From Pseudomonas lalkuanensis (GTDB lineage Bacteria; Pseudomonadota; Gammaproteobacteria; Pseudomonadales; Pseudomonadaceae): DNA of 64,000 nt. Where the stretch lies: positions 5,684,001 to 5,748,000 of the forward strand of contig NZ_CP043311.1 of NCBI RefSeq assembly GCF_008807375.1, given 5' to 3'. Each line of letters opens with the position of its first letter. Position 1 is the stretch's first letter. The notes below the pieces were generated by a model that saw nothing but the letters and a program-made list of their open reading frames with translations, did no database searches and was not told the origin of the DNA. The position numbers and the translations under genes are program-made. This document shows positions 1-64,000 of the stretch, one piece after another.

Positions 1-3000
1 CGTGCCACTCTGGGCCAGTTGGTTGCCGGCGAAGTTGCCGACGCCTTCCAGCGTCCCCAGATCGACGTTATTGACCTTGTCCGTGAAGGTGTTGGTCTGG
101 GTCCCGAACAACTTGTCGAAGAGGCTTGAGGTCAGCCCCGCCGTGGCGCCGGCCACGACGTAATCCTTCAGGCTCTCTTTGGAGGTGACGTCCTTGAACA
201 CGGCGCCCAGATCGCCCTGGTTGTTGATGACGCTGACGCTGCCCTTGGTCGCGGCAGTGGCCGCGACCGCTCCGACTATCGCACCGCCCGTGCCTCCCCC
301 TACAGCCGCGCCGGCCGCCGGCCCCACGGTCGCCGCCATAACAATGGCAATCGCCAGTTGCGCCCCAGCGCCCAACCCGGAATGGCTGTACTTGAAGGAG
401 TCGTGAATCTCCTTCACCCGCTGCCAGTCCACATCCCCGCGCTGTTCCAGCTCCTTGATCCAGGCCAGGTTCGGATCGGCCTGGACCATGGCGTCGATGG
501 TCTGGCTGACCGTCTGCTGGTCGATGTGCTTGAGGTCGATCTTCAGGCCGTCAACGGCCTGGATGATGAGGTCGCCTTGGGCGACGAGCTCGCTTTGGCG
601 CACCGTCTCGTCGGTGGTGCCCTTGCCTTTCATGGAGGTCCAGGCGAGGTCACTTTTGCTCTTCTCGTGGCTCTCCTGGTGCAGGTCTTTCACTGCTTCG
701 AAGGCAATCACACCGCCGCTGTCCAGGGTGAGGTCAGCGCCGGATTCCAGCTTGGCCTTCTGGTAGCGCTGGTCGCCTTCGCTGACCAGGGTGAGGTCAC
801 CGCCGCTGATGATTTCGCTACCGATGTTGCGTACGTCGGTGACGTCGTCGCGCTGGGTTTTCTTGCTGCCGAAGCTGCCCTTGTTCTTCTTGTCGTACAG
901 CGAGTAGTCGCTGTCTTCGGCCGCCAGCAAGCTGAGGTCATTGCCGGCGTAGAGGTAGGCTTCATCGCCTGCTTCGAGGCGGCTGGCGGTAATGCTCAGG
1001 TCGTTGCCGCTGACCAGGCTCAGGCCACCACCGGCGGTGATTTCACTGCCCTGCTGGCGGACCTGGTCGTTCTGGATATCGAGCTTCTTGCCACCCCCCT
1101 TGTAGTGGTACTCGTAGTGGCTTTCGTTAGCGGCTGAGGCGATATCGAGATCACGCCCGGCGGCCAGGTCGACATCGCCACCGACGCCGACACGACTGGC
1201 AATGACCGCCAGATCGCGGCCGGCTTCGATCTTGAGGTCGCCACCAATCTGCACCTCGCTGCGATGCTGGGTGATGTCGGTTTCAGTCCAGCGCGACTTC
1301 TTGGCATGGCCTTCGGCGGTATCCACCTCGGTGGCGGAGGCGATGAGCAGATCGCGCCCCGCACTCAGGCTGGCATTACCGCCGGCACTCAGCACGCTGC
1401 CAATGTTGGCGAGGTCGCGTCCGGCCGAGAGGCTGAGATTGTTGCCCGCCTCGATTCGGGCAGCGTTGTCCATGACGCTGTCTTGACGCGTACTGGGCCC
1501 GGCATGCAGCAGGGAGCCCTGGCTACGCTCATTGATGATGTCTCCCGTGAGCGCCGTTGCGCTGACATCGCGCCCGGAGATGATGCCGCCCTGGGCGTTG
1601 CGGATGCTGTCTGTAGCCAGCAGATCGAGGCGGTTGCCCGCTTCGATCAGGCCACCGTTGATGATGTTGCCGGCGGTGGCGCTGAGGTTGTTGCTGGCCC
1701 GCAGGGTGCCCTGGTTGCTCAGCTCACCACCGGAGATCAGCACCACGACCTTGCCCTGGATGAGCGCGCCGTTGGGGGCGAGGCGGTTGTTGGCCTGGGC
1801 CAGGTAAAGCACAGGGACCAGCACCTTCTCGCCATTCACCTCGTGCTCTTCGAGCCAGACGATGTCGTGGGTCAGGGCCGCCACCTGGGCGGCAGAGAGG
1901 CTCACGCCGACGCTGAGGCCAAGCTGCTGCTTGCTGGCAACGGCGTTGTCCATCAGGTAGCGGAACATCGCTTCGTCAGAGGTGAGGCCATCGAGGAAGC
2001 GCTGGCCGGTGCGGGCGGCGATGGCCTCGCGCACCAGGCGCTGTTCGTAGAGGCCATCGCCTAGGCGTTTCTGTGCCTGGTCCGGGTCGTAGCCGAGATT
2101 GCCGAGCAGGTAGTCGGAGCTGAGGAATTGCTTGAGGCTAGTGAGCTCCGGGTTGGTTTCGACCAGGTACTTGTGAGGTTTAGATTGACCACTGGTGGCC
2201 GGCAGCCCCTGGACGCGATCTACAGTCTGGGTGGGTGGATTGCTGGTGCCGCCCGGCACACCGGTGACGGCATCACCCTGGGAGGGAGTGCCGGTCACGT
2301 CAGTCCGCTCGGGTACTACGACGCCGGTGGACGCGCCACCCGTCTCCACGCGGATGGTTCCTACGTTGACACCTTCGATGAGCAGGCGGTTACCCAACTC
2401 CATCTGGCCGGTACCGATGCGTGCCGGTCCCCGCTCGTCGATCTGGGCATGGCGCGCTTGGGTGTCAGTCAGGTCGCGCTCACGCTGGGCGAGGCCGATG
2501 CTGCCACCGGCAATGTTCCAGCTCTGCGGCCCCTGGTCGGCCAGGGTCGCGTCGGTATCACTGGCGGCGATGCTGCTCAGGCGGAACAGGCCATTCTGTT
2601 CACTGGGGATGCTGAAACCAGGGAGGGTCAGGGGGTTGACCTGCTGCTGGGCCAGATCCGGTGGTAACTGGGCCTTGATCTGAACGACCGTGCCGCCCGT
2701 GCCAGAACCGACCGAGGTGTCGGAGACCTTGTTGCTACCGCCCGCATGGGTGACGTTACTACGGCTGACGCCATTACCCAGGCTGCTGGACGCATTGATG
2801 GAAACGTTGCCGCCTGCCTGGACGATGGCGTTCGCCGCAACGCCGCTGTTGATAGTGGTCTCGGAAGAACTGGCCAGGATGTAGCTGTAAAAGCGATCCG
2901 GTATGCCGTGCTCAAAGCTCGGATTGAAGTTCGGATTGGGAGTACTGGTTACCTGCTGATCGGTACGGAGGATGATCTCGACTGGATCCCGGCCTCCAAT

Positions 3001-6000
3001 CTTCTTCGTGTACTGATGCACGTACTTCGAGTTGTAGTGGTTGTACTCCGCCAATTGCCCGTTGATGAGTCCGTAGAACACCGATGAAGGCTCGGTATCG
3101 TCGGTTTTACGGAATGTGCGTGAGCGGACGATGCTCTCCGTTGCGGCGCCTTCATTGTTGAAAGTCCCGGTGTTGATCGTAATGTTGCCGGCGGCCGAAA
3201 CCAGGCTGTGTTGGTTGTTGAAGTTGCTGGAAGAGACGCTGAGGTTGTTGCCTGCTGCAATGGTCGAGGCTGCGGAGTCGGCAGTCACGGTCCGCTCGAT
3301 TTCTTCGTTGACGAAGTAATCGAGGTCGTAATGCCGCCCCTTGCAGTCGTAGCAGTGGAAAGTGATGGAGCCTGCAACCAGTCGCTCGGATACAGAGAAG
3401 AAATCCTTGCGGTTGATGATGCTGGCAGCTGCCAGACTCATGTCCCCGGCGCTCTCGATTGTCGCGGAGATGTTTTCCAGCAGGGTGCTGTAGCCGCCAG
3501 CATCGTTGGCCGCGATGCTCAGTGCGCCCAGGCTGTACACATCCGCGTAGCGGTTGGTGAAGTTGCCCACCCGCAGCGCCATGTCCCCGCCACCGAAGAT
3601 CAGGCCGTTCTGGTTGAGCAGGTTCGGCGTTACCAGGCGCAGTTGCTGCGCGCTACCCAGCGTCCCGTAGTTGTTCAGTGCCCCTGCGCTGACGGTGAGC
3701 CCGCCGGCGGAGGTGATGACGCCGCTGTTGTCCAGCTGACCGACCACGGCAATGCTGGTGTTGCCGCCGCCGGTGATGCGACCGGGTGTGGGCAGGGTCA
3801 GTTGGGTGGCGCTCAGGTCGAGGTCGCCCAGGCTGGTCACGCGCCCGCTGCCGCCGTAGATGCCGCTGAGGTTGAGGCTGAGCGTGCCGTCGCTGGCGAT
3901 CAGGCCATCGTTGGTCCAGTTGTCGCCGCTGCCGGTAAAGGCCTTGCCAGCCAGCAGTTGGCCGCTGGCTGTCTGGTGGAACTGACCGACGTTCACCGTC
4001 AGGCGCCCGGCCTGGATGGCGGTGCTGTTGGTCCAGCTGTCGGCGTTGAGGGTCAGGCCGCCATTGGTGACGATGCTGCCGCCAGCGTGGACCACATTGG
4101 GCAGGGAGATGTCGAAGGCGCCGCTGCCAACATGGAGCAGCTTGCCGCCCGCATTCTGGAAGCTCCCCGCGGCCAGGCCGAAGTCGGTGTTGGCGGTTTC
4201 CAGGATGCCGCTACGGTTATCCAGCGAACCCTGCACGTTCAACTGGGTGCGACCGCTGCCGCCCAGGGCGCGCAGCTGCCCGCCCTGGTTGTCCAGTGAG
4301 GCAGCCCCCAGGGTCAGGCTGGTGTCGCTCTCGATGATGCCGTGCTGGTTGTTCAGGGCACCGGCCAAGCTGAAATCAATGCTTTGGGCGGCAATTTGCC
4401 CGGCGTTGGTGAGGCTGTTGCCAGTGACCTGGAGCAGTTGCTTGGCATAGAGGCCGCCTTGGCTGTTATCCAGGCTGGTGGTGACCAGCAGCGCATTACC
4501 CGCCACTGCCGAGAGATGCCCGCCCTGGTTGACCACGGCGCTGGCCGCCAGGTCCAGGGATTGGCCCTGGACCGTACCGCCCTTGCCACCGTGGCTGCCA
4601 TTGTTCAGCCAGCCGCCGAGACGGGCCTTGATCCAGCCCTGCAGGCTGGCCAGGGTTCCGTCCCGGTTGTCCAGGTTGCTGGCGGCGATATCCAGGTTGC
4701 CCGCCTGGCTGAGTGCTTGCCCACCCAGGTTGGAGAAGTCTCCGGTGACGATTGCAAGGTCGCCCTGGGCCTGGATGGCACCCTGGCTGTTACCCAGGCT
4801 GGCGGACTCAATATGCACGCCAGCATCGCGGCTGTAGATGAGACCGTCATTGTCGTTCAGCACTGCGCCGGTCGTGCTCAGCAGCAAGGTGCCATTGGCC
4901 GCGAGGGTGCCGCGATTGCGGTTGTCCAGGTTGCCGCTGTTGAGGGTGAGCGCACCCTGGCTGACGATCTGGCCGCCCTGGTTGTCGACCCGGGTTGCGC
5001 GCTGCACCAGCAGCGGCCCCACACTGGCCAGTTGGCCGTTGGCGTTGCCGAGGGTGCCGAGCAGGTCCAGGGTGACAGCGCCATTGCCGACCAATGTGCC
5101 GCTACTGTTATCGAGGTCGGTTGCGCCCAGATCCAGCGCCTGTTGCGCCTGGAGGCTGCCGGCGGTGTTGTTCAGGGTGGTGGCCTTCAGGGTCAGCGTG
5201 GCGCCGCTGTCGATCTGCCCGCCCGCGCTGTTGTTCAGACTCCCGGCGACGTCCAGTTGCTGGTCGCCCCCGCTGGAGAGAATGCCTTTGCCGCTGTTGT
5301 CCAGGCTGGCCGTCTTGACGTTCAGTCGGCCCTGACTAGCCAGGGCGCCTTCACCGCTGTTCTGCAGGGCGCCCCTGAGGTCGACTGTCAAATTGCCGCT
5401 GCGGCTGGAGAGGGTGCCGAGGTTGCGGTTGTCGAGGCTTTGGCCACTGACGCTGAGGCCCTGCCATCCCGAGAGCAAACCACCGTGGTTGTTCAGAGCC
5501 GCACCAGCCAGACCGAGCTGACCGCTGCTGAACAGCTTGCCGCCGCTGTTGTCGAGATTGCGCAGGGCAAGCGTGAAGCCTTGGCTGCTGCTGATCTCGC
5601 CATTCTGGTTGGCCAGATCACGCAGGCGCGAGAGGCTGAGCGGCCCTTGGGCGAGAATCAGGCCGCCCTGGTTGTCGAGGTCGCCGCCCTTCAGGTCGAG
5701 GCTGAGCCCGGATGCGCCGATCAACCGGCCCTGGTGCTGGATGAACTGGTCAAGAACGAGGTTCAGCGCGCCCTTGGCAGAGACTTCGCCACCGCCGCTG
5801 GAATCCAGCCTGCCTGCCTGTAGGTCGAGCCCGCCCTGACTGTTGATCAGGCCGCCATTGCGGTTGTCGATGCCTTGGGCGCGCAGGTCGAGGGCGCTAC
5901 CGGCCAGCAGGTAACCGCCTCGGTTGTCGAGGGTGCCGGCATTCAGCCTGAGCTGCTGGGTCGCATTGATCAGTCCCTTGTCGTCGTTGACGAGGGTGCC

Positions 6001-9000
6001 GCTGGCATCTATCCGAGTATCGCTACGGCTGGTCAGGGTTCCGCCGCTGTTGGTCAGGCTGGCGGCGCGAATGTCGAGCTGCGAGCCGACGATCAGGCCC
6101 TTGAGGTTGGCCAGTACCTGGTCGAGGCGCAGGGTCAGGGCCTGGACGCTGAGCAGTTTGCCACTGGTGTTGTCCAGGCTGCGTGCGGCCAGGGTGAAGG
6201 CCTGCTGGCTGGAGATTTCTCCGGCCTGGTTGTTCACGTTGCCCAGGTTTTTCAGCAGCAGTTGGTCGGGGGCGTTGATCAGGCCCTGACGGTTGTCGAG
6301 GTCGCCACCCTGGAGGTCGAGGCTGAGGCTGGCATTGCTGAAGAGCTGGCCCCCCTGCTGCTCCAGGCGGGTGACGCTGGCGCTGAGCGCGCTGTCGCTG
6401 CCGATGCGACCGCCGTTGTTGATAAGCTTCCCGCTGGTCAGGGTCAGGGTGTCGGCGCTGATCAGTTGCCCCTGACTGTTGTCGAGTTCGCCGGTGGTGA
6501 GCTGAGTCTGGCCCTTGGCGGACAACGCGCCCTGGCGGTTGCTCAGGCTGGCGCTGGACAAAAGCAGGGGGCCATCAGTCACCAATTGACCGCTGTCATT
6601 GCCGAGCGCGCCACGGCTGGTGATTGCCATGGCGCCTGCACTGGACAAGCTGCCAGCGTTGTTGTCGAGGCTGCCGGCACTGAGCTCGAGGCGACCTTCG
6701 CTACTGATCAGGCCCCGGCCGTTGCTCAGTGCGCCCTGCAGCGCGATATCCACGGTTTGCAGGCTGATCAGGCGGCCGCCGCTGTTGTCCAGGCTCAGGC
6801 CGTCGAGTTCGAAGCCGGTCTTGCCGGAGATCAGGCCCTTGCTGCGGTTGATCACGCGATCGACGGCAAGGCCCAGGCGAGTGCCGGCCAACAGGCGGCC
6901 TTCGTCGCTATTGTCGAGCTGCCGACCGCTGATCTGGACGGTCTCCTGGCTGGAGAACTCGCCGGCGCGGTTGTCGATGTCGTCGATGTCGAGTGTCAGG
7001 CCCTTGGCGGCGCTGACCAGACCTTCGCCACGGTTGTCGAGGCGCTGGCCTTCGAGGCGCATGCCGCCCTGGGCGATCAGCAAGCCACCACGCTGGTCGA
7101 GGCTGCCCACGGCGGCGAGGACGTCGCCCTTGCTGGCGATCTCGCCGGCGCGGTTGTCCAGGCTGGCCGCCTCCAGGTCGAGCTTGCCGTTAGCCGAAAC
7201 GATGCCGCCCTGGTTGGCGAAATGACCGGCCACTACCAGGCTTAGCGGGTCGCGGCTGTCGATCAGGCCCCCGGTGTTGTCCAGGCTGGCCGCGCGAACG
7301 TCTAGCCCCTTCGCGGCGATTGCGCCCTTGGCATTGTCCAGGGCCTGGGCGATGCGCAGCACCAGCGCCTGATTGCTGAGCAGCTTGCCGCCGCTGTTGT
7401 CGAGTTGCTGGGCCGCCAGGGTAAAACCCTGCTGGCTGGAGATTTCGCCGCCCCGGTTGCTGACCTGCGCCAGGTTGCGCAGCAGGAGCTGACCTGGACT
7501 GTTGATCAGGCCACCGTTGTCGTTGTTCAACAGGCCCTGTTGCAGGTCGAGGTCGAGGTCGGCCTTGCTGAACAGTTCGCCGCCATCGTGCTGGTCCAGG
7601 GCGGTGACCTTGGCGGTCAGGCTCTGGCCGGCAGCAATGCGGCCATTGGCGCTGTTGTCGACCTGGCCGGCATCCAGGTCCAGGGTGCCGGCGGTGGTGA
7701 GCTGGCCGCCCTGGCGGTTGTTCAACGCCCCGGTATCGATACGTGCGTTGCCCTTGGCGCTGAGGACTCCCGCCTCGCTGTTGTCGAGGTTGGCGCTGGC
7801 CACAGCGAGGTTGCCGTCGCTGACGATGGAGCCGCCCTTGTTGTCCAGCTGGGCAGCGCTGACCAGCCCGAGATCAGCGGCGCTGGAGAGGACGCCCCCC
7901 TGGTTGTCGATCCGGCTGGCCTGGAGCGCCAGCGTGCCCTCACTGCTGATCAGGCCCTGGCGATTGACCAGTTCGCCTTCCAGCCCGCCGACCTTGGGCG
8001 CCAGGGCAATGACCAGGGACGTGGCGCTGCCCAGAGTGCCACCGCTGTTGTCCAGGCGGTGGACGTCGACGCTGGTGGCCTGACGGCCGAAGATCAGCCC
8101 CTTTGTCTGGTTGATCAGGCGATCCACGGCAAGGGCCAGCTGGTTGCCGGCCAACAGCTTGCCGCCGCTGTTGTCGAGACGCTGACCGACAAGGCTGACG
8201 CGAGCCTGGCTGGACAGCTCGCCGCCACGGTTGTCGATTTCGCCAACCTGGAGTTTCAGCGCTTTCGTGCTGCCCACCAGGCCGCCCTGCCGGTTGTCCA
8301 GGCTACGGGCGCGAAGTTGGAGTGATCCCTGGGCGACCAGTTCACCTCCGTGCTGCGCCAGGGTCCCGAGCGTCGCGCGCAGGTCGCCCTGGCTGGCGAT
8401 ACGGCCCTGAGCGTTCTGTACCTCCTCGGCCTCAAGAGACAGCGGACCGGAGGCAGTGATGCGGCCACTCTGGTTGTCCAGCTGATCCGTGTGGAGCACC
8501 AGCGGCCCGTTCGCCGCAAGCCTGCCACTGCCATTGTTCAGCTGGTTGGTGTCAATCGCGACCGAACCCTGGCCACTGACCTGGCCAGCGCGGTTATCCA
8601 GCCGATTGGCCTGAATCGCCATGGAGCCCTGTGCCAGCAGTCGTCCTTGCTCATGGTTGTCGAACTGGCCGCTGACCCGAGCGTTCAGCGCTCCCTCCGC
8701 CACCAGTGTGCCCCGACGGTTGTCGACGCTTGCAGCCTGCAGTTCGAGGTCGTGCCCAGCGCCGAGCGTGCCTCCCTGGTTATCCAGGGCCCCGCTCAGG
8801 GACACCACCAGGCCGTTGTCGCCCAGCAGGTCGCCGCCCTGGTTATCCAGGCTGGCGGCTTCCAGCCGGGTGACACCACCGCTGGAGATTTCACCGCTAC
8901 GGTTGCCTACCTGGCTGCCAACCCTCAACAGCAGGTCGCCGGTGCCGGTCAGCAGACCACCGCCGTTATCCAGGGAGGCGCTGCGAACATCGAGTGCAGC

Positions 9001-11085
9001 GGCGGAAATCAGGCCCTTTATATTCTTAAGAGTCTGGTCGATGCGCAGGGTCAGGGACTGGGCGCTGAGTAGCTTGCCGCTGCTGTTGTCGAGGCTACGC
9101 GCGGCCAGGGTGAAGGCCTGCTGGCTGGAGATTTCACCGCCCTGGTTGCGGACATCACCCGGGTTCTTCAGCAACAACCGGCCGGGCGCGTTGAGCAGGC
9201 CGCCGCTGTTGCTCAGGGTGCCGCCATTGAGGTCCAGGTCGAGTTCGGAGTTGCTGTACAGCTTGCCGCCGTCCTGCTGGTCCAGCCCGGCGATGCTGGC
9301 CGTCAGCTTGCCATTGCTGGCGATCCGGCCTGAATTGCGGTTATCCACAAGACCGGTTTGCAAATCCAGGGTCGAACCACTGGTGAGTTGACCGGCGCGG
9401 TTATCCAGGGAGCCCGCCTGAACCCTGGCGGCGCCATTGGCGCCAATCCGGCCTTGGTCGTGGTTGTCGAGTTTGCCCGCTACCTGCACATCGAGGTCGC
9501 CCTGGCTGCTGACATCGCCTTGCTGGCTGTTATCGAGGCTGGTGACCTTGACCTGCAGTTGCTGGTTGGCGCCAAGGCTGCCGCCCTGGTTGTTCACCGC
9601 GCCACTGGCTTGCAGTTGCAGCGTCTGTTCGCCGATGACCTTGCCGCTGCGATTGTCGATGCTGCCGGCCTGCAGCGAGACGCCGGTTCGGCTGGACAGC
9701 TCACCACCCCGGTTGTCCAGCTGGCCCAGCTGGGCCTGCACCTGGCTGGCGCCGTTCAACAGCCCGGCCTGGTTGTCCAGTTCGACGGCGCTGAGCGCCA
9801 GGTCGCCCCCGGTCAGCACCCGGCCCCGGCGGTTGTCCAGCTTGCCAGCAGAGACACGGGCATTGCCTTGGGCGCTGAGGGTGCCGCCCTGGTTGCCCAG
9901 GGTCTGGCTGACATTGACGTCGAGGTTGCCACTGGCCACCAGACTGCCGCTGTTGCGCAAGGCCTTTGCCGAGGCATACAGGTCGCCTGTGGCATTGCGG
10001 CTGCCGTCCGGGTTGACTCCGGCCTCGATAACGCCCTGGTTGCCAAGCTGGCCACCACTGGAAAGGCGAACCTCGTTGCGGGCAGCGAGGCCCTGGTGGT
10101 TTTCCAGGTCACCTTGAGTGACCAGGGTCGCGCTGCCGCCGGCATAGGTCTTCCCGATGAGTTCGGCGCTTTGGGCATTCACACGCAGATCGCCGCTGGC
10201 CGCTGCCTGCGCCAGGATCAGCTTGCCGTTGGCGTCGATCTTGATATCTCCACCACTGGCGGCCATGTCGCCCGCCAGCCTCACGCCAACGCCCGCCTCG
10301 GTACCCACCAGGCGAATGGCGTCGGCGTACATGCCGCCCAGGGCGGAGCTGTCGATGGCCAGTCCGGGCTGTGCACTGCCATCGTCAGCACGCGCGGTCG
10401 CCGCGAGGCTGTCGGCCTTCACATCATTACGACCGGTGACGATGTCCAGGTTCCGGGCATGAAGTTCGGCATTGAGCTTGGCGCTGCGAGTGATCAGGTC
10501 GAACTGGTCGATATTGCTGGCGTTGAGGCCAGCGCCTTCGATGGCAATGTCACCACCGTCCACCTCGAATCGATCGAGCCGTCCTGCGTCGACCACGGGC
10601 TTACCGGTGCTCAGGGTGGCGCGCGGGGTGTTGGTGAAACCGCAGCCGCTACAGGTGATGCCGTGGGGGTTGGCGACAATTATCCGGGCTGACTGGCCGG
10701 CGACCTCGGTATAGCCGGACAGGCGGCTGCGGTTGCCACCGGTGACCTCGTTGAGGATGGTGCTGGCGGCACGGCCCTGCAGGTTTGGGTTGCCAATGAT
10801 GATCCCGCCCAACTGGGTGGACTGGGTCTTGTTAGTCGCGTTATTGAGGATCAGGCCCTGATGGCCAACGTTGTACTCACGGAATTTGTTGTGGGACAGC
10901 CCACTGCCGTTGGGCGTGGCGATGTTGACCACCGGCACGCCATTGCCGGCCTGTCCCAGCTGCGTGTTGCCCCCGGCGGCCTTGTCCACCGCAAGTTCGG
11001 CGGCGGCAGCAACGATCGGATCGAGAAACAGGATACCGACCAGTGCCAGGGCGATGCATTGGTTGAGGGGGCTGCGAACGTCCAT
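1..11085 (-). CDS. Two-partner secretion exoprotein (TpsA/FhaB/CdiA family), C-terminus beyond left edge
   Basis: Partial: one reading frame stays open from the ATG at 11085 to base 1 (3,695 codons; frame checked at six points). A leader of about 27 residues is followed by the TPS secretion domain, with NPHGITCSGCGF at residues 138-149, the conserved region recognised by the TpsB pore. Residues about 400-2500 are haemagglutinin-type beta-helix repeats of the form LDNxGGxL every 20-22 residues. Near residue 2985 comes the FLSSDYLLG block typical of CdiA/FHA proteins, then haemagglutinin repeats of the second type. Near residues 3565-3660 is a Gly/Ala-rich hydrophobic stretch and GDLGAVFKD, resembling the DUF637 pre-toxin region. 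This order suggests a contact-dependent inhibition CdiA or a large adhesin. The toxin/effector tip and any immunity gene are outside the window, so the choice is open. The ribosome site GAGAGGA precedes the start; the partner tpsB is 101 bp upstream. Confidence 0.93.
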   Translation of the reverse strand, partial: MDVRSPLNQCIALALVGILFLDPIVAAAAELAVDKAAGGNTQLGQAGNGVPVVNIATPNGSGLSHNKFREYNVGHQGLILNNATNKTQSTQLGGIIIGNPNLQGRAASTILNEVTGGNRSRLSGYTEVAGQSARIIVANPHGITCSGCGFTNTPRATLSTGKPVVDAGRLDRFEVDGGDIAIEGAGLNASNIDQFDLITRSAKLNAELHARNLDIVTGRNDVKADSLAATARADDGSAQPGLAIDSSALGGMYADAIRLVGTEAGVGVRLAGDMAASGGDIKIDANGKLILAQAAASGDLRVNAQSAELIGKTYAGGSATLVTQGDLENHQGLAARNEVRLSSGGQLGNQGVIEAGVNPDGSRNATGDLYASAKALRNSGSLVASGNLDVNVSQTLGNQGGTLSAQGNARVSAGKLDNRRGRVLTGGDLALSAVELDNQAGLLNGASQVQAQLGQLDNRGGELSSRTGVSLQAGSIDNRSGKVIGEQTLQLQASGAVNNQGGSLGANQQLQVKVTSLDNSQQGDVSSQGDLDVQVAGKLDNHDQGRIGANGAARVQAGSLDNRAGQLTSGSTLDLQTGLVDNRNSGRIASNGKLTASIAGLDQQDGGKLYSNSELDLDLNGGTLSNSGGLLNAPGRLLLKNPGDVRNQGGEISSQQAFTLAARSLDNSSGKLLSAQSLTLRIDQTLKNIKGLISAAALDVRSASLDNGGGLLTGTGDLLLRVGSQVGNRSGEISSGGVTRLEAASLDNQGGDLLGDNGLVVSLSGALDNQGGTLGAGHDLELQAASVDNRRGTLVAEGALNARVSGQFDNHEQGRLLAQGSMAIQANRLDNRAGQVSGQGSVAIDTNQLNNGSGRLAANGPLVLHTDQLDNQSGRITASGPLSLEAEEVQNAQGRIASQGDLRATLGTLAQHGGELVAQGSLQLRARSLDNRQGGLVGSTKALKLQVGEIDNRGGELSSQARVSLVGQRLDNSGGKLLAGNQLALAVDRLINQTKGLIFGRQATSVDVHRLDNSGGTLGSATSLVIALAPKVGGLEGELVNRQGLISSEGTLALQASRIDNQGGVLSSAADLGLVSAAQLDNKGGSIVSDGNLAVASANLDNSEAGVLSAKGNARIDTGALNNRQGGQLTTAGTLDLDAGQVDNSANGRIAAGQSLTAKVTALDQHDGGELFSKADLDLDLQQGLLNNDNGGLINSPGQLLLRNLAQVSNRGGEISSQQGFTLAAQQLDNSGGKLLSNQALVLRIAQALDNAKGAIAAKGLDVRAASLDNTGGLIDSRDPLSLVVAGHFANQGGIVSANGKLDLEAASLDNRAGEIASKGDVLAAVGSLDQRGGLLIAQGGMRLEGQRLDNRGEGLVSAAKGLTLDIDDIDNRAGEFSSQETVQISGRQLDNSDEGRLLAGTRLGLAVDRVINRSKGLISGKTGFELDGLSLDNSGGRLISLQTVDIALQGALSNGRGLISSEGRLELSAGSLDNNAGSLSSAGAMAITSRGALGNDSGQLVTDGPLLLSSASLSNRQGALSAKGQTQLTTGELDNSQGQLISADTLTLTSGKLINNGGRIGSDSALSASVTRLEQQGGQLFSNASLSLDLQGGDLDNRQGLINAPDQLLLKNLGNVNNQAGEISSQQAFTLAARSLDNTSGKLLSVQALTLRLDQVLANLKGLIVGSQLDIRAASLTNSGGTLTSRSDTRIDASGTLVNDDKGLINATQQLRLNAGTLDNRGGYLLAGSALDLRAQGIDNRNGGLINSQGGLDLQAGRLDSSGGGEVSAKGALNLVLDQFIQHQGRLIGASGLSLDLKGGDLDNQGGLILAQGPLSLSRLRDLANQNGEISSSQGFTLALRNLDNSGGKLFSSGQLGLAGAALNNHGGLLSGWQGLSVSGQSLDNRNLGTLSSRSGNLTVDLRGALQNSGEGALASQGRLNVKTASLDNSGKGILSSGGDQQLDVAGSLNNSAGGQIDSGATLTLKATTLNNTAGSLQAQQALDLGATDLDNSSGTLVGNGAVTLDLLGTLGNANGQLASVGPLLVQRATRVDNQGGQIVSQGALTLNSGNLDNRNRGTLAANGTLLLSTTGAVLNDNDGLIYSRDAGVHIESASLGNSQGAIQAQGDLAIVTGDFSNLGGQALSQAGNLDIAASNLDNRDGTLASLQGWIKARLGGWLNNGSHGGKGGTVQGQSLDLAASAVVNQGGHLSAVAGNALLVTTSLDNSQGGLYAKQLLQVTGNSLTNAGQIAAQSIDFSLAGALNNQHGIIESDTSLTLGAASLDNQGGQLRALGGSGRTQLNVQGSLDNRSGILETANTDFGLAAGSFQNAGGKLLHVGSGAFDISLPNVVHAGGSIVTNGGLTLNADSWTNSTAIQAGRLTVNVGQFHQTASGQLLAGKAFTGSGDNWTNDGLIASDGTLSLNLSGIYGGSGRVTSLGDLDLSATQLTLPTPGRITGGGNTSIAVVGQLDNSGVITSAGGLTVSAGALNNYGTLGSAQQLRLVTPNLLNQNGLIFGGGDMALRVGNFTNRYADVYSLGALSIAANDAGGYSTLLENISATIESAGDMSLAAASIINRKDFFSVSERLVAGSITFHCYDCKGRHYDLDYFVNEEIERTVTADSAASTIAAGNNLSVSSSNFNNQHSLVSAAGNITINTGTFNNEGAATESIVRSRTFRKTDDTEPSSVFYGLINGQLAEYNHYNSKYVHQYTKKIGGRDPVEIILRTDQQVTSTPNPNFNPSFEHGIPDRFYSYILASSSETTINSGVAANAIVQAGGNVSINASSSLGNGVSRSNVTHAGGSNKVSDTSVGSGTGGTVVQIKAQLPPDLAQQQVNPLTLPGFSIPSEQNGLFRLSSIAASDTDATLADQGPQSWNIAGGSIGLAQRERDLTDTQARHAQIDERGPARIGTGQMELGNRLLIEGVNVGTIRVETGGASTGVVVPERTDVTGTPSQGDAVTGVPGGTSNPPTQTVDRVQGLPATSGQSKPHKYLVETNPELTSLKQFLSSDYLLGNLGYDPDQAQKRLGDGLYEQRLVREAIAARTGQRFLDGLTSDEAMFRYLMDNAVASKQQLGLSVGVSLSAAQVAALTHDIVWLEEHEVNGEKVLVPVLYLAQANNRLAPNGALIQGKVVVLISGGELSNQGTLRASNNLSATAGNIINGGLIEAGNRLDLLATDSIRNAQGGIISGRDVSATALTGDIINERSQGSLLHAGPSTRQDSVMDNAARIEAGNNLSLSAGRDLANIGSVLSAGGNASLSAGRDLLIASATEVDTAEGHAKKSRWTETDITQHRSEVQIGGDLKIEAGRDLAVIASRVGVGGDVDLAAGRDLDIASAANESHYEYHYKGGGKKLDIQNDQVRQQGSEITAGGGLSLVSGNDLSITASRLEAGDEAYLYAGNDLSLLAAEDSDYSLYDKKNKGSFGSKKTQRDDVTDVRNIGSEIISGGDLTLVSEGDQRYQKAKLESGADLTLDSGGVIAFEAVKDLHQESHEKSKSDLAWTSMKGKGTTDETVRQSELVAQGDLIIQAVDGLKIDLKHIDQQTVSQTIDAMVQADPNLAWIKELEQRGDVDWQRVKEIHDSFKYSHSGLGAGAQLAIAIVMAATVGPAAGAAVGGGTGGAIVGAVAATAATKGSVSVINNQGDLGAVFKDVTSKESLKDYVVAGATAGLTSSLFDKLFGTQTNTFTDKVNNVDLGTLEGVGNFAGNQLAQSGT

Positions 11086-11186
11086 GTGTTTCCTCTCGGG
11101 CGGCCGCTACACGACCGCGCAACGCTGAATCAAAGCCCGCTCGGAAAGGTCCGGGAACGGGGCGAAATGTCTGGTAGGTCGACTCG

Positions 11187-12881
11187 CTAGAAGAAGGCGT
11201 CGACACGGAAATAGATCGGGCTCTCGCGCTGTTCAATCAGGTCGGGGCGCTCCAGCGAACGGGCGAATGTCACCGAAGCGGCGAGGTACTGCCCGCGCAG
11301 GTTCAGCTCGATGGCGTCGCCACTCATGCGCCCATGCGCCTGCGGGTTGTGCCGGTTGCCATGGATCACGCCCAGGTCATAGGCCAGTGCCGCGCCGTAC
11401 TCGTGGAACCATGGCTGCAGCGGCTCCCAGGTGATCGCCCGACGCCAGCGCAACTGATTGCGCCAATAGCCGCCGCTATCCCCGGACAGGGACTGGTCCT
11501 TGAACCCGCGTACCGAGCTGAGGCCGCCGAGGCTGACGCGCTGGGGGCCGAACAGCACGTCTTCGCTGCGCTGCCCGTAGGCGAGGCTGTCGAAACTGAA
11601 GTGTTCGCCCCAGAGCTGGAAGGGCTGCAGGTAGCTGAGGGTGAGGCTGTACTTGGTGTAGCGAGCTACCGGCTCGCTGCCATGGGGATCGCCCGATCCC
11701 TGAGCGTCCAGCGCGCCGATTCCGCGCTGCAGGCCGGCATCCAGGTTGACGAAGGCAGTACCTATGCGACGGCCATGGTTGAAGCCCAGCTGACTTTCAG
11801 TGAGTCGCGTGCTGGAAACGTCAACCAGGGCGTTGTCGATGTAGTTGCGGGTGCGCAGATGGCTGAGGCCAAGGTTGAAAGCCGTCTTGCTCAGGTTGTC
11901 GCGGTGCAGGACGCGCTCGGCGCGCAGCTGGTGGGTCTTGCTGTCGCCATCCAGGGCGAAGGCGAATCCGGAGCTGTCATTGCGGGTGCGGTAGTAGCTC
12001 TGGCTGTAGTTGTAGCTGAACGTCCACCAGCCCCAGGGCAGGCTGTAGTAGAGGCTCTGGTTGTCGGAGTGGCGCCACTGGTCGCTGACCGCATCGCTAT
12101 TGGCCCGCAGGCTGAGCTGGTCGGCCAGGCCCAGCGGGCTGTCCCAATCCAGACCGAGCCCCATCTGCTGCTCACCAGTGCTGATGTCGCCATCGTTGCT
12201 ACGCGTGACCGAGGCTCGCCAGGCCTTGCTGCGAGTGCCCTTGAGGTGCATGCGGCTGCCACCGACCTGTTCGCCGGGCACCAGCTCCAGCTGCGCCTGG
12301 CGGGATGGCAGGCGGTTCAGATGGTCAACCAGTTGCTCCAGCTCCCGCAGATTGAGCACCTCGCCGGTACGGCCGGGGAAGGTCATGGCCAGCTCGCGTT
12401 CGCTGGCGAGTTCGGAGCTGTCGAGGCCTTCCAGCTTGCCCTCGACGACGATGATCTCGAGCCTGCCGGTGGAGAGGTCCTGCTGCGGCAGATAGGCGCG
12501 GGTGGTGACGTAGCCCCGATCCAGGTAGTGGCCGGTGATCAGTTTGAGCAGTTCGTTGAGCCGGGGGACACCGAGGCAGTGGCCGATGAAGGAGGCCAGC
12601 AGTTCATCTCGCTCGCCTTGCGCCAGAAGCGTTGCGCCCTGGATATCGATCTGGCGGATCTCGAAGCAGTGCCCCTCCTCTACTATCTGCGCCGTGGCGC
12701 TTTCGAAGGACCTGCCGGGTAGTTGCTGGAGCTCTTCCAGGCGCTTCTGCTGTTCCTGCAGCAGGCGCTCCTGTCGCTCACGGATCAGGTCGCGGTCGCC
12801 GGGCGAGACTTCCGCCAGTACAACCAACGGCGTGAACGTCACCAGCAGTAAAACGGGGGCGATAAATCGAGAAAAGAGCAA
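11187..12881 (-). CDS. TpsB/ShlB/FhaC-family outer-membrane transporter
   Basis: 564 residues, the usual length for the family. It forms the outer-membrane beta-barrel that exports and folds the adjacent exoprotein. Residues 1-23 are a signal peptide; residues 30-50 are a charged Gln/Glu/Arg helix (the plug helix H1 position). A POTRA_2 domain runs from about 70 to 145 (CFEIRQIDIQGATLL), then a second POTRA with the RAYLPQQDLSTGRLEI motif, then a ShlB barrel ending in a terminal aromatic strand (FRVDAFF). The start is a TTG: it is the only start that includes the whole signal peptide, and AAGGA sits 7 bases before it. Same strand as tpsA and 101 bp upstream, the cdiB-cdiA order. Substrate specificity beyond its neighbour cannot be read. 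Confidence 0.94.
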   Translation of the reverse strand: MLFSRFIAPVLLLVTFTPLVVLAEVSPGDRDLIRERQERLLQEQQKRLEELQQLPGRSFESATAQIVEEGHCFEIRQIDIQGATLLAQGERDELLASFIGHCLGVPRLNELLKLITGHYLDRGYVTTRAYLPQQDLSTGRLEIIVVEGKLEGLDSSELASERELAMTFPGRTGEVLNLRELEQLVDHLNRLPSRQAQLELVPGEQVGGSRMHLKGTRSKAWRASVTRSNDGDISTGEQQMGLGLDWDSPLGLADQLSLRANSDAVSDQWRHSDNQSLYYSLPWGWWTFSYNYSQSYYRTRNDSSGFAFALDGDSKTHQLRAERVLHRDNLSKTAFNLGLSHLRTRNYIDNALVDVSSTRLTESQLGFNHGRRIGTAFVNLDAGLQRGIGALDAQGSGDPHGSEPVARYTKYSLTLSYLQPFQLWGEHFSFDSLAYGQRSEDVLFGPQRVSLGGLSSVRGFKDQSLSGDSGGYWRNQLRWRRAITWEPLQPWFHEYGAALAYDLGVIHGNRHNPQAHGRMSGDAIELNLRGQYLAASVTFARSLERPDLIEQRESPIYFRVDAFF

Positions 12882-13051
12882 CGGGCAGTCCTTCGCAATC
12901 GACTGGGTTCAAACCGATGCGAATGGAAGCAGTCATCCGTATGGGGGTATGCAGGACGGCAACTTAGCCAGCAGTGGAAATTTCGCTATTGCCTGTGTGA
13001 AGGAGAGTTCGTACGGGACCGAAGACCCAGAGGCTGGCTGGGCGCCCAACA

Positions 13052-13087
13052 AAAAGCCCCCGCCGGATCACTCCGGCGGGGGCTTTT
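13052..13087 (-). terminator. Rho-independent terminator of typA
   Basis: A stem of about 15 bp (AAAAGCCCCCGCCGG against its complement) with a six-base loop is followed on the minus strand by a T-rich run. It lies just past the typA stop and upstream of tpsB, so it separates the house-keeping gene from the secretion locus. Confidence 0.88.
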
Positions 13088-13104
13088 CAATTCACTGCGC
13101 GAGG

Positions 13105-14922
13105 TTAGACCTTGCTGCGCTCGTAGCGCTTGCGGTCGTTCTCGTTGAGCAGCTTCTTGCGCAGGCGGATGGACTTCGGAGTCACTTCCACCAGCTCGTC
13201 TTCGTCGATGAATTCCAGAGCCTGTTCCAGGGTGAACTTCAGCGCCGGGGTCAGCTGGATGGTTTCGTCCTTGCCGGAAGCGCGCATGTTGTCGAGCTTC
13301 TTGGCCTTGGTGGGGTTGATCACCAGGTCGTTGTCGCGGCTGTGGATGCCGGCCAGCTGGCCTTCGTAGACTTCGTCGCCCGGGGACAGGAACAGCTTGC
13401 CGCGGTCCTGCAGGGTTTCCAGGGAGTAGGTCAGCGCGGTGCCGGTGGCCATGGAGACCAGTACGCCGTTCTGGCGGTGAGCGACGTCACCGGCCTTCAC
13501 CGGACCGTAGTGGTCGAAGGTGGAGGTCAGGATACCGGTACCCGAGGTCATGGTCAGGAAGGCGTTACGGAAGCCGATCAGGCCGCGAGCCGGGATGATG
13601 TATTCCAGGCGGATACGGCCCTTGCCGTCGGGGATCATGTTGGTCATGTCGCCCTTGCGCAGACCCATCTGCTCCATCACCGGACCCTGGTGCTGTTCCT
13701 CGATGTCGATGGTGACGTTCTCGTAGGGTTCCTGCTTGACGCCGTCCTTCTCGATGATCACCACTTCCGGGCGGCCCACGGCCAGCTCGAAGCCTTCGCG
13801 GCGCATGGTTTCGATCAGTACGGACAGGTGCAGTTCACCACGGCCGGACACCTTGAACTTCTCGGCGGAGTCGCCGGCTTCGACGCGCAGGGCAACGTTG
13901 TGCAGCAGCTCCTTGTCCAGACGGTCCTTGATGTTGCGGCTGGTGACGAACTTGCCTTCGCGGCCGGCGAACGGCGAGTCGTTGACCTGGAAGGTCATGC
14001 TCACGGTCGGCTGGTCAACGGTCAGCGGCGGACGGGCTTCGACGTTCTGCGGGTCGCACAGGGTGTCGGAGATGAACAGCTCTTCCATGCCGGATACGCA
14101 GACGATGTCGCCGGCTTCGGCTTCGGACACTTCCACGCGCTGCAGGCCCGAGTGGCCCATGATCTTCAGGATACGGCCGTTGCGGCGGGTGCCGTCGTCG
14201 CTGATGGCGACTACCTGGGTGTTGGACTTGACGCGGCCACGGGCGATACGGCCGATGCCGATCACGCCGAGGAAGCTGTTGTAGTCCAGCTGGGAGATCT
14301 GCATCTGGAACGGGCCGTCGACGTCGACGTCCGGAACCGGCACGTGGTCGATGATGGCCTGGAACAGGGCGTCCATGTTGTCGTCCATCTTCTCGTGGTC
14401 CAGACCGGCGATGCCGTTCAGGGCGCTGGCGTAGACGATCGGGAAGTCCAGCTGCTCGTCGGTGGCGCCGAGGTTGTCGAACAGGTCGAAGATCTGGTCG
14501 ATGACCCAGTCAGGACGCGCGCCCGGACGGTCGATCTTGTTCACCACCACGATCGGACGCAGGCCGGCCTTGAAGGCCTTCTGGGTCACGAAGCGGGTCT
14601 GCGGCATGGGGCCGTCCTGGGCGTCCACCACCAGCAGTACGGAGTCCACCATGGACATCACGCGCTCCACTTCACCGCCGAAGTCGGCGTGGCCGGGGGT
14701 GTCCACGATGTTGATGTTGTAGCCATTCCACTTGATGGCGGTGTTCTTCGCCAGGATGGTGATGCCGCGCTCTTTTTCCTGGTCGTTGGAGTCCATCACG
14801 CGCTCGCTTTCCGCTTCTTTGCGGTCGAGGGTGCCGGACAGCTTCAGGAGCTTGTCCACCAGGGTGGTCTTGCCATGGTCGACGTGGGCGATGATGGCGA
14901 TATTGCGGAGTTTTTCGATCAC
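13105..14922 (-). CDS. typA: Translational GTPase TypA/BipA
   Basis: 605 residues, full length for the family. A ribosome-associated GTPase of the EF-G/LepA group, involved in assembly of the large ribosomal subunit and stress adaptation. The G domain is complete: P-loop AHVDHGKT near residue 12, switch [12 protein letters not shown]3 DTPGHADF, G4 NKID. Elongation-factor domains II, III and V and the BipA-specific C-terminal domain follow, ending in the usual Lys/Arg-rich tail. Own terminator at 13052-13087. It stands alone between tpsB and thiI on the same strand. Confidence 0.98.
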
Positions 14923-15048
14923 GTTTGTATCTCGATCAGAGGATTCGGTTTGCCGCGAATTCTAGGCGGCGCATATGAATGAAGTGCGAATCAGGGCCGG
15001 CAATCGGGTGGGCGATGGCGGATGCTGCCGCCGAACAGCCCTGGCTGT

Positions 15049-16503
15049 TTAGGCCGGGCGATAAACGCGCACATTGGCGTGCCCCTCGCTCAGCAAGTGG
15101 CGGGCATGCAGGCGGCTCATCACGCCCTTGTCGCAATACAGGAGGTACTGGCGGTTGGCGTCCAGTTCCTTGAAACGGTTGTTGACCGCGTAGAACGGCA
15201 GGGCCTGCACCTCGATGCCCGGCAACTCCAGCGGATCGTCTTCCTGGGCATCGGGATGGCGAATGTCGAGAACGATCTGGCCCGGCAGGGCTTCGTTCAC
15301 TTCTTCCACCTTGAGGTCCTGGCCCAGCTCGTCGATCACACGGTCGATCGGCACCAGGCGCGCACGTTCCAGGGCGCGTTCGAGGATGGCCATGTCGAAC
15401 TGCTCTTCCTCGTGCTCGATACGGCCGAGCTTGGCCCTGGTGGTCGGGTTCACCGAAATCACGCCGCAGTACTCGGGCATGTGCTTGGCGAACTCGGCGG
15501 TACCGATGCGGGTGGCGGTGTCGATGATGTCCTGCTTGTGGCTGGCGATCAGCGGGCGCAGCACCAGCATGTCGGTGGCCGAGTCGATCACCGAGAGGTT
15601 GGGCAGAGTCTGGCTGGACACCTGGGAAATGGCTTCGCCGGTGACCAGCGCATCCAGGTTCAGGCGGCGCGCCATGTGGGTGGAGGCGCGCAGCATCATG
15701 CGCTTGAGCACCACGCCCATCTGGCTGTTGTCGACCTTGCTGAGGATTTCACCGACCACTTCCTCGAAGGGCACGCTGATGAACAGCACGCGCTGGGAAC
15801 GGCCGAATTTTTCCCACAGGTAGTGGGCCACTTCCATCACGCCCAGTTCGTGGGCGCGGCCGCCGAGGTTGAAGAAGCAGAAGTGGGTCATCAGGCCGCG
15901 GCGCATCATCTGATAGGCGGCGACGGTGGAGTCGAAGCCACCGGACATCAGCACCAGGGTCTGCTCCAGGGAGCCCAGCGGGTAACCGCCGATGCCGTCG
16001 TGCTGGTGGTGGATGACGAACAGGCGCTGGTCGCGCACTTCCATCCGTACTTCCACTTCCGGGTTCTTCAGGGAAATGCCGGCGGCGTTGCACTCCTGGC
16101 GCAGGCGGCTGCCGACGTGGCGCTCCAGCTCCATCGAGGTGAATTCATGCTTGCCGGCGCGCTTGCAGCGCACGGCGAAAATCTTGCCGGGGATCTGGTC
16201 GGCGTAGTGCAGCTTGCACTTTTCCAGCACGTCGTCGAAGTCGCCCAGCGGGTACTCGTGCACTTCGAGGAAGTGGGTGATACCGGGGACGCAGGTCAGC
16301 CGCTCGATCATTTCGCGCAGGAGCTTCGGCTCGGTCTGGCGAGTCTGGACTTCAAGGTTGTCCCAGACACCGGTCACCTCGAGTTCCGGGTCCAGGTCTT
16401 TCAGGACCGCGCGGATGTTCTTCGAGAGCTGACGGATGAAATGCTTGCGCACCGGCCGGCTCTTGATGGTGATTTCCGGGAAGACTTTGACGATGAGTTT
16501 CAT
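15049..16503 (-). CDS. thiI: tRNA 4-thiouridine synthase / thiamine sulfur-transfer protein ThiI
   Basis: 484 residues. It thiolates uridine 8 of tRNA and supplies sulfur for the thiazole of thiamine. An N-terminal ferredoxin-like plus THUMP region starts [17 protein letters not shown]. The PP-loop adenylating motif is SGGFDSTVA near residue 186. A C-terminal rhodanese domain carries YCDKGVMSR, whose Cys is the persulfide carrier, so this is the long, rhodanese-fused form of gammaproteobacteria. The frame continues 53 codons upstream, but the ATG at 16503 is chosen because family members start exactly there; the extension runs into the glnA control region. Divergent from glnA. Confidence 0.96.
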
Positions 16504-16600
16504 GAAAAACAGCGCGTGGACGGCGGCCGAAAAAGAGGGGCGCGGATTATAGCGGAAATTGTTCAAGCTTTGACCAAATTCCTTCAGCAAAGCCCGCATC

Positions 16601-16646
16601 GCACCAAAATGGTTCACATGCACCACTGCGAGCACGAAAAAGGTGC
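16601..16646 (+). promoter_or_regulatory. Tandem NtrC binding sites upstream of glnA
   Basis: Two imperfect palindromes of the NtrC form GCACC-N5-GGTGC: GCACCAAAATGGTTC at 16601-16615 and GCACGAAAAAGGTGC at 16632-16646. Their centres fall near -138 and -107 relative to the start inferred from the sigma-54 element at 16720, almost the same positions as the two strong NtrC sites at E. coli glnAp2. Assignment is by pattern and spacing. Confidence 0.82.
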
Positions 16647-16719
16647 GCAAAATTGCGCTCAATCAGGGCCAAGCCCCCGCCAGGCGCGAGTTTTAGGGCT
16701 TCTGCCCATAACGGGGCAC

Positions 16720-16735
16720 TGGCACGCTAATTGCT
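16720..16735 (+). promoter_or_regulatory. Sigma-54 promoter of glnA
   Basis: TGGCACGCTAATTGCT matches the sigma-54 consensus TGGCACG-N4-TTGCW, with GG and GC separated by the required ten bases. The inferred transcript starts near 16746, giving a leader of about 93 bases before the glnA ATG. Confidence 0.92.
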
Positions 16736-16838
16736 CCCTTGTGAGGCAGGTCGCCCTGGCGGACTATCCCGCCCCGGCTTCACTACGAATTCTTTGAGGG
16801 GTTAACGGTTCCCGCCCCCTTTCCATCCGGAGGACAAC

Positions 16839-18242
16839 ATGTCGAAGTCGCTTCAACTGATTAAAGAACACGACGTGAAGTGGATTGATCTGCGCTTCAC
16901 CGATACCAAAGGCAAGCAGCAGCACGTAACCATGCCGGCCCGTGACGCCGACGACGAATTCTTCGAGCACGGCAAGATGTTCGACGGTTCCTCCATCGAA
17001 GGCTGGAAAGGCATCGAAGCCTCCGACATGATCCTGCTGCCGGACGACGCTACCGCCGTTCTGGACCCGTTCACCGAAGAGCCGACCCTGATCCTGGTCT
17101 GCGACATCATCGAGCCGAGCACCATGCAAGGCTACGACCGCGACCCGCGCGCCATCGCCCGTCGCGCCGAGGAATACCTGAAGACCACCGGTATCGGTGA
17201 CACCGTATTCGTAGGTCCGGAGCCGGAGTTCTTCATCTTCGACGAAGTGAAGTTCAAGTCCGACATCTCCGGCTCCATGTTCAAGATCTTCTCCGAGCAG
17301 GCTTCCTGGAACACCGACGCCGACATCGAAGGCGGCAACAAGGGCCACCGTCCGGGCGTGAAAGGCGGCTACTTCCCGGTACCGCCGGTCGACCACGACC
17401 ACGAAATCCGTACTGCCATGTGCAACGCCCTGGAAGAAATGGGCCTGGTGGTAGAAGTTCACCACCACGAAGTGGCCACCGCCGGCCAGAACGAGATCGG
17501 TGTGAAGTTCAACACCCTCGTTGCCAAGGCTGACGAAGTCCAGACCCTGAAGTACTGCGTGCACAACGTTGCCGACGCCTACGGCAAGACCGTGACCTTC
17601 ATGCCGAAGCCCCTGTACGGCGACAACGGCTCGGGCATGCACGTTCACATGTCCATCTCCAAAGATGGCAAGAACACCTTCGCAGGCGAAGGCTATGCCG
17701 GCCTGTCCGACACCGCCCTGTACTTCATCGGCGGCATCATCAAGCACGGCAAGGCCCTGAACGGCTTCACCAACCCGGCTACCAACTCCTACAAGCGTCT
17801 GGTTCCCGGCTTCGAAGCTCCGGTAATGCTGGCCTACTCCGCCCGCAACCGCTCCGCCTCCATCCGTATCCCGTACGTGAACAGCCCGAAAGCCCGCCGT
17901 ATCGAAGCGCGCTTCCCGGACCCGGCGGCCAACCCCTACCTGTGCTTCGCAGCTCTGCTGATGGCCGGCCTGGACGGTATCCAGAACAAGATCCACCCCG
18001 GCGATGCCGCCGACAAGAACCTGTATGACCTGCCGCCGGAAGAGGCCAAGGAAATCCCGCAGGTTTGCGGCAGCCTGAAAGAGGCTCTGGAAGAACTGGA
18101 CAAGGGCCGCGCGTTCCTGACCAAGGGCGGCGTGTTCTCCGACGACTTCATCGATGCCTACATCGAGCTGAAGAGCGAAGAAGAAATCAAGGTGCGCACC
18201 TTCGTGCACCCGCTGGAATACGACCTGTACTACAGCGTCTGA
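16839..18242 (+). CDS. glnA: Glutamine synthetase, type I
   Basis: 467 residues. ATP-dependent amidation of glutamate to glutamine, the main ammonium-assimilating enzyme; dodecameric and cytosolic. Visible signatures: FDGSSIEGW near residue 50, the metal/glutamate-site motif [10 protein letters not shown], the ATP-loop [11 protein letters not shown], and NLYDLPPEE near residue 398, where the Tyr is the adenylylation target of GlnE. The sequence is therefore the adenylylation-regulated form. A purine-rich ribosome site (CGGAGGAC) precedes the ATG. Transcription is most likely from the sigma-54 promoter at 16720 under NtrC, whose genes are 5.5 kb downstream. Confidence 0.99.
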
Positions 18243-18273
18243 TCCGCGAATACCTATAAATAGCTTCAACATT

Positions 18274-18297
18274 AAGGCCTCCTTCGGGAGGCCTTTT
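18274..18297 (+). terminator. Rho-independent terminator of glnA
   Basis: AAGGCCTCC, loop TTC, GGAGGCCTT followed by a T run, 32 bp past the glnA stop codon. Confidence 0.93.
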
Positions 18298-18365
18298 TTA
18301 TTGCCGGGCCGGTGGTAGCGGCTGCTCTTCCCGCAGGGGCAGCAAGGCGTTCGGCCTGGACCACA

Positions 18366-18383
18366 GGGTGCGCTGTGCGCACC
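18366..18383. repeat. Short palindrome GGTGCGC-N3-GCGCACC, copy 1
   Basis: Seven-base arms with a TGT loop, in the glnA-mscS gap. The same arms with a different three-base loop recur at 35970-35986 between hisA and hisF, suggesting a second small family of dispersed palindromes beside the REP-like one. Confidence 0.6.
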
Positions 18384-18417
18384 GATTCCGGGATCGGCTT
18401 CGGCACCCCGTCAAACC

Positions 18418-18457
18418 TGTGGGAGCGAATTCATTCGCGAATGAATTCGCTCCCACA
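18418..18457. repeat. REP-like 40-bp perfect palindrome
   Basis: A perfect inverted repeat with 20-base arms starting TGTGGGAGCGAATTCATTCG. The GTGGGAGCGAATTCATTCGCG core is a familiar Pseudomonas REP unit; two further diverged half-units lie at 33193-33251. It lies between the convergent 3' ends of glnA and the mscS-family gene, the usual position for such elements. Confidence 0.88.
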
Positions 18458-18479
18458 AAAAAATATCTGCCTGCTCCGC

Positions 18480-20696
18480 TCAAATCCCCCCATCCACCGG
18501 CACGCCCTGCCCTTCCGGCGGTTCGGTCCGTGGCTGGCGCATCCGGCTGAGCTGGACGTTCAGGCGCGGCATCGCCAGTTCCAGGCCGGTCTGGTCGAGG
18601 CGCCTGCGCAGGCGCAGGTTGAACGCCCGCTGCACTTCCCACTGCTTGATCGGCGCGGTCTTGAAACGGAAACGCAGGATCGCCTGGCCGTTGTCGAAAC
18701 TCTCCACCCCCTGCAGCTCCAGGGGCGACCAGAGGCTGCGGCGCACTTCCGGGTCGCTGCGCAGCTCCTTGGCCACCTCGTGCACCAGCGCCACCGCGTC
18801 GTCGATCGGCATGCTCGCCGGCACCGGCCAGCGGAACATGGCGTAGCCGAACTGCCGCGAGTAGTTCTTGATGCTCTTGATCTCGCTGAAGGGGATGGTG
18901 TGCACCACGCCGTCGAGGTCGCGCAGGCGCACGGTACGGATGGTCAGCCCCTCCACCGTGCCCAGGTGGCCGCCGACATCCACATAGTCGTCGATGGACA
19001 GCGAGTCCTCGATGATGATGAACAGGCCGGTGATCAGGTCCGCCACCAGGGACTGCGCACCAAAACCGATCGCCAGGCCGATCACCCCCGCGCCGGCCAG
19101 CAGCGGCGTGACGTTCATACCCATGTTGGCCAGGGCGACGATCAGTGCGATCACCGCGATGGTCACGAACAGCACGTTACGAATCAGCGGCAGCATGGTC
19201 AGGGCGCGAGTGTTCGCCCGGCTCTTGCCGCTGACACCGAGGCTGTGTTGCACCGCGGTGTCGGAGAGGATCCAGACCAGCCAGGCCACCAGCAGGGTGG
19301 TGCCGAAGCTGACCACCTTCATGCTGATTTCAGAGCCCTCGCCTTCGGCGTAGCGGATCAGCGACATGCCCCAGACCCGCAACCCCACCTCGACGAAGAA
19401 CAGCACCACGAACAGGTGCACCAGGGTGAGGCCGAAGCTCTGCAGCTGCTCGACGTAGGGAGCGCTGCGCCGATGCCCCTCGGCACCGCGGCCGGAGCGC
19501 CGGCTGAGCAGGCCGATCACCGTCATCGCCACCACCGCCAACGCTGCGCAGACCAGGGCGCGGCGCAGGGCGACGCTGCTGTCGGCGGCGGACACGAAGG
19601 TGGCGAAGAGCGAGGTCCCCACCAGCAGCAGCACTGGCACGAACCAGAGGGAGCCGACCAGCTCCACCAGCTCGTGCAGTCCACGTCGCTTCAGGCGGCG
19701 CTCCAGCGGCTGGTTGCGGATCAGGTGGGCAATGGGGCGGCGGAAGCGCAGGACGAACAGCGCGGTGAATACCGCCGCAGTGGCGTTGGCCAGGGTGCTC
19801 AGGCAGAGCGCCGTGTGCTCCCCCAGGCCGGCCACCAGGCGCGGGTCGTGGGCTGCTTCGCCCAAGGCGGCCAGGCTGCCGATCAGCCACAACGGACGGA
19901 ATGCCTGGCGCCGCAGGATATCCAGTGCACGGATCCGGTGCGGGCCGCTGAGCATCGACAGGCAGATCACGCAGAGCGCGGAGAACAGGGTGCCGCAGAC
20001 CAGCACGTAGGCCATCACCATCGCCAGGGTCTTGCCGAGGGAGCTGGGCAGCGCGAACGACAGGTAGAGGGTGATGAAGAAGGCGATCAGCCAGGGCCCC
20101 AGCTTGCGCAGGGCAAAGAGCACCAGGTCGCGGGTCTTGGGATGCTGCGGCAGCTCCGCCGACAGGCCGAAGCGCTCACGCATGCGCCGCCCCAGCCAGA
20201 GCAGCGCGCTGGCCAGGCAGCCCCAGAGCAGGATGACCACGCCGAAGTTGAACACGATCCCCGGCCAGTCGCGCCAGCCGGGCAGGCGCTCTTCCACTTC
20301 GGCGCGGGCCAGGCGGAACTGGTTGCTCCAGATCACCAGGGGGCTGTTGTCGCCCTGGAACTGCTTTTCCAGGCTGCCCAGGGTATCGCCGATCAGACCG
20401 ATCACTCCGCCTTCGCTTTCCTTCTCCTTGCCGGTGACATCGCGCAACTGCTTCAGCTTCTTCAGCAGGTCGGCGCGCTGCTGGTCGTTCTCCAGGGTCC
20501 GGATCACCTGGTTGAGCGACTGCTCGAGCTGGGCATTGCTGACCTGTTCGCTGCTCGAGGCGCTGGCCGCCAGCGGGTTGGGCAGCGCCGCCTGGCCCTG
20601 TGCGGGAACGAGCAGGCCGACGAGCAGACAGAACAGCAGCGGGAACAGGACGCGGAGGGCGGGAAAGGATGGTATTGGCACGGGAGGAGCACCCAC
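18480..20696 (-). CDS. Large mechanosensitive channel, MscS family
   Basis: 738 residues, much longer than E. coli MscS (about 286). A signal peptide (residues 1-37) leads to a soluble periplasmic segment of about 120 residues with heptad-like helices. About ten hydrophobic segments follow. The MscS core is near residues 500-640: the pore helix VIGLAIGFGAQSLVADLITG, then the beta domain with DDYVDVGGHLGTVEGLTIRT and HTIPFSEIKSIKNYSR. Domain order resembles the MscM/YbdG/YnaI-type enlarged channels that vent solutes on hypo-osmotic shock. Monocistronic, convergent with glnA and divergent from the DUF4124 gene at 20961. Confidence 0.92.
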   Translation of the reverse strand: MGAPPVPIPSFPALRVLFPLLFCLLVGLLVPAQGQAALPNPLAASASSSEQVSNAQLEQSLNQVIRTLENDQQRADLLKKLKQLRDVTGKEKESEGGVIGLIGDTLGSLEKQFQGDNSPLVIWSNQFRLARAEVEERLPGWRDWPGIVFNFGVVILLWGCLASALLWLGRRMRERFGLSAELPQHPKTRDLVLFALRKLGPWLIAFFITLYLSFALPSSLGKTLAMVMAYVLVCGTLFSALCVICLSMLSGPHRIRALDILRRQAFRPLWLIGSLAALGEAAHDPRLVAGLGEHTALCLSTLANATAAVFTALFVLRFRRPIAHLIRNQPLERRLKRRGLHELVELVGSLWFVPVLLLVGTSLFATFVSAADSSVALRRALVCAALAVVAMTVIGLLSRRSGRGAEGHRRSAPYVEQLQSFGLTLVHLFVVLFFVEVGLRVWGMSLIRYAEGEGSEISMKVVSFGTTLLVAWLVWILSDTAVQHSLGVSGKSRANTRALTMLPLIRNVLFVTIAVIALIVALANMGMNVTPLLAGAGVIGLAIGFGAQSLVADLITGLFIIIEDSLSIDDYVDVGGHLGTVEGLTIRTVRLRDLDGVVHTIPFSEIKSIKNYSRQFGYAMFRWPVPASMPIDDAVALVHEVAKELRSDPEVRRSLWSPLELQGVESFDNGQAILRFRFKTAPIKQWEVQRAFNLRLRRRLDQTGLELAMPRLNVQLSRMRQPRTEPPEGQGVPVDGGI

Positions 20697-20960
20697 GAAC
20701 GATGAAAGCGAATCGCATCATACAAAAGCTGGCACACCCCCCACTCACGCGGGACACCGGCTTCGCACTCAGCGGCGGCAACAGTGACAGCGCGGGCTCC
20801 CGAGGGTTCGCTCCAGCGAGATTCGAGCGGCCGCACCCTGTAGAAATGTGCCAACGTGTTGCACCGCACACCGGCCATACCGACGCTGTCGCACAATGCC
20901 CGACTTGCCAGCCCGCCATCCGGGTGCAAGGCTTGGCATGGGTTTCCGGAGACCGCCCTC

Positions 20961-21512
20961 ATGCGCCTCATCATCAGTTGCCTGCTGCTTGCCGCCGCCC
21001 TGCCGGCCGCCGCGCAGATCTACAAGTACACCGACGCCAACGGCAACACGGTGTTCACCAACCAGCCCCCGGATGGCACCGCCAGCGAGAAGGTGGAGCT
21101 GCCGCCGACCAACGCGATCCAGGCGCAGCCGCAGAGCCAGCCGGCCGACACGGAGGCCAGCGCCGAGCAAGTGGCGTCCTACCAGGTGGTGGAGCTGACC
21201 GGCATCCCCGACGAGGAAGCCATGCGCGCCAACAACGGCACCTTCAGTGTCGGCGTACGCCTTGAGCCGCGCCTGCAGCCCGGCCACAGCCTGCGCCTGC
21301 GCCTGGACGGCGAGCCTTACGGCCAACCGGCCAACGTGCCGCGCCTGCAAGTGGTGAACGCCGACCGTGGCGAGCACAGCCTGGCAGTCGATGTCCTTGC
21401 TGGCACCACTGTGGTGCAGAGCAGCGCGCCCGTTACCTTTACCGTCCAGCGGGTCAACACCAGCAGCCCGGCGCTGCGCCCGCCAGCCCCCACGCCACGG
21501 CCCAGCAACTGA
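20961..21512 (+). CDS. DUF4124-domain envelope protein, first of tandem pair
   Basis: 183 residues, function unknown. A signal peptide (residues 1-17, cleaved after AAAQ) is followed by the DUF4124 signature IYKYTDANGNTVFTNQPP at about 20-37, then a low-complexity linker and a beta-rich C-terminal part (GHSLRLRLDGEPYG, DRGEHSLAVDV) like an Ig-type fold. The ATG at 20961 is chosen because it begins the signal peptide; the open frame upstream lacks one. The next gene starts 3 bp after the stop and is a paralogue, so the two are almost certainly cotranscribed. Location directly before ntrBC matches other pseudomonads as I recall them, with no known link to nitrogen control. Confidence 0.87.
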   Translation: MRLIISCLLLAAALPAAAQIYKYTDANGNTVFTNQPPDGTASEKVELPPTNAIQAQPQSQPADTEASAEQVASYQVVELTGIPDEEAMRANNGTFSVGVRLEPRLQPGHSLRLRLDGEPYGQPANVPRLQVVNADRGEHSLAVDVLAGTTVVQSSAPVTFTVQRVNTSSPALRPPAPTPRPSN

Positions 21513-21515
21513 CCG

Positions 21516-22145
21516 ATGACCCGTTTCCTGCTCCTCGCCCTGCTGCTCCTCGGCCAGCCCGTGCTGGCCGAGGTCTACACCTACATCGATGAAGAAGGTA
21601 ACCGCGTCTTCACCGACCAGCCCAAGCCGGGCAACGCCAAGCGCCTGGAAATCGCCCCCGCACCCAACGAGATGAACGCGCCGAGGGATATCCAGCCGCC
21701 GCCGCTCTACCCCAAGCCCATTCCCCGCGAGCAGGGCTACCAGGTGCTGCGCATCCTGGTGCCCGAGCCCGATGCCACCATCCGCGACGGCGAAGGCAAC
21801 CTGATCGTCAGCGCCATGAGCGAACCCGGCCTGCGCGGCAACCACAACTATCGATTGCTGCTGGATGGCCAGCCCGTGGGCGCGCCGGGACGCAGCCCGG
21901 TATTCCCGCTGGAGAACCTGGATCGCGGCACCCATCAGCTGGCGGTGGAAATCGTCGACGAGCAGGGCCGCGTGGTGGAACGCACCCCCGGCCAGCCGGT
22001 GCATATCGTGCGCATGTCGCTGTCGCAGAAGCGCCAGGCCCGGCCGTGCAAGAAGGACGACTACGGCGTGCGCCCCGAATGCCCGCTGAAGGACAAGCCC
22101 AAGGACGAGGATGACGACGATATCGCCATCCTGCCGTTCATCTGA
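21516..22145 (+). CDS. DUF4124-domain envelope protein, second of tandem pair
   Basis: 209 residues. Signal peptide (residues 1-18, ending VLAE), then VYTYIDEEGNRVFTDQPK, the same DUF4124 start as its upstream neighbour, and a C-terminal beta-rich segment (NYRLLLDGQPVG, RGTHQLAVEIVD) aligning with the neighbour's. The pair therefore arose by duplication. Unlike the first, it ends in a charged tail with two Cys (PCKKDDYGVRPECP), possibly a disulfide, and an acidic DEDDDD run. No enzymatic motif. Followed by a strong hairpin at 22158-22194 that may end the transcript before ntrB. Confidence 0.88.
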   Translation: MTRFLLLALLLLGQPVLAEVYTYIDEEGNRVFTDQPKPGNAKRLEIAPAPNEMNAPRDIQPPPLYPKPIPREQGYQVLRILVPEPDATIRDGEGNLIVSAMSEPGLRGNHNYRLLLDGQPVGAPGRSPVFPLENLDRGTHQLAVEIVDEQGRVVERTPGQPVHIVRMSLSQKRQARPCKKDDYGVRPECPLKDKPKDEDDDDIAILPFI

Positions 22146-22157
22146 TACCTCCCCGGT

Positions 22158-22194
22158 GGCCGGCGGAGCGGGATGACATTCCGCTCCGCCGGCC
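22158..22194 (+). terminator. Strong GC hairpin after the DUF4124 pair
   Basis: Arms of 16 bases (GGCCGGCGGAGCGGGA and its complement with one mismatch) and a TGACA loop. There is no T run, so it is a terminator-like or RNA-stabilising hairpin rather than a classic terminator. Confidence 0.55.
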
Positions 22195-22212
22195 CGACCA
22201 CTCGCCCAATAC

Positions 22213-22227
22213 GCACCATTTCGGTGC
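22213..22227 (+). promoter_or_regulatory. NtrC palindrome upstream of ntrBC
   Basis: GCACCATTTCGGTGC is a perfect match to the NtrC core GCACC-N5-GGTGC and is better than either glnA site. It lies 166 bp before the ntrB ATG and just upstream of a possible -10 (TATACT, 22246-22251), so it could act as an operator on a vegetative promoter or as an enhancer for the sigma-54-like element at 22346. Confidence 0.75.
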
Positions 22228-22345
22228 GAGTCACTGCACCGCTTTCTATACTCTCCCCATTTTGGTTCGTTCCGCGCCGAACTATCTGCTCTGAAAAGCT
22301 GCTTCGACCAGCGGAAACCCTGTTTTCCCGCGCCTTTTCAGGGCC

Positions 22346-22362
22346 TTGGTTTGCTTCTTGCA
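22346..22362 (+). promoter_or_regulatory. Candidate sigma-54 promoter of ntrBC
   Basis: TTGGTTTGCTTCTTGCA keeps the essential GG, ten-base spacing and TTGC of sigma-54 promoters but has TTT for CAC after the GG. The predicted start is about 21 bases before the ntrB ATG. It is supported by the perfect NtrC palindrome about 150 bp upstream. Confidence 0.5.
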
Positions 22363-22393
22363 TTTTCCTGTCATCGCCACGAGCGCCGAAGCC

Positions 22394-23475
22394 ATGACCA
22401 TCAACGACGCCCTGCACCGACTGTTGCTCGACAACCTGACCACTGCGGTGATCCTGCTCAACGCCGACCTGCGGCTCGAGTACATGAACCCGGCGGCGGA
22501 AATGCTCCTGGCCGTCAGTGGCCAGCGCAGCCATGGCCAGTTCATCAGCGAGCTGTTCACCGAATCGCCCGAGGCCCTGGCCTCCCTGCGCCAGGCGGTG
22601 GAGCAGGCGCACCCCTTCACCAAGCGCGAAGCCATGCTGACCTCACTGTCCGGGCAGGCGCTGACCGTCGACTACGCGGTGACGCCCATCCCCAACCGTG
22701 GCGAAACCCTGCTGCTGCTGGAGGTCCATCCCCGTGACCGCCTGCTGCGGATCACCAAGGAAGAGGCTCAGCTGTCCAAGCAGGAGACCACCAAACTGCT
22801 GGTGCGCGGCCTGGCCCACGAGATCAAGAACCCCCTCGGGGGCATCCGTGGTGCCGCGCAGCTACTTTCCCGCGAACTGCCGGAAGAGTCCCTGAAGGAC
22901 TACACCAACGTCATCATCGAAGAGGCCGACCGCCTGCGGAACCTGGTGGACCGCATGCTCGGCTCGAACAAGCTGCCGTCGCTGGCCATGACCAACATCC
23001 ACGAAGTGCTGGAGCGGGTCTGCAGCCTGGTGGAAGCGGAAAGCCAGGGCGGCCTCAATCTGGTGCGCGACTACGACCCGAGCATTCCTGACGTGTTCAT
23101 CGACAAGGAACAGATGATCCAGGCGGTGCTCAATATCGTGCGCAATGCCATGCAGGCCCTCGCCGGGCCGAACGACCTGCGCCTGGGCCGCATCACCCTG
23201 CGCACGCGCACCCTGCGCCAATTCACCATCGGGCACACACGCCATCGCCTGGTGACCAAGGTGGAAATCATCGACAACGGCCCGGGCATCCCGGCCGAGC
23301 TCCAGGAAACCATCTTCTATCCCATGGTCAGCGGCCGTCCGGACGGTACCGGACTGGGGCTGGCCATCGCCCAGAACATCATCAGTCAGCACCAGGGCCT
23401 GATCGAGTGCGAGAGCCATCCCGGCCACACCGTCTTCTCGATCTTCCTGCCGCTGGAACAAGGAGTCTCTTCGTC

Positions 23476-23479
<4 letters not shown>
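22394..23479 (+). CDS. ntrB: Nitrogen regulation sensor histidine kinase NtrB
   Basis: 361 residues. Cytosolic sensor kinase/phosphatase that, with PII, controls NtrC phosphorylation. A PAS domain occupies about residues 5-110. The H-box is GLAHEIKNPLGGIRGAAQLL near residue 139, where the His is the phosphorylation site. The ATP-binding domain has the N-box NIVRNAMQAL, G1 box IDNGPGIP and G2 box GRPDGTGLGLAIAQN. No transmembrane segment, as expected for NtrB. The ATG at 22394 starts the PAS domain and gives the family length; the upstream open frame crosses the regulatory region. Its stop overlaps the ntrC start (ATGA). Confidence 0.97.
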
Positions 23480-24912
<1,433 letters not shown>

Positions 24913-24920
24913 TGCCTTCC

Positions 24921-24948
24921 GGCGGGGCGCAATGCCCCGCCTTCCCCG
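24921..24948 (+). terminator. Probable terminator of ntrBC
   Basis: GGCGGGGC, loop GCAAT, GCCCCGCC, then TTCCCCGTTTT, 9 bp after the ntrC stop codon. Confidence 0.65.
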
Positions 24949-25347
24949 TTTTCAACGCCACGACTCGTGATTTGTCCAACACGCCGCCGTCCGTGCGCCA
25001 AAGCACCTCTCGCTCACGGTGAATAGACCGCGGATCTGCAAGTCCACCGAAGCCTATCTCCACTCTGACGGCCACCGAGCCCGCCCCGGGGGTCTTCCTG
25101 CATCTGCCAGGCATTTTGATCCCGCTGCAAAAGGACCATCCCTGGTGCCCGAATCACAGCGACGCCTCAAAAAAGTGCCCGCCCCCAGACACTTGCAGCG
25201 CTGAAATCCCGTCGTTGGCGCCCTGTCCAATCACGCCCCTTCTCCCTCAAAGCCACCAGCCACGCGGCCTCCAGGCGATCGAAGGAACCTGATCCGGCGC
25301 CCTGTGAAAAATTGGCACGGCCTCTGCAATAGTCCAGCTAACAGTGG
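24949..25347. other. Intergenic stretch without a recognisable gene
   Basis: Between the ntrC terminator and the tandem repeats. Short open frames here have no recognisable protein features and no convincing ribosome sites. No tRNA-like or riboswitch-like fold was spotted by eye. Confidence 0.5.
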
Positions 25348-25807
25348 TTTCGGGGGCCCTGGTACAGGCAGGCCAGGGAATCCCCGCTCTTATGACAGGC
25401 AGGCTGAACACCAGCCGCCACGGCTCCAGAAGAGCCGCATGCAGCACAACGTCGCCCACGGGCGACCAGGTTTCAGGGGGCCTTGGTACAGGCAGGCCGG
25501 GGAATCCCCTCTTTTATCCACAGGCGCGCTGGCTTCCAGTCGCCGGGCTCCGGGAAGAGCCCACGCAGAACCGCGTCATCCGTCACGGCGGGCGACCACC
25601 CTTCAGGGGGCCTTGGTACAGGCAGGCCGGGGAATCCCCTCTTTTATTCACAGGCGCGCTGGCTTCCGGCCGCCGGGCTCCATAAGGACCCAGTGCAGAA
25701 CCGTGTCACCCGCAACGGCGGGCGACCACCCTTCAGGGGGCCCTGGTACAGGCAGGCCGGGGAATCCCCTTTCTTATTCGGCGCGCAGGCTGACTTCCAG
25801 CCGCCAG
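25348..25807. repeat. Tandem repeat, unit about 130 bp, 3.5 copies
   Basis: The core GGGGGCCYTGGTACAGGCAG begins at 25352, 25476, 25606 and 25736, giving spacings of 124, 130 and 130 bp. Copies 2 and 3 are nearly identical; copy 1 is diverged. The fourth is partial and merges into the 3' end of the minus-strand gene at 25774, whose last codons share the CTTATTC and GCGCGC...CTTCCAGCCGCC blocks of the unit. Since 130 is not divisible by three, the repeats are not coding. They look like duplications of a gene 3' end plus its downstream flank. Confidence 0.85.
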
Positions 25808-26214
25808 CGCCCATCCGCAGCGGCGCCGTGCCATTCACCGTGCAGGGGCCGCGCAGCAACGAAGCGCACCATCACGCCATGGGTCGAGCGCAACACCTTC
25901 CAGCTCACCGGCGCCGTGCCGAGGGTCAGTTGCCCGCGGGCGGACTGTCCGTCCGCGCCGAGCGTCAGCGCGTAGGCTCCTTCCAATTCTTCAGCGCGCA
26001 CCTCGGGCTCCTGGTCGAACCAGAGTGCGAGGCCATCCTGGCGCACCTCGATCTGCTCCAGATGCACGGGCTCGGGCGTCGTCAGGCGGCCGATCATCAT
26101 TCCCACCAGCAGGCCGAACAGCGCAAGGGAGAACAAAAAGCGCGGCCACAGGCTCGGTCGCGGATCATCATCAGGAGTAGAATGCCGCCCGTCTTCGGGC
26201 TCGGGGCCACCCAT
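25774..26214 (-). CDS. Small single-pass membrane protein, unknown function
   Basis: 146 residues. An acidic/proline-rich cytoplasmic N-terminus (GGPEPEDGRHSTPDDD) precedes one transmembrane segment at about residues 27-42 (FLFSLALFGLLVGMMIG). The rest is a beta-rich domain (ALTLGADGQSARGQLTLG, LRSTHGVMVRFVAARPL) probably in the periplasm. No family recognised; pseudomonads carry an equivalent between ntrC and trmL as I recall. Its ATG and that of the divergent trmL share the four bases CATG at 26212-26215, an unusually tight head-to-head arrangement. The 3' end is inside the last copy of the 130-bp repeat. Confidence 0.75.
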   Translation of the reverse strand: MGGPEPEDGRHSTPDDDPRPSLWPRFLFSLALFGLLVGMMIGRLTTPEPVHLEQIEVRQDGLALWFDQEPEVRAEELEGAYALTLGADGQSARGQLTLGTAPVSWKVLRSTHGVMVRFVAARPLHGEWHGAAADGRWRLEVSLRAE

Positions 26215-26674
26215 GTTTCACGTCATCCTGTTTCAACCGGAAATTCCGCCGAATACCGGCAACATTATCAGGCTGTGCGCCAATTCTGGCTGCCACCTTC
26301 ATCTCATCGAACCCCTCGGATTCGAACTGGACGACAAGCGTTTGCGACGGGCCGGCCTGGACTACCACGAGTACGCCACCCTCAAGCGCTACAGCGACCT
26401 GGAAAGCTGCCTGGAAGCCCTGGGCCATCCCCGGGTCTTCGCCTTCACCACCAAGGGCACCAGGCTGTTCCATGACGTGGCCTTCGAAAAGGGCGATGCC
26501 TTCCTCTTTGGCCCGGAAAGCCGTGGCCTGCCCCAGGAAGTACGCGAGAGCCTGCCGCCCGAGCAGCGCCTGCGCCTGCCAATGCGCCCCAACTGCCGCA
26601 GCCTGAACCTCTCCAACACCGTGGCCGTGGCGGTGTACGAGGCCTGGCGGCAGCATGCTTTCAGCCTGGACTGA
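26213..26674 (+). CDS. trmL: tRNA (cytidine(34)-2'-O)-methyltransferase TrmL
   Basis: 153 residues, the minimal SPOUT length. It methylates the wobble-base ribose of tRNA-Leu isoacceptors using S-adenosylmethionine. The family start VILFQPEIPPNTGNIIRLC (substrate-binding Asn), the middle LFGPESRGLP, and the trefoil-knot motif LPMRPNCRSLNLSNTVAVA near residues 122-140 are all present. Begins opposite the small membrane gene with overlapping start codons. The terminator at 26723 follows. Confidence 0.97.
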   Translation: MFHVILFQPEIPPNTGNIIRLCANSGCHLHLIEPLGFELDDKRLRRAGLDYHEYATLKRYSDLESCLEALGHPRVFAFTTKGTRLFHDVAFEKGDAFLFGPESRGLPQEVRESLPPEQRLRLPMRPNCRSLNLSNTVAVAVYEAWRQHAFSLD

Positions 26675-26722
26675 GTCCCCAGCTCCACTGGGGTTCTCTT
26701 GTAGGACACATCCCAACCCAAC

Positions 26723-26752
26723 AAAAAAGCGCCCCGAAGGGCGCCTTTTTTG
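26723..26752. terminator. Bidirectional terminator between trmL and secB
   Basis: A run of A, then GCGCCC, loop CGAA, GGGCGC, then a run of T. It lies between two convergent genes and would end both transcripts. Confidence 0.9.
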
Positions 26753-26764
26753 TGGCCGGATGAC

Positions 26765-27235
26765 TCAGGCCTGGGCTTCGCCGGCAGCCTGCAGGCGCGC
26801 CAGTTCCTGGGCGTACAGGGCGTCGAAGTTGACCGGGGAAAGCATCAGCGCCGGGAAGGAGCCACGGACAACCAGGCTGTCCAGGGTTTCGCGGGCGTAG
26901 GGGAACAGGATGTTCGGGCAGAAGGCGCCCAGGGTGTGGCTCATGGAAGCCGCGTCCAGGCCCTTGATCAGGAAGATACCGGCCTGCTGCACTTCAGCGA
27001 TGAAGGCGGTTTCTTCACCGTTCTTCACGGTCACGGACAGGGTCAGCACCACTTCGTGGAAGTCGCCGTCCAGCTGCTTCTGGCGGGTGTTCAGGTCCAG
27101 GGAAACGCTCGGGGCCCACTCCTGACGGAAGATCTCCGGGCTCTTCGGCGCTTCGAAGGACAGATCGCGCACGTAGATGCGCTGCAGGGAGAACTGGGGA
27201 TTCTGGTTTTCGCCGTTGCTTGCTTGTTCGGTCAT
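26765..27235 (-). CDS. secB: Protein-export chaperone SecB
   Basis: 156 residues. Cytosolic tetrameric chaperone that holds preproteins unfolded and delivers them to SecA. Family signatures: [19 protein letters not shown] near residue 15, and [21 protein letters not shown] near residues 102-122, including part of the peptide-binding groove. First product of a probable grxC-secB transcript: grxC ends 14 bp upstream on the same strand, and a rhodanese-like gene precedes that. This arrangement is common in gammaproteobacteria. Confidence 0.98.
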
Positions 27236-27249
27236 GGTTCTGCCTTGTT

Positions 27250-27525
27250 CTAGTGCGTTTCCGTTTGCGGGCTGGCCTGGAGCAGCGCGTCGAGCTTGCC
27301 GGCGCGTTCCAGGGCGTACAGGTCGTCACAGCCGCCCACGTGGGCCTGGCCGATCCAGATCTGCGGCACCGAGGTGCGCCCGGCCTTGCGGGTCATCTCG
27401 GCGCGAATTGCGGGGTTGCCGTCCACGCTGATCTCTTCATAGCGCACGCCCTTGCTGTCCAGCAGGTGCTTGGCACGGATGCAGTAGGGGCACCAGGCGC
27501 TGGAATAGACGACGATTTCGGCCAT
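27250..27525 (-). CDS. grxC: Glutaredoxin 3
   Basis: 91 residues. Glutathione-dependent thiol-disulfide reductase with the dithiol active site CPYC at residues 12-15 and the cis-Pro/glutathione-binding segment TSVPQIWIG, then [11 protein letters not shown], which contributes the second glutathione contact. Single thioredoxin-fold domain, normal length. It lies between secB and the rhodanese-like gene with almost no spacing (one base between the rhodanese stop and the grxC start). Confidence 0.97.
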
Positions 27526-27526
27526 C

Positions 27527-27940
27527 TCACTTCACCAGCGGCAGGTTGTCGCCACGCCAGGTGCCGATGCCACCGGACAGCTTGAGCGCGTTGAAGCCGG
27601 CTTTCTGCAGGTCACGGCAGACGGTGCCGGCATGCTGGCCCATGGAATCGACCACGATGATGGCCTTGTCCTTGTGCTTCTCCAGCTCGGCGATGCGGCT
27701 GGCGAGCTTCTCGTAGGGGATGTTCAGGGCGTCGACGATATGGCCGCCGGAGAAGTCCTTGGTGGCGCGCACGTCCAGGACCACGGCCTGGCCGCCGTTG
27801 ACCATGGTGGTCAGCTCGCGGGTGGAAATGGCGCGGCCACTACGGCGCAGTTCATGGGCCAGCAGCAGGGCCAGCAGCACCACGAACGATCCACTCAGTA
27901 CATAGTGGTTAGTGGCAAATTCAATCAGCTTAGCGAGCAT
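27527..27940 (-). CDS. Membrane-anchored rhodanese-like protein lacking the catalytic Cys
   Basis: 137 residues. An N-terminal hydrophobic anchor (YVLSGSFVVLLALLLAHEL, about residues 13-31) precedes a single rhodanese domain. The loop that normally reads Cys-x-x-Gly is VVDSMGQHAG here, with Asp at the cysteine position, so sulfur transfer in the usual way is unlikely. The only Cys in the domain (VCRDL) lies a few residues later in the helix. The ATG at 27940 is chosen since it begins the membrane anchor; the longer frame is Arg-rich and implausible. Probably cotranscribed with grxC and secB. Homologue of E. coli YibN by position. Confidence 0.88.
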   Translation of the reverse strand: MLAKLIEFATNHYVLSGSFVVLLALLLAHELRRSGRAISTRELTTMVNGGQAVVLDVRATKDFSGGHIVDALNIPYEKLASRIAELEKHKDKAIIVVDSMGQHAGTVCRDLQKAGFNALKLSGGIGTWRGDNLPLVK

Positions 27941-28107
27941 CGTCGGCTTCCGGGACGGTAAAATGCCGGCCAGTATACACAGCCCCACAGGTCGGCCAAA
28001 CCCCGTCCAGCGGTGACGCCGACGGAACCAGACCGTAGAATGCCGCGTCTTTTTTCCGGGGCCTTGCCCGCAACTTTCCACCCATTGCCGCAGACGAGTC
28101 GGACACT

Positions 28108-29643
28108 ATGACAGCCACGCCCAAACCCCTGGTCCTGATCATCCTGGACGGTTTCGGTCACAGTGACAGCCCCGAATACAACGCCATCCACGCCGCCAGT
28201 ACCCCGGTCTACGACCGCCTGCGCGCCACCCAGCCCCACGGCCTGATTTCCGGCAGCGGCATGGACGTCGGCCTGCCGGACGGCCAGATGGGCAACTCCG
28301 AAGTCGGCCACATGAACCTGGGTGCAGGTCGCGTGGTGTACCAGGACTTCACCCGCGTGACCAAGGCGATCCGCGATGGTGAGTTCTTCACCAACCCGGA
28401 GATCACCAGCGCCGTGGACAAGGCCGTGGCCGCCGGCAAGGCCGTGCACTTCATGGGCCTGCTTTCCGACGGCGGCGTGCACAGCCACCAGGACCACCTG
28501 GTCGCCATGGCTGAACTGGCTGCCCAGCGCGGCGCCGAGAAGATCTACCTGCACGCCTTCCTCGACGGCCGCGATACTCCGCCAAAGAGCGCCGAGCCTT
28601 CCATCAAGCTGCTGGACGAAACCTTCGCCCGCCTCGGCAAGGGCCGCGTCGCCAGCCTGATCGGCCGCTACTTCGCCATGGACCGCGACAACCGCTGGGA
28701 CCGCGTCGAAGCTGCCTACAACCTGATCACCGAAGGCCAGGCCGAATTCACCGCCGCCACCGCCGTCGAAGGCCTGGCTGCCGCCTACGAGCGCGGCGAG
28801 AGCGACGAGTTCGTCAAGGCCACCCGTATCGGCGATGCCGTGAAGGTGGAAGATGGCGACGCCGTGATCTTCATGAACTTCCGCGCCGACCGCGCCCGCG
28901 AGCTGTCGCGCGCCTTCGTCGAGCCGGGCTTCAAGGAATTCCCGCGCCAGCGCGAGCTGAACCTCGCCGGCTACGTGATGCTGACCCAGTACGCGGCAAG
29001 CATCCCCGCCCCCTGCGCGTTCAAGCCCGAGTCCCTGGACAACGTGCTGGGCGAATACCTGGCCAAGAACGGCAAGACCCAGCTGCGCATCGCCGAGACC
29101 GAGAAATACGCCCACGTGACCTTCTTCTTCTCCGGCGGCCGCGAAGAGCCCTTCGAAGGCGAAGAACGCATCCTGATCCCGTCGCCCAAGGTCGCCACCT
29201 ATGACCTGCAGCCGGAAATGAGCGCCCCCGAGGTGACCGACAAGATCGTCGACGCCATCCTCCACCAGCGCTACGACGTGATAGTGGTCAACTACGCCAA
29301 CGGCGACATGGTCGGCCACACCGGCGTGTTCGAAGCCGCGGTCAAGGCCGTGGAATGCCTGGACGGCTGCGTCGGCCGCATCGTCGAAGCCCTGGACAAG
29401 GTGGGCGGCGAAGCGCTGATCACCGCCGACCACGGCAACGTCGAGCAGATGGAAGACGAAATGACCGGCCAGGCGCACACCGCCCACACCTGCGAGCCGG
29501 TGCCCTTCATCTATGTAGGCAAGCGCCCGGCGAAGATCCGCGAAGGCGGTGTGCTGGCCGACGTGGCCCCGACGCTGCTGACCCTGATGGGCCTGCCGGT
29601 GCCGGCCGAGATGACCGGCAAGACCATCGTCGAGCTGCAATGA
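28108..29643 (+). CDS. gpmI: 2,3-bisphosphoglycerate-independent phosphoglycerate mutase
   Basis: 511 residues, family length. Interconverts 3- and 2-phosphoglycerate in glycolysis/gluconeogenesis with two Mn ions. Alkaline-phosphatase-like metal site: [10 protein letters not shown] near residue 12, the catalytic Ser in [16 protein letters not shown] (about residue 64), and C-terminal ligands NGDMVGHTG and [10 protein letters not shown]. The substrate-binding insertion has [14 protein letters not shown]. Divergent from the rhodanese gene; terminator at 29704. Confidence 0.98.
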
Positions 29644-29703
29644 TCGACCCGGGCCGCCGCCACGGCGCGGCCCGAGCGCGGAAATTCTGCGCGCCTCATC
29701 AGG

Positions 29704-29739
29704 AAACGCCCCGAACCCCTGGTTCCGGGCGTTTTTTTT
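29704..29739 (+). terminator. Rho-independent terminator of gpmI
   Basis: AACGCCCCGAA, a short loop, TTCCGGGCGTT (one mismatch), then eight T. Confidence 0.85.
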
Positions 29740-29793
29740 GCCCGGCGCCACGGGCATACTAGGCCGGTCCTCCCCCCTGGTGCCCCACGCCCC

Positions 29794-31059
29794 ATGTTTC
29801 GCACCCTCGCCCTCGTTATCCTCGCCAGCCTGATCACCCCGGTGATGGCCGACCAGCGCGCCGAAACCCAGCAGCAGCTGGACCAGGCCGCCAGGGACGT
29901 TGGCGAGCTGAAGAAACTCCTGAAGCAATTGCAGGAGGAAAAGTCCGGTGTTCAGGCCGACCTGAAGAAAACCGAGACCGAAATGGGCAACCTCGAGCAG
30001 CAGGTCAAGGACCTGCAGCAGGAGCTCAAGGACAGCGAAGGCGAAATCCAGCGCCTGGATGGAGAGAAAAAAAAACTCCAGGAAGCGCGCGCTGAACAGC
30101 AACGGCTGATCGGCATCCAGGCTCGCGCCGCCTACCAGAGCGGCCAGCAGGAATACGTCAAGCTGCTGCTCAACCAGCAGCACCCCGAGAAGTTCGCCCG
30201 CACCCTCACCTACTACGACTACCTGAGCCAGGCCCGCCTGGAGCAGCTCTCGGCGTTCAACGAGACCCTGCGCCAGCTGGCCAACGTCGAGCAGGAAATC
30301 ACTGCCCAGCAGGACCAGCTCAACGAGCAGAAGGCCGCCCTGGAAGGCCGCCGCGAACAATTGGCGACTGCGCGCAAGGAGCGCCAGCAGGCCCTGGCCA
30401 AGCTCAACCAGGACTTCAGCGACCGCGACAAGAAGCTCAAGGCCCGTCAGCAGGAGCAGGCCGAACTGGGCAAGGTGCTGAAAACCATCGAAGAAACCCT
30501 GGCGCGCCAGGAGCGCGAGGCGCGGGCGGCCGAGGAAGCCCGCAAGCGCGCCCTCGCCGAACAGCAGCGCCAGCTGCGCGAGCACCCGGCCGGCAGCCCC
30601 GCGCGACCCGCCAACGGGCCGATGGTGTCCAGCGCCGGCGGCAATTTCGGCGGCCCCTTCGCCAAGGCCCGTGGCCAACTGCCCTGGCCGGTGGACGGCC
30701 GCGTGGTAGCACGCTTCGGCTCGGCCCGTGGTGGTGACTCCCGCGCCAAATGGGATGGAGTGCTGATCGGCGCCGCCGAAGGCAGCTCGGTTCGGGCCGT
30801 ACACGGCGGTCGCGTGGTTTTCGCTGACTGGTTGCGCGGCGCCGGGCTTCTGGTCATTCTCGACCATGGCAACGGCTATCTGAGCCTCTACGGACACAAT
30901 CAACGTCTATTGAAAAGTGCCGGCGATATCGTGAAGGCGGGTGAATCCATCGCCACCGTCGGCAACAGTGGCGGGCAGGACACGCCCGCGCTGTACTTCG
31001 CCATTCGCCAGCAGGGCCGCCCCACAGACCCGGCACAATGGTGCCGCGCGCAAGGATAG
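29794..31059 (+). CDS. EnvC-like murein hydrolase activator (degenerate LytM/M23)
   Basis: 421 residues. A signal peptide (residues 1-20) is followed by a long coiled coil (about 21-275, rich in Gln/Glu/Lys) and a C-terminal LytM domain (about 295-421). In EnvC these recruit and activate periplasmic amidases at the septum. The M23 zinc site is lost: the first position reads KWDGVLIGAAEG rather than HxGxD, and the last His-x-His is replaced by LYFAIRQQG, so it is an activator rather than a peptidase. Separated by 28 bp from the ctpA-like gene, which is followed immediately by a divergent polysaccharide deacetylase, a conserved EnvC-Ctp-deacetylase run. Confidence 0.93.
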   Translation: MFRTLALVILASLITPVMADQRAETQQQLDQAARDVGELKKLLKQLQEEKSGVQADLKKTETEMGNLEQQVKDLQQELKDSEGEIQRLDGEKKKLQEARAEQQRLIGIQARAAYQSGQQEYVKLLLNQQHPEKFARTLTYYDYLSQARLEQLSAFNETLRQLANVEQEITAQQDQLNEQKAALEGRREQLATARKERQQALAKLNQDFSDRDKKLKARQQEQAELGKVLKTIEETLARQEREARAAEEARKRALAEQQRQLREHPAGSPARPANGPMVSSAGGNFGGPFAKARGQLPWPVDGRVVARFGSARGGDSRAKWDGVLIGAAEGSSVRAVHGGRVVFADWLRGAGLLVILDHGNGYLSLYGHNQRLLKSAGDIVKAGESIATVGNSGGQDTPALYFAIRQQGRPTDPAQWCRAQG

Positions 31060-31087
31060 GCGCCATCTCATCTAGCAGGAGTTTCGC

Positions 31088-32401
31088 ATGCCGCATCTGT
31101 CCCGCCTCACTTCCCTGGCCATGGCTCTGGCGCTGCTCAGCGGCGCCCCGCAGCTGCTGGCCGCCGAGGAGCCGGCAACCCTCCCCGCCACGGCAGTGAG
31201 CGGCAAGGCGCCGCTGCCGCTGGATGAGCTGCGCACCTTCGCCGAGGTCCTGGATCGCATCAAATCCGCCTACGTCGAGCCGGTCGACGACAAGACCCTG
31301 CTGGAGAATGCCATCAAGGGCATGCTCAGCAACCTAGACCCGCACTCCGCCTACCTGGAGCCGGAAGACTTCCAGGAGCTGCAGGAAAGCACCAGCGGCG
31401 AGTTCGGTGGTCTCGGCATCGAAGTCGGCGCCGAAGATGGCTTCATCAAGGTGGTTTCCCCCATCGATGACACCCCGGCGTCCAAGGCCGGCATCCAGCC
31501 CGGCGACCTGATCGTCAAGATCGACGGCCAGCCCACCAAGGGCATTTCGCTGATGGATGCGGTGGACAAGATGCGCGGCAAGGCCGGCAGCAAGATCACC
31601 CTGACCCTGGTGCGCGACGGCGGCCGCCCGTTCGATGTCGAGCTGGTTCGCGCGGCGATCAAGGTCAAGAGCGTGAAGAGCCAGCTCCTGGAGAAGGGCT
31701 ATGGCTATGTGCGCATCACCCAGTTCCAGGTCAATACCGGCGAAGAAGTCGGCAAGGCCCTGGCCAAGCTGCGCAAGGACAACAACGGCCGCCTCTCCGG
31801 CCTGGTGCTCGACCTGCGCAACAACCCCGGCGGCGTGCTGCAGTCGGCGGTGGAGGTTTCCGACCACTTCCTGAAGAAAGGCCTGATCGTCTACACCAAG
31901 GGCCGCATCGCCAATTCCGAGCTGCGCTTCTCCGCCGACCCGGCCGATGCCAGCGAAGGTGTGCCGCTGGTGGTGCTGATCAACGGCGGCAGCGCTTCGG
32001 CGGCCGAGATCGTCGCCGGCGCCCTGCAGGATCACAAGCGCGGCGTGCTGATGGGCACCGACAGCTTCGGCAAGGGTTCCGTGCAGACCGTGCTGCCGCT
32101 GAACAACGACCGCGCCCTGAAGCTGACCACCGCGCTCTACTACACCCCCAATGGCCGTTCGATCCAGGCCCAGGGCATTGTTCCGGACATCGAGGTGGCG
32201 CGCGCCAAGGTCACCCGCGAGCAGGACGGCGAATCCTTCAAGGAAGCCGACCTCGCCGGCCACCTCGGCAACGGCAACGGCGGCGCCGACCGTCCGAGCG
32301 CGAGCAAGAAGTCCGCGGAACCGCGCCCGCAGGATGACGACTTCCAACTGAGTCAGGCCCTCAACCTGCTGAAAGGCCTGAACGTCACCCGCGAGAACTG
32401 A
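31088..32401 (+). CDS. ctpA: Carboxy-terminal processing protease, S41 family
   Basis: 437 residues. A signal peptide (residues 1-25) is followed by an N-terminal helical region containing SNLDPHSAYLEPEDF and a PDZ domain (about 95-180, GGLGIEV and AGIQPGDLIVKIDG). The protease core has catalytic Ser in INGGSASAAEI (near residue 303) and Lys in SFGKGSVQT (near 328). The C-terminal tail is low complexity. In Pseudomonas the CtpA of this length degrades periplasmic peptidoglycan endopeptidases with a partner lipoprotein. Sits between the EnvC-like factor and the deacetylase. Confidence 0.96.
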   Translation: MPHLSRLTSLAMALALLSGAPQLLAAEEPATLPATAVSGKAPLPLDELRTFAEVLDRIKSAYVEPVDDKTLLENAIKGMLSNLDPHSAYLEPEDFQELQESTSGEFGGLGIEVGAEDGFIKVVSPIDDTPASKAGIQPGDLIVKIDGQPTKGISLMDAVDKMRGKAGSKITLTLVRDGGRPFDVELVRAAIKVKSVKSQLLEKGYGYVRITQFQVNTGEEVGKALAKLRKDNNGRLSGLVLDLRNNPGGVLQSAVEVSDHFLKKGLIVYTKGRIANSELRFSADPADASEGVPLVVLINGGSASAAEIVAGALQDHKRGVLMGTDSFGKGSVQTVLPLNNDRALKLTTALYYTPNGRSIQAQGIVPDIEVARAKVTREQDGESFKEADLAGHLGNGNGGADRPSASKKSAEPRPQDDDFQLSQALNLLKGLNVTREN

Positions 32402-32403
32402 GG

Positions 32404-33168
32404 ATGCGCCGGACGGCCTGGCTGCTGGCGCTCTGCCTGAGCGCGACGGCAGCCAGCGCCTGGGCCGCCCAGCCCGCCCGCCTGGCCCTGGTGATCGACG
32501 ACCTGGGCCAGAATCCCACCCGTGATCGCCGCGTCCTTGCCCTTCCCGGCCCGGTGGCGCTGTCCATCCTTCCGGACGCGCCGCACTCCCGCGAACTGGC
32601 CGAAGCTGCCCACGCCGCCGGCAAGACGGTGATGCTGCACCTGCCCATGGACCCGGCCAACGGCCCTTACGCCTGGCACCCCGGATTAACCAGCGCCGAG
32701 CTGGAAAGACGCCTCGACGCCGCCCTGCGCCAGGTGCCCTACGCGCGCGGCCTGAACAACCACATGGGCAGCCGCATGACCGAGCAGCGCCCGGCCATGG
32801 CCTGGCTGATGCAGCGCCTGCAGCGGGATCACCGTTTCTTCATCGACAGCCGCACCAGCGCTTCCACCGTCGCCGCCGCCGAGGCGCAGAAAGCCGGCCT
32901 GGCCAGCCTCTCGCGGGACATTTTCCTTGACGACGACCAGAGCCCGGCAGCCGTGGCCGCCCAGTTCGACGCCGCCCGCAAGCTCGCCCGCAAGCAGGGC
33001 TCGGCGCTGATGATCGGCCACCCGCACCCGGCGACCCTGGAGTTGCTCGAACGCGAACTCCCGCGCCTGAAGCAGCAAGGCTTCGAGCTGATCGACGTGG
33101 AAATGCTGATCGCCTTGCGCGGCAACCGGGCCATGGCGGCCCATGGCAAGGCGGGGGTTTACCGCTAG
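32404..33168 (+). CDS. Divergent polysaccharide deacetylase family protein
   Basis: 254 residues. A signal peptide (residues 1-21) is followed by the divergent polysaccharide deacetylase barrel: ARLALVIDDLGQN (first metal-site Asp pair position), VMLHLPMDP, GLNNHMGSRMT near residue 118 and the final GHPHPATLELL. Start is 2 bp after the ctpA stop. The family is fixed downstream of envC in many gammaproteobacteria, but substrate and activity are not settled; a role in septal peptidoglycan turnover is inferred from context. Confidence 0.92.
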   Translation: MRRTAWLLALCLSATAASAWAAQPARLALVIDDLGQNPTRDRRVLALPGPVALSILPDAPHSRELAEAAHAAGKTVMLHLPMDPANGPYAWHPGLTSAELERRLDAALRQVPYARGLNNHMGSRMTEQRPAMAWLMQRLQRDHRFFIDSRTSASTVAAAEAQKAGLASLSRDIFLDDDQSPAAVAAQFDAARKLARKQGSALMIGHPHPATLELLERELPRLKQQGFELIDVEMLIALRGNRAMAAHGKAGVYR

Positions 33169-33192
33169 GCGGCAAGGACACCGTGTAGGGGT

Positions 33193-33251
33193 GAATGAAT
33201 TCGCTCCCATGAGATGAGCACCTGCCCAATGGGAGCCAATTCATTCGCGAA
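33193..33251. repeat. Pair of inverted REP-like half units
   Basis: GAATGAATTCGCTCCCAT at 33193-33210 and its diverged inverse ATGGGAGCCAATTCATTCGC from 33229, with an 18-bp spacer. The sequence is that of the palindrome at 18418-18457. The element lies between convergent genes and forms a long hairpin that may end the deacetylase transcript. Confidence 0.82.
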
Positions 33252-33377
33252 GCAGGACAAGGCCCTGCCGCAGGTTGGTGCGGGCCACGCTGGCCTGAGC
33301 CGGCGAAGCCCAACATCAGGCTGCCTGAATCGTTGGGTTTCGCTCAGCGCAACCACAACCTGCGAGCGCCCCTCCGA

Positions 33378-34139
33378 TTACAGGTAGTTCTGGGTGATCT
33401 CGTCGACGTAACCGTCGTTGCGCATCTCATCCAGGGCCTTCTGCAGACGCTCGATGACCTCGTCCGGGGTGTCCTTGTTGAAAGCCAGGTAAAGCTCGGC
33501 GCTGTTGAAGCGCAGCACGGTCTGCAGGCCGGTCACGCCTTCCTGCTTGGCCAGGTAGCGGCCCACCGGATCGGTGGTGGCCCAGAGGTCGATCTGGCCC
33601 TTGAGCAGCTTCTTCACGTTCTCCTGGTCACGCAGGGCGTTCTGCGGCGCCATGCCCTGGCTTTCCAGGTGCTGGCTCACGGCGTCGTTCTTGTAGGCGC
33701 CGATGCGGTACTGGGACGCGCTCTTCAGGTCCTTGACGCTCAGGTTGTTGCCCGGCGCGGCGAGCAGCACCCACTCGGTCTTGGCAATGGGGCCGACCCA
33801 CTTGAACAGCGGCTGGCGCTCCGGGGTGAAGGTGGTGGAGAACAGGCCGTAGCTGGGCTTGTCGAGGGTGAGGCGATAGAGGCGGTCCCAGGGGAAGCGC
33901 AGGGTCAGGCTGTAGTTGATGCCGGCACGCTTGAACATCTCGCGGACGATATCGGTGCTGATGCCGTCGATGCCGTCGTCACGGGCGAAGTTCTTGTCGT
34001 CCACCGCCATGTTGAATGGCGGGAAGTTCTCGGTGAGCAACACCACCTTGTAGTCCGCCGGCAATTCGGCACGCGCCGTGAAGGCGAGGAACATCAGGCC
34101 CAGGGTCAGGGCGCGTTGGATCAACTTCTGCATTGTCAT
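33378..34139 (-). CDS. Periplasmic solute-binding protein, family 3 (paralogue A)
   Basis: 253 residues. A signal peptide ending ARA (about residue 24) is followed by the bilobed SBP_bac_3 fold: YKVVLLTENFPPFNM, DGISTDIVREMFKRAGI, DLWATTDPVGRYLAKQEG. The start is taken at the ATG at 34139, with GAGCGG just ahead; a second ATG two codons later is equally possible. About 60 percent identical by eye to the next gene upstream, so a tandem duplicate. No permease or ATPase is nearby, so either it feeds a transporter elsewhere or it is an orphan sensor-type binding protein. Ligand unknown. Confidence 0.9.
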   Translation of the reverse strand: MTMQKLIQRALTLGLMFLAFTARAELPADYKVVLLTENFPPFNMAVDDKNFARDDGIDGISTDIVREMFKRAGINYSLTLRFPWDRLYRLTLDKPSYGLFSTTFTPERQPLFKWVGPIAKTEWVLLAAPGNNLSVKDLKSASQYRIGAYKNDAVSQHLESQGMAPQNALRDQENVKKLLKGQIDLWATTDPVGRYLAKQEGVTGLQTVLRFNSAELYLAFNKDTPDEVIERLQKALDEMRNDGYVDEITQNYL

Positions 34140-34235
34140 ACCGCTCGCTTGAGTTGTGGTTGTGGCTAAGCGGCTTCCTTGCGTGGGCTCCCCACCCACG
34201 GACGTACGACTCGACCCGTCCTGCCTTCCATGGCA

Positions 34236-34260
34236 AGCGACCGGCTTGTGGCCGGTCGCT
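34236..34260 (-). terminator. Hairpin between the two binding-protein genes
   Basis: AGCGACCGG, seven-base loop, CCGGTCGCT. No clear T run follows on the minus strand, so it may reduce or stabilise the upstream transcript rather than end it. Confidence 0.5.
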
Positions 34261-34292
34261 GAGGTCTGGTTCTACTGTCTTGCGGCTACCAA

Positions 34293-35048
34293 TCAGAGGT
34301 AGCTGTTGAGGATCTCTTCGACGAAGCCCTCGGCGCGCATCTGGTCCAGCGCGCCCTGCAGTTTCTTCACCACTTCGTCGGGGACCTCCTTGTTCAGCGC
34401 CAGGAACAGCTCCGCCTGGTTGAAGCGCAATACGGTTTTCAGGCCGCCCACACCCTCCTGCTTGGCCAGGTAACGGCCGGCGGGGTCGCCGGTGGCCCAG
34501 AGGTCGATCTGGCCCTTCTCCAGCTTCTTGGCGTTCTCCTGGTCGCGCAGGGCGGTGATGGGCTCGAGCTTCTGCTGGGCCAGGTATTCGGCGATGGCGT
34601 CGCCCTTGTAGGCGCCCACCTTGTACTTGCGGGCCTCGTCCAGGCTGCCGAGGGCGATCTGGCTGTCGGCGCGGGCCAGCATGATCCAGTCATCCGGGCC
34701 GATCGGGCCGACCCACTTGAAGGACTGCTCGCGCTCGGGCAGGCGAGCGGTGACGAATACGCCATAGCCCGGCTTTTCCAGTGCCAGCTTGTAGATCCGG
34801 TCCCAGGGGAAGCGCAGGGTCAGGCTGTACTTGACCCCGGCGCGCTTGAACATCTCACGCACGATGTCGACGGCGATACCGTCGATGTTGTCTTCCTGGG
34901 CAAAGTTCTTCCCGTTGATCGACATGTTGTAGGGCGGGAAGTTTTCGGTCAGGAGAACGACGCTGTAGTTCTCATCCACTTCGGCGCGGGCGGCACCGGC
35001 AAGCACCATCAGGGTACCGGCCAACGCCAGCAGCAGGCGTTTCGACAT
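34293..35048 (-). CDS. Periplasmic solute-binding protein, family 3 (paralogue B)
   Basis: 251 residues. Signal peptide MSKRLLLALAGTLMVLAGAA, cut near residue 22. The family 3 fold matches paralogue A: YSVVLLTENFPPYNM, DGIAVDIVREMFKRAGV, LRFPWDRIYKLALEKPGYG, DLWATGDPAGRYLAKQEG. Differences cluster in the lobe-2 segment (TARLPEREQSF against TTFTPERQPLF), hinting at changed ligand preference. A GC hairpin at 34236-34260 lies between the two. Upstream of it is the hisF end; it probably has its own promoter. Confidence 0.91.
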   Translation of the reverse strand: MSKRLLLALAGTLMVLAGAARAEVDENYSVVLLTENFPPYNMSINGKNFAQEDNIDGIAVDIVREMFKRAGVKYSLTLRFPWDRIYKLALEKPGYGVFVTARLPEREQSFKWVGPIGPDDWIMLARADSQIALGSLDEARKYKVGAYKGDAIAEYLAQQKLEPITALRDQENAKKLEKGQIDLWATGDPAGRYLAKQEGVGGLKTVLRFNQAELFLALNKEVPDEVVKKLQGALDQMRAEGFVEEILNSYL

Positions 35049-35183
35049 AGGCGATTAACCTTCCAGGAGAGATGGGAAATGCGCTGAGCTTAACCTCGCG
35101 GGAGCGAGGCTCGGGCATCAGCAGCCCAGGCTGCGAAGTCCGTCACGTGTGCAGCCTGGGCGAATGCTAGGCAAGATTCGTGC

Positions 35184-35954
35184 TCAGCGCACGAGGATTC
35201 CGCGGCTGGCGAGGTAGGCCTTGGCCTCGGGCACGGTGTATTCGCCGAAATGGAAGATGCTCGCCGCCAGAACGGCGTCGGCCTTGCCTTCGAGGATGCC
35301 GGCTGCCAGGTGCTCGAGATTGCCGACGCCACCGGAGGCGATCACCGGAATCCCGACGGTTTCGCTGATGGCGCGGGTGACGCCAAGGTCGTAGCCGCTC
35401 TTCACGCCGTCCTGGTCCATGCTGGTGAGCAGGATCTCACCGGCACCCAGGTCTTCCATCTTCTTCGCCCAGGCCACGGCGTCGAGGCCGGTGGGTTTGC
35501 GTCCGCCGTGGGTGAAAATTTCCCAGCGCGGTGTTTCCCCGGGGGCGGACACCTTCTTGGCGTCGATGGCGACCACGATGCACTGGGAACCGAAACGCGC
35601 CGCGGCCTCGCCAACGAACTCCGGCGTGAACACTGCGGCCGTATTGATCGACACCTTGTCGGCGCCGGCATTGAGCAGGTTGCGGATGTCCTGCACGGTG
35701 CGCACGCCGCCCCCCACGGTCAGCGGGATGAACACCTGGCTGGCCATGCGCTCCACGGTATGCAGTGTGGTGTCGCGGCCGTCGACGCTGGCAGTGATGT
35801 CGAGGAAGGTGATCTCGTCGGCGCCCTGCTCATCGTAGCGACGCGCGATTTCCACCGGGTCGCCGGCGTCGCGGATGTTCTCGAACTTGACGCCCTTGAC
35901 CACGCGGCCGTTGTCCACGTCGAGGCAGGGGATGATGCGTTTTGCGAGAGCCAT
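35184..35954 (-). CDS. hisF: Imidazole glycerol phosphate synthase, cyclase subunit HisF
   Basis: 256 residues. A (beta/alpha)8 barrel that uses ammonia from HisH to close the imidazole ring, giving IGP and AICAR. Catalytic Asp in [14 protein letters not shown] near residue 11, phosphate-binding [10 protein letters not shown] and [10 protein letters not shown], and the second catalytic Asp in [14 protein letters not shown] near residue 130. Last histidine gene of the minus-strand cluster hisB-hisH-DUF2164-hisA-hisF; separated from hisA by 44 bp that contain a short palindrome. Confidence 0.98.
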
Positions 35955-35969
35955 AACAGTGTCCCATAG

Positions 35970-35986
35970 GGTGCGCCGCGCGCACC
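35970..35986. repeat. Short palindrome GGTGCGC-N3-GCGCACC, copy 2
   Basis: Same seven-base arms as 18367-18383 with loop CGC, located between hisA and hisF. It could be a dispersed repeat and could also fold in the his mRNA. Confidence 0.6.
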
Positions 35987-35998
35987 GTTTGCCGTCGA

Positions 35999-36736
35999 TT
36001 AACCCTTGTAGCTGTCGCAGAAGGCCTGGGCCTCGGCGACGTCCAGGGTGCCTTCATAGATGGCACGGCCGGTAATGGCGCCGATGATGCCGGGGGCCTT
36101 GGCGGCTAGCAGCTTCTCGATGTCACCGAGGTTGTGGATACCGCCGGAAGCGATCACCGGAATGCGGCTGGCGGCGGCCAGGGCGGCGGTGGCTTCGACG
36201 TTGCAGCCCTGCATCATCCCGTCCTTGGCGATGTCGGTGTAGACGATGGCGGACACGCCGTCGGCCTCGAAGCGGCGCGCCAGGTCAACTGCCTGCACGC
36301 TGCTCACTTCGGCCCAGCCGTCGGTGGCGACGAATCCGTCCTTGGCATCCAGGCCGACGATGACCTTGCCCGGAAAGGCCTTGCAGGCCTCGGTGACGAA
36401 CTCGGGTTCCTTCACCGCCTTGGTGCCGATGATCACGTAGCTGACGCCGGCCTTGACGTAGTGCTCGATGGTTTCCAGCGAGCGGATGCCGCCACCGATC
36501 TGGATCGGCAGGTTCGGGTAGCGCCTGGCGATGGCGGTGACCACCTCGCCGTTCACCGGCTTGCCCTCGAAGGCGCCGTTGAGGTCCACCAGGTGCAGGC
36601 GGCGGCAACCACCTTCCACCCACTTGGCGGCCATGCTCACCGGGTCGTCGGAGAATACGGTGGAGTCTTCCATGCGGCCCTGGCGCAGACGCACGCAGGC
36701 GCCGTCCTTCAGATCGATAGCGGGGATAATCAGCAT
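35999..36736 (-). CDS. hisA: Phosphoribosylformimino-5-aminoimidazole carboxamide ribotide isomerase
   Basis: 245 residues. A (beta/alpha)8 barrel Amadori isomerase acting just before HisHF. Catalytic Asp in [17 protein letters not shown] near residue 8, phosphate sites IQIGGGIRS and [10 protein letters not shown], and the second Asp in [14 protein letters not shown] near residue 169. Internal twofold repeat as in HisF. Preceded by the DUF2164 gene with 40 bp between. Confidence 0.98.
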
Positions 36737-36776
36737 CGGTTCAACCTGTTCGAAGTCAGTGGATTCGGCTCGGCGC

Positions 36777-37034
36777 TCAGTCTTTCTCGAGCGCCCACAA
36801 GTCGCTCTCGATGCTTTCGAACCTGTCTTTCAGGTGCGCCTGCACATCGAAGATCGCCTTGTTGTAGAAATGCGGCGCGAATTCCCGGGCGAAGAAGTCG
36901 AGTACTTCCTCGGCCTCGAAGGAACCCAGCTCCAGCTCGAAGCGATCCGCCATGAAACGCTTGATCGCCAGCACCGCGCCCTGGGTCTGGGCGGCGTCGA
37001 GCTGCAAACTCGGAGCCTTCTTCACGCGGCTCAT
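36777..37034 (-). CDS. DUF2164-family small protein inside the his cluster
   Basis: 85 residues: [19 protein letters not shown], then a conserved helical region [22 protein letters not shown] and [20 protein letters not shown], typical of DUF2164. No signal peptide or catalytic motif. The ATG at 37034 lies 4 bp after the hisH stop, so it is translated as part of the his transcript; the longer overlapping frame inside hisH has no protein-like composition. Function unknown; its fixed place between hisH and hisA in pseudomonads (recalled) suggests coexpression rather than an enzymatic step, since the pathway is complete without it. Confidence 0.9.
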
Positions 37035-37038
37035 GGGC

Positions 37039-37677
37039 TTACCAGCGGCCGTCCCAGACGGCGAAGTTCTGCAGCAGCTGCAGGCCGTGGGTGTGGCTCT
37101 TTTCCGGGTGGAACTGCACGGCGAAGCGCGAACCGTCGGCCAGCGCGGCGGCGAAGTCCTTGCCGTAATGTCCGCGACCGACCACCTGCTGCGGATTGCC
37201 GGCCTCGATGTAGTAGCTGTGCACGAAGTAGAAGCGCGCCCGGTCGGGGATGTTGTGCCAGAGCGGGTGGGCAACGCTCTGCTCCACCTCGTTCCAGCCC
37301 ATGTGCGGCACCTTCAGGTGCTCGCCGTCCTCCATCAGGTTCTTGCCGAAGAAGCGCACCTGGCCGGGGAACAGGCCGATGCAATCGACGCCGTCGTTCT
37401 CCTCGCTGTGCTCCAGCAGGGCCTGCATGCCCACGCAAATGCCAAGGAAGGGGCGGTCCTGGCTGACTTCGCGCACCAGGCTGTCGAAGCCCAGGCGGCG
37501 GATCTCGGCCATGCAATCGCGAATCGCACCGACGCCGGGAAACACCACGCGGTCGGCTTCACGGATCACATTGGCGTCACTGCTGACCAGGACGCGGCCG
37601 GCGCCAACGTGTTCAAGGGCCTTGGCAACCGAGTGCAGGTTGCCCATGCCGTAATCGATGACTGCAACCGTCTGCAT
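37039..37677 (-). CDS. hisH: Imidazole glycerol phosphate synthase, glutaminase subunit HisH
   Basis: 212 residues. Class I glutamine amidotransferase giving ammonia to His[18 protein letters not shown] at the start, oxyanion strand VFPGVGAI near residue 50, nucleophile Cys in GICVGMQAL near residue 84, and the His/Glu pair in [17 protein letters not shown] near residue 192. Its ATG shares one base with the hisB stop. Confidence 0.98.
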
Positions 37678-38270
37678 CAGAGCACGCCCTTGGTGGAGGG
37701 CATCTGGCCGGCCATGCGCGGATCACGTTCGACGGCCATGCGCAGGGCGCGGCCGAAGGCCTTGAACACGGTTTCGATCTGGTGGTGGGTGTTGTGGCCA
37801 CGCAGGTTGTCGATGTGCAGGGTCACCAGGGCGTGGTTGACGAAGCCCTGGAAGAATTCCTGGAACAGGTCGACGTCGAAGCCGCCAACCACCGCGCGGG
37901 TGAACGGCACGTGCATCTGCAGGCCCGGGCGGCCGGAGAAGTCGATGACCACGCGGGACAGGGCTTCATCCAGCGGCACGTAGGAATGGCCGTAGCGGAC
38001 GATGCCCTTCTTGTCGCCAATGGCCTGGGTGAAGGCCTGGCCGAGGGTGATACCGACGTCTTCCACGGTGTGGTGATCGTCGATATGCAGATCGCCCTTG
38101 CACTCGATGTCCAGGTCGATCAGGCCATGGCGGGCGATCTGGTCGAGCATGTGCTCGAGGAAAGGTACGCCGATATCGAAGCGTGCCTTGCCAGTGCCAT
38201 CCAGGTTGATCGAGACCTTGATCTGGGTTTCCAGGGTATTGCGTTCGACGGATGCCGTGCGTTCGGCCAT
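37677..38270 (-). CDS. hisB: Imidazoleglycerol-phosphate dehydratase
   Basis: 197 residues, the monofunctional form without the histidinol-phosphatase domain. Manganese enzyme, 24-mer. Metal motifs [15 protein letters not shown] near residue 66 and [17 protein letters not shown] near residue 160. The start at 38270 has GGAG six bases ahead and matches the family length; an ATG four codons earlier lacks this. First gene of the his cluster in this window. Confidence 0.98.
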
Positions 38271-38398
38271 CACCAGCTCCACAAAAGGCTCACGAAAAAG
38301 AGCGCCATTATAGGCCGCTGGCCCTGGGCGCCGCTACCGACGGCGGTCGGCGGGGATTACACTGCCGGACCCTACCGCAATGTCCTCCAGGAGCCCCC

Positions 38399-38797
38399 AT
38401 GCCCGTGATCGTCGAGACCCTGAACAGCCCTTCCGAGCAGGATCGCGGCGACCTGGCGAAGATCTACGCCGACGCCCCGGACTGGCTGCTGCCGCCCTAC
38501 GCCAATGCGGCGGAACTGGTGGCGCGCGGCCTGGCCGACGGTCTGCTGGTGGCGGGACGCTTCAACGACCGCCTGCTGGGCGCGGCCCTTGTGGTGCGCG
38601 GCGAGCAGCATTGGCAGCTGTCACACCTTTGTGTGCGCAAGGTGACCCGTCATCGTGGCGTCGGCCGCCGCCTGGTGGAGGAAGTGGCCCGCCTGGCGCG
38701 GGATGCGGGCAAGCCGCTGCACCTGGCCGCGCCGAAGGACCACCTGGAAAGCCAGGCCTTCGCCGCCCGCCTGCACCTGCCGCTGGAAAGCCGCTGA
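38399..38797 (+). CDS. PanZ/PanM-like acetyl-CoA-sensing GNAT protein
   Basis: 132 residues. Single GNAT domain with VRKVTRHRGVGRRLVEEVARLA (acetyl-CoA pyrophosphate loop RxxGVG) near residues 79-100. The start ETLNSPSEQDRGDLAKIY and ARFNDRLLGAALVV resemble E. coli PanM/PanZ (SDQDRIDLQKI, ARFNERLLAAVRV), the factor that triggers self-cleavage of pro-PanD in pantothenate synthesis. CCAGGAG precedes the ATG. Divergent from hisB. Assignment to PanZ rests on this recalled similarity. Confidence 0.75.
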   Translation: MPVIVETLNSPSEQDRGDLAKIYADAPDWLLPPYANAAELVARGLADGLLVAGRFNDRLLGAALVVRGEQHWQLSHLCVRKVTRHRGVGRRLVEEVARLARDAGKPLHLAAPKDHLESQAFAARLHLPLESR

Positions 38798-38952
38798 AGC
38801 GAGCGCACATCCCACGCTGAACCGACGGCGCAAATCGCCATCCAACGTTCCCAGACCCGGGAGTCGGGCCCTCGTCGCCGAACGCCATCGCTGATGGCCC
38901 GGCGCTATACTCGGCACCTTCAATTCACGCGATCCATCACAAGGACTGGCCA

Positions 38953-41184
38953 ATGAAAGCCTTCGGCAAAATCCTGGGCCTCATCTTCCTCGGGCTGTTG
39001 CTGATCATCGTGGCGGCGGGCTTCGCCCTGACCCACCTGTTCGACCCGAACGATTACAAGGACGAGATTCAGCAACTGGCCCGCGACAAGGCCAACCTCG
39101 AACTGACCCTCAACGGTGATATCGGCTGGAGCCTGTTCCCCTGGCTCGGCCTCGAACTGCACCAGGCGACCCTGGCCAGCGCCGCCACCCCGGCAAAGCC
39201 CTTCGCCAACCTCGACATGATCGGCCTCTCGGTCCGCGTCCTGCCGCTGCTGCGCCGTGAAGTGCAGATGAGCGACATCCGCGTCGAAGGCCTCAACCTC
39301 GACCTGCAGCGCGATGACAAGGGCCGCGGCAACTGGGAAGACATCGGCCGCCCGGCCAAGGCCCCGGAAACCGCCCAGACCGGCACACCGGCCACACCGG
39401 CACCGGCTGAAGAGGCCAAGCAGGCGCCCGCCGCCGACGAACCCGCACGCCCGATCAAGCTGGATATCGACAGCCTCAACGTGCGCAATGCCCGTATCGA
39501 TTACACCGACGCCAAGAGCGGCAAGCAGTTTTCCGCCGAAGGCATCGAGCTGACCACCGGCGCCATCCGCGAAGGCGCCAACATTCCGCTCAAGCTCAGC
39601 GCCTTCTTCGGCACCAACCAGCCGGTACTGCGCGCCAAGACCGACCTCACCGCCAACCTGCGCTTCGAACGCGCCCTCAAGCGCTACCAGCTGGAAGACC
39701 TCAAGCTGAACGGCGAAGCCTCGGGCGAGCCCCTGAAGGGCAAGACCCTGACCTTCAACGCCCAGGGCCAGCTGCTGGCCGACCTGGCCGCCAACGTCGC
39801 GGAGTGGAACGGTCTGAAACTCTCCGGTAACCAGCTGCGCGCGCTGGGTGAACTGAAAGTGCACAACCTGGACAAGGACCCGCGCCTGGAGGGCGGCCTG
39901 TCCATCGCCCCGCTCAACCTGCGCGAGTTCCTCACCAGCGTCGGTGTCGAACTGCCGCCCATGAGCGACGCCACCGCCCTGCAGAAGTTCGAGCTGGTCA
40001 CCAAGCTCAATGGCAGCGCCAACAGCCTCGCCTTCGAAGGCCTGAACCTCAAGCTCGACGACGGCACCTTCAGCGGCCGCCTGGCCGTGGCGGATTTCGC
40101 CAGGAAGGCCGTGCGGGTCCAGCTCAAGGGCGACAAGCTCGACCTCGACCGCTATCTGCCGCCCAAGTCCAAGGCCAAGCAGGAAGCCCAGACCGCCCGC
40201 CAGGCCGAAGTGAAGCCTGCCGTGACCGCTGCGACCCAGGGCACCACGCCGCTGCCCAACGCGCCGACCCAGGCAGCCTGGAGCGAAGCCCCGGTGCTGC
40301 CGGTGGACCAGCTGCGCAAGGTCGACCTGGAAGCCACCCTGGACTTCGGCCAGCTCACGGTCGACAAGCTGCCCATGGATGACGTCAACCTCAAGGCCAA
40401 TGGCAAAGCCGGCCTGCTGACCCTGGAAGACCTGCGCGGCGGGCTGTTCGGCGGTAGCTTCCAGGCCAACGCACAGATCGACGCGCGCCCGGCGGTACCG
40501 CTGCTCAAGGCGCACAAGCGCATCAACAACGTGCCAGTGGAAAAACTCCTCCAGGCCCAGGAGCAGAAGCCTCCGGTGCGCGGCCTCCTGGACATGACCG
40601 CCGATGTCACCAGCAGCGGCAACAGCCAGAAGGCCTGGGTCGACGGCCTCAACGGTACCGCCAGCTTCGCCCTCAACGATGGCGCGCTGCTCGACGCCAA
40701 CCTCGAACAGCAGCTCTGCCAGGGCATCGCCACCCTCAACCGCAAGTCGCTCTCCAGCACCCGTGGCGGCAGCGAAACACCATTCCAGGAGCTCAAGGGC
40801 TCGCTCACCTTCAACAACGGCGTGGCCACCAACCCCGACATGCGCGCCAGCATTCCCGGCCTCAGCGTCAAGGGCGATGGCGCCGTCGACCTGCGCGTGC
40901 TAGGCCTGGACTACCGCCTCGGTGTGGTCATCGAAGGCGACAAGAGCGCGATGCCGGACCCGGCCTGCCAGGTCAACGAGCGCTATGTCGGCCTCGAGTG
41001 GCCGCTGCGTTGCCGCGGCCCGCTGGAGCTGGGGGCCAAGGCCTGTCGCCTGGACAAGGACGGCATGGGCAAGGTGGCCGCCAAGCTGGCCGGCGACAAG
41101 CTCAACGAGAAGATCGAGGAGAAGCTCGGCGACAAGGTCAGCCCGGAACTCAAGGATGCGCTCAAGGGGCTGTTCAAACGATGA
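38953..41184 (+). CDS. AsmA-family envelope protein
   Basis: 743 residues. One N-terminal membrane anchor ([19 protein letters not shown], residues 8-26), then the AsmA N-domain [20 protein letters not shown] and [16 protein letters not shown], a Pro/Ala-rich linker around 135-155, and a long repeating-beta-groove region ending in the AsmA C-domain ([14 protein letters not shown]). The AsmA/TamB group bridges the periplasm and is implicated in phospholipid transport to the outer membrane. The stop overlaps the mutY start (ATGA). Confidence 0.93.
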
Positions 41185-42248
41185 CCCCTGAACAATTCTC
41201 CGGCGCCGTACTCGACTGGTACGACAGCCATGGCCGCAAGGACCTGCCCTGGCAGCAGGGCATCACGCCCTATCGCGTCTGGGTGTCCGAAATCATGCTG
41301 CAGCAGACCCAGGTCAGCACCGTCCTGGGTTACTTCGACCGTTTCATGGACGCCCTGCCCACCGTTCACGCCCTGGCCGTCGCGCCGGAAGACGAGGTGC
41401 TGCACCTCTGGACCGGCCTCGGCTACTACACCCGCGCCCGCAACCTGCAGAAGACCGCGAAGAAAGTGGTTGCCGAGTTCGGCGGCGAATTCCCCCGCGA
41501 TGTGGACAGGCTGGCGGAACTGCCGGGCATCGGACGCTCTACCGCCGGCGCCATCGCCAGCCTCTCCATGGGGCTGCGCGCGCCCATCCTCGATGGCAAC
41601 GTCAAGCGCGTGCTGGCCCGCTATGTCGCCCAGGAGGGCTACCCGGGCGAGCCGAAGGTGGCGAAGCAGCTCTGGGACGTGGCCGAGCGCTTCACCCCGC
41701 AGCTCCGGGTGAACAATTACACCCAGGCGATGATGGATCTCGGCGCCACCCTCTGCACCCGCAGCAAACCCAGTTGCCTGCTGTGCCCGTTGCAGAACGG
41801 ATGTCGCGCACACGCGCTGGGCCGGGAAACCGCCTACCCCGTCCCGAAGCCACGCAAGGCGCTGCCGCAGAAGCGCACCCTGATGCCGCTGCTGGCCAGC
41901 CGCGACGGCGCCATCCTGCTCTACCGCCGGCCCTCGAGCGGCCTCTGGGGCGGTCTCTGGAGCCTGCCGGAGCTGGACGACCTGAATGCCCTCGCCCCGC
42001 TTGCCAGGCAGCATTCGCTGCACCTGGGCGAGCGTCGCGAACTTCCCGGGCTGACCCACACCTTCAGCCATTTCCAGCTGGCCATCGAGCCCTGGCTGGT
42101 CGCCGTCGAAGGCAGCGCCCCCCTCGTGGCCGAGGGCGACTGGCTCTGGTATAACCTCGCCACCCCGCCGCGCTTAGGGCTAGCCGCCCCGGTGAAGAAG
42201 CTGCTCAAGCGCGCGGCTGACGTATTGAATGCAGGAGAACCGCGATGA
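41181..42248 (+). CDS. mutY: Adenine DNA glycosylase MutY
   Basis: 355 residues. Removes adenine opposite 8-oxoguanine. Helix-hairpin-helix-GPD core with LQQTQVSTV (catalytic Glu region WVSEIMLQQ), the hairpin [15 protein letters not shown] near residue 116, and catalytic Asp in [12 protein letters not shown]. The iron-sulfur ligands are Cys spaced 6-2-5 in [17 protein letters not shown], and a C-terminal NUDIX-like 8-oxoG recognition domain includes [10 protein letters not shown]. The start at 41181 overlaps the asmA stop and its own stop overlaps yggX, giving a tightly coupled asmA-mutY-yggX unit. Confidence 0.98.
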
Positions 42249-42517
42249 CCCGCACCGTGATGTGCCGCAAGTACAAAGAGGAACTGCCGGGCCTGGAGCG
42301 TCCGCCGTATCCGGGCGCCAAGGGCGAGGACATCTTCAACAATGTCTCGAAGAAGGCCTGGGATGAGTGGCAGGCCCACCAGACCATGCTGATCAACGAG
42401 CGTCGCCTGAACATGATGAATGGCGAGGACCGCAAGTTCCTCCAGGCCGAAATGGACAAGTTCCTCTCAGGCGAGGAGTACGCCCAGGCCGAGGGTTATG
42501 TCCCCCCTGGCGCGTAA
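42245..42517 (+). CDS. yggX: Fe(2+)-trafficking/oxidative damage protection protein YggX
   Basis: 90 residues. Starts with the family block [20 protein letters not shown] (Cys7), then [20 protein letters not shown] and NEERRL-type sequence, here NERRLNMMN. Protects iron-sulfur enzymes from oxidative damage; pairing with mutY is widespread. ATGA overlap with mutY; terminator at 42522. Confidence 0.97.
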
Positions 42518-42521
42518 GCGC

Positions 42522-42546
42522 CCGAAAAAACTAAAAATTTTTTCGG
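42522..42546 (+). terminator. Terminator of yggX
   Basis: CCGAAAAAA and its inverse TTTTTTCGG with a seven-base loop, 5 bp after the stop. The weak A/T stem suggests partial read-through is possible. Confidence 0.6.
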
Positions 42547-42553
42547 AAGGGTG

Positions 42554-42582
42554 TTGACGAGGTGCCGGCAAATCCGTTTAAT
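42554..42582 (+). promoter_or_regulatory. Promoter of tRNA-Phe
   Basis: TTGACG (42554-42559), 17-bp spacer, TTTAAT (42577-42582), then a GC-rich discriminator GCGCCCC typical of stringently controlled stable-RNA promoters, ending just before the tRNA. Confidence 0.85.
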
Positions 42583-42593
42583 AGCGCCCCGTT

Positions 42594-42669
42594 GCCCAGG
42601 TAGCTCAGTCGGTAGAGCAGGGGATTGAAAATCCCCGTGTCGGCGGTTCGATTCCGTCCCTGGGCACCA
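42594..42669 (+). tRNA. tRNA-Phe (GAA)
   Basis: 76 bases with encoded CCA. The acceptor arms GCCCAGG/CCTGGGC pair fully. D-loop TAGCTCAGTCGGTAGAGCA, anticodon stem GGGGA-TTGAAAA-TCCCC with GAA at 42627-42629, and T-loop GTTCGATTCC. Terminator at 42682. Confidence 0.98.
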
Positions 42670-42681
42670 CTAATACCGTCA

Positions 42682-42712
42682 AAGAGCCCCAGCCATGCGC
42701 TGGGGCTTTTTG
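42682..42712 (+). terminator. Terminator after tRNA-Phe
   Basis: AAGAGCCCCAGC, loop CATGC, GCTGGGGCTTTTTG. Confidence 0.9.
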
Positions 42713-42830
42713 TTTTCCGGCTCATCTTTCCCCTGCCGGGCACGATACCGACAGCACTGCTAACCTCACTGCGAAGCGCCTCGAGGCGACCCCGAAGAGG
42801 GTACGGCCGCAGGAAACCCCGGGGGATGGC

Positions 42831-43382
42831 ATGAAGGGAATCGTCTTCAATCTGCTCGAAGAAGTGGTTGTCCGGCACCAGGGAGAAGATTCCTGGGACT
42901 CCCTGCTGGAACGCACCGGCCTCGACGGCGTTTACACCGCGCTCGGCAGTTATCCCGACGAGTTCATCTTCCGCCTCGTTGCGGCCGCCTCCGAATTGCT
43001 CGACATGCCTCCCTTCGAGGTGTTGCGCTGGTTCGGCCGCGAGGCGATGCCTTCTCTGGCCATCCGCTACCCGGCCTATTTCGACACTCACGACTCGACG
43101 CGCTCGTTCATCCTCAGCGTCAACCAGATCATCCATCCCGAAGTCCGCATGATCTATCCGGGGGCGGATGTCCCGACCTTCGGCTTCCGCGACGAACCCG
43201 ACGGCGCACTGATGATGACCTACCGCTCTCCACGCCGCCTCTGCGCCCTCGCCCACGGGTTCATCGAGGGCGCCGCGGTGCACTTCGGCGAATCCCTGGG
43301 AGTCGATCACCTCTCCTGCATGCACAAGGGCGATGCGGAATGCCGTTGCCGCATCACTTTCCACGGCAAACGCCAGGGTTGA
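42831..43382 (+). CDS. H-NOX heme nitric-oxide sensor
   Basis: 183 residues, a stand-alone H-NOX domain. MKGIVFNLLEEVVVRHQGED is the canonical start. The proximal heme ligand is the His in VNQIIHPEVRMIYPGADVP (near residue 103), and the propionate-binding Tyr-x-Ser-x-Arg motif is YRSPR near residue 133. Such sensors bind NO and control a partner signalling enzyme encoded next door; here that is the GAF-GGDEF-EAL protein starting 6 bp later. Cys near the end (LSCMHKGDAECRCR) could add redox or zinc sensitivity, as in some H-NOX proteins. Confidence 0.93.
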   Translation: MKGIVFNLLEEVVVRHQGEDSWDSLLERTGLDGVYTALGSYPDEFIFRLVAAASELLDMPPFEVLRWFGREAMPSLAIRYPAYFDTHDSTRSFILSVNQIIHPEVRMIYPGADVPTFGFRDEPDGALMMTYRSPRRLCALAHGFIEGAAVHFGESLGVDHLSCMHKGDAECRCRITFHGKRQG

Positions 43383-43388
43383 CCGAAG

Positions 43389-45350
43389 ATGGATGGCGGA
43401 CCGCGCAACCCGGAAGCCGACAAGCTGCGCCGCCGCCTGCAGCGCGAACACCAGGCGCGCCTGGAAGCGGAGCAGATCGCCGAACGCGGCCTGCGCGAGC
43501 TCTATGAAAAGCAGCTGCAGCTGCAATTGCTGGAATCCATCGCCGACGCTGCCAACGGCGCGGCATCGGTGGCCGACGGCCTGAGCTTCACGGTATCCAG
43601 CGTCTGCCAGTACACCGGCTGGCTGATCGGCCATGCCTACTTGATAGACCACGTCGATGGCGAGGTACATTTGCGCTCGGCGAGCATCTGGCATTACGCC
43701 GACGAGCAACGCTTCCGCGACTTTCGCCAAGTGACCGAAGCCATGGAGTTCCCGCCAGGCTTGGGCCTGCCCGGCCGCGTGCTTTCCAGCGGCGCCCCGG
43801 CCTGGATTTCCGACATCAGCCAGACCCCGGAATTCTGCCGCGTCGACGCTGCCGAGCAGGCGGGGCTCAGGGCAGCAGCAGCCTTTCCCGTGCTGGTGGG
43901 CAGCGAAGTGGTGGGAGCCCTGGAATTCTTCGCCAGCAACGTGCTGGAGCCCGACGACAAGCTGCTGCACCTGATGGCGCAGATCGGCGTGCAGATGGGC
44001 CGGGTGGTGGAACGCAAGCGCGCGGAAGAGCAACTGATAGACGCCTTCCACGACCCGCTCACCGGGCTGCCCAACCGCGCCCTCTTCGCCGATCGCCTGT
44101 CCCGCGCCGTCGCCCGCTGCAACCGGCATCGCGAGGCAGCCTTCGCGGTGCTGTTCATCGACCTCGACCGTTTCAAGCTGGTCAACGACAGCCTGGGCCA
44201 CCTGGCCGGCGACCTCTTGATCGTCCAGGTCGCCACTCGCCTTGGCATGTGCCTGCGTCAGACCGACACCCTGGCGCGCATGGGTGGCGATGAGTTCACC
44301 ATCCTGCTGGATTGCATCGGCAACTCCGAGGCGCCAGCGAGCGTCGCCGAGCGCCTGCTGAATGCGCTGGAACCGCCCTTCCTGGTCAATGGCGAACAGC
44401 TCTACATCAGCGCCAGCATCGGTATCGCCTCGAGCGATCTGGGTTACGAGTCGGCCGAAGAGATCCTGCGCCACGCGGACCTCGCGATGTACCGCGCCAA
44501 GACCCTCGGCAAGCACCGCTTCGAGCTGTTCGACCACAGCATGCATGACCTGGCAGTGGGTCGCCTGAACCTGGAAACCCGGCTGCGCAATGCGCTGCAG
44601 AACGGCGAGTTCGTGCTCCATTACCAACCCATCATGCATCTGGCCAGCGGCCGGCTCGCCGGCGTCGAGGCACTGGTACGCTGGCAGAAGCCGAGCGGCG
44701 AGCTGGTCTACCCGGGAGACTTCATCCAGGTCGCCGAGGACACCGGCCTGATCCTGCCACTCGGTCTGTGGGTGCTGCGCGAAGCCTGCCGCAGCATGGC
44801 GTGCTGGCACGAGGAATATCCCGGTCCCGCCCCGCTGACGGTGAGCATCAATCTTTCCGCCCGGCAGTTCGCCCAGCACGACCTGGTTTCACAGGTGGGC
44901 GCCATCATCGTCGAAACCGGCATCGCTCCGGCTTGCGTACGCCTGGAGATCACCGAGAGCGTCTCCATGGCCGACTCCGAACGAACCATCGCAGTACTCC
45001 AGCAACTGCACGACCTGGGCGTGCGCATCAGCCTCGATGACTTCGGCACCGGCTACTCCTCCTTGAGCTACCTGCACCGCTTCCGCCTGGACGTCCTGAA
45101 AGTCGACCGCTCCTTCGTGACCCAGCTCGACCAGTGCCCGGAAGGCCTGCAGATCGTCCAGACCATCCTCAGCCTGGCGCGCAACCTGGGTATCGAGGCG
45201 GTCGCCGAGGGGGTCGAGACGGAGCGGCACCTGCAGATCCTCCAGTCCCTGGACTGCGATTTCGGCCAGGGCTACTACTTCGCCCGGCCGCTGCCCGCTT
45301 CCGCCTTAATCGCGCTGTTAAAGGATGGCCAACACCTGAACACGAATTAA
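43389..45350 (+). CDS. GAF-GGDEF-EAL c-di-GMP enzyme, H-NOX partner (HaCE-like)
   Basis: 653 residues. A coiled-coil N-terminus (about 10-50), a GAF domain (about 50-210), GGDEF (about 215-380, motif MGGDEF intact) and EAL (about 395-645: GVEALVRW, DDFGTGYSSLSYL, LKVDRSFV, AEGVE, all catalytic positions present). Both synthesis and degradation of c-di-GMP are possible from the motifs. No membrane segment. In Shewanella and Legionella, H-NOX proteins govern such bifunctional partners, NO shifting the balance toward degradation; the same is inferred here from adjacency. Confidence 0.94.
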   Translation: MDGGPRNPEADKLRRRLQREHQARLEAEQIAERGLRELYEKQLQLQLLESIADAANGAASVADGLSFTVSSVCQYTGWLIGHAYLIDHVDGEVHLRSASIWHYADEQRFRDFRQVTEAMEFPPGLGLPGRVLSSGAPAWISDISQTPEFCRVDAAEQAGLRAAAAFPVLVGSEVVGALEFFASNVLEPDDKLLHLMAQIGVQMGRVVERKRAEEQLIDAFHDPLTGLPNRALFADRLSRAVARCNRHREAAFAVLFIDLDRFKLVNDSLGHLAGDLLIVQVATRLGMCLRQTDTLARMGGDEFTILLDCIGNSEAPASVAERLLNALEPPFLVNGEQLYISASIGIASSDLGYESAEEILRHADLAMYRAKTLGKHRFELFDHSMHDLAVGRLNLETRLRNALQNGEFVLHYQPIMHLASGRLAGVEALVRWQKPSGELVYPGDFIQVAEDTGLILPLGLWVLREACRSMACWHEEYPGPAPLTVSINLSARQFAQHDLVSQVGAIIVETGIAPACVRLEITESVSMADSERTIAVLQQLHDLGVRISLDDFGTGYSSLSYLHRFRLDVLKVDRSFVTQLDQCPEGLQIVQTILSLARNLGIEAVAEGVETERHLQILQSLDCDFGQGYYFARPLPASALIALLKDGQHLNTN

Positions 45351-45595
45351 GCAATTGATTCCAAAGAAAAAAATAGAAAAAGCGGTGCAAAACCGCGGCA
45401 TTCGGGCATTCCAGCCCGACTCAGGGCCTTTTTAGCTACCGCGACAAGCAACTGCAGCGATGCGACAACCGCGCCCGCAGGGCCATTTCAGGGCTCTCCG
45501 TCGGCTTTCGCCGGGCAAGGGGCTATGCTAGGTTGGCCGTCGCCAGGAAGGCCGCCCCACCGCCAGAGTGCCCCCGAACAATAAGAGGACCCCCC

Positions 45596-46369
45596 ATGGC
45601 CCAAGCCACGCCAGCGCTTGAAATCCGTAATCTGCACAAACGCTACGGCGATCTAGAAGTGCTCAAGGGCATCTCCCTCACCGCCAACGACGGTGACGTG
45701 ATCTCCATCCTGGGGTCGTCCGGCTCCGGCAAGTCCACCTTCCTGCGCTGCATCAACCTGCTGGAGAACCCGCACGAGGGCCAGATCCTGGTCGCAGGCG
45801 AAGAGCTCAAGCTCAAGCAGAGCCGCACCGGTGAACTGGTTGCCGCCGACAACAAGCAGATCAATCGCATGCGCAGCGAGATCGGCTTCGTATTCCAGAA
45901 CTTCAACCTCTGGCCGCACATGACCGTGCTCGACAACATCATCGAAGCGCCGCGCCGCGTGCTCGGCCAGAGCAAGGCCGAAGCCACCGAAATCGCCGAG
46001 GCCCTGCTGGCCAAGGTCGGCATCGCCGACAAGCGCCACGTCTATCCGACCCAGCTTTCCGGCGGCCAGCAGCAACGTGCGGCCATCGCCCGCACCCTGG
46101 CCATGCAGCCGAAGGTGATCCTGTTCGACGAGCCCACCTCGGCGCTGGACCCGGAAATGGTACAAGAAGTGCTTAACGTGATCCGCGCGCTGGCCGAGGA
46201 AGGCCGCACCATGCTGCTGGTCACCCATGAAATGAACTTCGCCCGGAACGTCTCCAGCGAAGTGGTTTTCCTTCACCAAGGGTTGGTAGAAGAACAGGGA
46301 CCGCCAGCGCAGGTATTTGACAACCCGCAGTCGGCGCGCTGTAAACAATTCATGTCCAGCAATCGCTAA
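45596..46369 (+). CDS. Polar amino-acid ABC transporter ATP-binding protein (HisP/GlnQ type)
   Basis: 257 residues. Walker A GSSGSGKST near residue 42, Q-loop FVFQNFNLWPHMTV, signature LSGGQQQR, Walker B VILFDEPTSALDPE, and the H-loop VTHEMNF. The HisP-like insertion LKQSRTGELVAADNKQINRMRS after the Walker A domain points to the basic amino-acid subclass (histidine/arginine/ornithine). The ATG at 45596 has AAGAGGA ahead. First gene of a four-gene transporter operon. Confidence 0.96.
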   Translation: MAQATPALEIRNLHKRYGDLEVLKGISLTANDGDVISILGSSGSGKSTFLRCINLLENPHEGQILVAGEELKLKQSRTGELVAADNKQINRMRSEIGFVFQNFNLWPHMTVLDNIIEAPRRVLGQSKAEATEIAEALLAKVGIADKRHVYPTQLSGGQQQRAAIARTLAMQPKVILFDEPTSALDPEMVQEVLNVIRALAEEGRTMLLVTHEMNFARNVSSEVVFLHQGLVEEQGPPAQVFDNPQSARCKQFMSSNR

Positions 46370-46388
46370 AACACGGAGCAAGAGCGCA

Positions 46389-47141
46389 ATGAAGAACTAC
46401 AAGAAGATTCTGCTGGCCGCGGCCGCCACACTCGCTTTCGGCACCAGCGCCGTTGCCGCCGACAAGCTGAAGATCGGCACCGAAGGCGCCTACCCGCCCT
46501 TCAACCTGATCGATGCCAGCGGCCAGGCCGGCGGCTTCGACGTGGAAATCGGCCAGGCCCTCTGCGCCAAGATGAAAGTCGAGTGCGAAGTGGTGACCTC
46601 CGACTGGGACGGCATCATCCCCGCCCTGAACGCCAAGAAGTTCGACTTCCTCGTCGCCTCCATGTCCATCACCGAAGAGCGCAAGCAGGCCGTCGATTTC
46701 ACCGACCCCTACTACACCAACAAGCTGCAGTACATCGCTCCGAAAAGCAGCGACTTCAAGACCGACAAGGACAGCCTGAAAGGCAAGGTGATCGGCGCCC
46801 AGCGCGCGACCATCGCCGGCACCTGGCTGGAAGACAACATGAAAGACGTTGTCGACATCAAGCTCTACGACACCCAGGAAAACGCCTACCTCGACCTGGC
46901 TTCCGGCCGCCTCGACGGCGTACTGGCTGACAAGTTCGTGAACTGGGAATGGCTGAAGAGCGACGCCGGCAAGGACTTCGAGTTCAAGGGCGACCCGGTA
47001 TTCGACAACGACAAGATCGCCATTGCCGTGCGCAAGGGTGACCCGCTGCGCGAGAAGCTGAACACCGCGCTGAAGGAAATCGTTGCCGACGGCACCTACA
47101 AGAAGATCAACGACAAGTACTTCCCCTTCAGCATCTACTGA
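46389..47141 (+). CDS. Periplasmic polar amino-acid-binding protein
   Basis: 250 residues. Signal peptide cut near residue 23 (AVAA), then KLKIGTEGAYPPFNLID and GGFDVEIGQALCAKMKVECEVV, the lysine/arginine/ornithine-binding subfamily with its Cys pair, and DFLVASMSITEERKQAVDFTDPYY. Ligand likely a basic amino acid by family resemblance. Starts 19 bp after the ATPase gene. The ATG at 46389 begins the signal peptide. Confidence 0.96.
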   Translation: MKNYKKILLAAAATLAFGTSAVAADKLKIGTEGAYPPFNLIDASGQAGGFDVEIGQALCAKMKVECEVVTSDWDGIIPALNAKKFDFLVASMSITEERKQAVDFTDPYYTNKLQYIAPKSSDFKTDKDSLKGKVIGAQRATIAGTWLEDNMKDVVDIKLYDTQENAYLDLASGRLDGVLADKFVNWEWLKSDAGKDFEFKGDPVFDNDKIAIAVRKGDPLREKLNTALKEIVADGTYKKINDKYFPFSIY

Positions 47142-47189
47142 CCTGTCCGTCCGGTGCCGCCCCTGCGCGGCACCGGCGCCTGAACTCCC

Positions 47190-47885
47190 ATGACCCTAGA
47201 CCTTCACGGATTCGGCCCGGCCCTGGCCGCGGGCACCCTCATGACCATCAAGCTGGCGCTGTCCGCGCTGGTATTGGGTCTGGTGCTCGGTCTGCTCGGC
47301 GCCCTGGCCAGGACTTCTTCCATCAAGCCGCTGCAGTGGCTGGGTGGCACCTATTCCACCATCGTGCGTGGCGTTCCCGAGCTGCTCTGGGTTCTGCTGA
47401 TCTACTTCGGCACGGTCAACCTGATGCGCAGCCTGGGCGAGTCGCTCGGCTACCCCGCGCTGGAACTGAACGCCTTCGCCGCCGGCACCATCGCCCTTGG
47501 CCTGTGCTTCGGCTCCTATGCCACCGAGGTCTTCCGCGGCGCCATCCTGGCCATCCCCAAGGGACACCGCGAAGCGGGCATGGCCCTTGGCCTGTCCAGC
47601 GGGCGCATTCTCTGGCGGGTGATCCTGCCGCAGATGTGGCGCATCGCCCTGCCGGGCCTCGGCAACCTGTTCATGATCCTGATGAAGGACACGGCGCTGG
47701 TTTCCGTGATCGGCCTTGAGGAAATCATGCGCCGTTCGCAGATCGCCGTGACCGCCAGCAAGGAGCCCTTCACCTTCTACATGGTGGCCGCCTTCATCTA
47801 CCTGGGCCTGACCATCCTCGCGATGATCGGCATGCATTGGCTTGAGAAGCGCGCAGGCCGCGGCTTCAAGCGGAGCGCAGCATGA
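47190..47885 (+). CDS. Amino-acid ABC permease (HisQ type)
   Basis: 231 residues. About five transmembrane segments, the HisMQ family start GFGPALAAGTLMTIKLAL, YSTIVRGVPELLWVLLIYF, and the ATPase-contact EAA loop EAGMALGLSSGRILWRVILPQ. Overlaps the next permease by an ATGA. Confidence 0.96.
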   Translation: MTLDLHGFGPALAAGTLMTIKLALSALVLGLVLGLLGALARTSSIKPLQWLGGTYSTIVRGVPELLWVLLIYFGTVNLMRSLGESLGYPALELNAFAAGTIALGLCFGSYATEVFRGAILAIPKGHREAGMALGLSSGRILWRVILPQMWRIALPGLGNLFMILMKDTALVSVIGLEEIMRRSQIAVTASKEPFTFYMVAAFIYLGLTILAMIGMHWLEKRAGRGFKRSAA

Positions 47886-48571
47886 ACTGGGAAGTCATCG
47901 TCAAATACCTGCCGCAACTGGCCCAGGGCGCCATCCTCACCCTGGAGCTGGTGGCCATCGCAGTGATCGCCGGCCTGATCCTGGCGCTCCCAATGGGCAT
48001 CGCCCGCGCATCGCGCCACTGGTACGTACGTGCCCTGCCCTACGGCTACATCTTCTTCTTCCGTGGCACGCCGCTGCTGGTGCAACTGTTCCTGGTCTAC
48101 TACGGCCTGGCGCAGTTCGACGCGGTGCGCAAAGGTCCGCTCTGGCCCTATCTGCGCGACCCATTCTGGTGCGCCGTGATCACCATGACCATGCACACCG
48201 CGGCCTATATCGCCGAGATCCTGCGCGGGGCCATCCAGGCCGTTCCGCCGGGCGAGATCGAAGCGGCGCGGGCCCTGGGCATGTCGCGCTTCCAGGCACT
48301 GGTCTACATCATCCTGCCGCGCGCGGCGCGCATCGGCCTGCCGGCCTACAGCAACGAAGTGATCCTGATGATCAAGGCCAGCGCGCTGGCCAGTACCGTA
48401 ACCCTGCTGGAACTCACCGGCATGGCCCGTACGATCATCGCCCGCACCTACCTGCCGGTGGAAATCTTCTTCGCCGCAGGCCTGTTCTATCTGCTGATCG
48501 CCTATGTACTGGTTCGGGCCTTCCGCCTGCTGGAACACAAGTTGCGGGTAGACGCCCTGCAGGGCCGCTGA
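47882..48571 (+). CDS. Amino-acid ABC permease (HisM type)
   Basis: 229 residues. Partner of the preceding permease: FFFRGTPLLVQLFLVYYG, EILRGAIQAVPPGEIEAARALG and the EAA loop ending FQALVYIILPRAARI. Heterodimer with the HisQ-type protein inferred from overlap. Last gene of the transporter operon. Confidence 0.96.
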   Translation: MNWEVIVKYLPQLAQGAILTLELVAIAVIAGLILALPMGIARASRHWYVRALPYGYIFFFRGTPLLVQLFLVYYGLAQFDAVRKGPLWPYLRDPFWCAVITMTMHTAAYIAEILRGAIQAVPPGEIEAARALGMSRFQALVYIILPRAARIGLPAYSNEVILMIKASALASTVTLLELTGMARTIIARTYLPVEIFFAAGLFYLLIAYVLVRAFRLLEHKLRVDALQGR

Positions 48572-48655
48572 GCCCGCTACCGCTCCTCGTCCCCGGATGA
48601 GGGGCGGAGGTGGCGGCGCTATAATCGCCGCCCCTGATTCCCACCGCCTCGCCAC

Positions 48656-49870
48656 ATGACCAGCCCTGCGCCCCTCCAAGGCCCGCTCCTGCGGGAACGC
48701 TTCGCCGCCCTGGACGATTTCCTGCGCGCGCATCAGGACATCTGGCGCCCGACACCCTTTACCGAGCTGGAACTCCCCTGGGAGCGCGAGCACGCCGAAC
48801 TGGCCGCCAGGTTGCGCGGCCGCAGCCTGGCGGAGGCGGACGCCATCCACAACCACCCGGAACGACTGCAGGCCCCGGCACCTTATCCACAGCTTGCGGC
48901 GCAATCTTCCAGGCTCAGCCAGATTGAAGAACTGCCCTCCACGCGGACGGATGCAATTCCCAACGCATTCACGGTGGATGTTCCCGGACGCAAGTGGCAG
49001 CAGATCGACGCCTTCGCCAGCCGCCTCGGCTTTCGCCAGGCGCCCGCCCACTGGCTGGACTGGTGCTCCGGCAAGGGACATCTGGGACGCCGCCTGGCCC
49101 ACGACGGCACGCCACTGACCTGCATCGAACTCGATCCGCAACTGGTCGCCAGCGGCCAGCAACTCAGCCAGCGCCTGGGCCTCACGGCGCAGCACCGCGA
49201 ACAGGATGCCCTGGCGGATGACGCCGGTCTCCACCTCACCGCCGAACACACGGCGGTGGCCCTGCACGCCTGTGGCGACCTCCACGTGCGCCTGATGCAA
49301 CTGGCCAGTGCCGCCGGCTGCCGCCAGCTGGCAGTGGCGCCCTGCTGCTACAACCGCATCCGGACCCCGGACTACCAACCGCTTTCCGCAATAGCCAGGC
49401 GCTCCACGCTGCACCTCAACCAGACGGACCTGCGCCTGCCGCTCAGCGAGACCGTCACGGCCGGCGCCCGCGTTCGCCGCCAGCGCGACCAATCCATGGC
49501 ACGACGACTGGCCTTTGACCTCCTGCAGAGAGAACTGACCGGCAAGGACCAGTACTTGCCCATTCCCTCCCTCGCCACCAGCTGGCTGGACAAGCCATTC
49601 CCCGATTACTGCCGCGATCTCTGCACCCTCAAGGGGCTATCCGTCCCGGCGAATCGCGACTGGCAGGCACTGGAAGCAGCGGGCTGGCAACGCCTCGCCG
49701 TGGTGCGCAACCTGGAACTCCCCCGCAGCCTGTTCCGCCGCCCCCTGGAGCTCTGGCTGCTACTGGACCGCGCCCTGTTCCTCGAAGAACAGGGCTACCA
49801 GGTGACGCTCGGCAGCTTCTGCCCGCCTCAGCTCACACCACGCAACGTCCTGCTCCTGGCCGAGCGCTGA
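48656..49870 (+). CDS. SAM-dependent methyltransferase, substrate unknown
   Basis: 404 residues. The S-adenosylmethionine motif LDWCSGKGHLGRRLA near residue 138 is followed by the acidic post-motif TCIELDPQLV, ALHACGDLHVRLM near 203 and APCCYNRI near 226. The GKGHL and ACGDL plus PCC pattern matches the methyltransferase group that includes METTL25-like proteins, so modification of RNA or a protein is possible. Cytosolic, no other domain recognised. Located 85 bp after the transporter operon; followed by an inverted DnaA-box-like pair. Confidence 0.82.
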   Translation: MTSPAPLQGPLLRERFAALDDFLRAHQDIWRPTPFTELELPWEREHAELAARLRGRSLAEADAIHNHPERLQAPAPYPQLAAQSSRLSQIEELPSTRTDAIPNAFTVDVPGRKWQQIDAFASRLGFRQAPAHWLDWCSGKGHLGRRLAHDGTPLTCIELDPQLVASGQQLSQRLGLTAQHREQDALADDAGLHLTAEHTAVALHACGDLHVRLMQLASAAGCRQLAVAPCCYNRIRTPDYQPLSAIARRSTLHLNQTDLRLPLSETVTAGARVRRQRDQSMARRLAFDLLQRELTGKDQYLPIPSLATSWLDKPFPDYCRDLCTLKGLSVPANRDWQALEAAGWQRLAVVRNLELPRSLFRRPLELWLLLDRALFLEEQGYQVTLGSFCPPQLTPRNVLLLAER

Positions 49871-49872
49871 AC

Positions 49873-49895
49873 TTACCCACAAAACCTGTGGATAA
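49873..49895. promoter_or_regulatory. Inverted pair of DnaA-box-like sequences
   Basis: TTACCCACA, 5-bp spacer, TGTGGATAA. The second is a perfect consensus DnaA box on the minus strand; the first differs at one base. It starts 3 bp after the methyltransferase stop. Confidence 0.4.
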
Positions 49896-50122
49896 CTTTG
49901 TTGATGAAATCTGGGCAAACGCCCGGAAAGCCTTGCTGTACGCACCATTCAGGGACTGCTCATTTTTTGCGCGACAAATGAAAAGCCAAGGAATACAGGA
50001 GGTTGCGAAATTCTGAGACCCAGCGCACAAATTCTCAGGCAGGAGGAGACGGGACGAAGCACCTTTGTGCATAAACCCCGCCACGCTGATTCCGGAAGCT
50101 GCACCGACAAGCATCGAAGAGG

Positions 50123-50150
50123 TTTACTCGCCACACTCAATCGCTATAAT
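50123..50150 (+). promoter_or_regulatory. Promoter of tRNA-Thr
   Basis: TTTACT (50123-50128), 16-bp spacer, perfect TATAAT (50145-50150), then a GC-rich discriminator GGCGACCCC. Confidence 0.75.
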
Positions 50151-50165
50151 GGCGACCCCTCCTGG

Positions 50166-50241
<76 letters not shown>

Positions 50242-50497
50242 CCACTTCTAGATATCATGACGCGCAGACAGGCAGCCGCCGCTGCAGGAAGGCTGCGTAG
50301 CGAACAAAGCGGGGATTTGGCAAACGAATGCCCCGCCTCTCCTGACTTGATCGATTGTTCGGCAGCACGTAGCAAGCTGGACCGATTTTCCCTTCAGCTC
50401 CCACTTGCCCGCTCGACCACCACGGATCAAGGTCTGCCTCATACGCGAACACAGGCATTGCCGGGCTTTCCGCTTCTTGCCAGCCCGGCGCAGGCAC

Positions 50498-51110
50498 TTA
50501 CATATTGCCTATCAATGTCCCACCCGCAGCGCCGCCGATCGCCTTGAACAACGCCTCTTGGCCATCGTCCCTGTAAAAGAGTTGCTCGAAGGACGTGGTC
50601 CAATTGTCTACATGCTCCGTTCCGACCTTTTTCGGAACGACCAGCTCGGAGAAACCCTCGACCCTCAGCAGCGCTCGAACCGCGCTCAGTGCCTGACTAC
50701 GGGTAACCGCGATTTCCTCTCCAAGATGGAAGGCAACGTCATATTCGCATTCATCTCGATTGGCACGACTCTTACCGTTACCGCCACCACATCTGTGTGG
50801 ATGAACGTCCGATAGACTCCATATAGCGCCGCTTTGCGTAGCTCGCGCCGCACATTCTCGGGGCTCTCTCCAGCCACAACTGTTGGCGAAATCTGGAACT
50901 GCAAGGGTGAGTCGATATCAGTTCGAAACTGCCGTTTTCGGTAGAATAGTCGACAAAGTCATCGATCATCTCGGGCGCTGTCTTGAACTGCAGCGGCAGT
51001 GCATTCGCGACTGATGAAGGCTTCACGATCTTACGATCCGTCGAATCGCTGCAGCCAACCATGTTGAAAAATGAGGTGCTGATCAGCACCAACGACATTC
51101 CCTTGCGCAT
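50498..51110 (-). pseudogene. Frame-disrupted lipoprotein gene
   Basis: Protein-like sequence continues through all three minus frames in order. Frame 1 from 51110: a lipoprotein signal with FFNMVGC, then a coherent stretch to DDFVDYSTENG. Frame 2 from about 50920: DIDSPLQFQISPTVVAG, RRELRKAALYGVYRTF, to about 50770. Frame 3 from about 50760 to the TAA at 50498: ECEYDVAFHLGEEIAVTRS, FSELVVPKKVG, NWTTSFEQLFYRDDGQEAL. Each switch fits a single-base deletion. Either a decayed gene or assembly errors; no family recognised. The first ATG or that at 51098 could be the start. Confidence 0.72.
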
Positions 51111-51492
51111 TCCTGCTGGTCAATTGCGGCGAGGTGATAGACCTGCCGCCAGTCGGTTGTGTTCAACCTATTTCTGGCCAATCAACTTTCATGTTGCATA
51201 TGCCGCGCAGCAGAGCAATGAAGCAACGCGGAGGGGAGACAGCTGCCAGACTTGCCGCTGACGGATTAGTGCGATCCATCGAGTTGTCGATTGGAAGGTG
51301 AGGGAAATGACGCTTGCGGGAGAAACCGCCTCAGCATCGGCGGACGACCAGCGCAATTATCGAATCAGCGCATCGACGCCAGGCTATCGCGCGCGCCCCT
51401 GAAACGAATGGGCAGCCCCCCCCTCAACCAACTGGAGCCCAAGGGTTGAGATGAGTTGCCGCCGAGATGCGTGAATCAAACTCAAGCGTTGA
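51111..51492. other. Intergenic region without a convincing gene
   Basis: Between the broken lipoprotein gene and the lipoprotein at 51493. The only candidate is a 31-codon frame at 51307-51402 preceded by AAGGTGAGGGA, starting MTLAGETASASADDQRN; too short to judge, possibly a gene remnant. Confidence 0.4.
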
Positions 51493-51999
51493 TTAGCTGC
51501 TGCTCTTCGCCGCCTCGTGCTCCCGCTCGACCTCGCCCGAGAGCGTGAGCAGGCAGGTGTTGGAATTGCAGGAGCCGCTCAGCTTGAAGCCTTGGTTCAG
51601 TTTCTTGAGGCGGAAAACTTCCCCGTTGAGAGCCGCGTCGACTTCGGCGCCATCGGCGCCAGACATGGCGGCAAGCGCGCGTCGCGCGAGCTCCTGACCA
51701 GCTTTAGCCTGGCTGGCCAACTCCCCTTCGGCCTTGTGCCAGGAAATATTGGTGCGGCCGCAACTGAACTCCAGCGTCATGCCAACGGTGTCGCGAGAAA
51801 ACTTGTAGCGACTAATGGCGCAAGCCTCTCCCTGCTTGACGATACGCTTCACCACGGTGGCTCCCACCGCGGATACTACGCTGGCTTCGGTTAGAGACGG
51901 CGCGGCAGTACCGACCTTGGTCGAAGCTGACTCATCGTTACAACCTTGCAAACTAAACATGGTGCCTGCAACAAGCACCGCCATTAGTTCCTTTTTCAT
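51493..51999 (-). CDS. Predicted lipoprotein, unknown function
   Basis: 168 residues. Lipoprotein signal with lipobox SLQGC (Cys20). The mature part has two Cys pairs (GEACAISRY with EFSCGRTN, and SGSCNSNTCLL near the end), likely disulfides in the periplasm. No family recognised. Good ribosome site GAGGAAGG ahead of the ATG. Isolated on the minus strand with no operon partner, inside the variable region after tRNA-Thr, which suggests an acquired accessory gene. Confidence 0.82.
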   Translation of the reverse strand: MKKELMAVLVAGTMFSLQGCNDESASTKVGTAAPSLTEASVVSAVGATVVKRIVKQGEACAISRYKFSRDTVGMTLEFSCGRTNISWHKAEGELASQAKAGQELARRALAAMSGADGAEVDAALNGEVFRLKKLNQGFKLSGSCNSNTCLLTLSGEVEREHEAAKSSS

Positions 52000-52593
52000 A
52001 CCCTTCCTCTGATAGTTGGACCAACAGCCGGCAGATCGTCCTGCCAGAAAAATCTGAAAAACTAGGTAAAATGAAGTCCCATAACAGCCGGACCATACAC
52101 TGCCTTCGCGCTCAAAAGCCCTGCGCGCCCGACTTTAGAGAACGGAACGCCCCCTTAAAATAGCGAAAGGAGCGCGCACTCATCTTTCGAGCACGAAACA
52201 CTTGGCGAGAACCTTTGGGTGTAGCAGGGGCCCATCCTTACCAAGAATATCTGACGAAACTAACAGCCCTTCCAGCTGCGTTACCTTGGGCAGTCGTGCG
52301 CTTCAAATATGGCGCCTATTAAAGCACAACCGCACACCTCCGATAAACCAAGCCCTTCTTCAATGGGCCAACAGCATTCAGGAATGCATACATGAGCACC
52401 GAAAGCGTATGCACTAATCAAGTCCACAGGTCCGAATAATTCGTCTTCCGACGAAAGGTGCCGTAGAACATTGCCACTACTTATACGGAGATTCAGAGCA
52501 TACGCCGATCATTGCGCCGCCCTGTGGCCACTGTAGCCACACAGACAGGGGCCGGTGTACCATGATCAGCTTGCTACGACGGAGAGCTTCAAG
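52000..52593. other. A+T-richer intergenic leader of the polysaccharide island
   Basis: No recognisable protein; a 71-codon forward frame at 52202 has no family features. A small hairpin (TGTGGC, seven-base loop, GCCACA) lies at 52523-52541, about 50 bp before the KdsB-like start. No JUMPstart/ops element (GGCGGTAGCGTG) was found by eye. Confidence 0.45.
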
Positions 52594-53340
52594 TTGAAGA
52601 AAGAGCACAATTTCAGCGTAATTATTCCGGCACGGTATGAATCCAGTCGACTTCCCGGAAAGCCACTTATAGAGATATGCGGCATCCCGATGATCATAAG
52701 GACCTATGATCAGTGTGCCAAGGCCTGCCCTCAGGAAAAGATTTTTGTCGCAACTGACGACGATAGAATCAAGGATGTCTGCGAGGCACATGGCATACAG
52801 GTCCTGATGACATCAAAAGACTGTCTAACTGGTACCGATCGGGTAGCCGAATGCGCAAGATTGATTGACTCTGAAGTGTTCATCAATGTCCAGGGAGACG
52901 AGCCCCTCTTCAATCCGCAAGACCTAATATCAATTATCGAAAAGATCAATGATTTCCCGGGTGATGTGCTCAACGGTTTCTGCCCCATACTGGAAGAAGA
53001 GCACTTTCGCAGTACCAGTACACCGAAAGTTGTAATCCGTCCTGATGGGCGGCTGCTCTATATGTCCCGCGCGACAATTCCCGGAACGAAAGACGACAGA
53101 TTCATTGCTGGCCATCGCCAAGTGTGCGTTTATGCCTTCCCCCGAAAAGCACTCGAGGCTTTCAGCTCGCAAACGAAAAAGACGCCACTGGAAAGCATAG
53201 AGGACATCGAAATTCTTCGCTTCCTGGAACTTGGCTGGGAAGTAAGGATGATCGAATTGTCCACCAGCTCAATCGCCGTGGACAATCCCGAGGACGTGCT
53301 GCGCGCTGAAGCTGCAATTCAGGAAGGTAAGCTCCCATGA
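52594..53340 (+). CDS. KdsB-like CMP-sugar synthetase (3-deoxy-ulosonate cytidylyltransferase family)
   Basis: 248 residues. CTP-dependent activation of a 3-deoxy-ulosonic acid. FSVIIPARYESSRLPGKPL near residue 7 is the nucleotide-binding loop, ATDDDRI the base-contact region, GTDRVAECA and NVQGDEPLF the Mg-site region, and LYMSRATIPG the sugar-site region (canonical KdsB has FSRAxIPW, so the sugar pocket may differ). The TTG at 52594 is preferred: GGAG sits nine bases ahead and family members start at this point; a GTG 13 codons upstream is the alternative. The stop overlaps the HAD gene. A house-keeping kdsB is expected elsewhere, so this is likely a second, dedicated enzyme. Confidence 0.85.
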   Translation: MKKEHNFSVIIPARYESSRLPGKPLIEICGIPMIIRTYDQCAKACPQEKIFVATDDDRIKDVCEAHGIQVLMTSKDCLTGTDRVAECARLIDSEVFINVQGDEPLFNPQDLISIIEKINDFPGDVLNGFCPILEEEHFRSTSTPKVVIRPDGRLLYMSRATIPGTKDDRFIAGHRQVCVYAFPRKALEAFSSQTKKTPLESIEDIEILRFLELGWEVRMIELSTSSIAVDNPEDVLRAEAAIQEGKLP

Positions 53341-54014
53341 ATGCCACTCTGAGAAATTACGAGTGCCTGGTCTTCGACTGCGACGGGGTCATATTGGACT
53401 CCAATCGGATAAAGACCGATGCCTTCTACAGAGCGGCGCTGGACTATGGAAAAGCCCCAGCCACCAAGCTTGTGGAATTCCACGTGGCAAATGGCGGTAT
53501 TTCTCGCTATCGGAAATTTGAGTACTTCTTCCGTGACATCCTGAACAGAACATCGTGGGACAACGAACTCGACGTCGTCCTCGAAAACTACGCAAACTTT
53601 GTCCGCGATGGACTCCTGACCTGCTCCATCGCGCCCGGCCTCGAAAAGCTGCGCGAGATCACTGCCGATAGCCGCTGGCTAATTGTTTCGGGCGGCGATC
53701 AGGTAGAGCTGCGAGAAGTCTTCATGGCCCGCGGTCTGACGGAATACTTCGACGGCGGCATCTTTGGCAGCCCAACGCCAAAAGACGTCATACTGGAAAG
53801 AGAAATCGAACGGCAAAACATTCAGAAGCCGGCGTTGTTCATTGGGGACAGCCGCTTCGATCATCAGTGCGCCACGGCGGCTGGGCTAGACTTTGTGTTC
53901 CTCAGCGCGTGGAGCGAGTTCAATGAGTGGCCGGCATATTTCAGCGACAAGAAAATTGTCATTCAGGCCAGTATCGAGTCGTTTCTCAACACGCAAATCG
54001 CCGGCCAGGTATAG
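53337..54014 (+). CDS. HAD-superfamily phosphatase, subfamily IA-like
   Basis: 225 residues. Nucleophile motif VFDCDGVILDSN (Asp14 and Asp16), a helical cap of about residues 25-95, motif II LIVSGGDQ, motif III Lys in GSPTPKDVIL, and motif IV FIGDSRFDH. The capped layout differs from the capless KdsC but suits small sugar-phosphate substrates, as in the sialic-acid-9-phosphatase group. Translationally coupled to the KdsB-like gene by an ATGA overlap, so dephosphorylation of the sugar acid before CMP activation is a reasonable inference. Ends 10 bp from the convergent cysC stop. Confidence 0.86.
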   Translation: MNATLRNYECLVFDCDGVILDSNRIKTDAFYRAALDYGKAPATKLVEFHVANGGISRYRKFEYFFRDILNRTSWDNELDVVLENYANFVRDGLLTCSIAPGLEKLREITADSRWLIVSGGDQVELREVFMARGLTEYFDGGIFGSPTPKDVILEREIERQNIQKPALFIGDSRFDHQCATAAGLDFVFLSAWSEFNEWPAYFSDKKIVIQASIESFLNTQIAGQV

Positions 54015-54024
54015 AAACCTCGAA

Positions 54025-54612
54025 TCAGGAACTCTTGATAAGCCCGTAAAGCCGCTCGACTGCATCATCAATATGCGCGTCAAGTGTATTGATGATCAGA
54101 TCTGGCGAAGAAGGAGACTCGTAGGGCGAAGATATCCCGGTGAACTCGGCAAGCTCTCCCGCCCTTGCTTTTCCATAGAGCCCTTTCGGATCCCTGGCCT
54201 CGCAGGCCTCGAGCGGAGTGCTGACGTACACTTCCTTGAAGAACTCCGCTCCAATGATCTCTTTTGCCATGAGCCGATCAGCACGCAATGGCGAGATCAA
54301 CGCAACCACCACTATCAGCCCTGCCTCGTTCATCAACCGAGCAACTTCGGCCACCCTTCTGATATTTTCGGAGCGGTCCTGAATGGAAAACCCCAAATTC
54401 CTGTTCAGACCGTGGCGGACATTGTCACCGTCTAGTGTGAAGCATGCCCTTCCAGCCGAAAGCAATCGACGCTCCAAAGCGAATGCCAGTGTCGACTTGC
54501 CGGATGCGCTCAAACCAGTCAACCAAATCGTGACGCCGACCTGCTGCAATAATCCTTCTCGCTCTTGGCGGGTCACATTACCCTGATGCCAAACGATGCC
54601 TTTCTGAATCAT
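54025..54612 (-). CDS. cysC: Adenylyl-sulfate (APS) kinase
   Basis: 195 residues, stand-alone form. Makes PAPS from APS and ATP. P-loop GLSASGKST near residue 33, LDGDNVRHGLNRNLGF (APS-binding Asp/Arg), SENIRRVAEVA, and FKEVYVSTPLEACEARDPKGLY. No sulfurylase (cysD/cysN) or PAPS reductase is next to it, so within a polysaccharide island the likely use is PAPS supply for sulfation of a glycan, though no sulfotransferase is visible in the window. Plausible starts all near 54612. Confidence 0.95.
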   Translation of the reverse strand: MIQKGIVWHQGNVTRQEREGLLQQVGVTIWLTGLSASGKSTLAFALERRLLSAGRACFTLDGDNVRHGLNRNLGFSIQDRSENIRRVAEVARLMNEAGLIVVVALISPLRADRLMAKEIIGAEFFKEVYVSTPLEACEARDPKGLYGKARAGELAEFTGISSPYESPSSPDLIINTLDAHIDDAVERLYGLIKSS

Positions 54613-54681
54613 ATCTGCCCCTCAGGTTTATCCATGCATGAGGCATGGCAGCAACCCACAGGGACGATGCCTTGGATTACT

Positions 54682-56055
54682 TTACCCATAGTGTCTCACC
54701 CTTTCGACGATGAACTCGCACAGATCCTCCATATCAATCCGGCATGGAACATTCTGGTCGATTGCAATGAGGTAATTCTCGAATAGAGAGCCAATGTATG
54801 CATGCCCGTTGGTAATGCGTTCCGGGAAATTGTCACGGCAGAGCGCAGCCCGTAGCATGGCAGACACATCCTGCGTCGCTCGACACTCATAGGCAACACC
54901 TCGCTGGCTCAGTTCGGTGAAGCCCAGCGTGACCAGCGGCTTGTCGCTGGCCAGTACCCTGGCCAAGGCAGTAGTCGCAAGAGAAACGCAAACGTCCGCA
55001 CTCTCTATCAGGAAATTAATGTTTACATCTTTGGCAAGATGGACGTTCCCTGTGACTAGGTCAGTATAATTTCCACGATCGGATGGATGAGGCTTGAAAA
55101 GCAATATGTCATTGGGGGCGACCACGTTCATCGCGTCTATGACTGACTTCAATCCCGCACGTGTCGATGAGAAAGGATTGTCACTCTCTTGCCAACGCCC
55201 AAAAGAAGAGAGAAGACTGCCAGTCCCAAGATCATTGACCCCGATAAAGAGAATCACTCTTTTTTTCGTACTTTCCAGCATTTCCCGGAGTTCTGACAGC
55301 GCAGCAACGTTATACGATGCGTAAGGTAGCGCTGTGTTTGATCTAACCCACTCCGAATAGTGGCGATATGATCCGCCTTGCCCTTGCGACTTACCGAACA
55401 ACACCCGTTGAGGCTGTAGCCCAAAGCCGCCGAAAGCAAACTGGCCAACCGTATCCAGCATTAGCGTTCCGGAGAAGTGCCCCCTTTCGAGTACTAGCAC
55501 CGGGATCGATAGCTCGCCACATAGTTTCAAATGCAACTGACTCAGTGGCGCCGTGCTTCCCCAAACCAACATTAGCGCCGGCCGGCTTTCTCTCAGCACT
55601 TCAAGCCAATAGTGATAACCATCGCTCATCGCCTCTCTATGCCGCTGCAGATCAGGCAACGGCCTGCCGGAAGACATGAGCCAGAACCGTTCATAGCTCA
55701 ATATCCCCGAAAGCCATTGAGCCACATTGTCCGGGACAGGTGAGTCATAGCGCCGTGGAGAGCTGACAAAGAACCCTGAGCGAATGATATCCAGGCGTAA
55801 AGAACTCACAAGAACGGGGGCGTCTGTAACAAAGGTCAGCCGAATTCCTTTACTCGCGAGACTCCGCTCCAGTTGAACAAGTGCACCATGGACAGACTCA
55901 GTCGATTTCAACCAGCAGGATATGAAGATACGTGAATGCCTGTTCTTCCACTGACGCGCTCGCCAGCGCTGAAAGAAGCTCCTGCGCAAACGACCGAACA
56001 GGCTCCTCATCACAGACGAAACCTTGCGCAGGCCCCTCATTAAAACGCTAGTCAT
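54682..56055 (-). CDS. Putative CMP-sugar-dependent glycosyltransferase (KpsS/WbbB-like GT-B)
   Basis: 457 residues. A basic N-terminal region (1-40) is followed by a GT-B-like fold. RIFISCWLKSTESVHGAL begins the first lobe, MLVWGSTAPLSQLHLKLCG is near 162-180, and the second lobe has ILFIGVNDLGTG, KPHPSD at 321-326 and SLATTALAR at 358-366. KPHP followed some 35 residues later by a Ser/Thr cluster is the arrangement that holds CMP in sialyl- and Kdo-transferases. The whole chain aligns with residues 505-920 of the 1,229-residue protein at 58895. No signal peptide or membrane helix. Donor and acceptor unknown; family assignment is from motif pattern only. Confidence 0.68.
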   Translation of the reverse strand: MTSVLMRGLRKVSSVMRSLFGRLRRSFFQRWRARQWKNRHSRIFISCWLKSTESVHGALVQLERSLASKGIRLTFVTDAPVLVSSLRLDIIRSGFFVSSPRRYDSPVPDNVAQWLSGILSYERFWLMSSGRPLPDLQRHREAMSDGYHYWLEVLRESRPALMLVWGSTAPLSQLHLKLCGELSIPVLVLERGHFSGTLMLDTVGQFAFGGFGLQPQRVLFGKSQGQGGSYRHYSEWVRSNTALPYASYNVAALSELREMLESTKKRVILFIGVNDLGTGSLLSSFGRWQESDNPFSSTRAGLKSVIDAMNVVAPNDILLFKPHPSDRGNYTDLVTGNVHLAKDVNINFLIESADVCVSLATTALARVLASDKPLVTLGFTELSQRGVAYECRATQDVSAMLRAALCRDNFPERITNGHAYIGSLFENYLIAIDQNVPCRIDMEDLCEFIVERVRHYG

Positions 56056-56118
56056 GCAGCTCGAATCTGCAACAAAAATATGACGCCTTGAGAATCACGT
56101 TGAGTATTTTCCTGCACT

Positions 56119-57135
56119 TCAGCCCTTGCTCCGCTTGAGCATCGGCTTCTCGACGAACAACCAGGACGCAATCGCGAGGACAAGAGTGAACAACGCCGAA
56201 AGCGCCATTTCGGAATAAAGCCCGTAGCGGAAATTATTTATCACCAGTTGCTGCACAGGGAAGGCGTAAATATAAACCCCGTATGAAACATCGAACCGCC
56301 CGGCAATCAGATTTTCAGAGAAGGATGTGCAAAAGACGATCACAATGGCACAGATCGCCATATTACCAAGAACCATCATTTCCGGCCGACCTTTAAAAAC
56401 AAAGAGAACAGCTAGAGAAGCGAGTATCAAATAGATCCTGCTAGCCTTACCCGTCCAAATGGATTCGGTAAGCGCAAGCAAACCGCCCAAGGAAAACACT
56501 AGGAGGAACATCATGAGCCTTTCGAGGGAAATCGCATAAAATGTATAGCTTATGGAGCTCTCCCGAACGACCAGCATACCTACGAAGCTGACCACAAAAA
56601 GAGCGAGAGGTGCCTTTACAGTTCTGGAAAAAACAAGTGCCACCCCAACAATCAGGTAGCACAGAAACTCGATTGGCAAAGTCCAGAGACTGCCATTTAT
56701 CGTACCGCTATAGATAAAATCAGAAAAAATACCCGCATACCTTATGCCCAGCAGCATGGAGGCAGAAAGGAAGGTTTTCCAGGTCCTTTCTTCGCTGAGA
56801 TAATCGAAATAGCCCAGCTCCACATAAAAAGGTATGACAACGAATACGACTACCGCAGAGCAGGCAATCAAGCCGGGGAATATCCTTCTCGCCCGCTTCT
56901 CCAGATAATCATAGAAGTTGGCCGAGCGGACGAAGCTCTTGGTGACCAGATAGCCAGATATCGAAAAGAAAATTACAACTGCCAGTCCACCCAGCGAATG
57001 CATCCCTATGAAAGAAGGTTCTGTCATTCCCGACAATGCAAAGTGATGGCTAAACAGCACCATAAACGCCGCAAAATGCCGGACCAGATCAAAGCAGTTC
57101 CTGTGGGTTGGCGAGCTGCCGTTCGAAGTTATCAT
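56119..57135 (-). CDS. Membrane acyltransferase, acyltransferase-3 family
   Basis: 338 residues with about ten transmembrane segments. The family start NCFDLVRHFAAFMVLFSHHF (His near residue 29), VIFFSISGYLVTKSF, RRIFPGL and NGSLWTLPIEFLCYL are all present. These proteins O-acetylate or succinylate surface glycans from the cytoplasmic membrane. The ATG at 57135 fits the family start; the longer frame reads through the aldolase terminator. No C-terminal SGNH domain. Codons are noticeably A/T-rich compared with the core genes. Confidence 0.92.
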   Translation of the reverse strand: MITSNGSSPTHRNCFDLVRHFAAFMVLFSHHFALSGMTEPSFIGMHSLGGLAVVIFFSISGYLVTKSFVRSANFYDYLEKRARRIFPGLIACSAVVVFVVIPFYVELGYFDYLSEERTWKTFLSASMLLGIRYAGIFSDFIYSGTINGSLWTLPIEFLCYLIVGVALVFSRTVKAPLALFVVSFVGMLVVRESSISYTFYAISLERLMMFLLVFSLGGLLALTESIWTGKASRIYLILASLAVLFVFKGRPEMMVLGNMAICAIVIVFCTSFSENLIAGRFDVSYGVYIYAFPVQQLVINNFRYGLYSEMALSALFTLVLAIASWLFVEKPMLKRSKG

Positions 57136-57157
57136 TATTTCAAATAGGCTCTGAGAT

Positions 57158-57188
57158 AAAAAGGCCCGAGGGTGGTAGCCCCCGAGCC
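57158..57188 (-). terminator. Terminator after the aldolase gene
   Basis: On the minus strand GGCTCGGGGG pairs with CCCTCGGGCC (two G-U pairs), followed by TTTTTAT. It separates the aldolase from the acyltransferase, so the latter probably needs its own promoter or read-through. Confidence 0.78.
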
Positions 57189-57206
57189 TATCATATATTG
57201 AATTAA

Positions 57207-58823
57207 CTAGATCCGCGGTGCGTACGGAGACTTTTCTGGCAGTGAAAGAGAAGTTGGCGTAATAGCTACCAGCGGTATGGAATCCTGATAATCCCGGTAG
57301 CACTTCAACGCCATTTCCATCTGGCTATGACGGGGATCGCCCAACTCGTAGCCATCGAATCCGGCCAGCAGGACTCTATTGGCACCAGCCACGCTGCATA
57401 TCCCGAGACCATAAATGGCCGACAGGGCCGCAGGTAGAACGGCAGTCAATTCACCTACTTCGAAATGGCCCTTCTGAACGGCCATGCCATAGTCGAGGAT
57501 ATTCCAGTTTTTCCACACGGAAAGCTCTTCCTCGTCGATCAAGCCGACCGGCACGACCAGGGTTCCCTGATTGTTCGCGTAAAAGTCCCTGTCCAGCAGC
57601 AGGCGCTGCCGGTTGCAGGCAACCCACGCGTCGACCTTGTCGACAGGGAACCAATCATTGCTGTTGATGCAAATGACGTATGGCTTCTTCGTACTTATGT
57701 AGTGCAGCAGCCCCTCAAGGTGCTGTTTTACCCCCGAGCCCGGACCGATCATGAGGACATCCCGTCCTTGAAGCCATCCTTTAGGACTCCAGGTACCCAG
57801 CACGGAATCCCGTTGTTCTTGCGTAGCGTCCAGCAATCTGTCCTGGGAGAAACCTGTAGCGCCCGACTCACCCAGCCGGCGGAGTGCGGTGATGATCGTC
57901 GAGGGCTTGTATCGGTCGTCGCTCAGCATCTCCTGAACATAGGTCGGGTGCACCCCGTACATTGCCGACAGGTGGTAATAGAGGTTGGGCCCCCAGCCGT
58001 ACTTCTTCTGAAGTGGCTGGAACTCCTCGACTACCAGGTTGAGCAAGCTACTGAGGTCAGCGTCATGACCTCCATTTTCGGCAAGGGCCAGCAAGAGATT
58101 CTCTATCCGGGCATTACCCGCGCCGCGCCCCATCCCCAGTACCGTCGCATCGATCCAGGTTACCCCCAGTTCCATGGCGGCCATGCAGTTGCTCAGGGCA
58201 CATCCCATATTATCGTGAGCGTGGAAGCCCAGTTCCCTGTCCCACCCATCGCGCAGGGCAGCAACTATAAATGCAACGTCCTTCGCCGACATGTTCCCCA
58301 TGGAGTCGGCGAAATAAAGCACATCGACGGGCCACTCAGAGAGCAGCCTGGCCTTGCTGCTCAGCTCGTCTGCAGAGCGACCATTGGATTGCATGAAGTT
58401 GAAACCGACTCGATACCCCAGAGCGTGCAGAGCCAGAACAATTTCAGTGCAGTTATCAATCTCTGCAAAATGGGCAGCAATTCGCACCAGCTCGACAGGA
58501 GAGTCTTCAGCTTTCGCAAAAATTCGCTGTACTGCACCCGGGCCACCTTTCAAGAGGTCCTTGGCGTTGCACATCACACCTACGCGCACTCCCTCAGGAA
58601 CGCCAATGTGCCTGATCCATTCATCGACCGTGAATGCATACGGTCCGGCGAATGAATCCGCAGATTCGGTCCTCAGACCAAGCTCCACGTAGTCGATTCC
58701 CGCTCGTTTCATGACCTCCAGGTAGCGACGAACCAGGCCGGTCGGATAATCCCAGTTATTGTAATAGCCGCCATCACGGAGCGTGCAATCCAGCACGGTT
58801 AACATTTTACGATCGGGAATCAC
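57207..58823 (-). CDS. HMGL/DmpG-like aldolase fused to an uncharacterised C-terminal domain
   Basis: 538 residues. The N-terminal DRE-TIM barrel (about 7-330) has LDCTLRDGG (Arg16, Asp17), metal ligands in FHAHDN (His201, His203) and GMGRGAGNARIE, all matching 4-hydroxy-2-oxovalerate aldolases, which join pyruvate to an aldehyde. The extra domain (about 340-538) begins GRDVLMIGPGSGVKQHLEG and ends with RVLLAGFDGYELGDPRHSQ, reminiscent of the DUF115/MAF or GT42-like Rossmann fold; this is a tentative reading. The GTG at 58823 has AGGAGG seven bases ahead; TTG at 58826 and ATG at 58805 are alternatives. The DmpF dehydrogenase partner is absent, so a biosynthetic role in the glycan island is likely. 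Confidence 0.83.
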   Translation of the reverse strand: MIPDRKMLTVLDCTLRDGGYYNNWDYPTGLVRRYLEVMKRAGIDYVELGLRTESADSFAGPYAFTVDEWIRHIGVPEGVRVGVMCNAKDLLKGGPGAVQRIFAKAEDSPVELVRIAAHFAEIDNCTEIVLALHALGYRVGFNFMQSNGRSADELSSKARLLSEWPVDVLYFADSMGNMSAKDVAFIVAALRDGWDRELGFHAHDNMGCALSNCMAAMELGVTWIDATVLGMGRGAGNARIENLLLALAENGGHDADLSSLLNLVVEEFQPLQKKYGWGPNLYYHLSAMYGVHPTYVQEMLSDDRYKPSTIITALRRLGESGATGFSQDRLLDATQEQRDSVLGTWSPKGWLQGRDVLMIGPGSGVKQHLEGLLHYISTKKPYVICINSNDWFPVDKVDAWVACNRQRLLLDRDFYANNQGTLVVPVGLIDEEELSVWKNWNILDYGMAVQKGHFEVGELTAVLPAALSAIYGLGICSVAGANRVLLAGFDGYELGDPRHSQMEMALKCYRDYQDSIPLVAITPTSLSLPEKSPYAPRI

Positions 58824-58894
58824 CAAGCTTCCTCCTTTTCTGGCCGGAGATCAAATAACACGACCAAGAATACTCAACGTCAAAAATGGCTATT

Positions 58895-61800
58895 TCAAAC
58901 CAGCTTTCTGTAGCTGGCGAACGGGTCCGCACTCACAAACTTCTTGATCTCGGGAAAATAGTCCGGGAATTTATCCGAGATTATCTTGCGAGCCGCCACT
59001 TTCCGCGCATTGGCGGTGTCTGCGAAACTCACTCCACCTACATGGCCGACATACACATCTGTAGCGCAGACGTTCTTGAAGCCGAGACTGCGGGCGCGCA
59101 GACAAAAGTCCACTTCCTCGCTGTAGCCCCGCCCAAATAGAATTTCGTCGAAGAAGCCCAATTCCCGTACCGCGGTGCGCTTCACGTACATGCAGAAGCC
59201 GTGCCCCACTGGCACTTCGATCGTATCGCCGCCGGCAGAAACCAGTGCCTCATTCACCCTCGCGACTTCCTCGAGACCGCCATGGAGTTCCGCACCTCGC
59301 GGGAAGTCTGCAAGACTAAAAATGGACGCATTGTTCGAGAACGGCGTAACAGTGGCAACCTCGTCCGACGAATACGCATGGCGCTGCAGCCTGCTTACCC
59401 ACCCAGGGGTAACGAGCGTATCGCTATTGAGCAGAATGACGTCCCTGTCTTGCGAGTAGGCCATCCCCCTGTTGGCTGTAGCGGGATATCCCACGTTAAC
59501 GGGATTGAAAAGCACGACAACGCCTTCCGTTGAACGATAGTCTTCCAGCAGGGCCTTGACGTCCTCATAAGGGCTGGCATCGAAGATCACGACTATTCGG
59601 TAATCATCCTGCCCCCTGGCCAAGAGCACACTATCTATACATGCCTTGGTTATAGCAGCGTCACCGTACACCGGAATGACCACATCCACACCACGAGAGG
59701 GCTTCAAGCCAGCGGTACTGTAGTCTTCCTTGTAGAAGATGGGATTGGCAGGATTGAAGAGTCGGCGAAGCAGATGCCGTCCCTGCAGTCGCCCATCAAC
59801 TTTACTCATGACCGGGCTCGACGCTATCCGGCCACTGATGAACTCACTCAGATCTCTTATGCCGAGTCTCGCAGGAGTGGTTTCGTCGACACCAACCAAC
59901 TGCTCTTCAAATATATATTTTATAAACGCAAAGCCCTTCCGGCTACGCTCCTCGAGCCCTTCTCCGTGCAATGCGGCCCTGAGCTGTACAGGAATATCGG
60001 TCAGGCTCGAGCACTCATAGGCAGCACCTTTCATGCTGATATCGGATATTCCGATATTCAAGGTCGCCTTTGCTTCGAGCATGCAACGGGCCAGTGCCGT
60101 AGTGGACAGGGAAACACAAACATCGGCCGCGACGATGAGCGGGTTGATGTTATGGGAGTCCACCAAGACATCCCCATCCGAAAGTAGAGCGGAATAGTTC
60201 GTCTTGTCGGACGGATGCGGCTTCAACATGAGAACCGCTTTTGGATCGATAGCGCGCAGCGCATCTCTGACCGCATGGAACGCCTGCAAGGAGGAACTGA
60301 ACAGTTTTGAGTGTTCCTCCACTCCCGCCCGTCCCGCATAAGCTGTGCCCGAACCCAGATCGTTGACGCCAATGAACAGGACGATTTTCCGTTGCTCGGC
60401 ACGGAAGGTAGACAGTAGTTCCTCTACGTTCTCCTTGCAGTTCTTGCTCGAATAGGGCGACTCCTGATTCTTGCGCACCCACTCGGCATAGTGATGAATG
60501 TCACTCTCCGAACAATTGACGTTGGCGAGCAGGGCGGAGTGAGGTCGGAGATTGATTCCGCCTCGCCCAAACTGAGCAAGCAGGTCAATCGAAATGGTTC
60601 CAGGGAAATGTCCGCGCTCAACAATCAACGAAGGAATGGAAAGATCCAGGCAGAGCCTATAGTGGAGCTTGCTCAGCGGCGCGGTACTGCCCCAGATAAG
60701 CATCATCCGCGGCTTGAACTCTTCAAACAGCACTTTCCAGAAAGCGTAAGCGGATCTGACTCGTGCCTCGATGCCAACGTCTGCCCGCGCACCTTCCGAC
60801 GTCATCATTACCTCTTCCCAACACCTCGTCATCTCGACAATCTCTGTCAACCAATCGGGAAAACTGACGTTGCAGGAAGACAACTTGGGGTACAGGTTGG
60901 AAATCAGGAAATCCGTCGACAGCGCCTCGACCCCTGGCTCCGAAAGCAAGGTCGCAGCATTGGTGACAAAGGTCGTCCTCACTCCATCGGCCAGTAACCT
61001 TTCGGAGAGTTCCAGTAGCCCGTCGTGTATCGACTCCTTGTTCTTCAACCAGCAAGACACGAAGACTCGATATCGACCATCACCCCGGGAGCTGGACAAG
61101 ACGGGAGAAGCCTGACGGTTCGCTCCATACTTTATGTAGTGAACCAAGGGGTTCACCCCAGCTCGTGCGACATCCGGATAACGCCAGAGGTACTTCCGAG
61201 TAGAAAAACTCTTGCAGGGGTCCAGCCCCAGATGCGCACCGAATCGGAGATAGTGGAGTACCGCATCATAATTTTCGAACTGGCTCTGGTCGCACTGGGT
61301 TCGATAGAACTCCCGATCAACCATGGAGCTCGACAAAAGTCTGTCGTAGTCCTGCCCCAAGTTCATTTCTTGAATGATGGTGTTCTTCAAGCTGCTCGTA
61401 TACGGGACATCGCCAGATTGCGGTATCTCTATCCCATGAGCCCGGGTCGAGCGATCGAACGCGTGAAGCAGCGCGACTCTTTTCCCCGACAACAATGGCA
61501 GCAGGCTTACTGCACCCGCGACTTCCAGATCCGAAGCCTCGGATACGCCCTTGAATAGCTCCGCAAGCGCCTCCAGCAAGCCGATTCGCGCCCAGAACAT
61601 ATGGTTCGCAAAATAACCCCAGTCACCCGCCAGGCTGGAAGAGTATCGATCCAGAATCGGATGAGCAGCCGCGGGATCAAAGCCCCTTGCGGCGGCCATG
61701 GGTCGGTGGAACAGCGCAGAGCCAATGAGCCAGACATCGGGGTTTTGCGCAAAGGCATCCACGACGTTCGAAAGCACTGCCTTGGAACCGATCAACCCCT

Positions 61801-62584
61801 GGAAGCTGAGGGCGATCAGCCGCTCCTGATGCGAGCGACTGAGGCCCTGATCCTGCCATGTGCGGAGCTGCTGGGTACTCAGGCAGCAGAAGAACTCCAT
61901 CCGGTCCGCCTTCAGCAGAGGCAGCAACAAGCTCCACCAGTTCCGCCCTTGTGCCAACTCGGACACCCTGATGTCCGTGTATATCTTCTTCGCGCCCTCA
62001 ACGACAGCCGAGTAGTGGGTACTGTCGGCGGAAAGATAGATGCGGTATTGATCGGACTGATCGACCAGAAGCGGCATCACAAGAGCCAGGTCATCTGCAT
62101 TGGCAACATGGACATAAATGGCCATGTTCTTGCCAGCGATTGGAAGAGCCGCGGTGCCGCTTGCAAGCTCATCTCGCTTAGCGACCGCTGGTGCCGCTAC
62201 AACACAACTGACGTCCCCAGTGGAGCGCCTCTGAAATGCAGGTCTATGGGCGGCCAACTCATGCGCTTTCGGTGCTTTTCGTCCTGTAAATTCGCCAGAG
62301 GGGTATCGTCCTTCTTTTATCCCATACATTGCATAGTGATAAAGCGGGTTCACGCCGGTGCGCGCTACATCCGGATATCTTGCCAAATACCACTTCGTGT
62401 CGAAGTAGTGGTTTGGCCTACGCCCCTCCTTCCACCCTATATAGTAATAATGAGAAAGTGGATCAAGATTACTTTCGACGACATCTGTGTATGTCGAAAC
62501 ATAGAAATGCGGATCAAATAGCCCACTTTTCTCTATCCGTTTTTTACGTATATATTCGCGCATTTGACCCACACCGTAGTTCAT
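58895..62584 (-). CDS. Multi-module glycosyltransferase (RgpF-like, CMP-type GT-B, GT2)
   Basis: 1,229 residues. Modules: FDxxxYxxxYxDV-type repeats at 23-95 (FDPHFYVSTYTDV, FDTKWYLARYPDVA) and again at 437-495 (KYLWRYPDVARAGVNPL). A rhamnan-synthesis-F-like region covers about 150-420 (YFANHMFWAR). A GT-B-like domain at 505-920 is homologous to the whole protein at 54682, with WGSTAPLSKL, KPHPSD at 788-793 and SLSTTALAR at 825-833. A GT-A/GT2 domain at 966-1229 has VDVVIPVYGD, metal-binding NSDT and GYSEEVDFCLRAR. No signal peptide or membrane helix. So at least two and perhaps three sugar-adding sites in one cytosolic protein. Starts 4 bp after the coiled-coil gene, hence cotranscribed with it. 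Confidence 0.85.
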   Translation of the reverse strand: MNYGVGQMREYIRKKRIEKSGLFDPHFYVSTYTDVVESNLDPLSHYYYIGWKEGRRPNHYFDTKWYLARYPDVARTGVNPLYHYAMYGIKEGRYPSGEFTGRKAPKAHELAAHRPAFQRRSTGDVSCVVAAPAVAKRDELASGTAALPIAGKNMAIYVHVANADDLALVMPLLVDQSDQYRIYLSADSTHYSAVVEGAKKIYTDIRVSELAQGRNWWSLLLPLLKADRMEFFCCLSTQQLRTWQDQGLSRSHQERLIALSFQGLIGSKAVLSNVVDAFAQNPDVWLIGSALFHRPMAAARGFDPAAAHPILDRYSSSLAGDWGYFANHMFWARIGLLEALAELFKGVSEASDLEVAGAVSLLPLLSGKRVALLHAFDRSTRAHGIEIPQSGDVPYTSSLKNTIIQEMNLGQDYDRLLSSSMVDREFYRTQCDQSQFENYDAVLHYLRFGAHLGLDPCKSFSTRKYLWRYPDVARAGVNPLVHYIKYGANRQASPVLSSSRGDGRYRVFVSCWLKNKESIHDGLLELSERLLADGVRTTFVTNAATLLSEPGVEALSTDFLISNLYPKLSSCNVSFPDWLTEIVEMTRCWEEVMMTSEGARADVGIEARVRSAYAFWKVLFEEFKPRMMLIWGSTAPLSKLHYRLCLDLSIPSLIVERGHFPGTISIDLLAQFGRGGINLRPHSALLANVNCSESDIHHYAEWVRKNQESPYSSKNCKENVEELLSTFRAEQRKIVLFIGVNDLGSGTAYAGRAGVEEHSKLFSSSLQAFHAVRDALRAIDPKAVLMLKPHPSDKTNYSALLSDGDVLVDSHNINPLIVAADVCVSLSTTALARCMLEAKATLNIGISDISMKGAAYECSSLTDIPVQLRAALHGEGLEERSRKGFAFIKYIFEEQLVGVDETTPARLGIRDLSEFISGRIASSPVMSKVDGRLQGRHLLRRLFNPANPIFYKEDYSTAGLKPSRGVDVVIPVYGDAAITKACIDSVLLARGQDDYRIVVIFDASPYEDVKALLEDYRSTEGVVVLFNPVNVGYPATANRGMAYSQDRDVILLNSDTLVTPGWVSRLQRHAYSSDEVATVTPFSNNASIFSLADFPRGAELHGGLEEVARVNEALVSAGGDTIEVPVGHGFCMYVKRTAVRELGFFDEILFGRGYSEEVDFCLRARSLGFKNVCATDVYVGHVGGVSFADTANARKVAARKIISDKFPDYFPEIKKFVSADPFASYRKLV

Positions 62585-62588
62585 TCCA

Positions 62589-64000
62589 TCACCCCTTCTT
62601 CCCTAATATTCTCCTAAGGAATCGGGTATATCTCCAACTTCTGCTCAAGCCGACTCGTGTCAATCTGCTCCGCAGCTTATCCGCCTCTTCCATTGTTTCA
62701 TGCAATAAAGCACGAGCGCGCTGTAACTCGAACGAAGTTTCCTGCATCATTTTTTCGCGCGCATCAATATCCTTCTTCAAAAGCGCCAGTTCGTCCTTGC
62801 ACTGGCTAAGCTGCTGCGCGCGCCCCTCGGATTCTGAACGAGAGTCCAGCAGCAGAGCCTCAGTTTTCTTCGACTCATTCTGTAGAGTGGTTAGCGCTTG
62901 CTTAAGCTCTGCATTGCCATCGAGCTCCTGCTGATACGCACCTTGCAAACTTTCAAGCGAAGCACTCAAACGAAAGCGGGCTTCATTCAAGGCGGTCAGC
63001 TCTTCACGTTGAACCGCGTTGGCATCGATCAAATTCTGGTTGGTTTCGATGACGTGCTGATGCATCTGCTGAGCAGCCTCAAGCTCAGTGCCCAGTTGGA
63101 GATTCTCTATTTTCTGCTGCTCGACCTCCGCTTCCTTCGCCGCAGCAGTAGCTCGCGCTTGGGTAGCGGCCAGGTCGAGCTCCTTCGTCAGATTCACCGC
63201 CAGTTGTAGCGAACGATCTTTCTCCTGAATGAGCTCACGCAGCAGTTGACTGGCCGCGCGCTCGCTCAAGTTCTGCTCTTGCGCCTGCTCGAACTTCGTC
63301 TTGTACAGCTCAACGCGCCCTTCCAGCGCGATTTGCTCCTTGGAAAGTCTGGAGAGTTCTCCGTCTGCGGAAGCTCTTTCGCTGACTGCGACGTCCCTCT
63401 CAGACTTCAACCGTTCCTGCCCAACCCGAACCTCTTCGAGTTCCTTCTGGTGCTTTCTTACTTCCGAGAACAGGTAATGAACCGGAGAGATTATTCTCTC
63501 GGAACGGTCGCCGTTCTGAAGAACATCAAAACTCACGCGAACCTTGCGAGCACCATCAAAGTGCTCCTGTGCCAGACCCTTGAACCTTATCTGCGGGTCG
63601 CCTCCAGCAAAGAAATACACATCGCCCCAACGATACGCTGCGTTCGTTCTTATATACTTCTTGATACTTTCCGCAGGGCGCTCGTCATAGACCAGCTCAA
63701 CATCACACAACTCGGCAATTACACTTTCCGAGCAGGGATCAAGCCTGACGTCGACGACTCCGCTGCTGGGAAGGTCAAACTCGAGCGACACCCTGTCACT
63801 TGAATCCACAGAAAAGTACCGGCTATCTCGCCTCGACTGGCTGAACCCTTCTCCTTCATCGTAGAAGAGCTCTGCCTCACGCAGGCCGGCCAACAAGGCA
63901 GCGTCACTGAAGAACTTCTGGGCTCTTTCATAGGCGAGGTTCAACTCGTCGAAGGCGTCTAGAACAATGTCTTCGTTGCAACTTTGAGAAATTGCAAGCA
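62589..64000 (-). CDS. Long coiled-coil protein of the glycan island, N-terminus beyond right edge
   Basis: Partial: the frame is open through the right edge (upstream codons read SQSCNEDIVLDAFDEL), so the TTG at 63944 is probably internal. The visible part begins with a beta-rich region containing AELFYDEGEGFSQ and VDVRLDPCSES, a module often placed ahead of glycosyltransferases. Some 270 residues of coiled coil follow (Glu/Gln/Leu heptads) and then a basic end, SRSWRYTRFLRRILGKKG. The coiled coil resembles the length-setting rods of chain-terminator proteins such as WbdD, or may only tether enzymes. A catalytic domain may lie in the missing N-terminus. Confidence 0.78.
   Translation of the reverse strand, partial: LAISQSCNEDIVLDAFDELNLAYERAQKFFSDAALLAGLREAELFYDEGEGFSQSRRDSRYFSVDSSDRVSLEFDLPSSGVVDVRLDPCSESVIAELCDVELVYDERPAESIKKYIRTNAAYRWGDVYFFAGGDPQIRFKGLAQEHFDGARKVRVSFDVLQNGDRSERIISPVHYLFSEVRKHQKELEEVRVGQERLKSERDVAVSERASADGELSRLSKEQIALEGRVELYKTKFEQAQEQNLSERAASQLLRELIQEKDRSLQLAVNLTKELDLAATQARATAAAKEAEVEQQKIENLQLGTELEAAQQMHQHVIETNQNLIDANAVQREELTALNEARFRLSASLESLQGAYQQELDGNAELKQALTTLQNESKKTEALLLDSRSESEGRAQQLSQCKDELALLKKDIDAREKMMQETSFELQRARALLHETMEEADKLRSRLTRVGLSRSWRYTRFLRRILGKKG

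Follow-up and report, generated by a model that had tools for sequence, protein, structure and literature searches.

Gene co-occurrence and fusion suggest a dedicated DRE-TIM aldolase route to a CMP-activated ulosonic acid in a Pseudomonas lalkuanensis polysaccharide cluster

Besides a second KdsB, here called KdsB2, an ABC-transporter-type polysaccharide cluster of Pseudomonas lalkuanensis encodes a HAD phosphatase and a DRE-TIM aldolase. The window, meaning the whole 64,000-nucleotide stretch of DNA that was analysed, contains the following features of this island, numbered from its first letter.

52555..53340, plus strand: KdsB2, second CMP-ulosonate cytidylyltransferase (PF02348, PRK13368; RQVC/EDIEI signature)
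53337..54014, plus strand: HAD phosphatase (PF00702/PF13419)
54025..54612, minus strand: APS kinase, CysC (PF01583, 218 bits)
54682..56055, minus strand: Capsule_synth protein of the KpsC/KpsS type (PF05159, 21.0 bits, cut-off 20)
56119..57303, minus strand: acyltransferase 3 family protein (PF01757, 60 bits)
57207..58826, minus strand: aldolase, whole gene (PF00682, 93 bits)
57783..58826, minus strand: DRE-TIM domain of the aldolase (PF00682; residues invariant in 74 rows)
57207..57782, minus strand: aldolase C-terminal domain with a distant likeness to MptE/Maf (PF01973, hhalign)
58895..62584, minus strand: 1229-aa glycosyltransferase with a GT2 domain at its C end (PF00535, 58 bits)
62589..63998, minus strand: C-terminal part of a 717-aa sulfotransferase-like protein (PF13469, 17.8 bits, cut-off 27)

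KdsB2 starts at either the GTG at 52555 or the TTG at 52594, and the start of the acyltransferase gene, which overlaps the aldolase gene, is likewise uncertain. The 717-aa protein continues past the window end (full form, L007:589-2742) and appears by eye to consist of a sulfotransferase-like N end and a coiled coil. The APS kinase probably supplies PAPS to this protein, outside the ulosonate route; it was considered as a kinase of the route and set aside, because the sulfotransferase-like neighbour in the same cluster, itself below the family cut-off, offers it an ordinary use. The aldolase gene lies on the opposite strand from the HAD gene, 3.2 kb away, and so no operon is visible in the window; the tight gene order is known from relatives. 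Taken alone, this layout favors a reading in which the trio sits side by side without a functional link, in an O-antigen island of variable content.

The KdsB-like gene named in the preliminary description is clearly present (PF02348, 146 bits; cut-off 22.6). The protein exceeds the cut-off of the NCBIfam model PRK13368 with 285 bits, and with 152 bits falls narrowly below that of TIGR00466 kdsB (155.2). The QGDEP motif, VDxPED and the metal-site Asp are kept, as befits a member of the superfamily. What sets KdsB2 sequences apart is the replacement of RHIG by (R/K)QVC and of ExLEQLR by EDIEI; the window protein carries RQVC and EDIEI and is not of the canonical type, which has RHIG and ExLEQLR in 18 of 18 canonical KdsB sequences of the same genus. 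This signature occurs in 16 of 17 aldolase-linked bacterial KdsB and in all 40 readable viral fusions described below, and in none of the 25 KdsB taken as canonical. In the KdsB tree, 14 canonical rows, together with L014 and L110, split from the rest (98/93). Earlier attention had fallen on the SRATIPG segment as the distinguishing part of the sugar site. This difference is minor, and it was dropped as a key feature because the canonical KdsB 4fcu has SRATIP.

The ATGA overlap between the KdsB-like and HAD genes was confirmed. By eye, the HAD motifs DCDG, SGG, K and GDSRFD are intact. The enzyme is distinct from the genome's KdsC, which is sited elsewhere, and in Vreelandella the same HAD is fused to a Capsule_synth domain.

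The aldolase finds its best solved match in 3dxi, followed by the DmpG-type aldolases 8ih7 and 1nvm, and scores 123.5 bits against the NCBIfam model for 4-hydroxy-2-oxovalerate aldolase, below the cut-off of 286. It had been described as DmpG-like with both metal and catalytic residues intact, and only the first half of that statement holds. The metal ligands D18, H202 and H204 are kept, corresponding to Asp18, His200 and His202 in DmpG; the position of DmpG His21, a catalytic residue, is Tyr. Every one of the 74 full-length homologues aligned has this Tyr, and the Tyr291 position is His; R17, D18, Y21, H202, H204 and H293 (window numbering) are invariant in the 74 rows. Because the His21 position is Tyr, the aldolase chemistry is not assured. 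The reported lack of a DmpF partner was borne out, since a scan of eight proteins of the island showed no dehydrogenase of the DmpF type.

The first reading overlooked the C-terminal domain of the aldolase, which comprises about 190 unannotated residues. At E<=1, PF01973 matches this domain in 20 of 74 members, the strongest hit reaching 6.7e-4 and the window's own protein giving none, and hhalign relates the domain to phage MptE-like genes (P 2.3e-4). Assignment to GT29 was rejected, as the hhalign alignment with GT29 proteins from phages spanned no more than 30 columns. The family is large: out of 8,000 candidates given a score, 4,900 reach E<=1e-20 with the whole aldolase as query, some of which may be other DRE-TIM proteins. 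The names given among the 120 listed are 'aldolase catalytic domain-containing protein', '4-hydroxy 2-oxovalerate aldolase' and 'aldolase'. In a search of plasmid records, three Leisingera plasmids covered at least 80% of the protein.

The Capsule_synth protein (54682-56055), barely over its family cut-off, is a candidate CMP-ulosonate transferase. Its ERGH and KPHP motifs are conserved in the six rows of the alignment, and a profile search against solved structures returned nothing significant. The middle domain of the 1229-aa glycosyltransferase is 39-40% identical to it (blastp, alignment).

Kdo synthesis requires an aldol step (KdsA), a HAD phosphatase (KdsC) and a cytidylyltransferase (KdsB). 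An apparent separate Kdo set lies elsewhere in the genome, comprising another kdsB, a KdsA-sized PF00793 gene and kdsC; the three PF00793 matches of the genome all lie outside the island, which has PF00682 instead. Among 18 same-genus genomes, canonical kdsB is present in all, whereas a second KdsB is confined to the four that carry the aldolase, each of which has it (4/4 versus 0/14). The HAD gene lies beside the second KdsB in all four, so that the aldolase was not encountered in these related strains without the cytidylyltransferase and the phosphatase. In the order of genome G070, KdsB2 is present in five of eight aldolase carriers and in none of 54 non-carriers; each of the other three carriers has a NeuA-like gene nearby.

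The expectation that the three families recur together was upheld by the neighbourhood counts over a wider range of bacteria, which include Pseudomonas, Vreelandella, an Ectothiorhodospiraceae MAG, a Leisingera plasmid and Prochlorococcus. A cytidylyltransferase lies within 4.5 kb of the full-length aldolase in 27 of 29 loci, in 19 of them as the next gene on the same strand, and the same HAD family is found in 23 of 29. The SAR11 loci L017, L018 and L020 have neither such a HAD nor an adjacent cytidylyltransferase, L018 and L020 reaching a contig end. Genome G201 carries a signature-bearing KdsB2 and the HAD at a contig edge, and no aldolase was found in that genome.

In 10 of the 29 loci the cytidylyltransferase is solely NeuA-like. 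Our home-made NeuB profile, built from three sequences each exceeding the PF03102 cut-off, found no NeuB-like gene in the window or in 28 of the 29 loci, including all ten with only a NeuA-like enzyme, and the idea that the NeuA-like genes of the bacterial loci serve a NeuB route was rejected on this ground. The remaining locus, L014, has a KdsB of another clade and a NeuB-like gene 4.9 kb from the aldolase. Since the cytidylyltransferase is sometimes NeuA-like where NeuB is not found, the kind of product common to these loci is most reasonably taken to be a CMP-activated 2-ulosonic acid.

These observations bear on whether the island simply makes ordinary CMP-Kdo by another aldol route, dedicated to O-polysaccharide capping. 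KdsB2 exceeds the cut-offs of two NCBIfam subfamily models for Kdo cytidylyltransferases, and the nearby Capsule_synth proteins share PF05159 with KpsC and KpsS. KpsC and KpsS are beta-Kdo transferases (PMC10148158). However, the genome already has its other kdsB, KdsA-sized gene and kdsC, conserved residues are changed in KdsB2, which narrowly misses the TIGR00466 cut-off, and NeuA-like enzymes can stand in place of KdsB. We regard the ordinary-Kdo explanation as unlikely, and the product of the route is probably a sugar other than Kdo.

Another possibility would be that KdsB2 activates an ulosonic acid formed by an HpaI-type or KdsA aldolase, while the DRE-TIM protein prepares the aldehyde precursor, acts in the cleavage direction or modifies the product. 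The His21 to Tyr change agrees with such a role, as do the HpaI-type genes adjoining a NeuA-like gene in L086, L089 and L105 (Pfam checked for L086 only). Of the bacterial loci, these three and L014 contain HpaI-type genes, but the other 25 have none nearby, and the aldolase is directly fused to KdsB in viral contigs, which makes this explanation very improbable.

The aldolase and KdsB form one polypeptide in 41 of 66 aldolase loci in viral contigs (23 clusters at 90%), and both Pfam domains are present in 119 of 120 listed homologues of one fusion. GT29-like or MptE-like genes lie near 20 of the 23 fusion clusters. The fusion loci are without this HAD nearby, except for a weak one in L151 (75 bits), and in a search of phage records no named phage record covered 80% of the fusion. 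The phage loci L145-L147, L170 and L151 contain NeuB-like genes, and their separate NeuA-like genes may therefore serve another route. An HpaI-type aldolase gene is also present in phage L140, and 13 of the 66 viral loci have neither a cytidylyltransferase nor an HpaI gene in the vicinity, in some cases owing to a contig end. On co-occurrence and fusion together, a chance neighbourhood was rejected; with the recurrence in many lineages, they refute the reading of unrelated neighbours as far as genomics can, leaving it exceedingly improbable.

Based on gene content, co-occurrence, fusion and residue signatures, a dedicated CMP-activated 3-deoxy-2-ulosonic acid is probably both produced and put to use by the island, over a route distinct from the canonical one to Kdo. 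The DRE-TIM domain would join pyruvate to a sugar-derived, probably phosphorylated, aldehyde, the HAD enzyme would take off the phosphate, and KdsB2 would use CTP to activate the ulosonic acid. The Capsule_synth protein and/or the MptE/Maf-like C-terminal domain of the aldolase may then add it to the exported O-polysaccharide. The parallel pathway proposed in the preliminary description is thus supported, with the corrections given above, by the other kdsB elsewhere, the same-genus co-occurrence, the wider loci and the viral fusions.

On the larger scale, the recurrence of the trio in unrelated bacteria and the aldolase–KdsB fusion in viral contigs point to an undescribed route to an acidic sugar akin to Kdo and to sialic acid. 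There is perhaps an even chance that this is a third general route to CMP-activated 2-ulosonic acids, employing a DRE-TIM aldolase with swapped Tyr and His, spread over Gammaproteobacteria, Alphaproteobacteria including SAR11, cyanobacteria and other phyla, carried by phages as a bifunctional aldolase-cytidylyltransferase beside sialyltransferase-family genes, and yielding an undescribed sugar family. Ulosonic acids influence the bacterial surface, the receptors used by phages and the recognition of glycans. The synthases known to make Kdo and the nonulosonic acids come from a few families. Our search of titles and abstracts, with most subscription journals outside it, found no paper recognisable as describing a DRE-TIM ulosonate route. 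A large aldolase family would gain a testable function, the viral-contig fusion being a single, directly assayable protein, and records that label the partner gene a Kdo cytidylyltransferase, as on the Leisingera plasmid, might need correction.

Compared with known systems, the island aldolase shares with DmpG/BphI 4-hydroxy-2-oxovalerate aldolase the DRE-TIM fold family and the metal ligands. It differs in the His21 to Tyr and Tyr291 to His changes, in having no DmpF-type partner among the eight scanned proteins, and in that the aldolases described here bear another C-terminal domain or, in viral contigs, a fused KdsB. Among solved structures, the putative aldolase 3dxi comes closest to the TIM domain (E 5.9e-50) and shares RDGGYY, whereas in the alignment it has Pro at the His293 position and, at 320 aa, is without the C-terminal domain. 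The nonulosonic acid and Kdn pathways, which use a NeuB-type synthase, a phosphatase and NeuA, resemble the proposed route in their condensing enzyme, phosphatase and CMP transfer, and some aldolase loci use NeuA-like enzymes; in contrast, the DRE-TIM aldolase adjoins the cytidylyltransferase, and 28 of 29 aldolase loci have no NeuB-like gene. With the Kdo pathway, the route would share an aldol step, a phosphatase of the HAD type and, as the enzyme yielding the CMP-ulosonate, a cytidylyltransferase of the KdsB family, but its aldolase is of the DRE-TIM family (PF00682) and not the DAHP/Kdo8P synthase family, conserved residues are changed in its KdsB2, and a NeuA-like enzyme can replace KdsB.

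From about 50 kb in the window, just past a tRNA-Thr gene, the G+C content drops from ~0.66 to 0.51–0.57, and this point is likely the border of a polysaccharide island. The features concerned are as follows.

50165–50240, tRNA-Thr gene, with the sharp G+C fall directly after it
52555 or 52594 to 53340, + strand, KdsB2, the second KdsB-like cytidylyltransferase
53337–54014, + strand, HAD enzyme
54682–56055, − strand, Capsule_synth-type protein
57207–58826, − strand, DRE-TIM aldolase (TIM domain PF00682 plus a C-terminal domain of ~190 aa)
62589–63998, continuing past the window end as L007:589–2742, − strand, 717-aa protein

The overlap of the KdsB-like and HAD genes by ATGA, noted in the preliminary description, was confirmed, with both genes on the + strand. 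The − strand carries, in order, an APS kinase, the Capsule_synth-type protein, an acyltransferase, the aldolase, a 1229-aa glycosyltransferase and the 717-aa sulfotransferase-like/coiled-coil protein. Genes for a Wzt- and Wzm-type ABC exporter lie beyond the window end, together with dTDP-rhamnose-like genes recognized by eye; the island is an ABC-transporter-type O-polysaccharide cluster. The 717-aa protein shares this cluster with the APS kinase and the exporter. Elsewhere in the window, the nitrogen-regulated sRNA NrsZ has two tandem matches (25340–25526 and 25594–25784).

We compared 29 full-length aldolase loci, pooled non-randomly from several searches and including some close relatives; 28 have the TIM and C-terminal domains in one frame, and L019 has them split over two. 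A cytidylyltransferase lies within 4.5 kb of the aldolase in 27 of the 29 (L018 and L020, both at a contig end, have none) and is the next same-strand gene in 19. The weaker cases are L015 (85 bits) and L017 (4.5 kb away, other strand). One HpaI-type gene intervenes in L086 and L089, and in the window, L081 and L082 the cytidylyltransferase/HAD pair lies 3.2–3.9 kb from the aldolase on the opposite strand. The same HAD family occurs in 23/29 loci (weakly in L015, 78 bits) and was not found in L014, which has a different HAD, in L016 and L084 (contig ends), or in L017, L018 and L020 (SAR11). In a Leisingera plasmid record, three successive genes are annotated as aldolase, 3-deoxy-manno-octulosonate cytidylyltransferase and HAD hydrolase.

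The cytidylyltransferase is KdsB-like in 17 loci, of which L016 and L105 also have a NeuA-like gene, and NeuA-like alone in 10; the five NeuA-like genes checked passed PF02348 at 32–49 bits. Both families activate 2-ulosonic acids, and their exchange therefore defines the chemistry more closely than one family would by itself. The NeuA-like genes might have been mere members of a neighbouring nonulosonic acid route. A NeuB profile, built from three genes passing PF03102, found no NeuB-like gene in 28 of the 29 loci, which rules this out there; in L014, a NeuB-like gene lies 4.9 kb from the aldolase. L105 (104–5641) holds two CMP-sugar modules in tandem, aldolase–KdsB and HpaI aldolase–NeuA–HAD. 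A B12-binding radical SAM protein lies near the aldolase in L014 (15034–16686, Rhodocyclaceae MAG) and directly beside it in L017 (11708–13297, SAR11 genome); the two proteins are 37% identical, and a role in modifying the sugar is possible.

The preliminary description had made the pathway depend on KdsB2 not being the only kdsB. In the 6.06-Mb, single-contig genome (C1), KdsB2 scores 146 bits against PF02348, a cytidylyltransferase at C1:2128768 scores 211, and a third match is weak (25 bits). One of three PF00793 genes, a 282-aa frame at C1:4725023, we infer from its size to be KdsA, and KdsC is above its cut-off at C1:996140. The island set is therefore additional. The other doubt raised was that related strains might carry the aldolase without the cytidylyltransferase and phosphatase; for the cytidylyltransferase, this was not seen in the genomes compared. 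Shared ancestry makes the carrier counts less independent than they look: among 18 same-genus genomes, all with canonical kdsB (36–38% to KdsB2), the full-length aldolase occurs in four (G000, G011, G012 and G013), and a second KdsB (50–100%) is confined to exactly those four; in the order of G070, the aldolase occurs in 8/62 genomes, and a KdsB2-type gene (67–100% to that of G788) in five of these eight and none of the 54 others, where the sole weaker match, in G766, is canonical by sequence. In the remaining three carriers (G070, G209 and G820), a NeuA-like gene lies close to the aldolase. Full-length aldolases occur in 7/369 genomes of the class sample (G000 and six others) and 2/398 of the phylum sample (G000 and one other), and this is therefore an accessory gene.

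KdsB2 differs from canonical KdsB at two sites in the C-terminal region. The form (K/R)Q(V/I)C with EDIE(I/V) is present in 16/16 linked bacterial KdsB of the main type and in 40/40 readable viral fusions of aldolase and KdsB (L117 is cut). RHIG and ExLEQLR are present in all 18 same-genus canonical copies; all 25 KdsB taken as canonical, namely these 18 plus L181, L184–L188 and L216 by our own label, have H and G at the first site. The KdsB of L014 has neither form, and L183, from a genome with no known aldolase (G201), shows the signature in full. The eight unfused viral KdsB have QVC with EDVE (L155), QVC with EDLE (L156–L158), QIG (L133 and L152), QVG (L118) or neither (L110). For the Aquifex enzyme, a section of PMC3149649 assigns both dimer formation and the binding of Kdo to the domain of residues 100–210. 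In a tree of 61 KdsB rows, 14 canonical rows split off with L014 and L110 (support 98/93); several rows sit on long branches, and phage row L118 could not be placed. The G012 copy is placed apart from that of the window, so the module was probably acquired more than once in the genus.

A scan of viral contigs revealed the TIM domain in 66 loci. In 41 it is fused to KdsB, and at 90% identity these fusions group into 23 clusters. When one of them was used as a protein query, 658 matches were obtained at E<=1e-60; of the 120 listed, 119 have both PF00682 and PF02348. In L136, L138 and L145, flanking genes belong by their matches to PHROG families of clamp loaders or DNA polymerases, and in L128 the match is to an exonuclease, all of which is consistent with phages; the upstream neighbour tested in L106 is a glycosyltransferase. 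An MptE-like or GT29-like gene lies within 4.5 kb of 20/23 fusion clusters, a count that includes by construction L106, L111, L112, L128, L136 and L151, whose genes built the profiles; on the 25 unfused loci, the same profiles gave weak GT29 matches in L110 and L159 only. Four GT29-like genes (L106, L111, L112 and L151), 383 bp to 1.8 kb from the fusions, reach 50–67 bits in Pfam (cut-off 23), and two MptE-like genes score 38.4, above, and 32.1, below, the cut-off of 34.6. Near the unfused genes, a separate KdsB-like gene was found in eight loci, a NeuA-like gene in three and an HpaI-type gene in one; none of these was found nearby in the other 13, some at contig ends. NeuB-like genes occur in five fusion loci, among them two NeuB-family synthases (PF03102) in fusion-bearing phage contigs.

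L145:11045–11890, NeuB-family synthase
L151:3543–4256, NeuB-family synthase

Two ulosonic acid routes may coexist in these two contigs. L160–L165 and L167–L169 form a separate phage TIM subgroup, with RDYVF and with HR instead of HP; no cytidylyltransferase was found near their TIM proteins.

The aldolase had been described as having intact metal and catalytic residues. Its metal ligands are indeed kept, but the position of DmpG His21, which we take to be the catalytic base, is Tyr in 74/74 aligned homologues, and that aligned with Tyr291 is His in 74/74. Part of PMC3962088 reports that Tyr290 of BphI controls C4 stereochemistry. Judging from the alignment, the swapped Tyr/His pair could keep acid–base catalysis and change the stereochemistry.

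The C-terminal domain matches PF01973 weakly (20/74 at E<=1, best 6.7e-4; the protein of this window is not among them), and the next family matched 3/74. In hhalign comparisons, it aligned with 20 phage MptE-like proteins at P 2.3e-4 (138 columns, probability 44%) and with five unrelated families at P 0.037–0.42; the margin is modest, because the MptE-like set itself scores P 0.0039 against the HAD set. According to sections of PMC11339370, Maf_flag10 (pfam01973) is a domain similar to the sialyltransferase Cst-II, and CMP-Neu5Ac and CMP-Kdo are both substrates of a Maf enzyme. The C-terminal domain of the aldolase may thus be a transferase acting on CMP-ulosonates, or what is left of such an enzyme.

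The best reading, which we consider fairly probable, is that the DRE-TIM aldolase is the basis of a route to a CMP-activated ulosonic acid; the product of this route would likely not be Kdo. Against this reading stand the HpaI-type aldolases in 4/29 loci, the SAR11 loci without the HAD, the G201 genome, in which the aldolase was not found though KdsB2 and the HAD are present at a contig edge, the NeuB-like genes in five fusion loci, and the 13 viral loci in which no partner gene was found.

With regard to the use of the product, the 54682–56055 protein is narrowly above the Capsule_synth cut-off. In Vreelandella (L010:12478–14760), a single protein joins the HAD to a Capsule_synth (KpsC/S-type) domain (27 bits), and a long protein of this type is also present in L011 (58% over 763 columns). 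KpsC and KpsS presumably belong to this Pfam family. Both are CMP-beta-Kdo transferases, according to a section of PMC10148158. The 717-aa protein has a sulfotransferase-like N end, with PF13469 below cut-off, and a long coiled coil recognized by eye; by analogy with coiled-coil terminators such as WbdD, it is possibly a sulfating chain terminator. The transferase that ends the chain in Klebsiella O4, as described in part of PMC11231755, depends on CMP-Kdo and contains a coiled coil.
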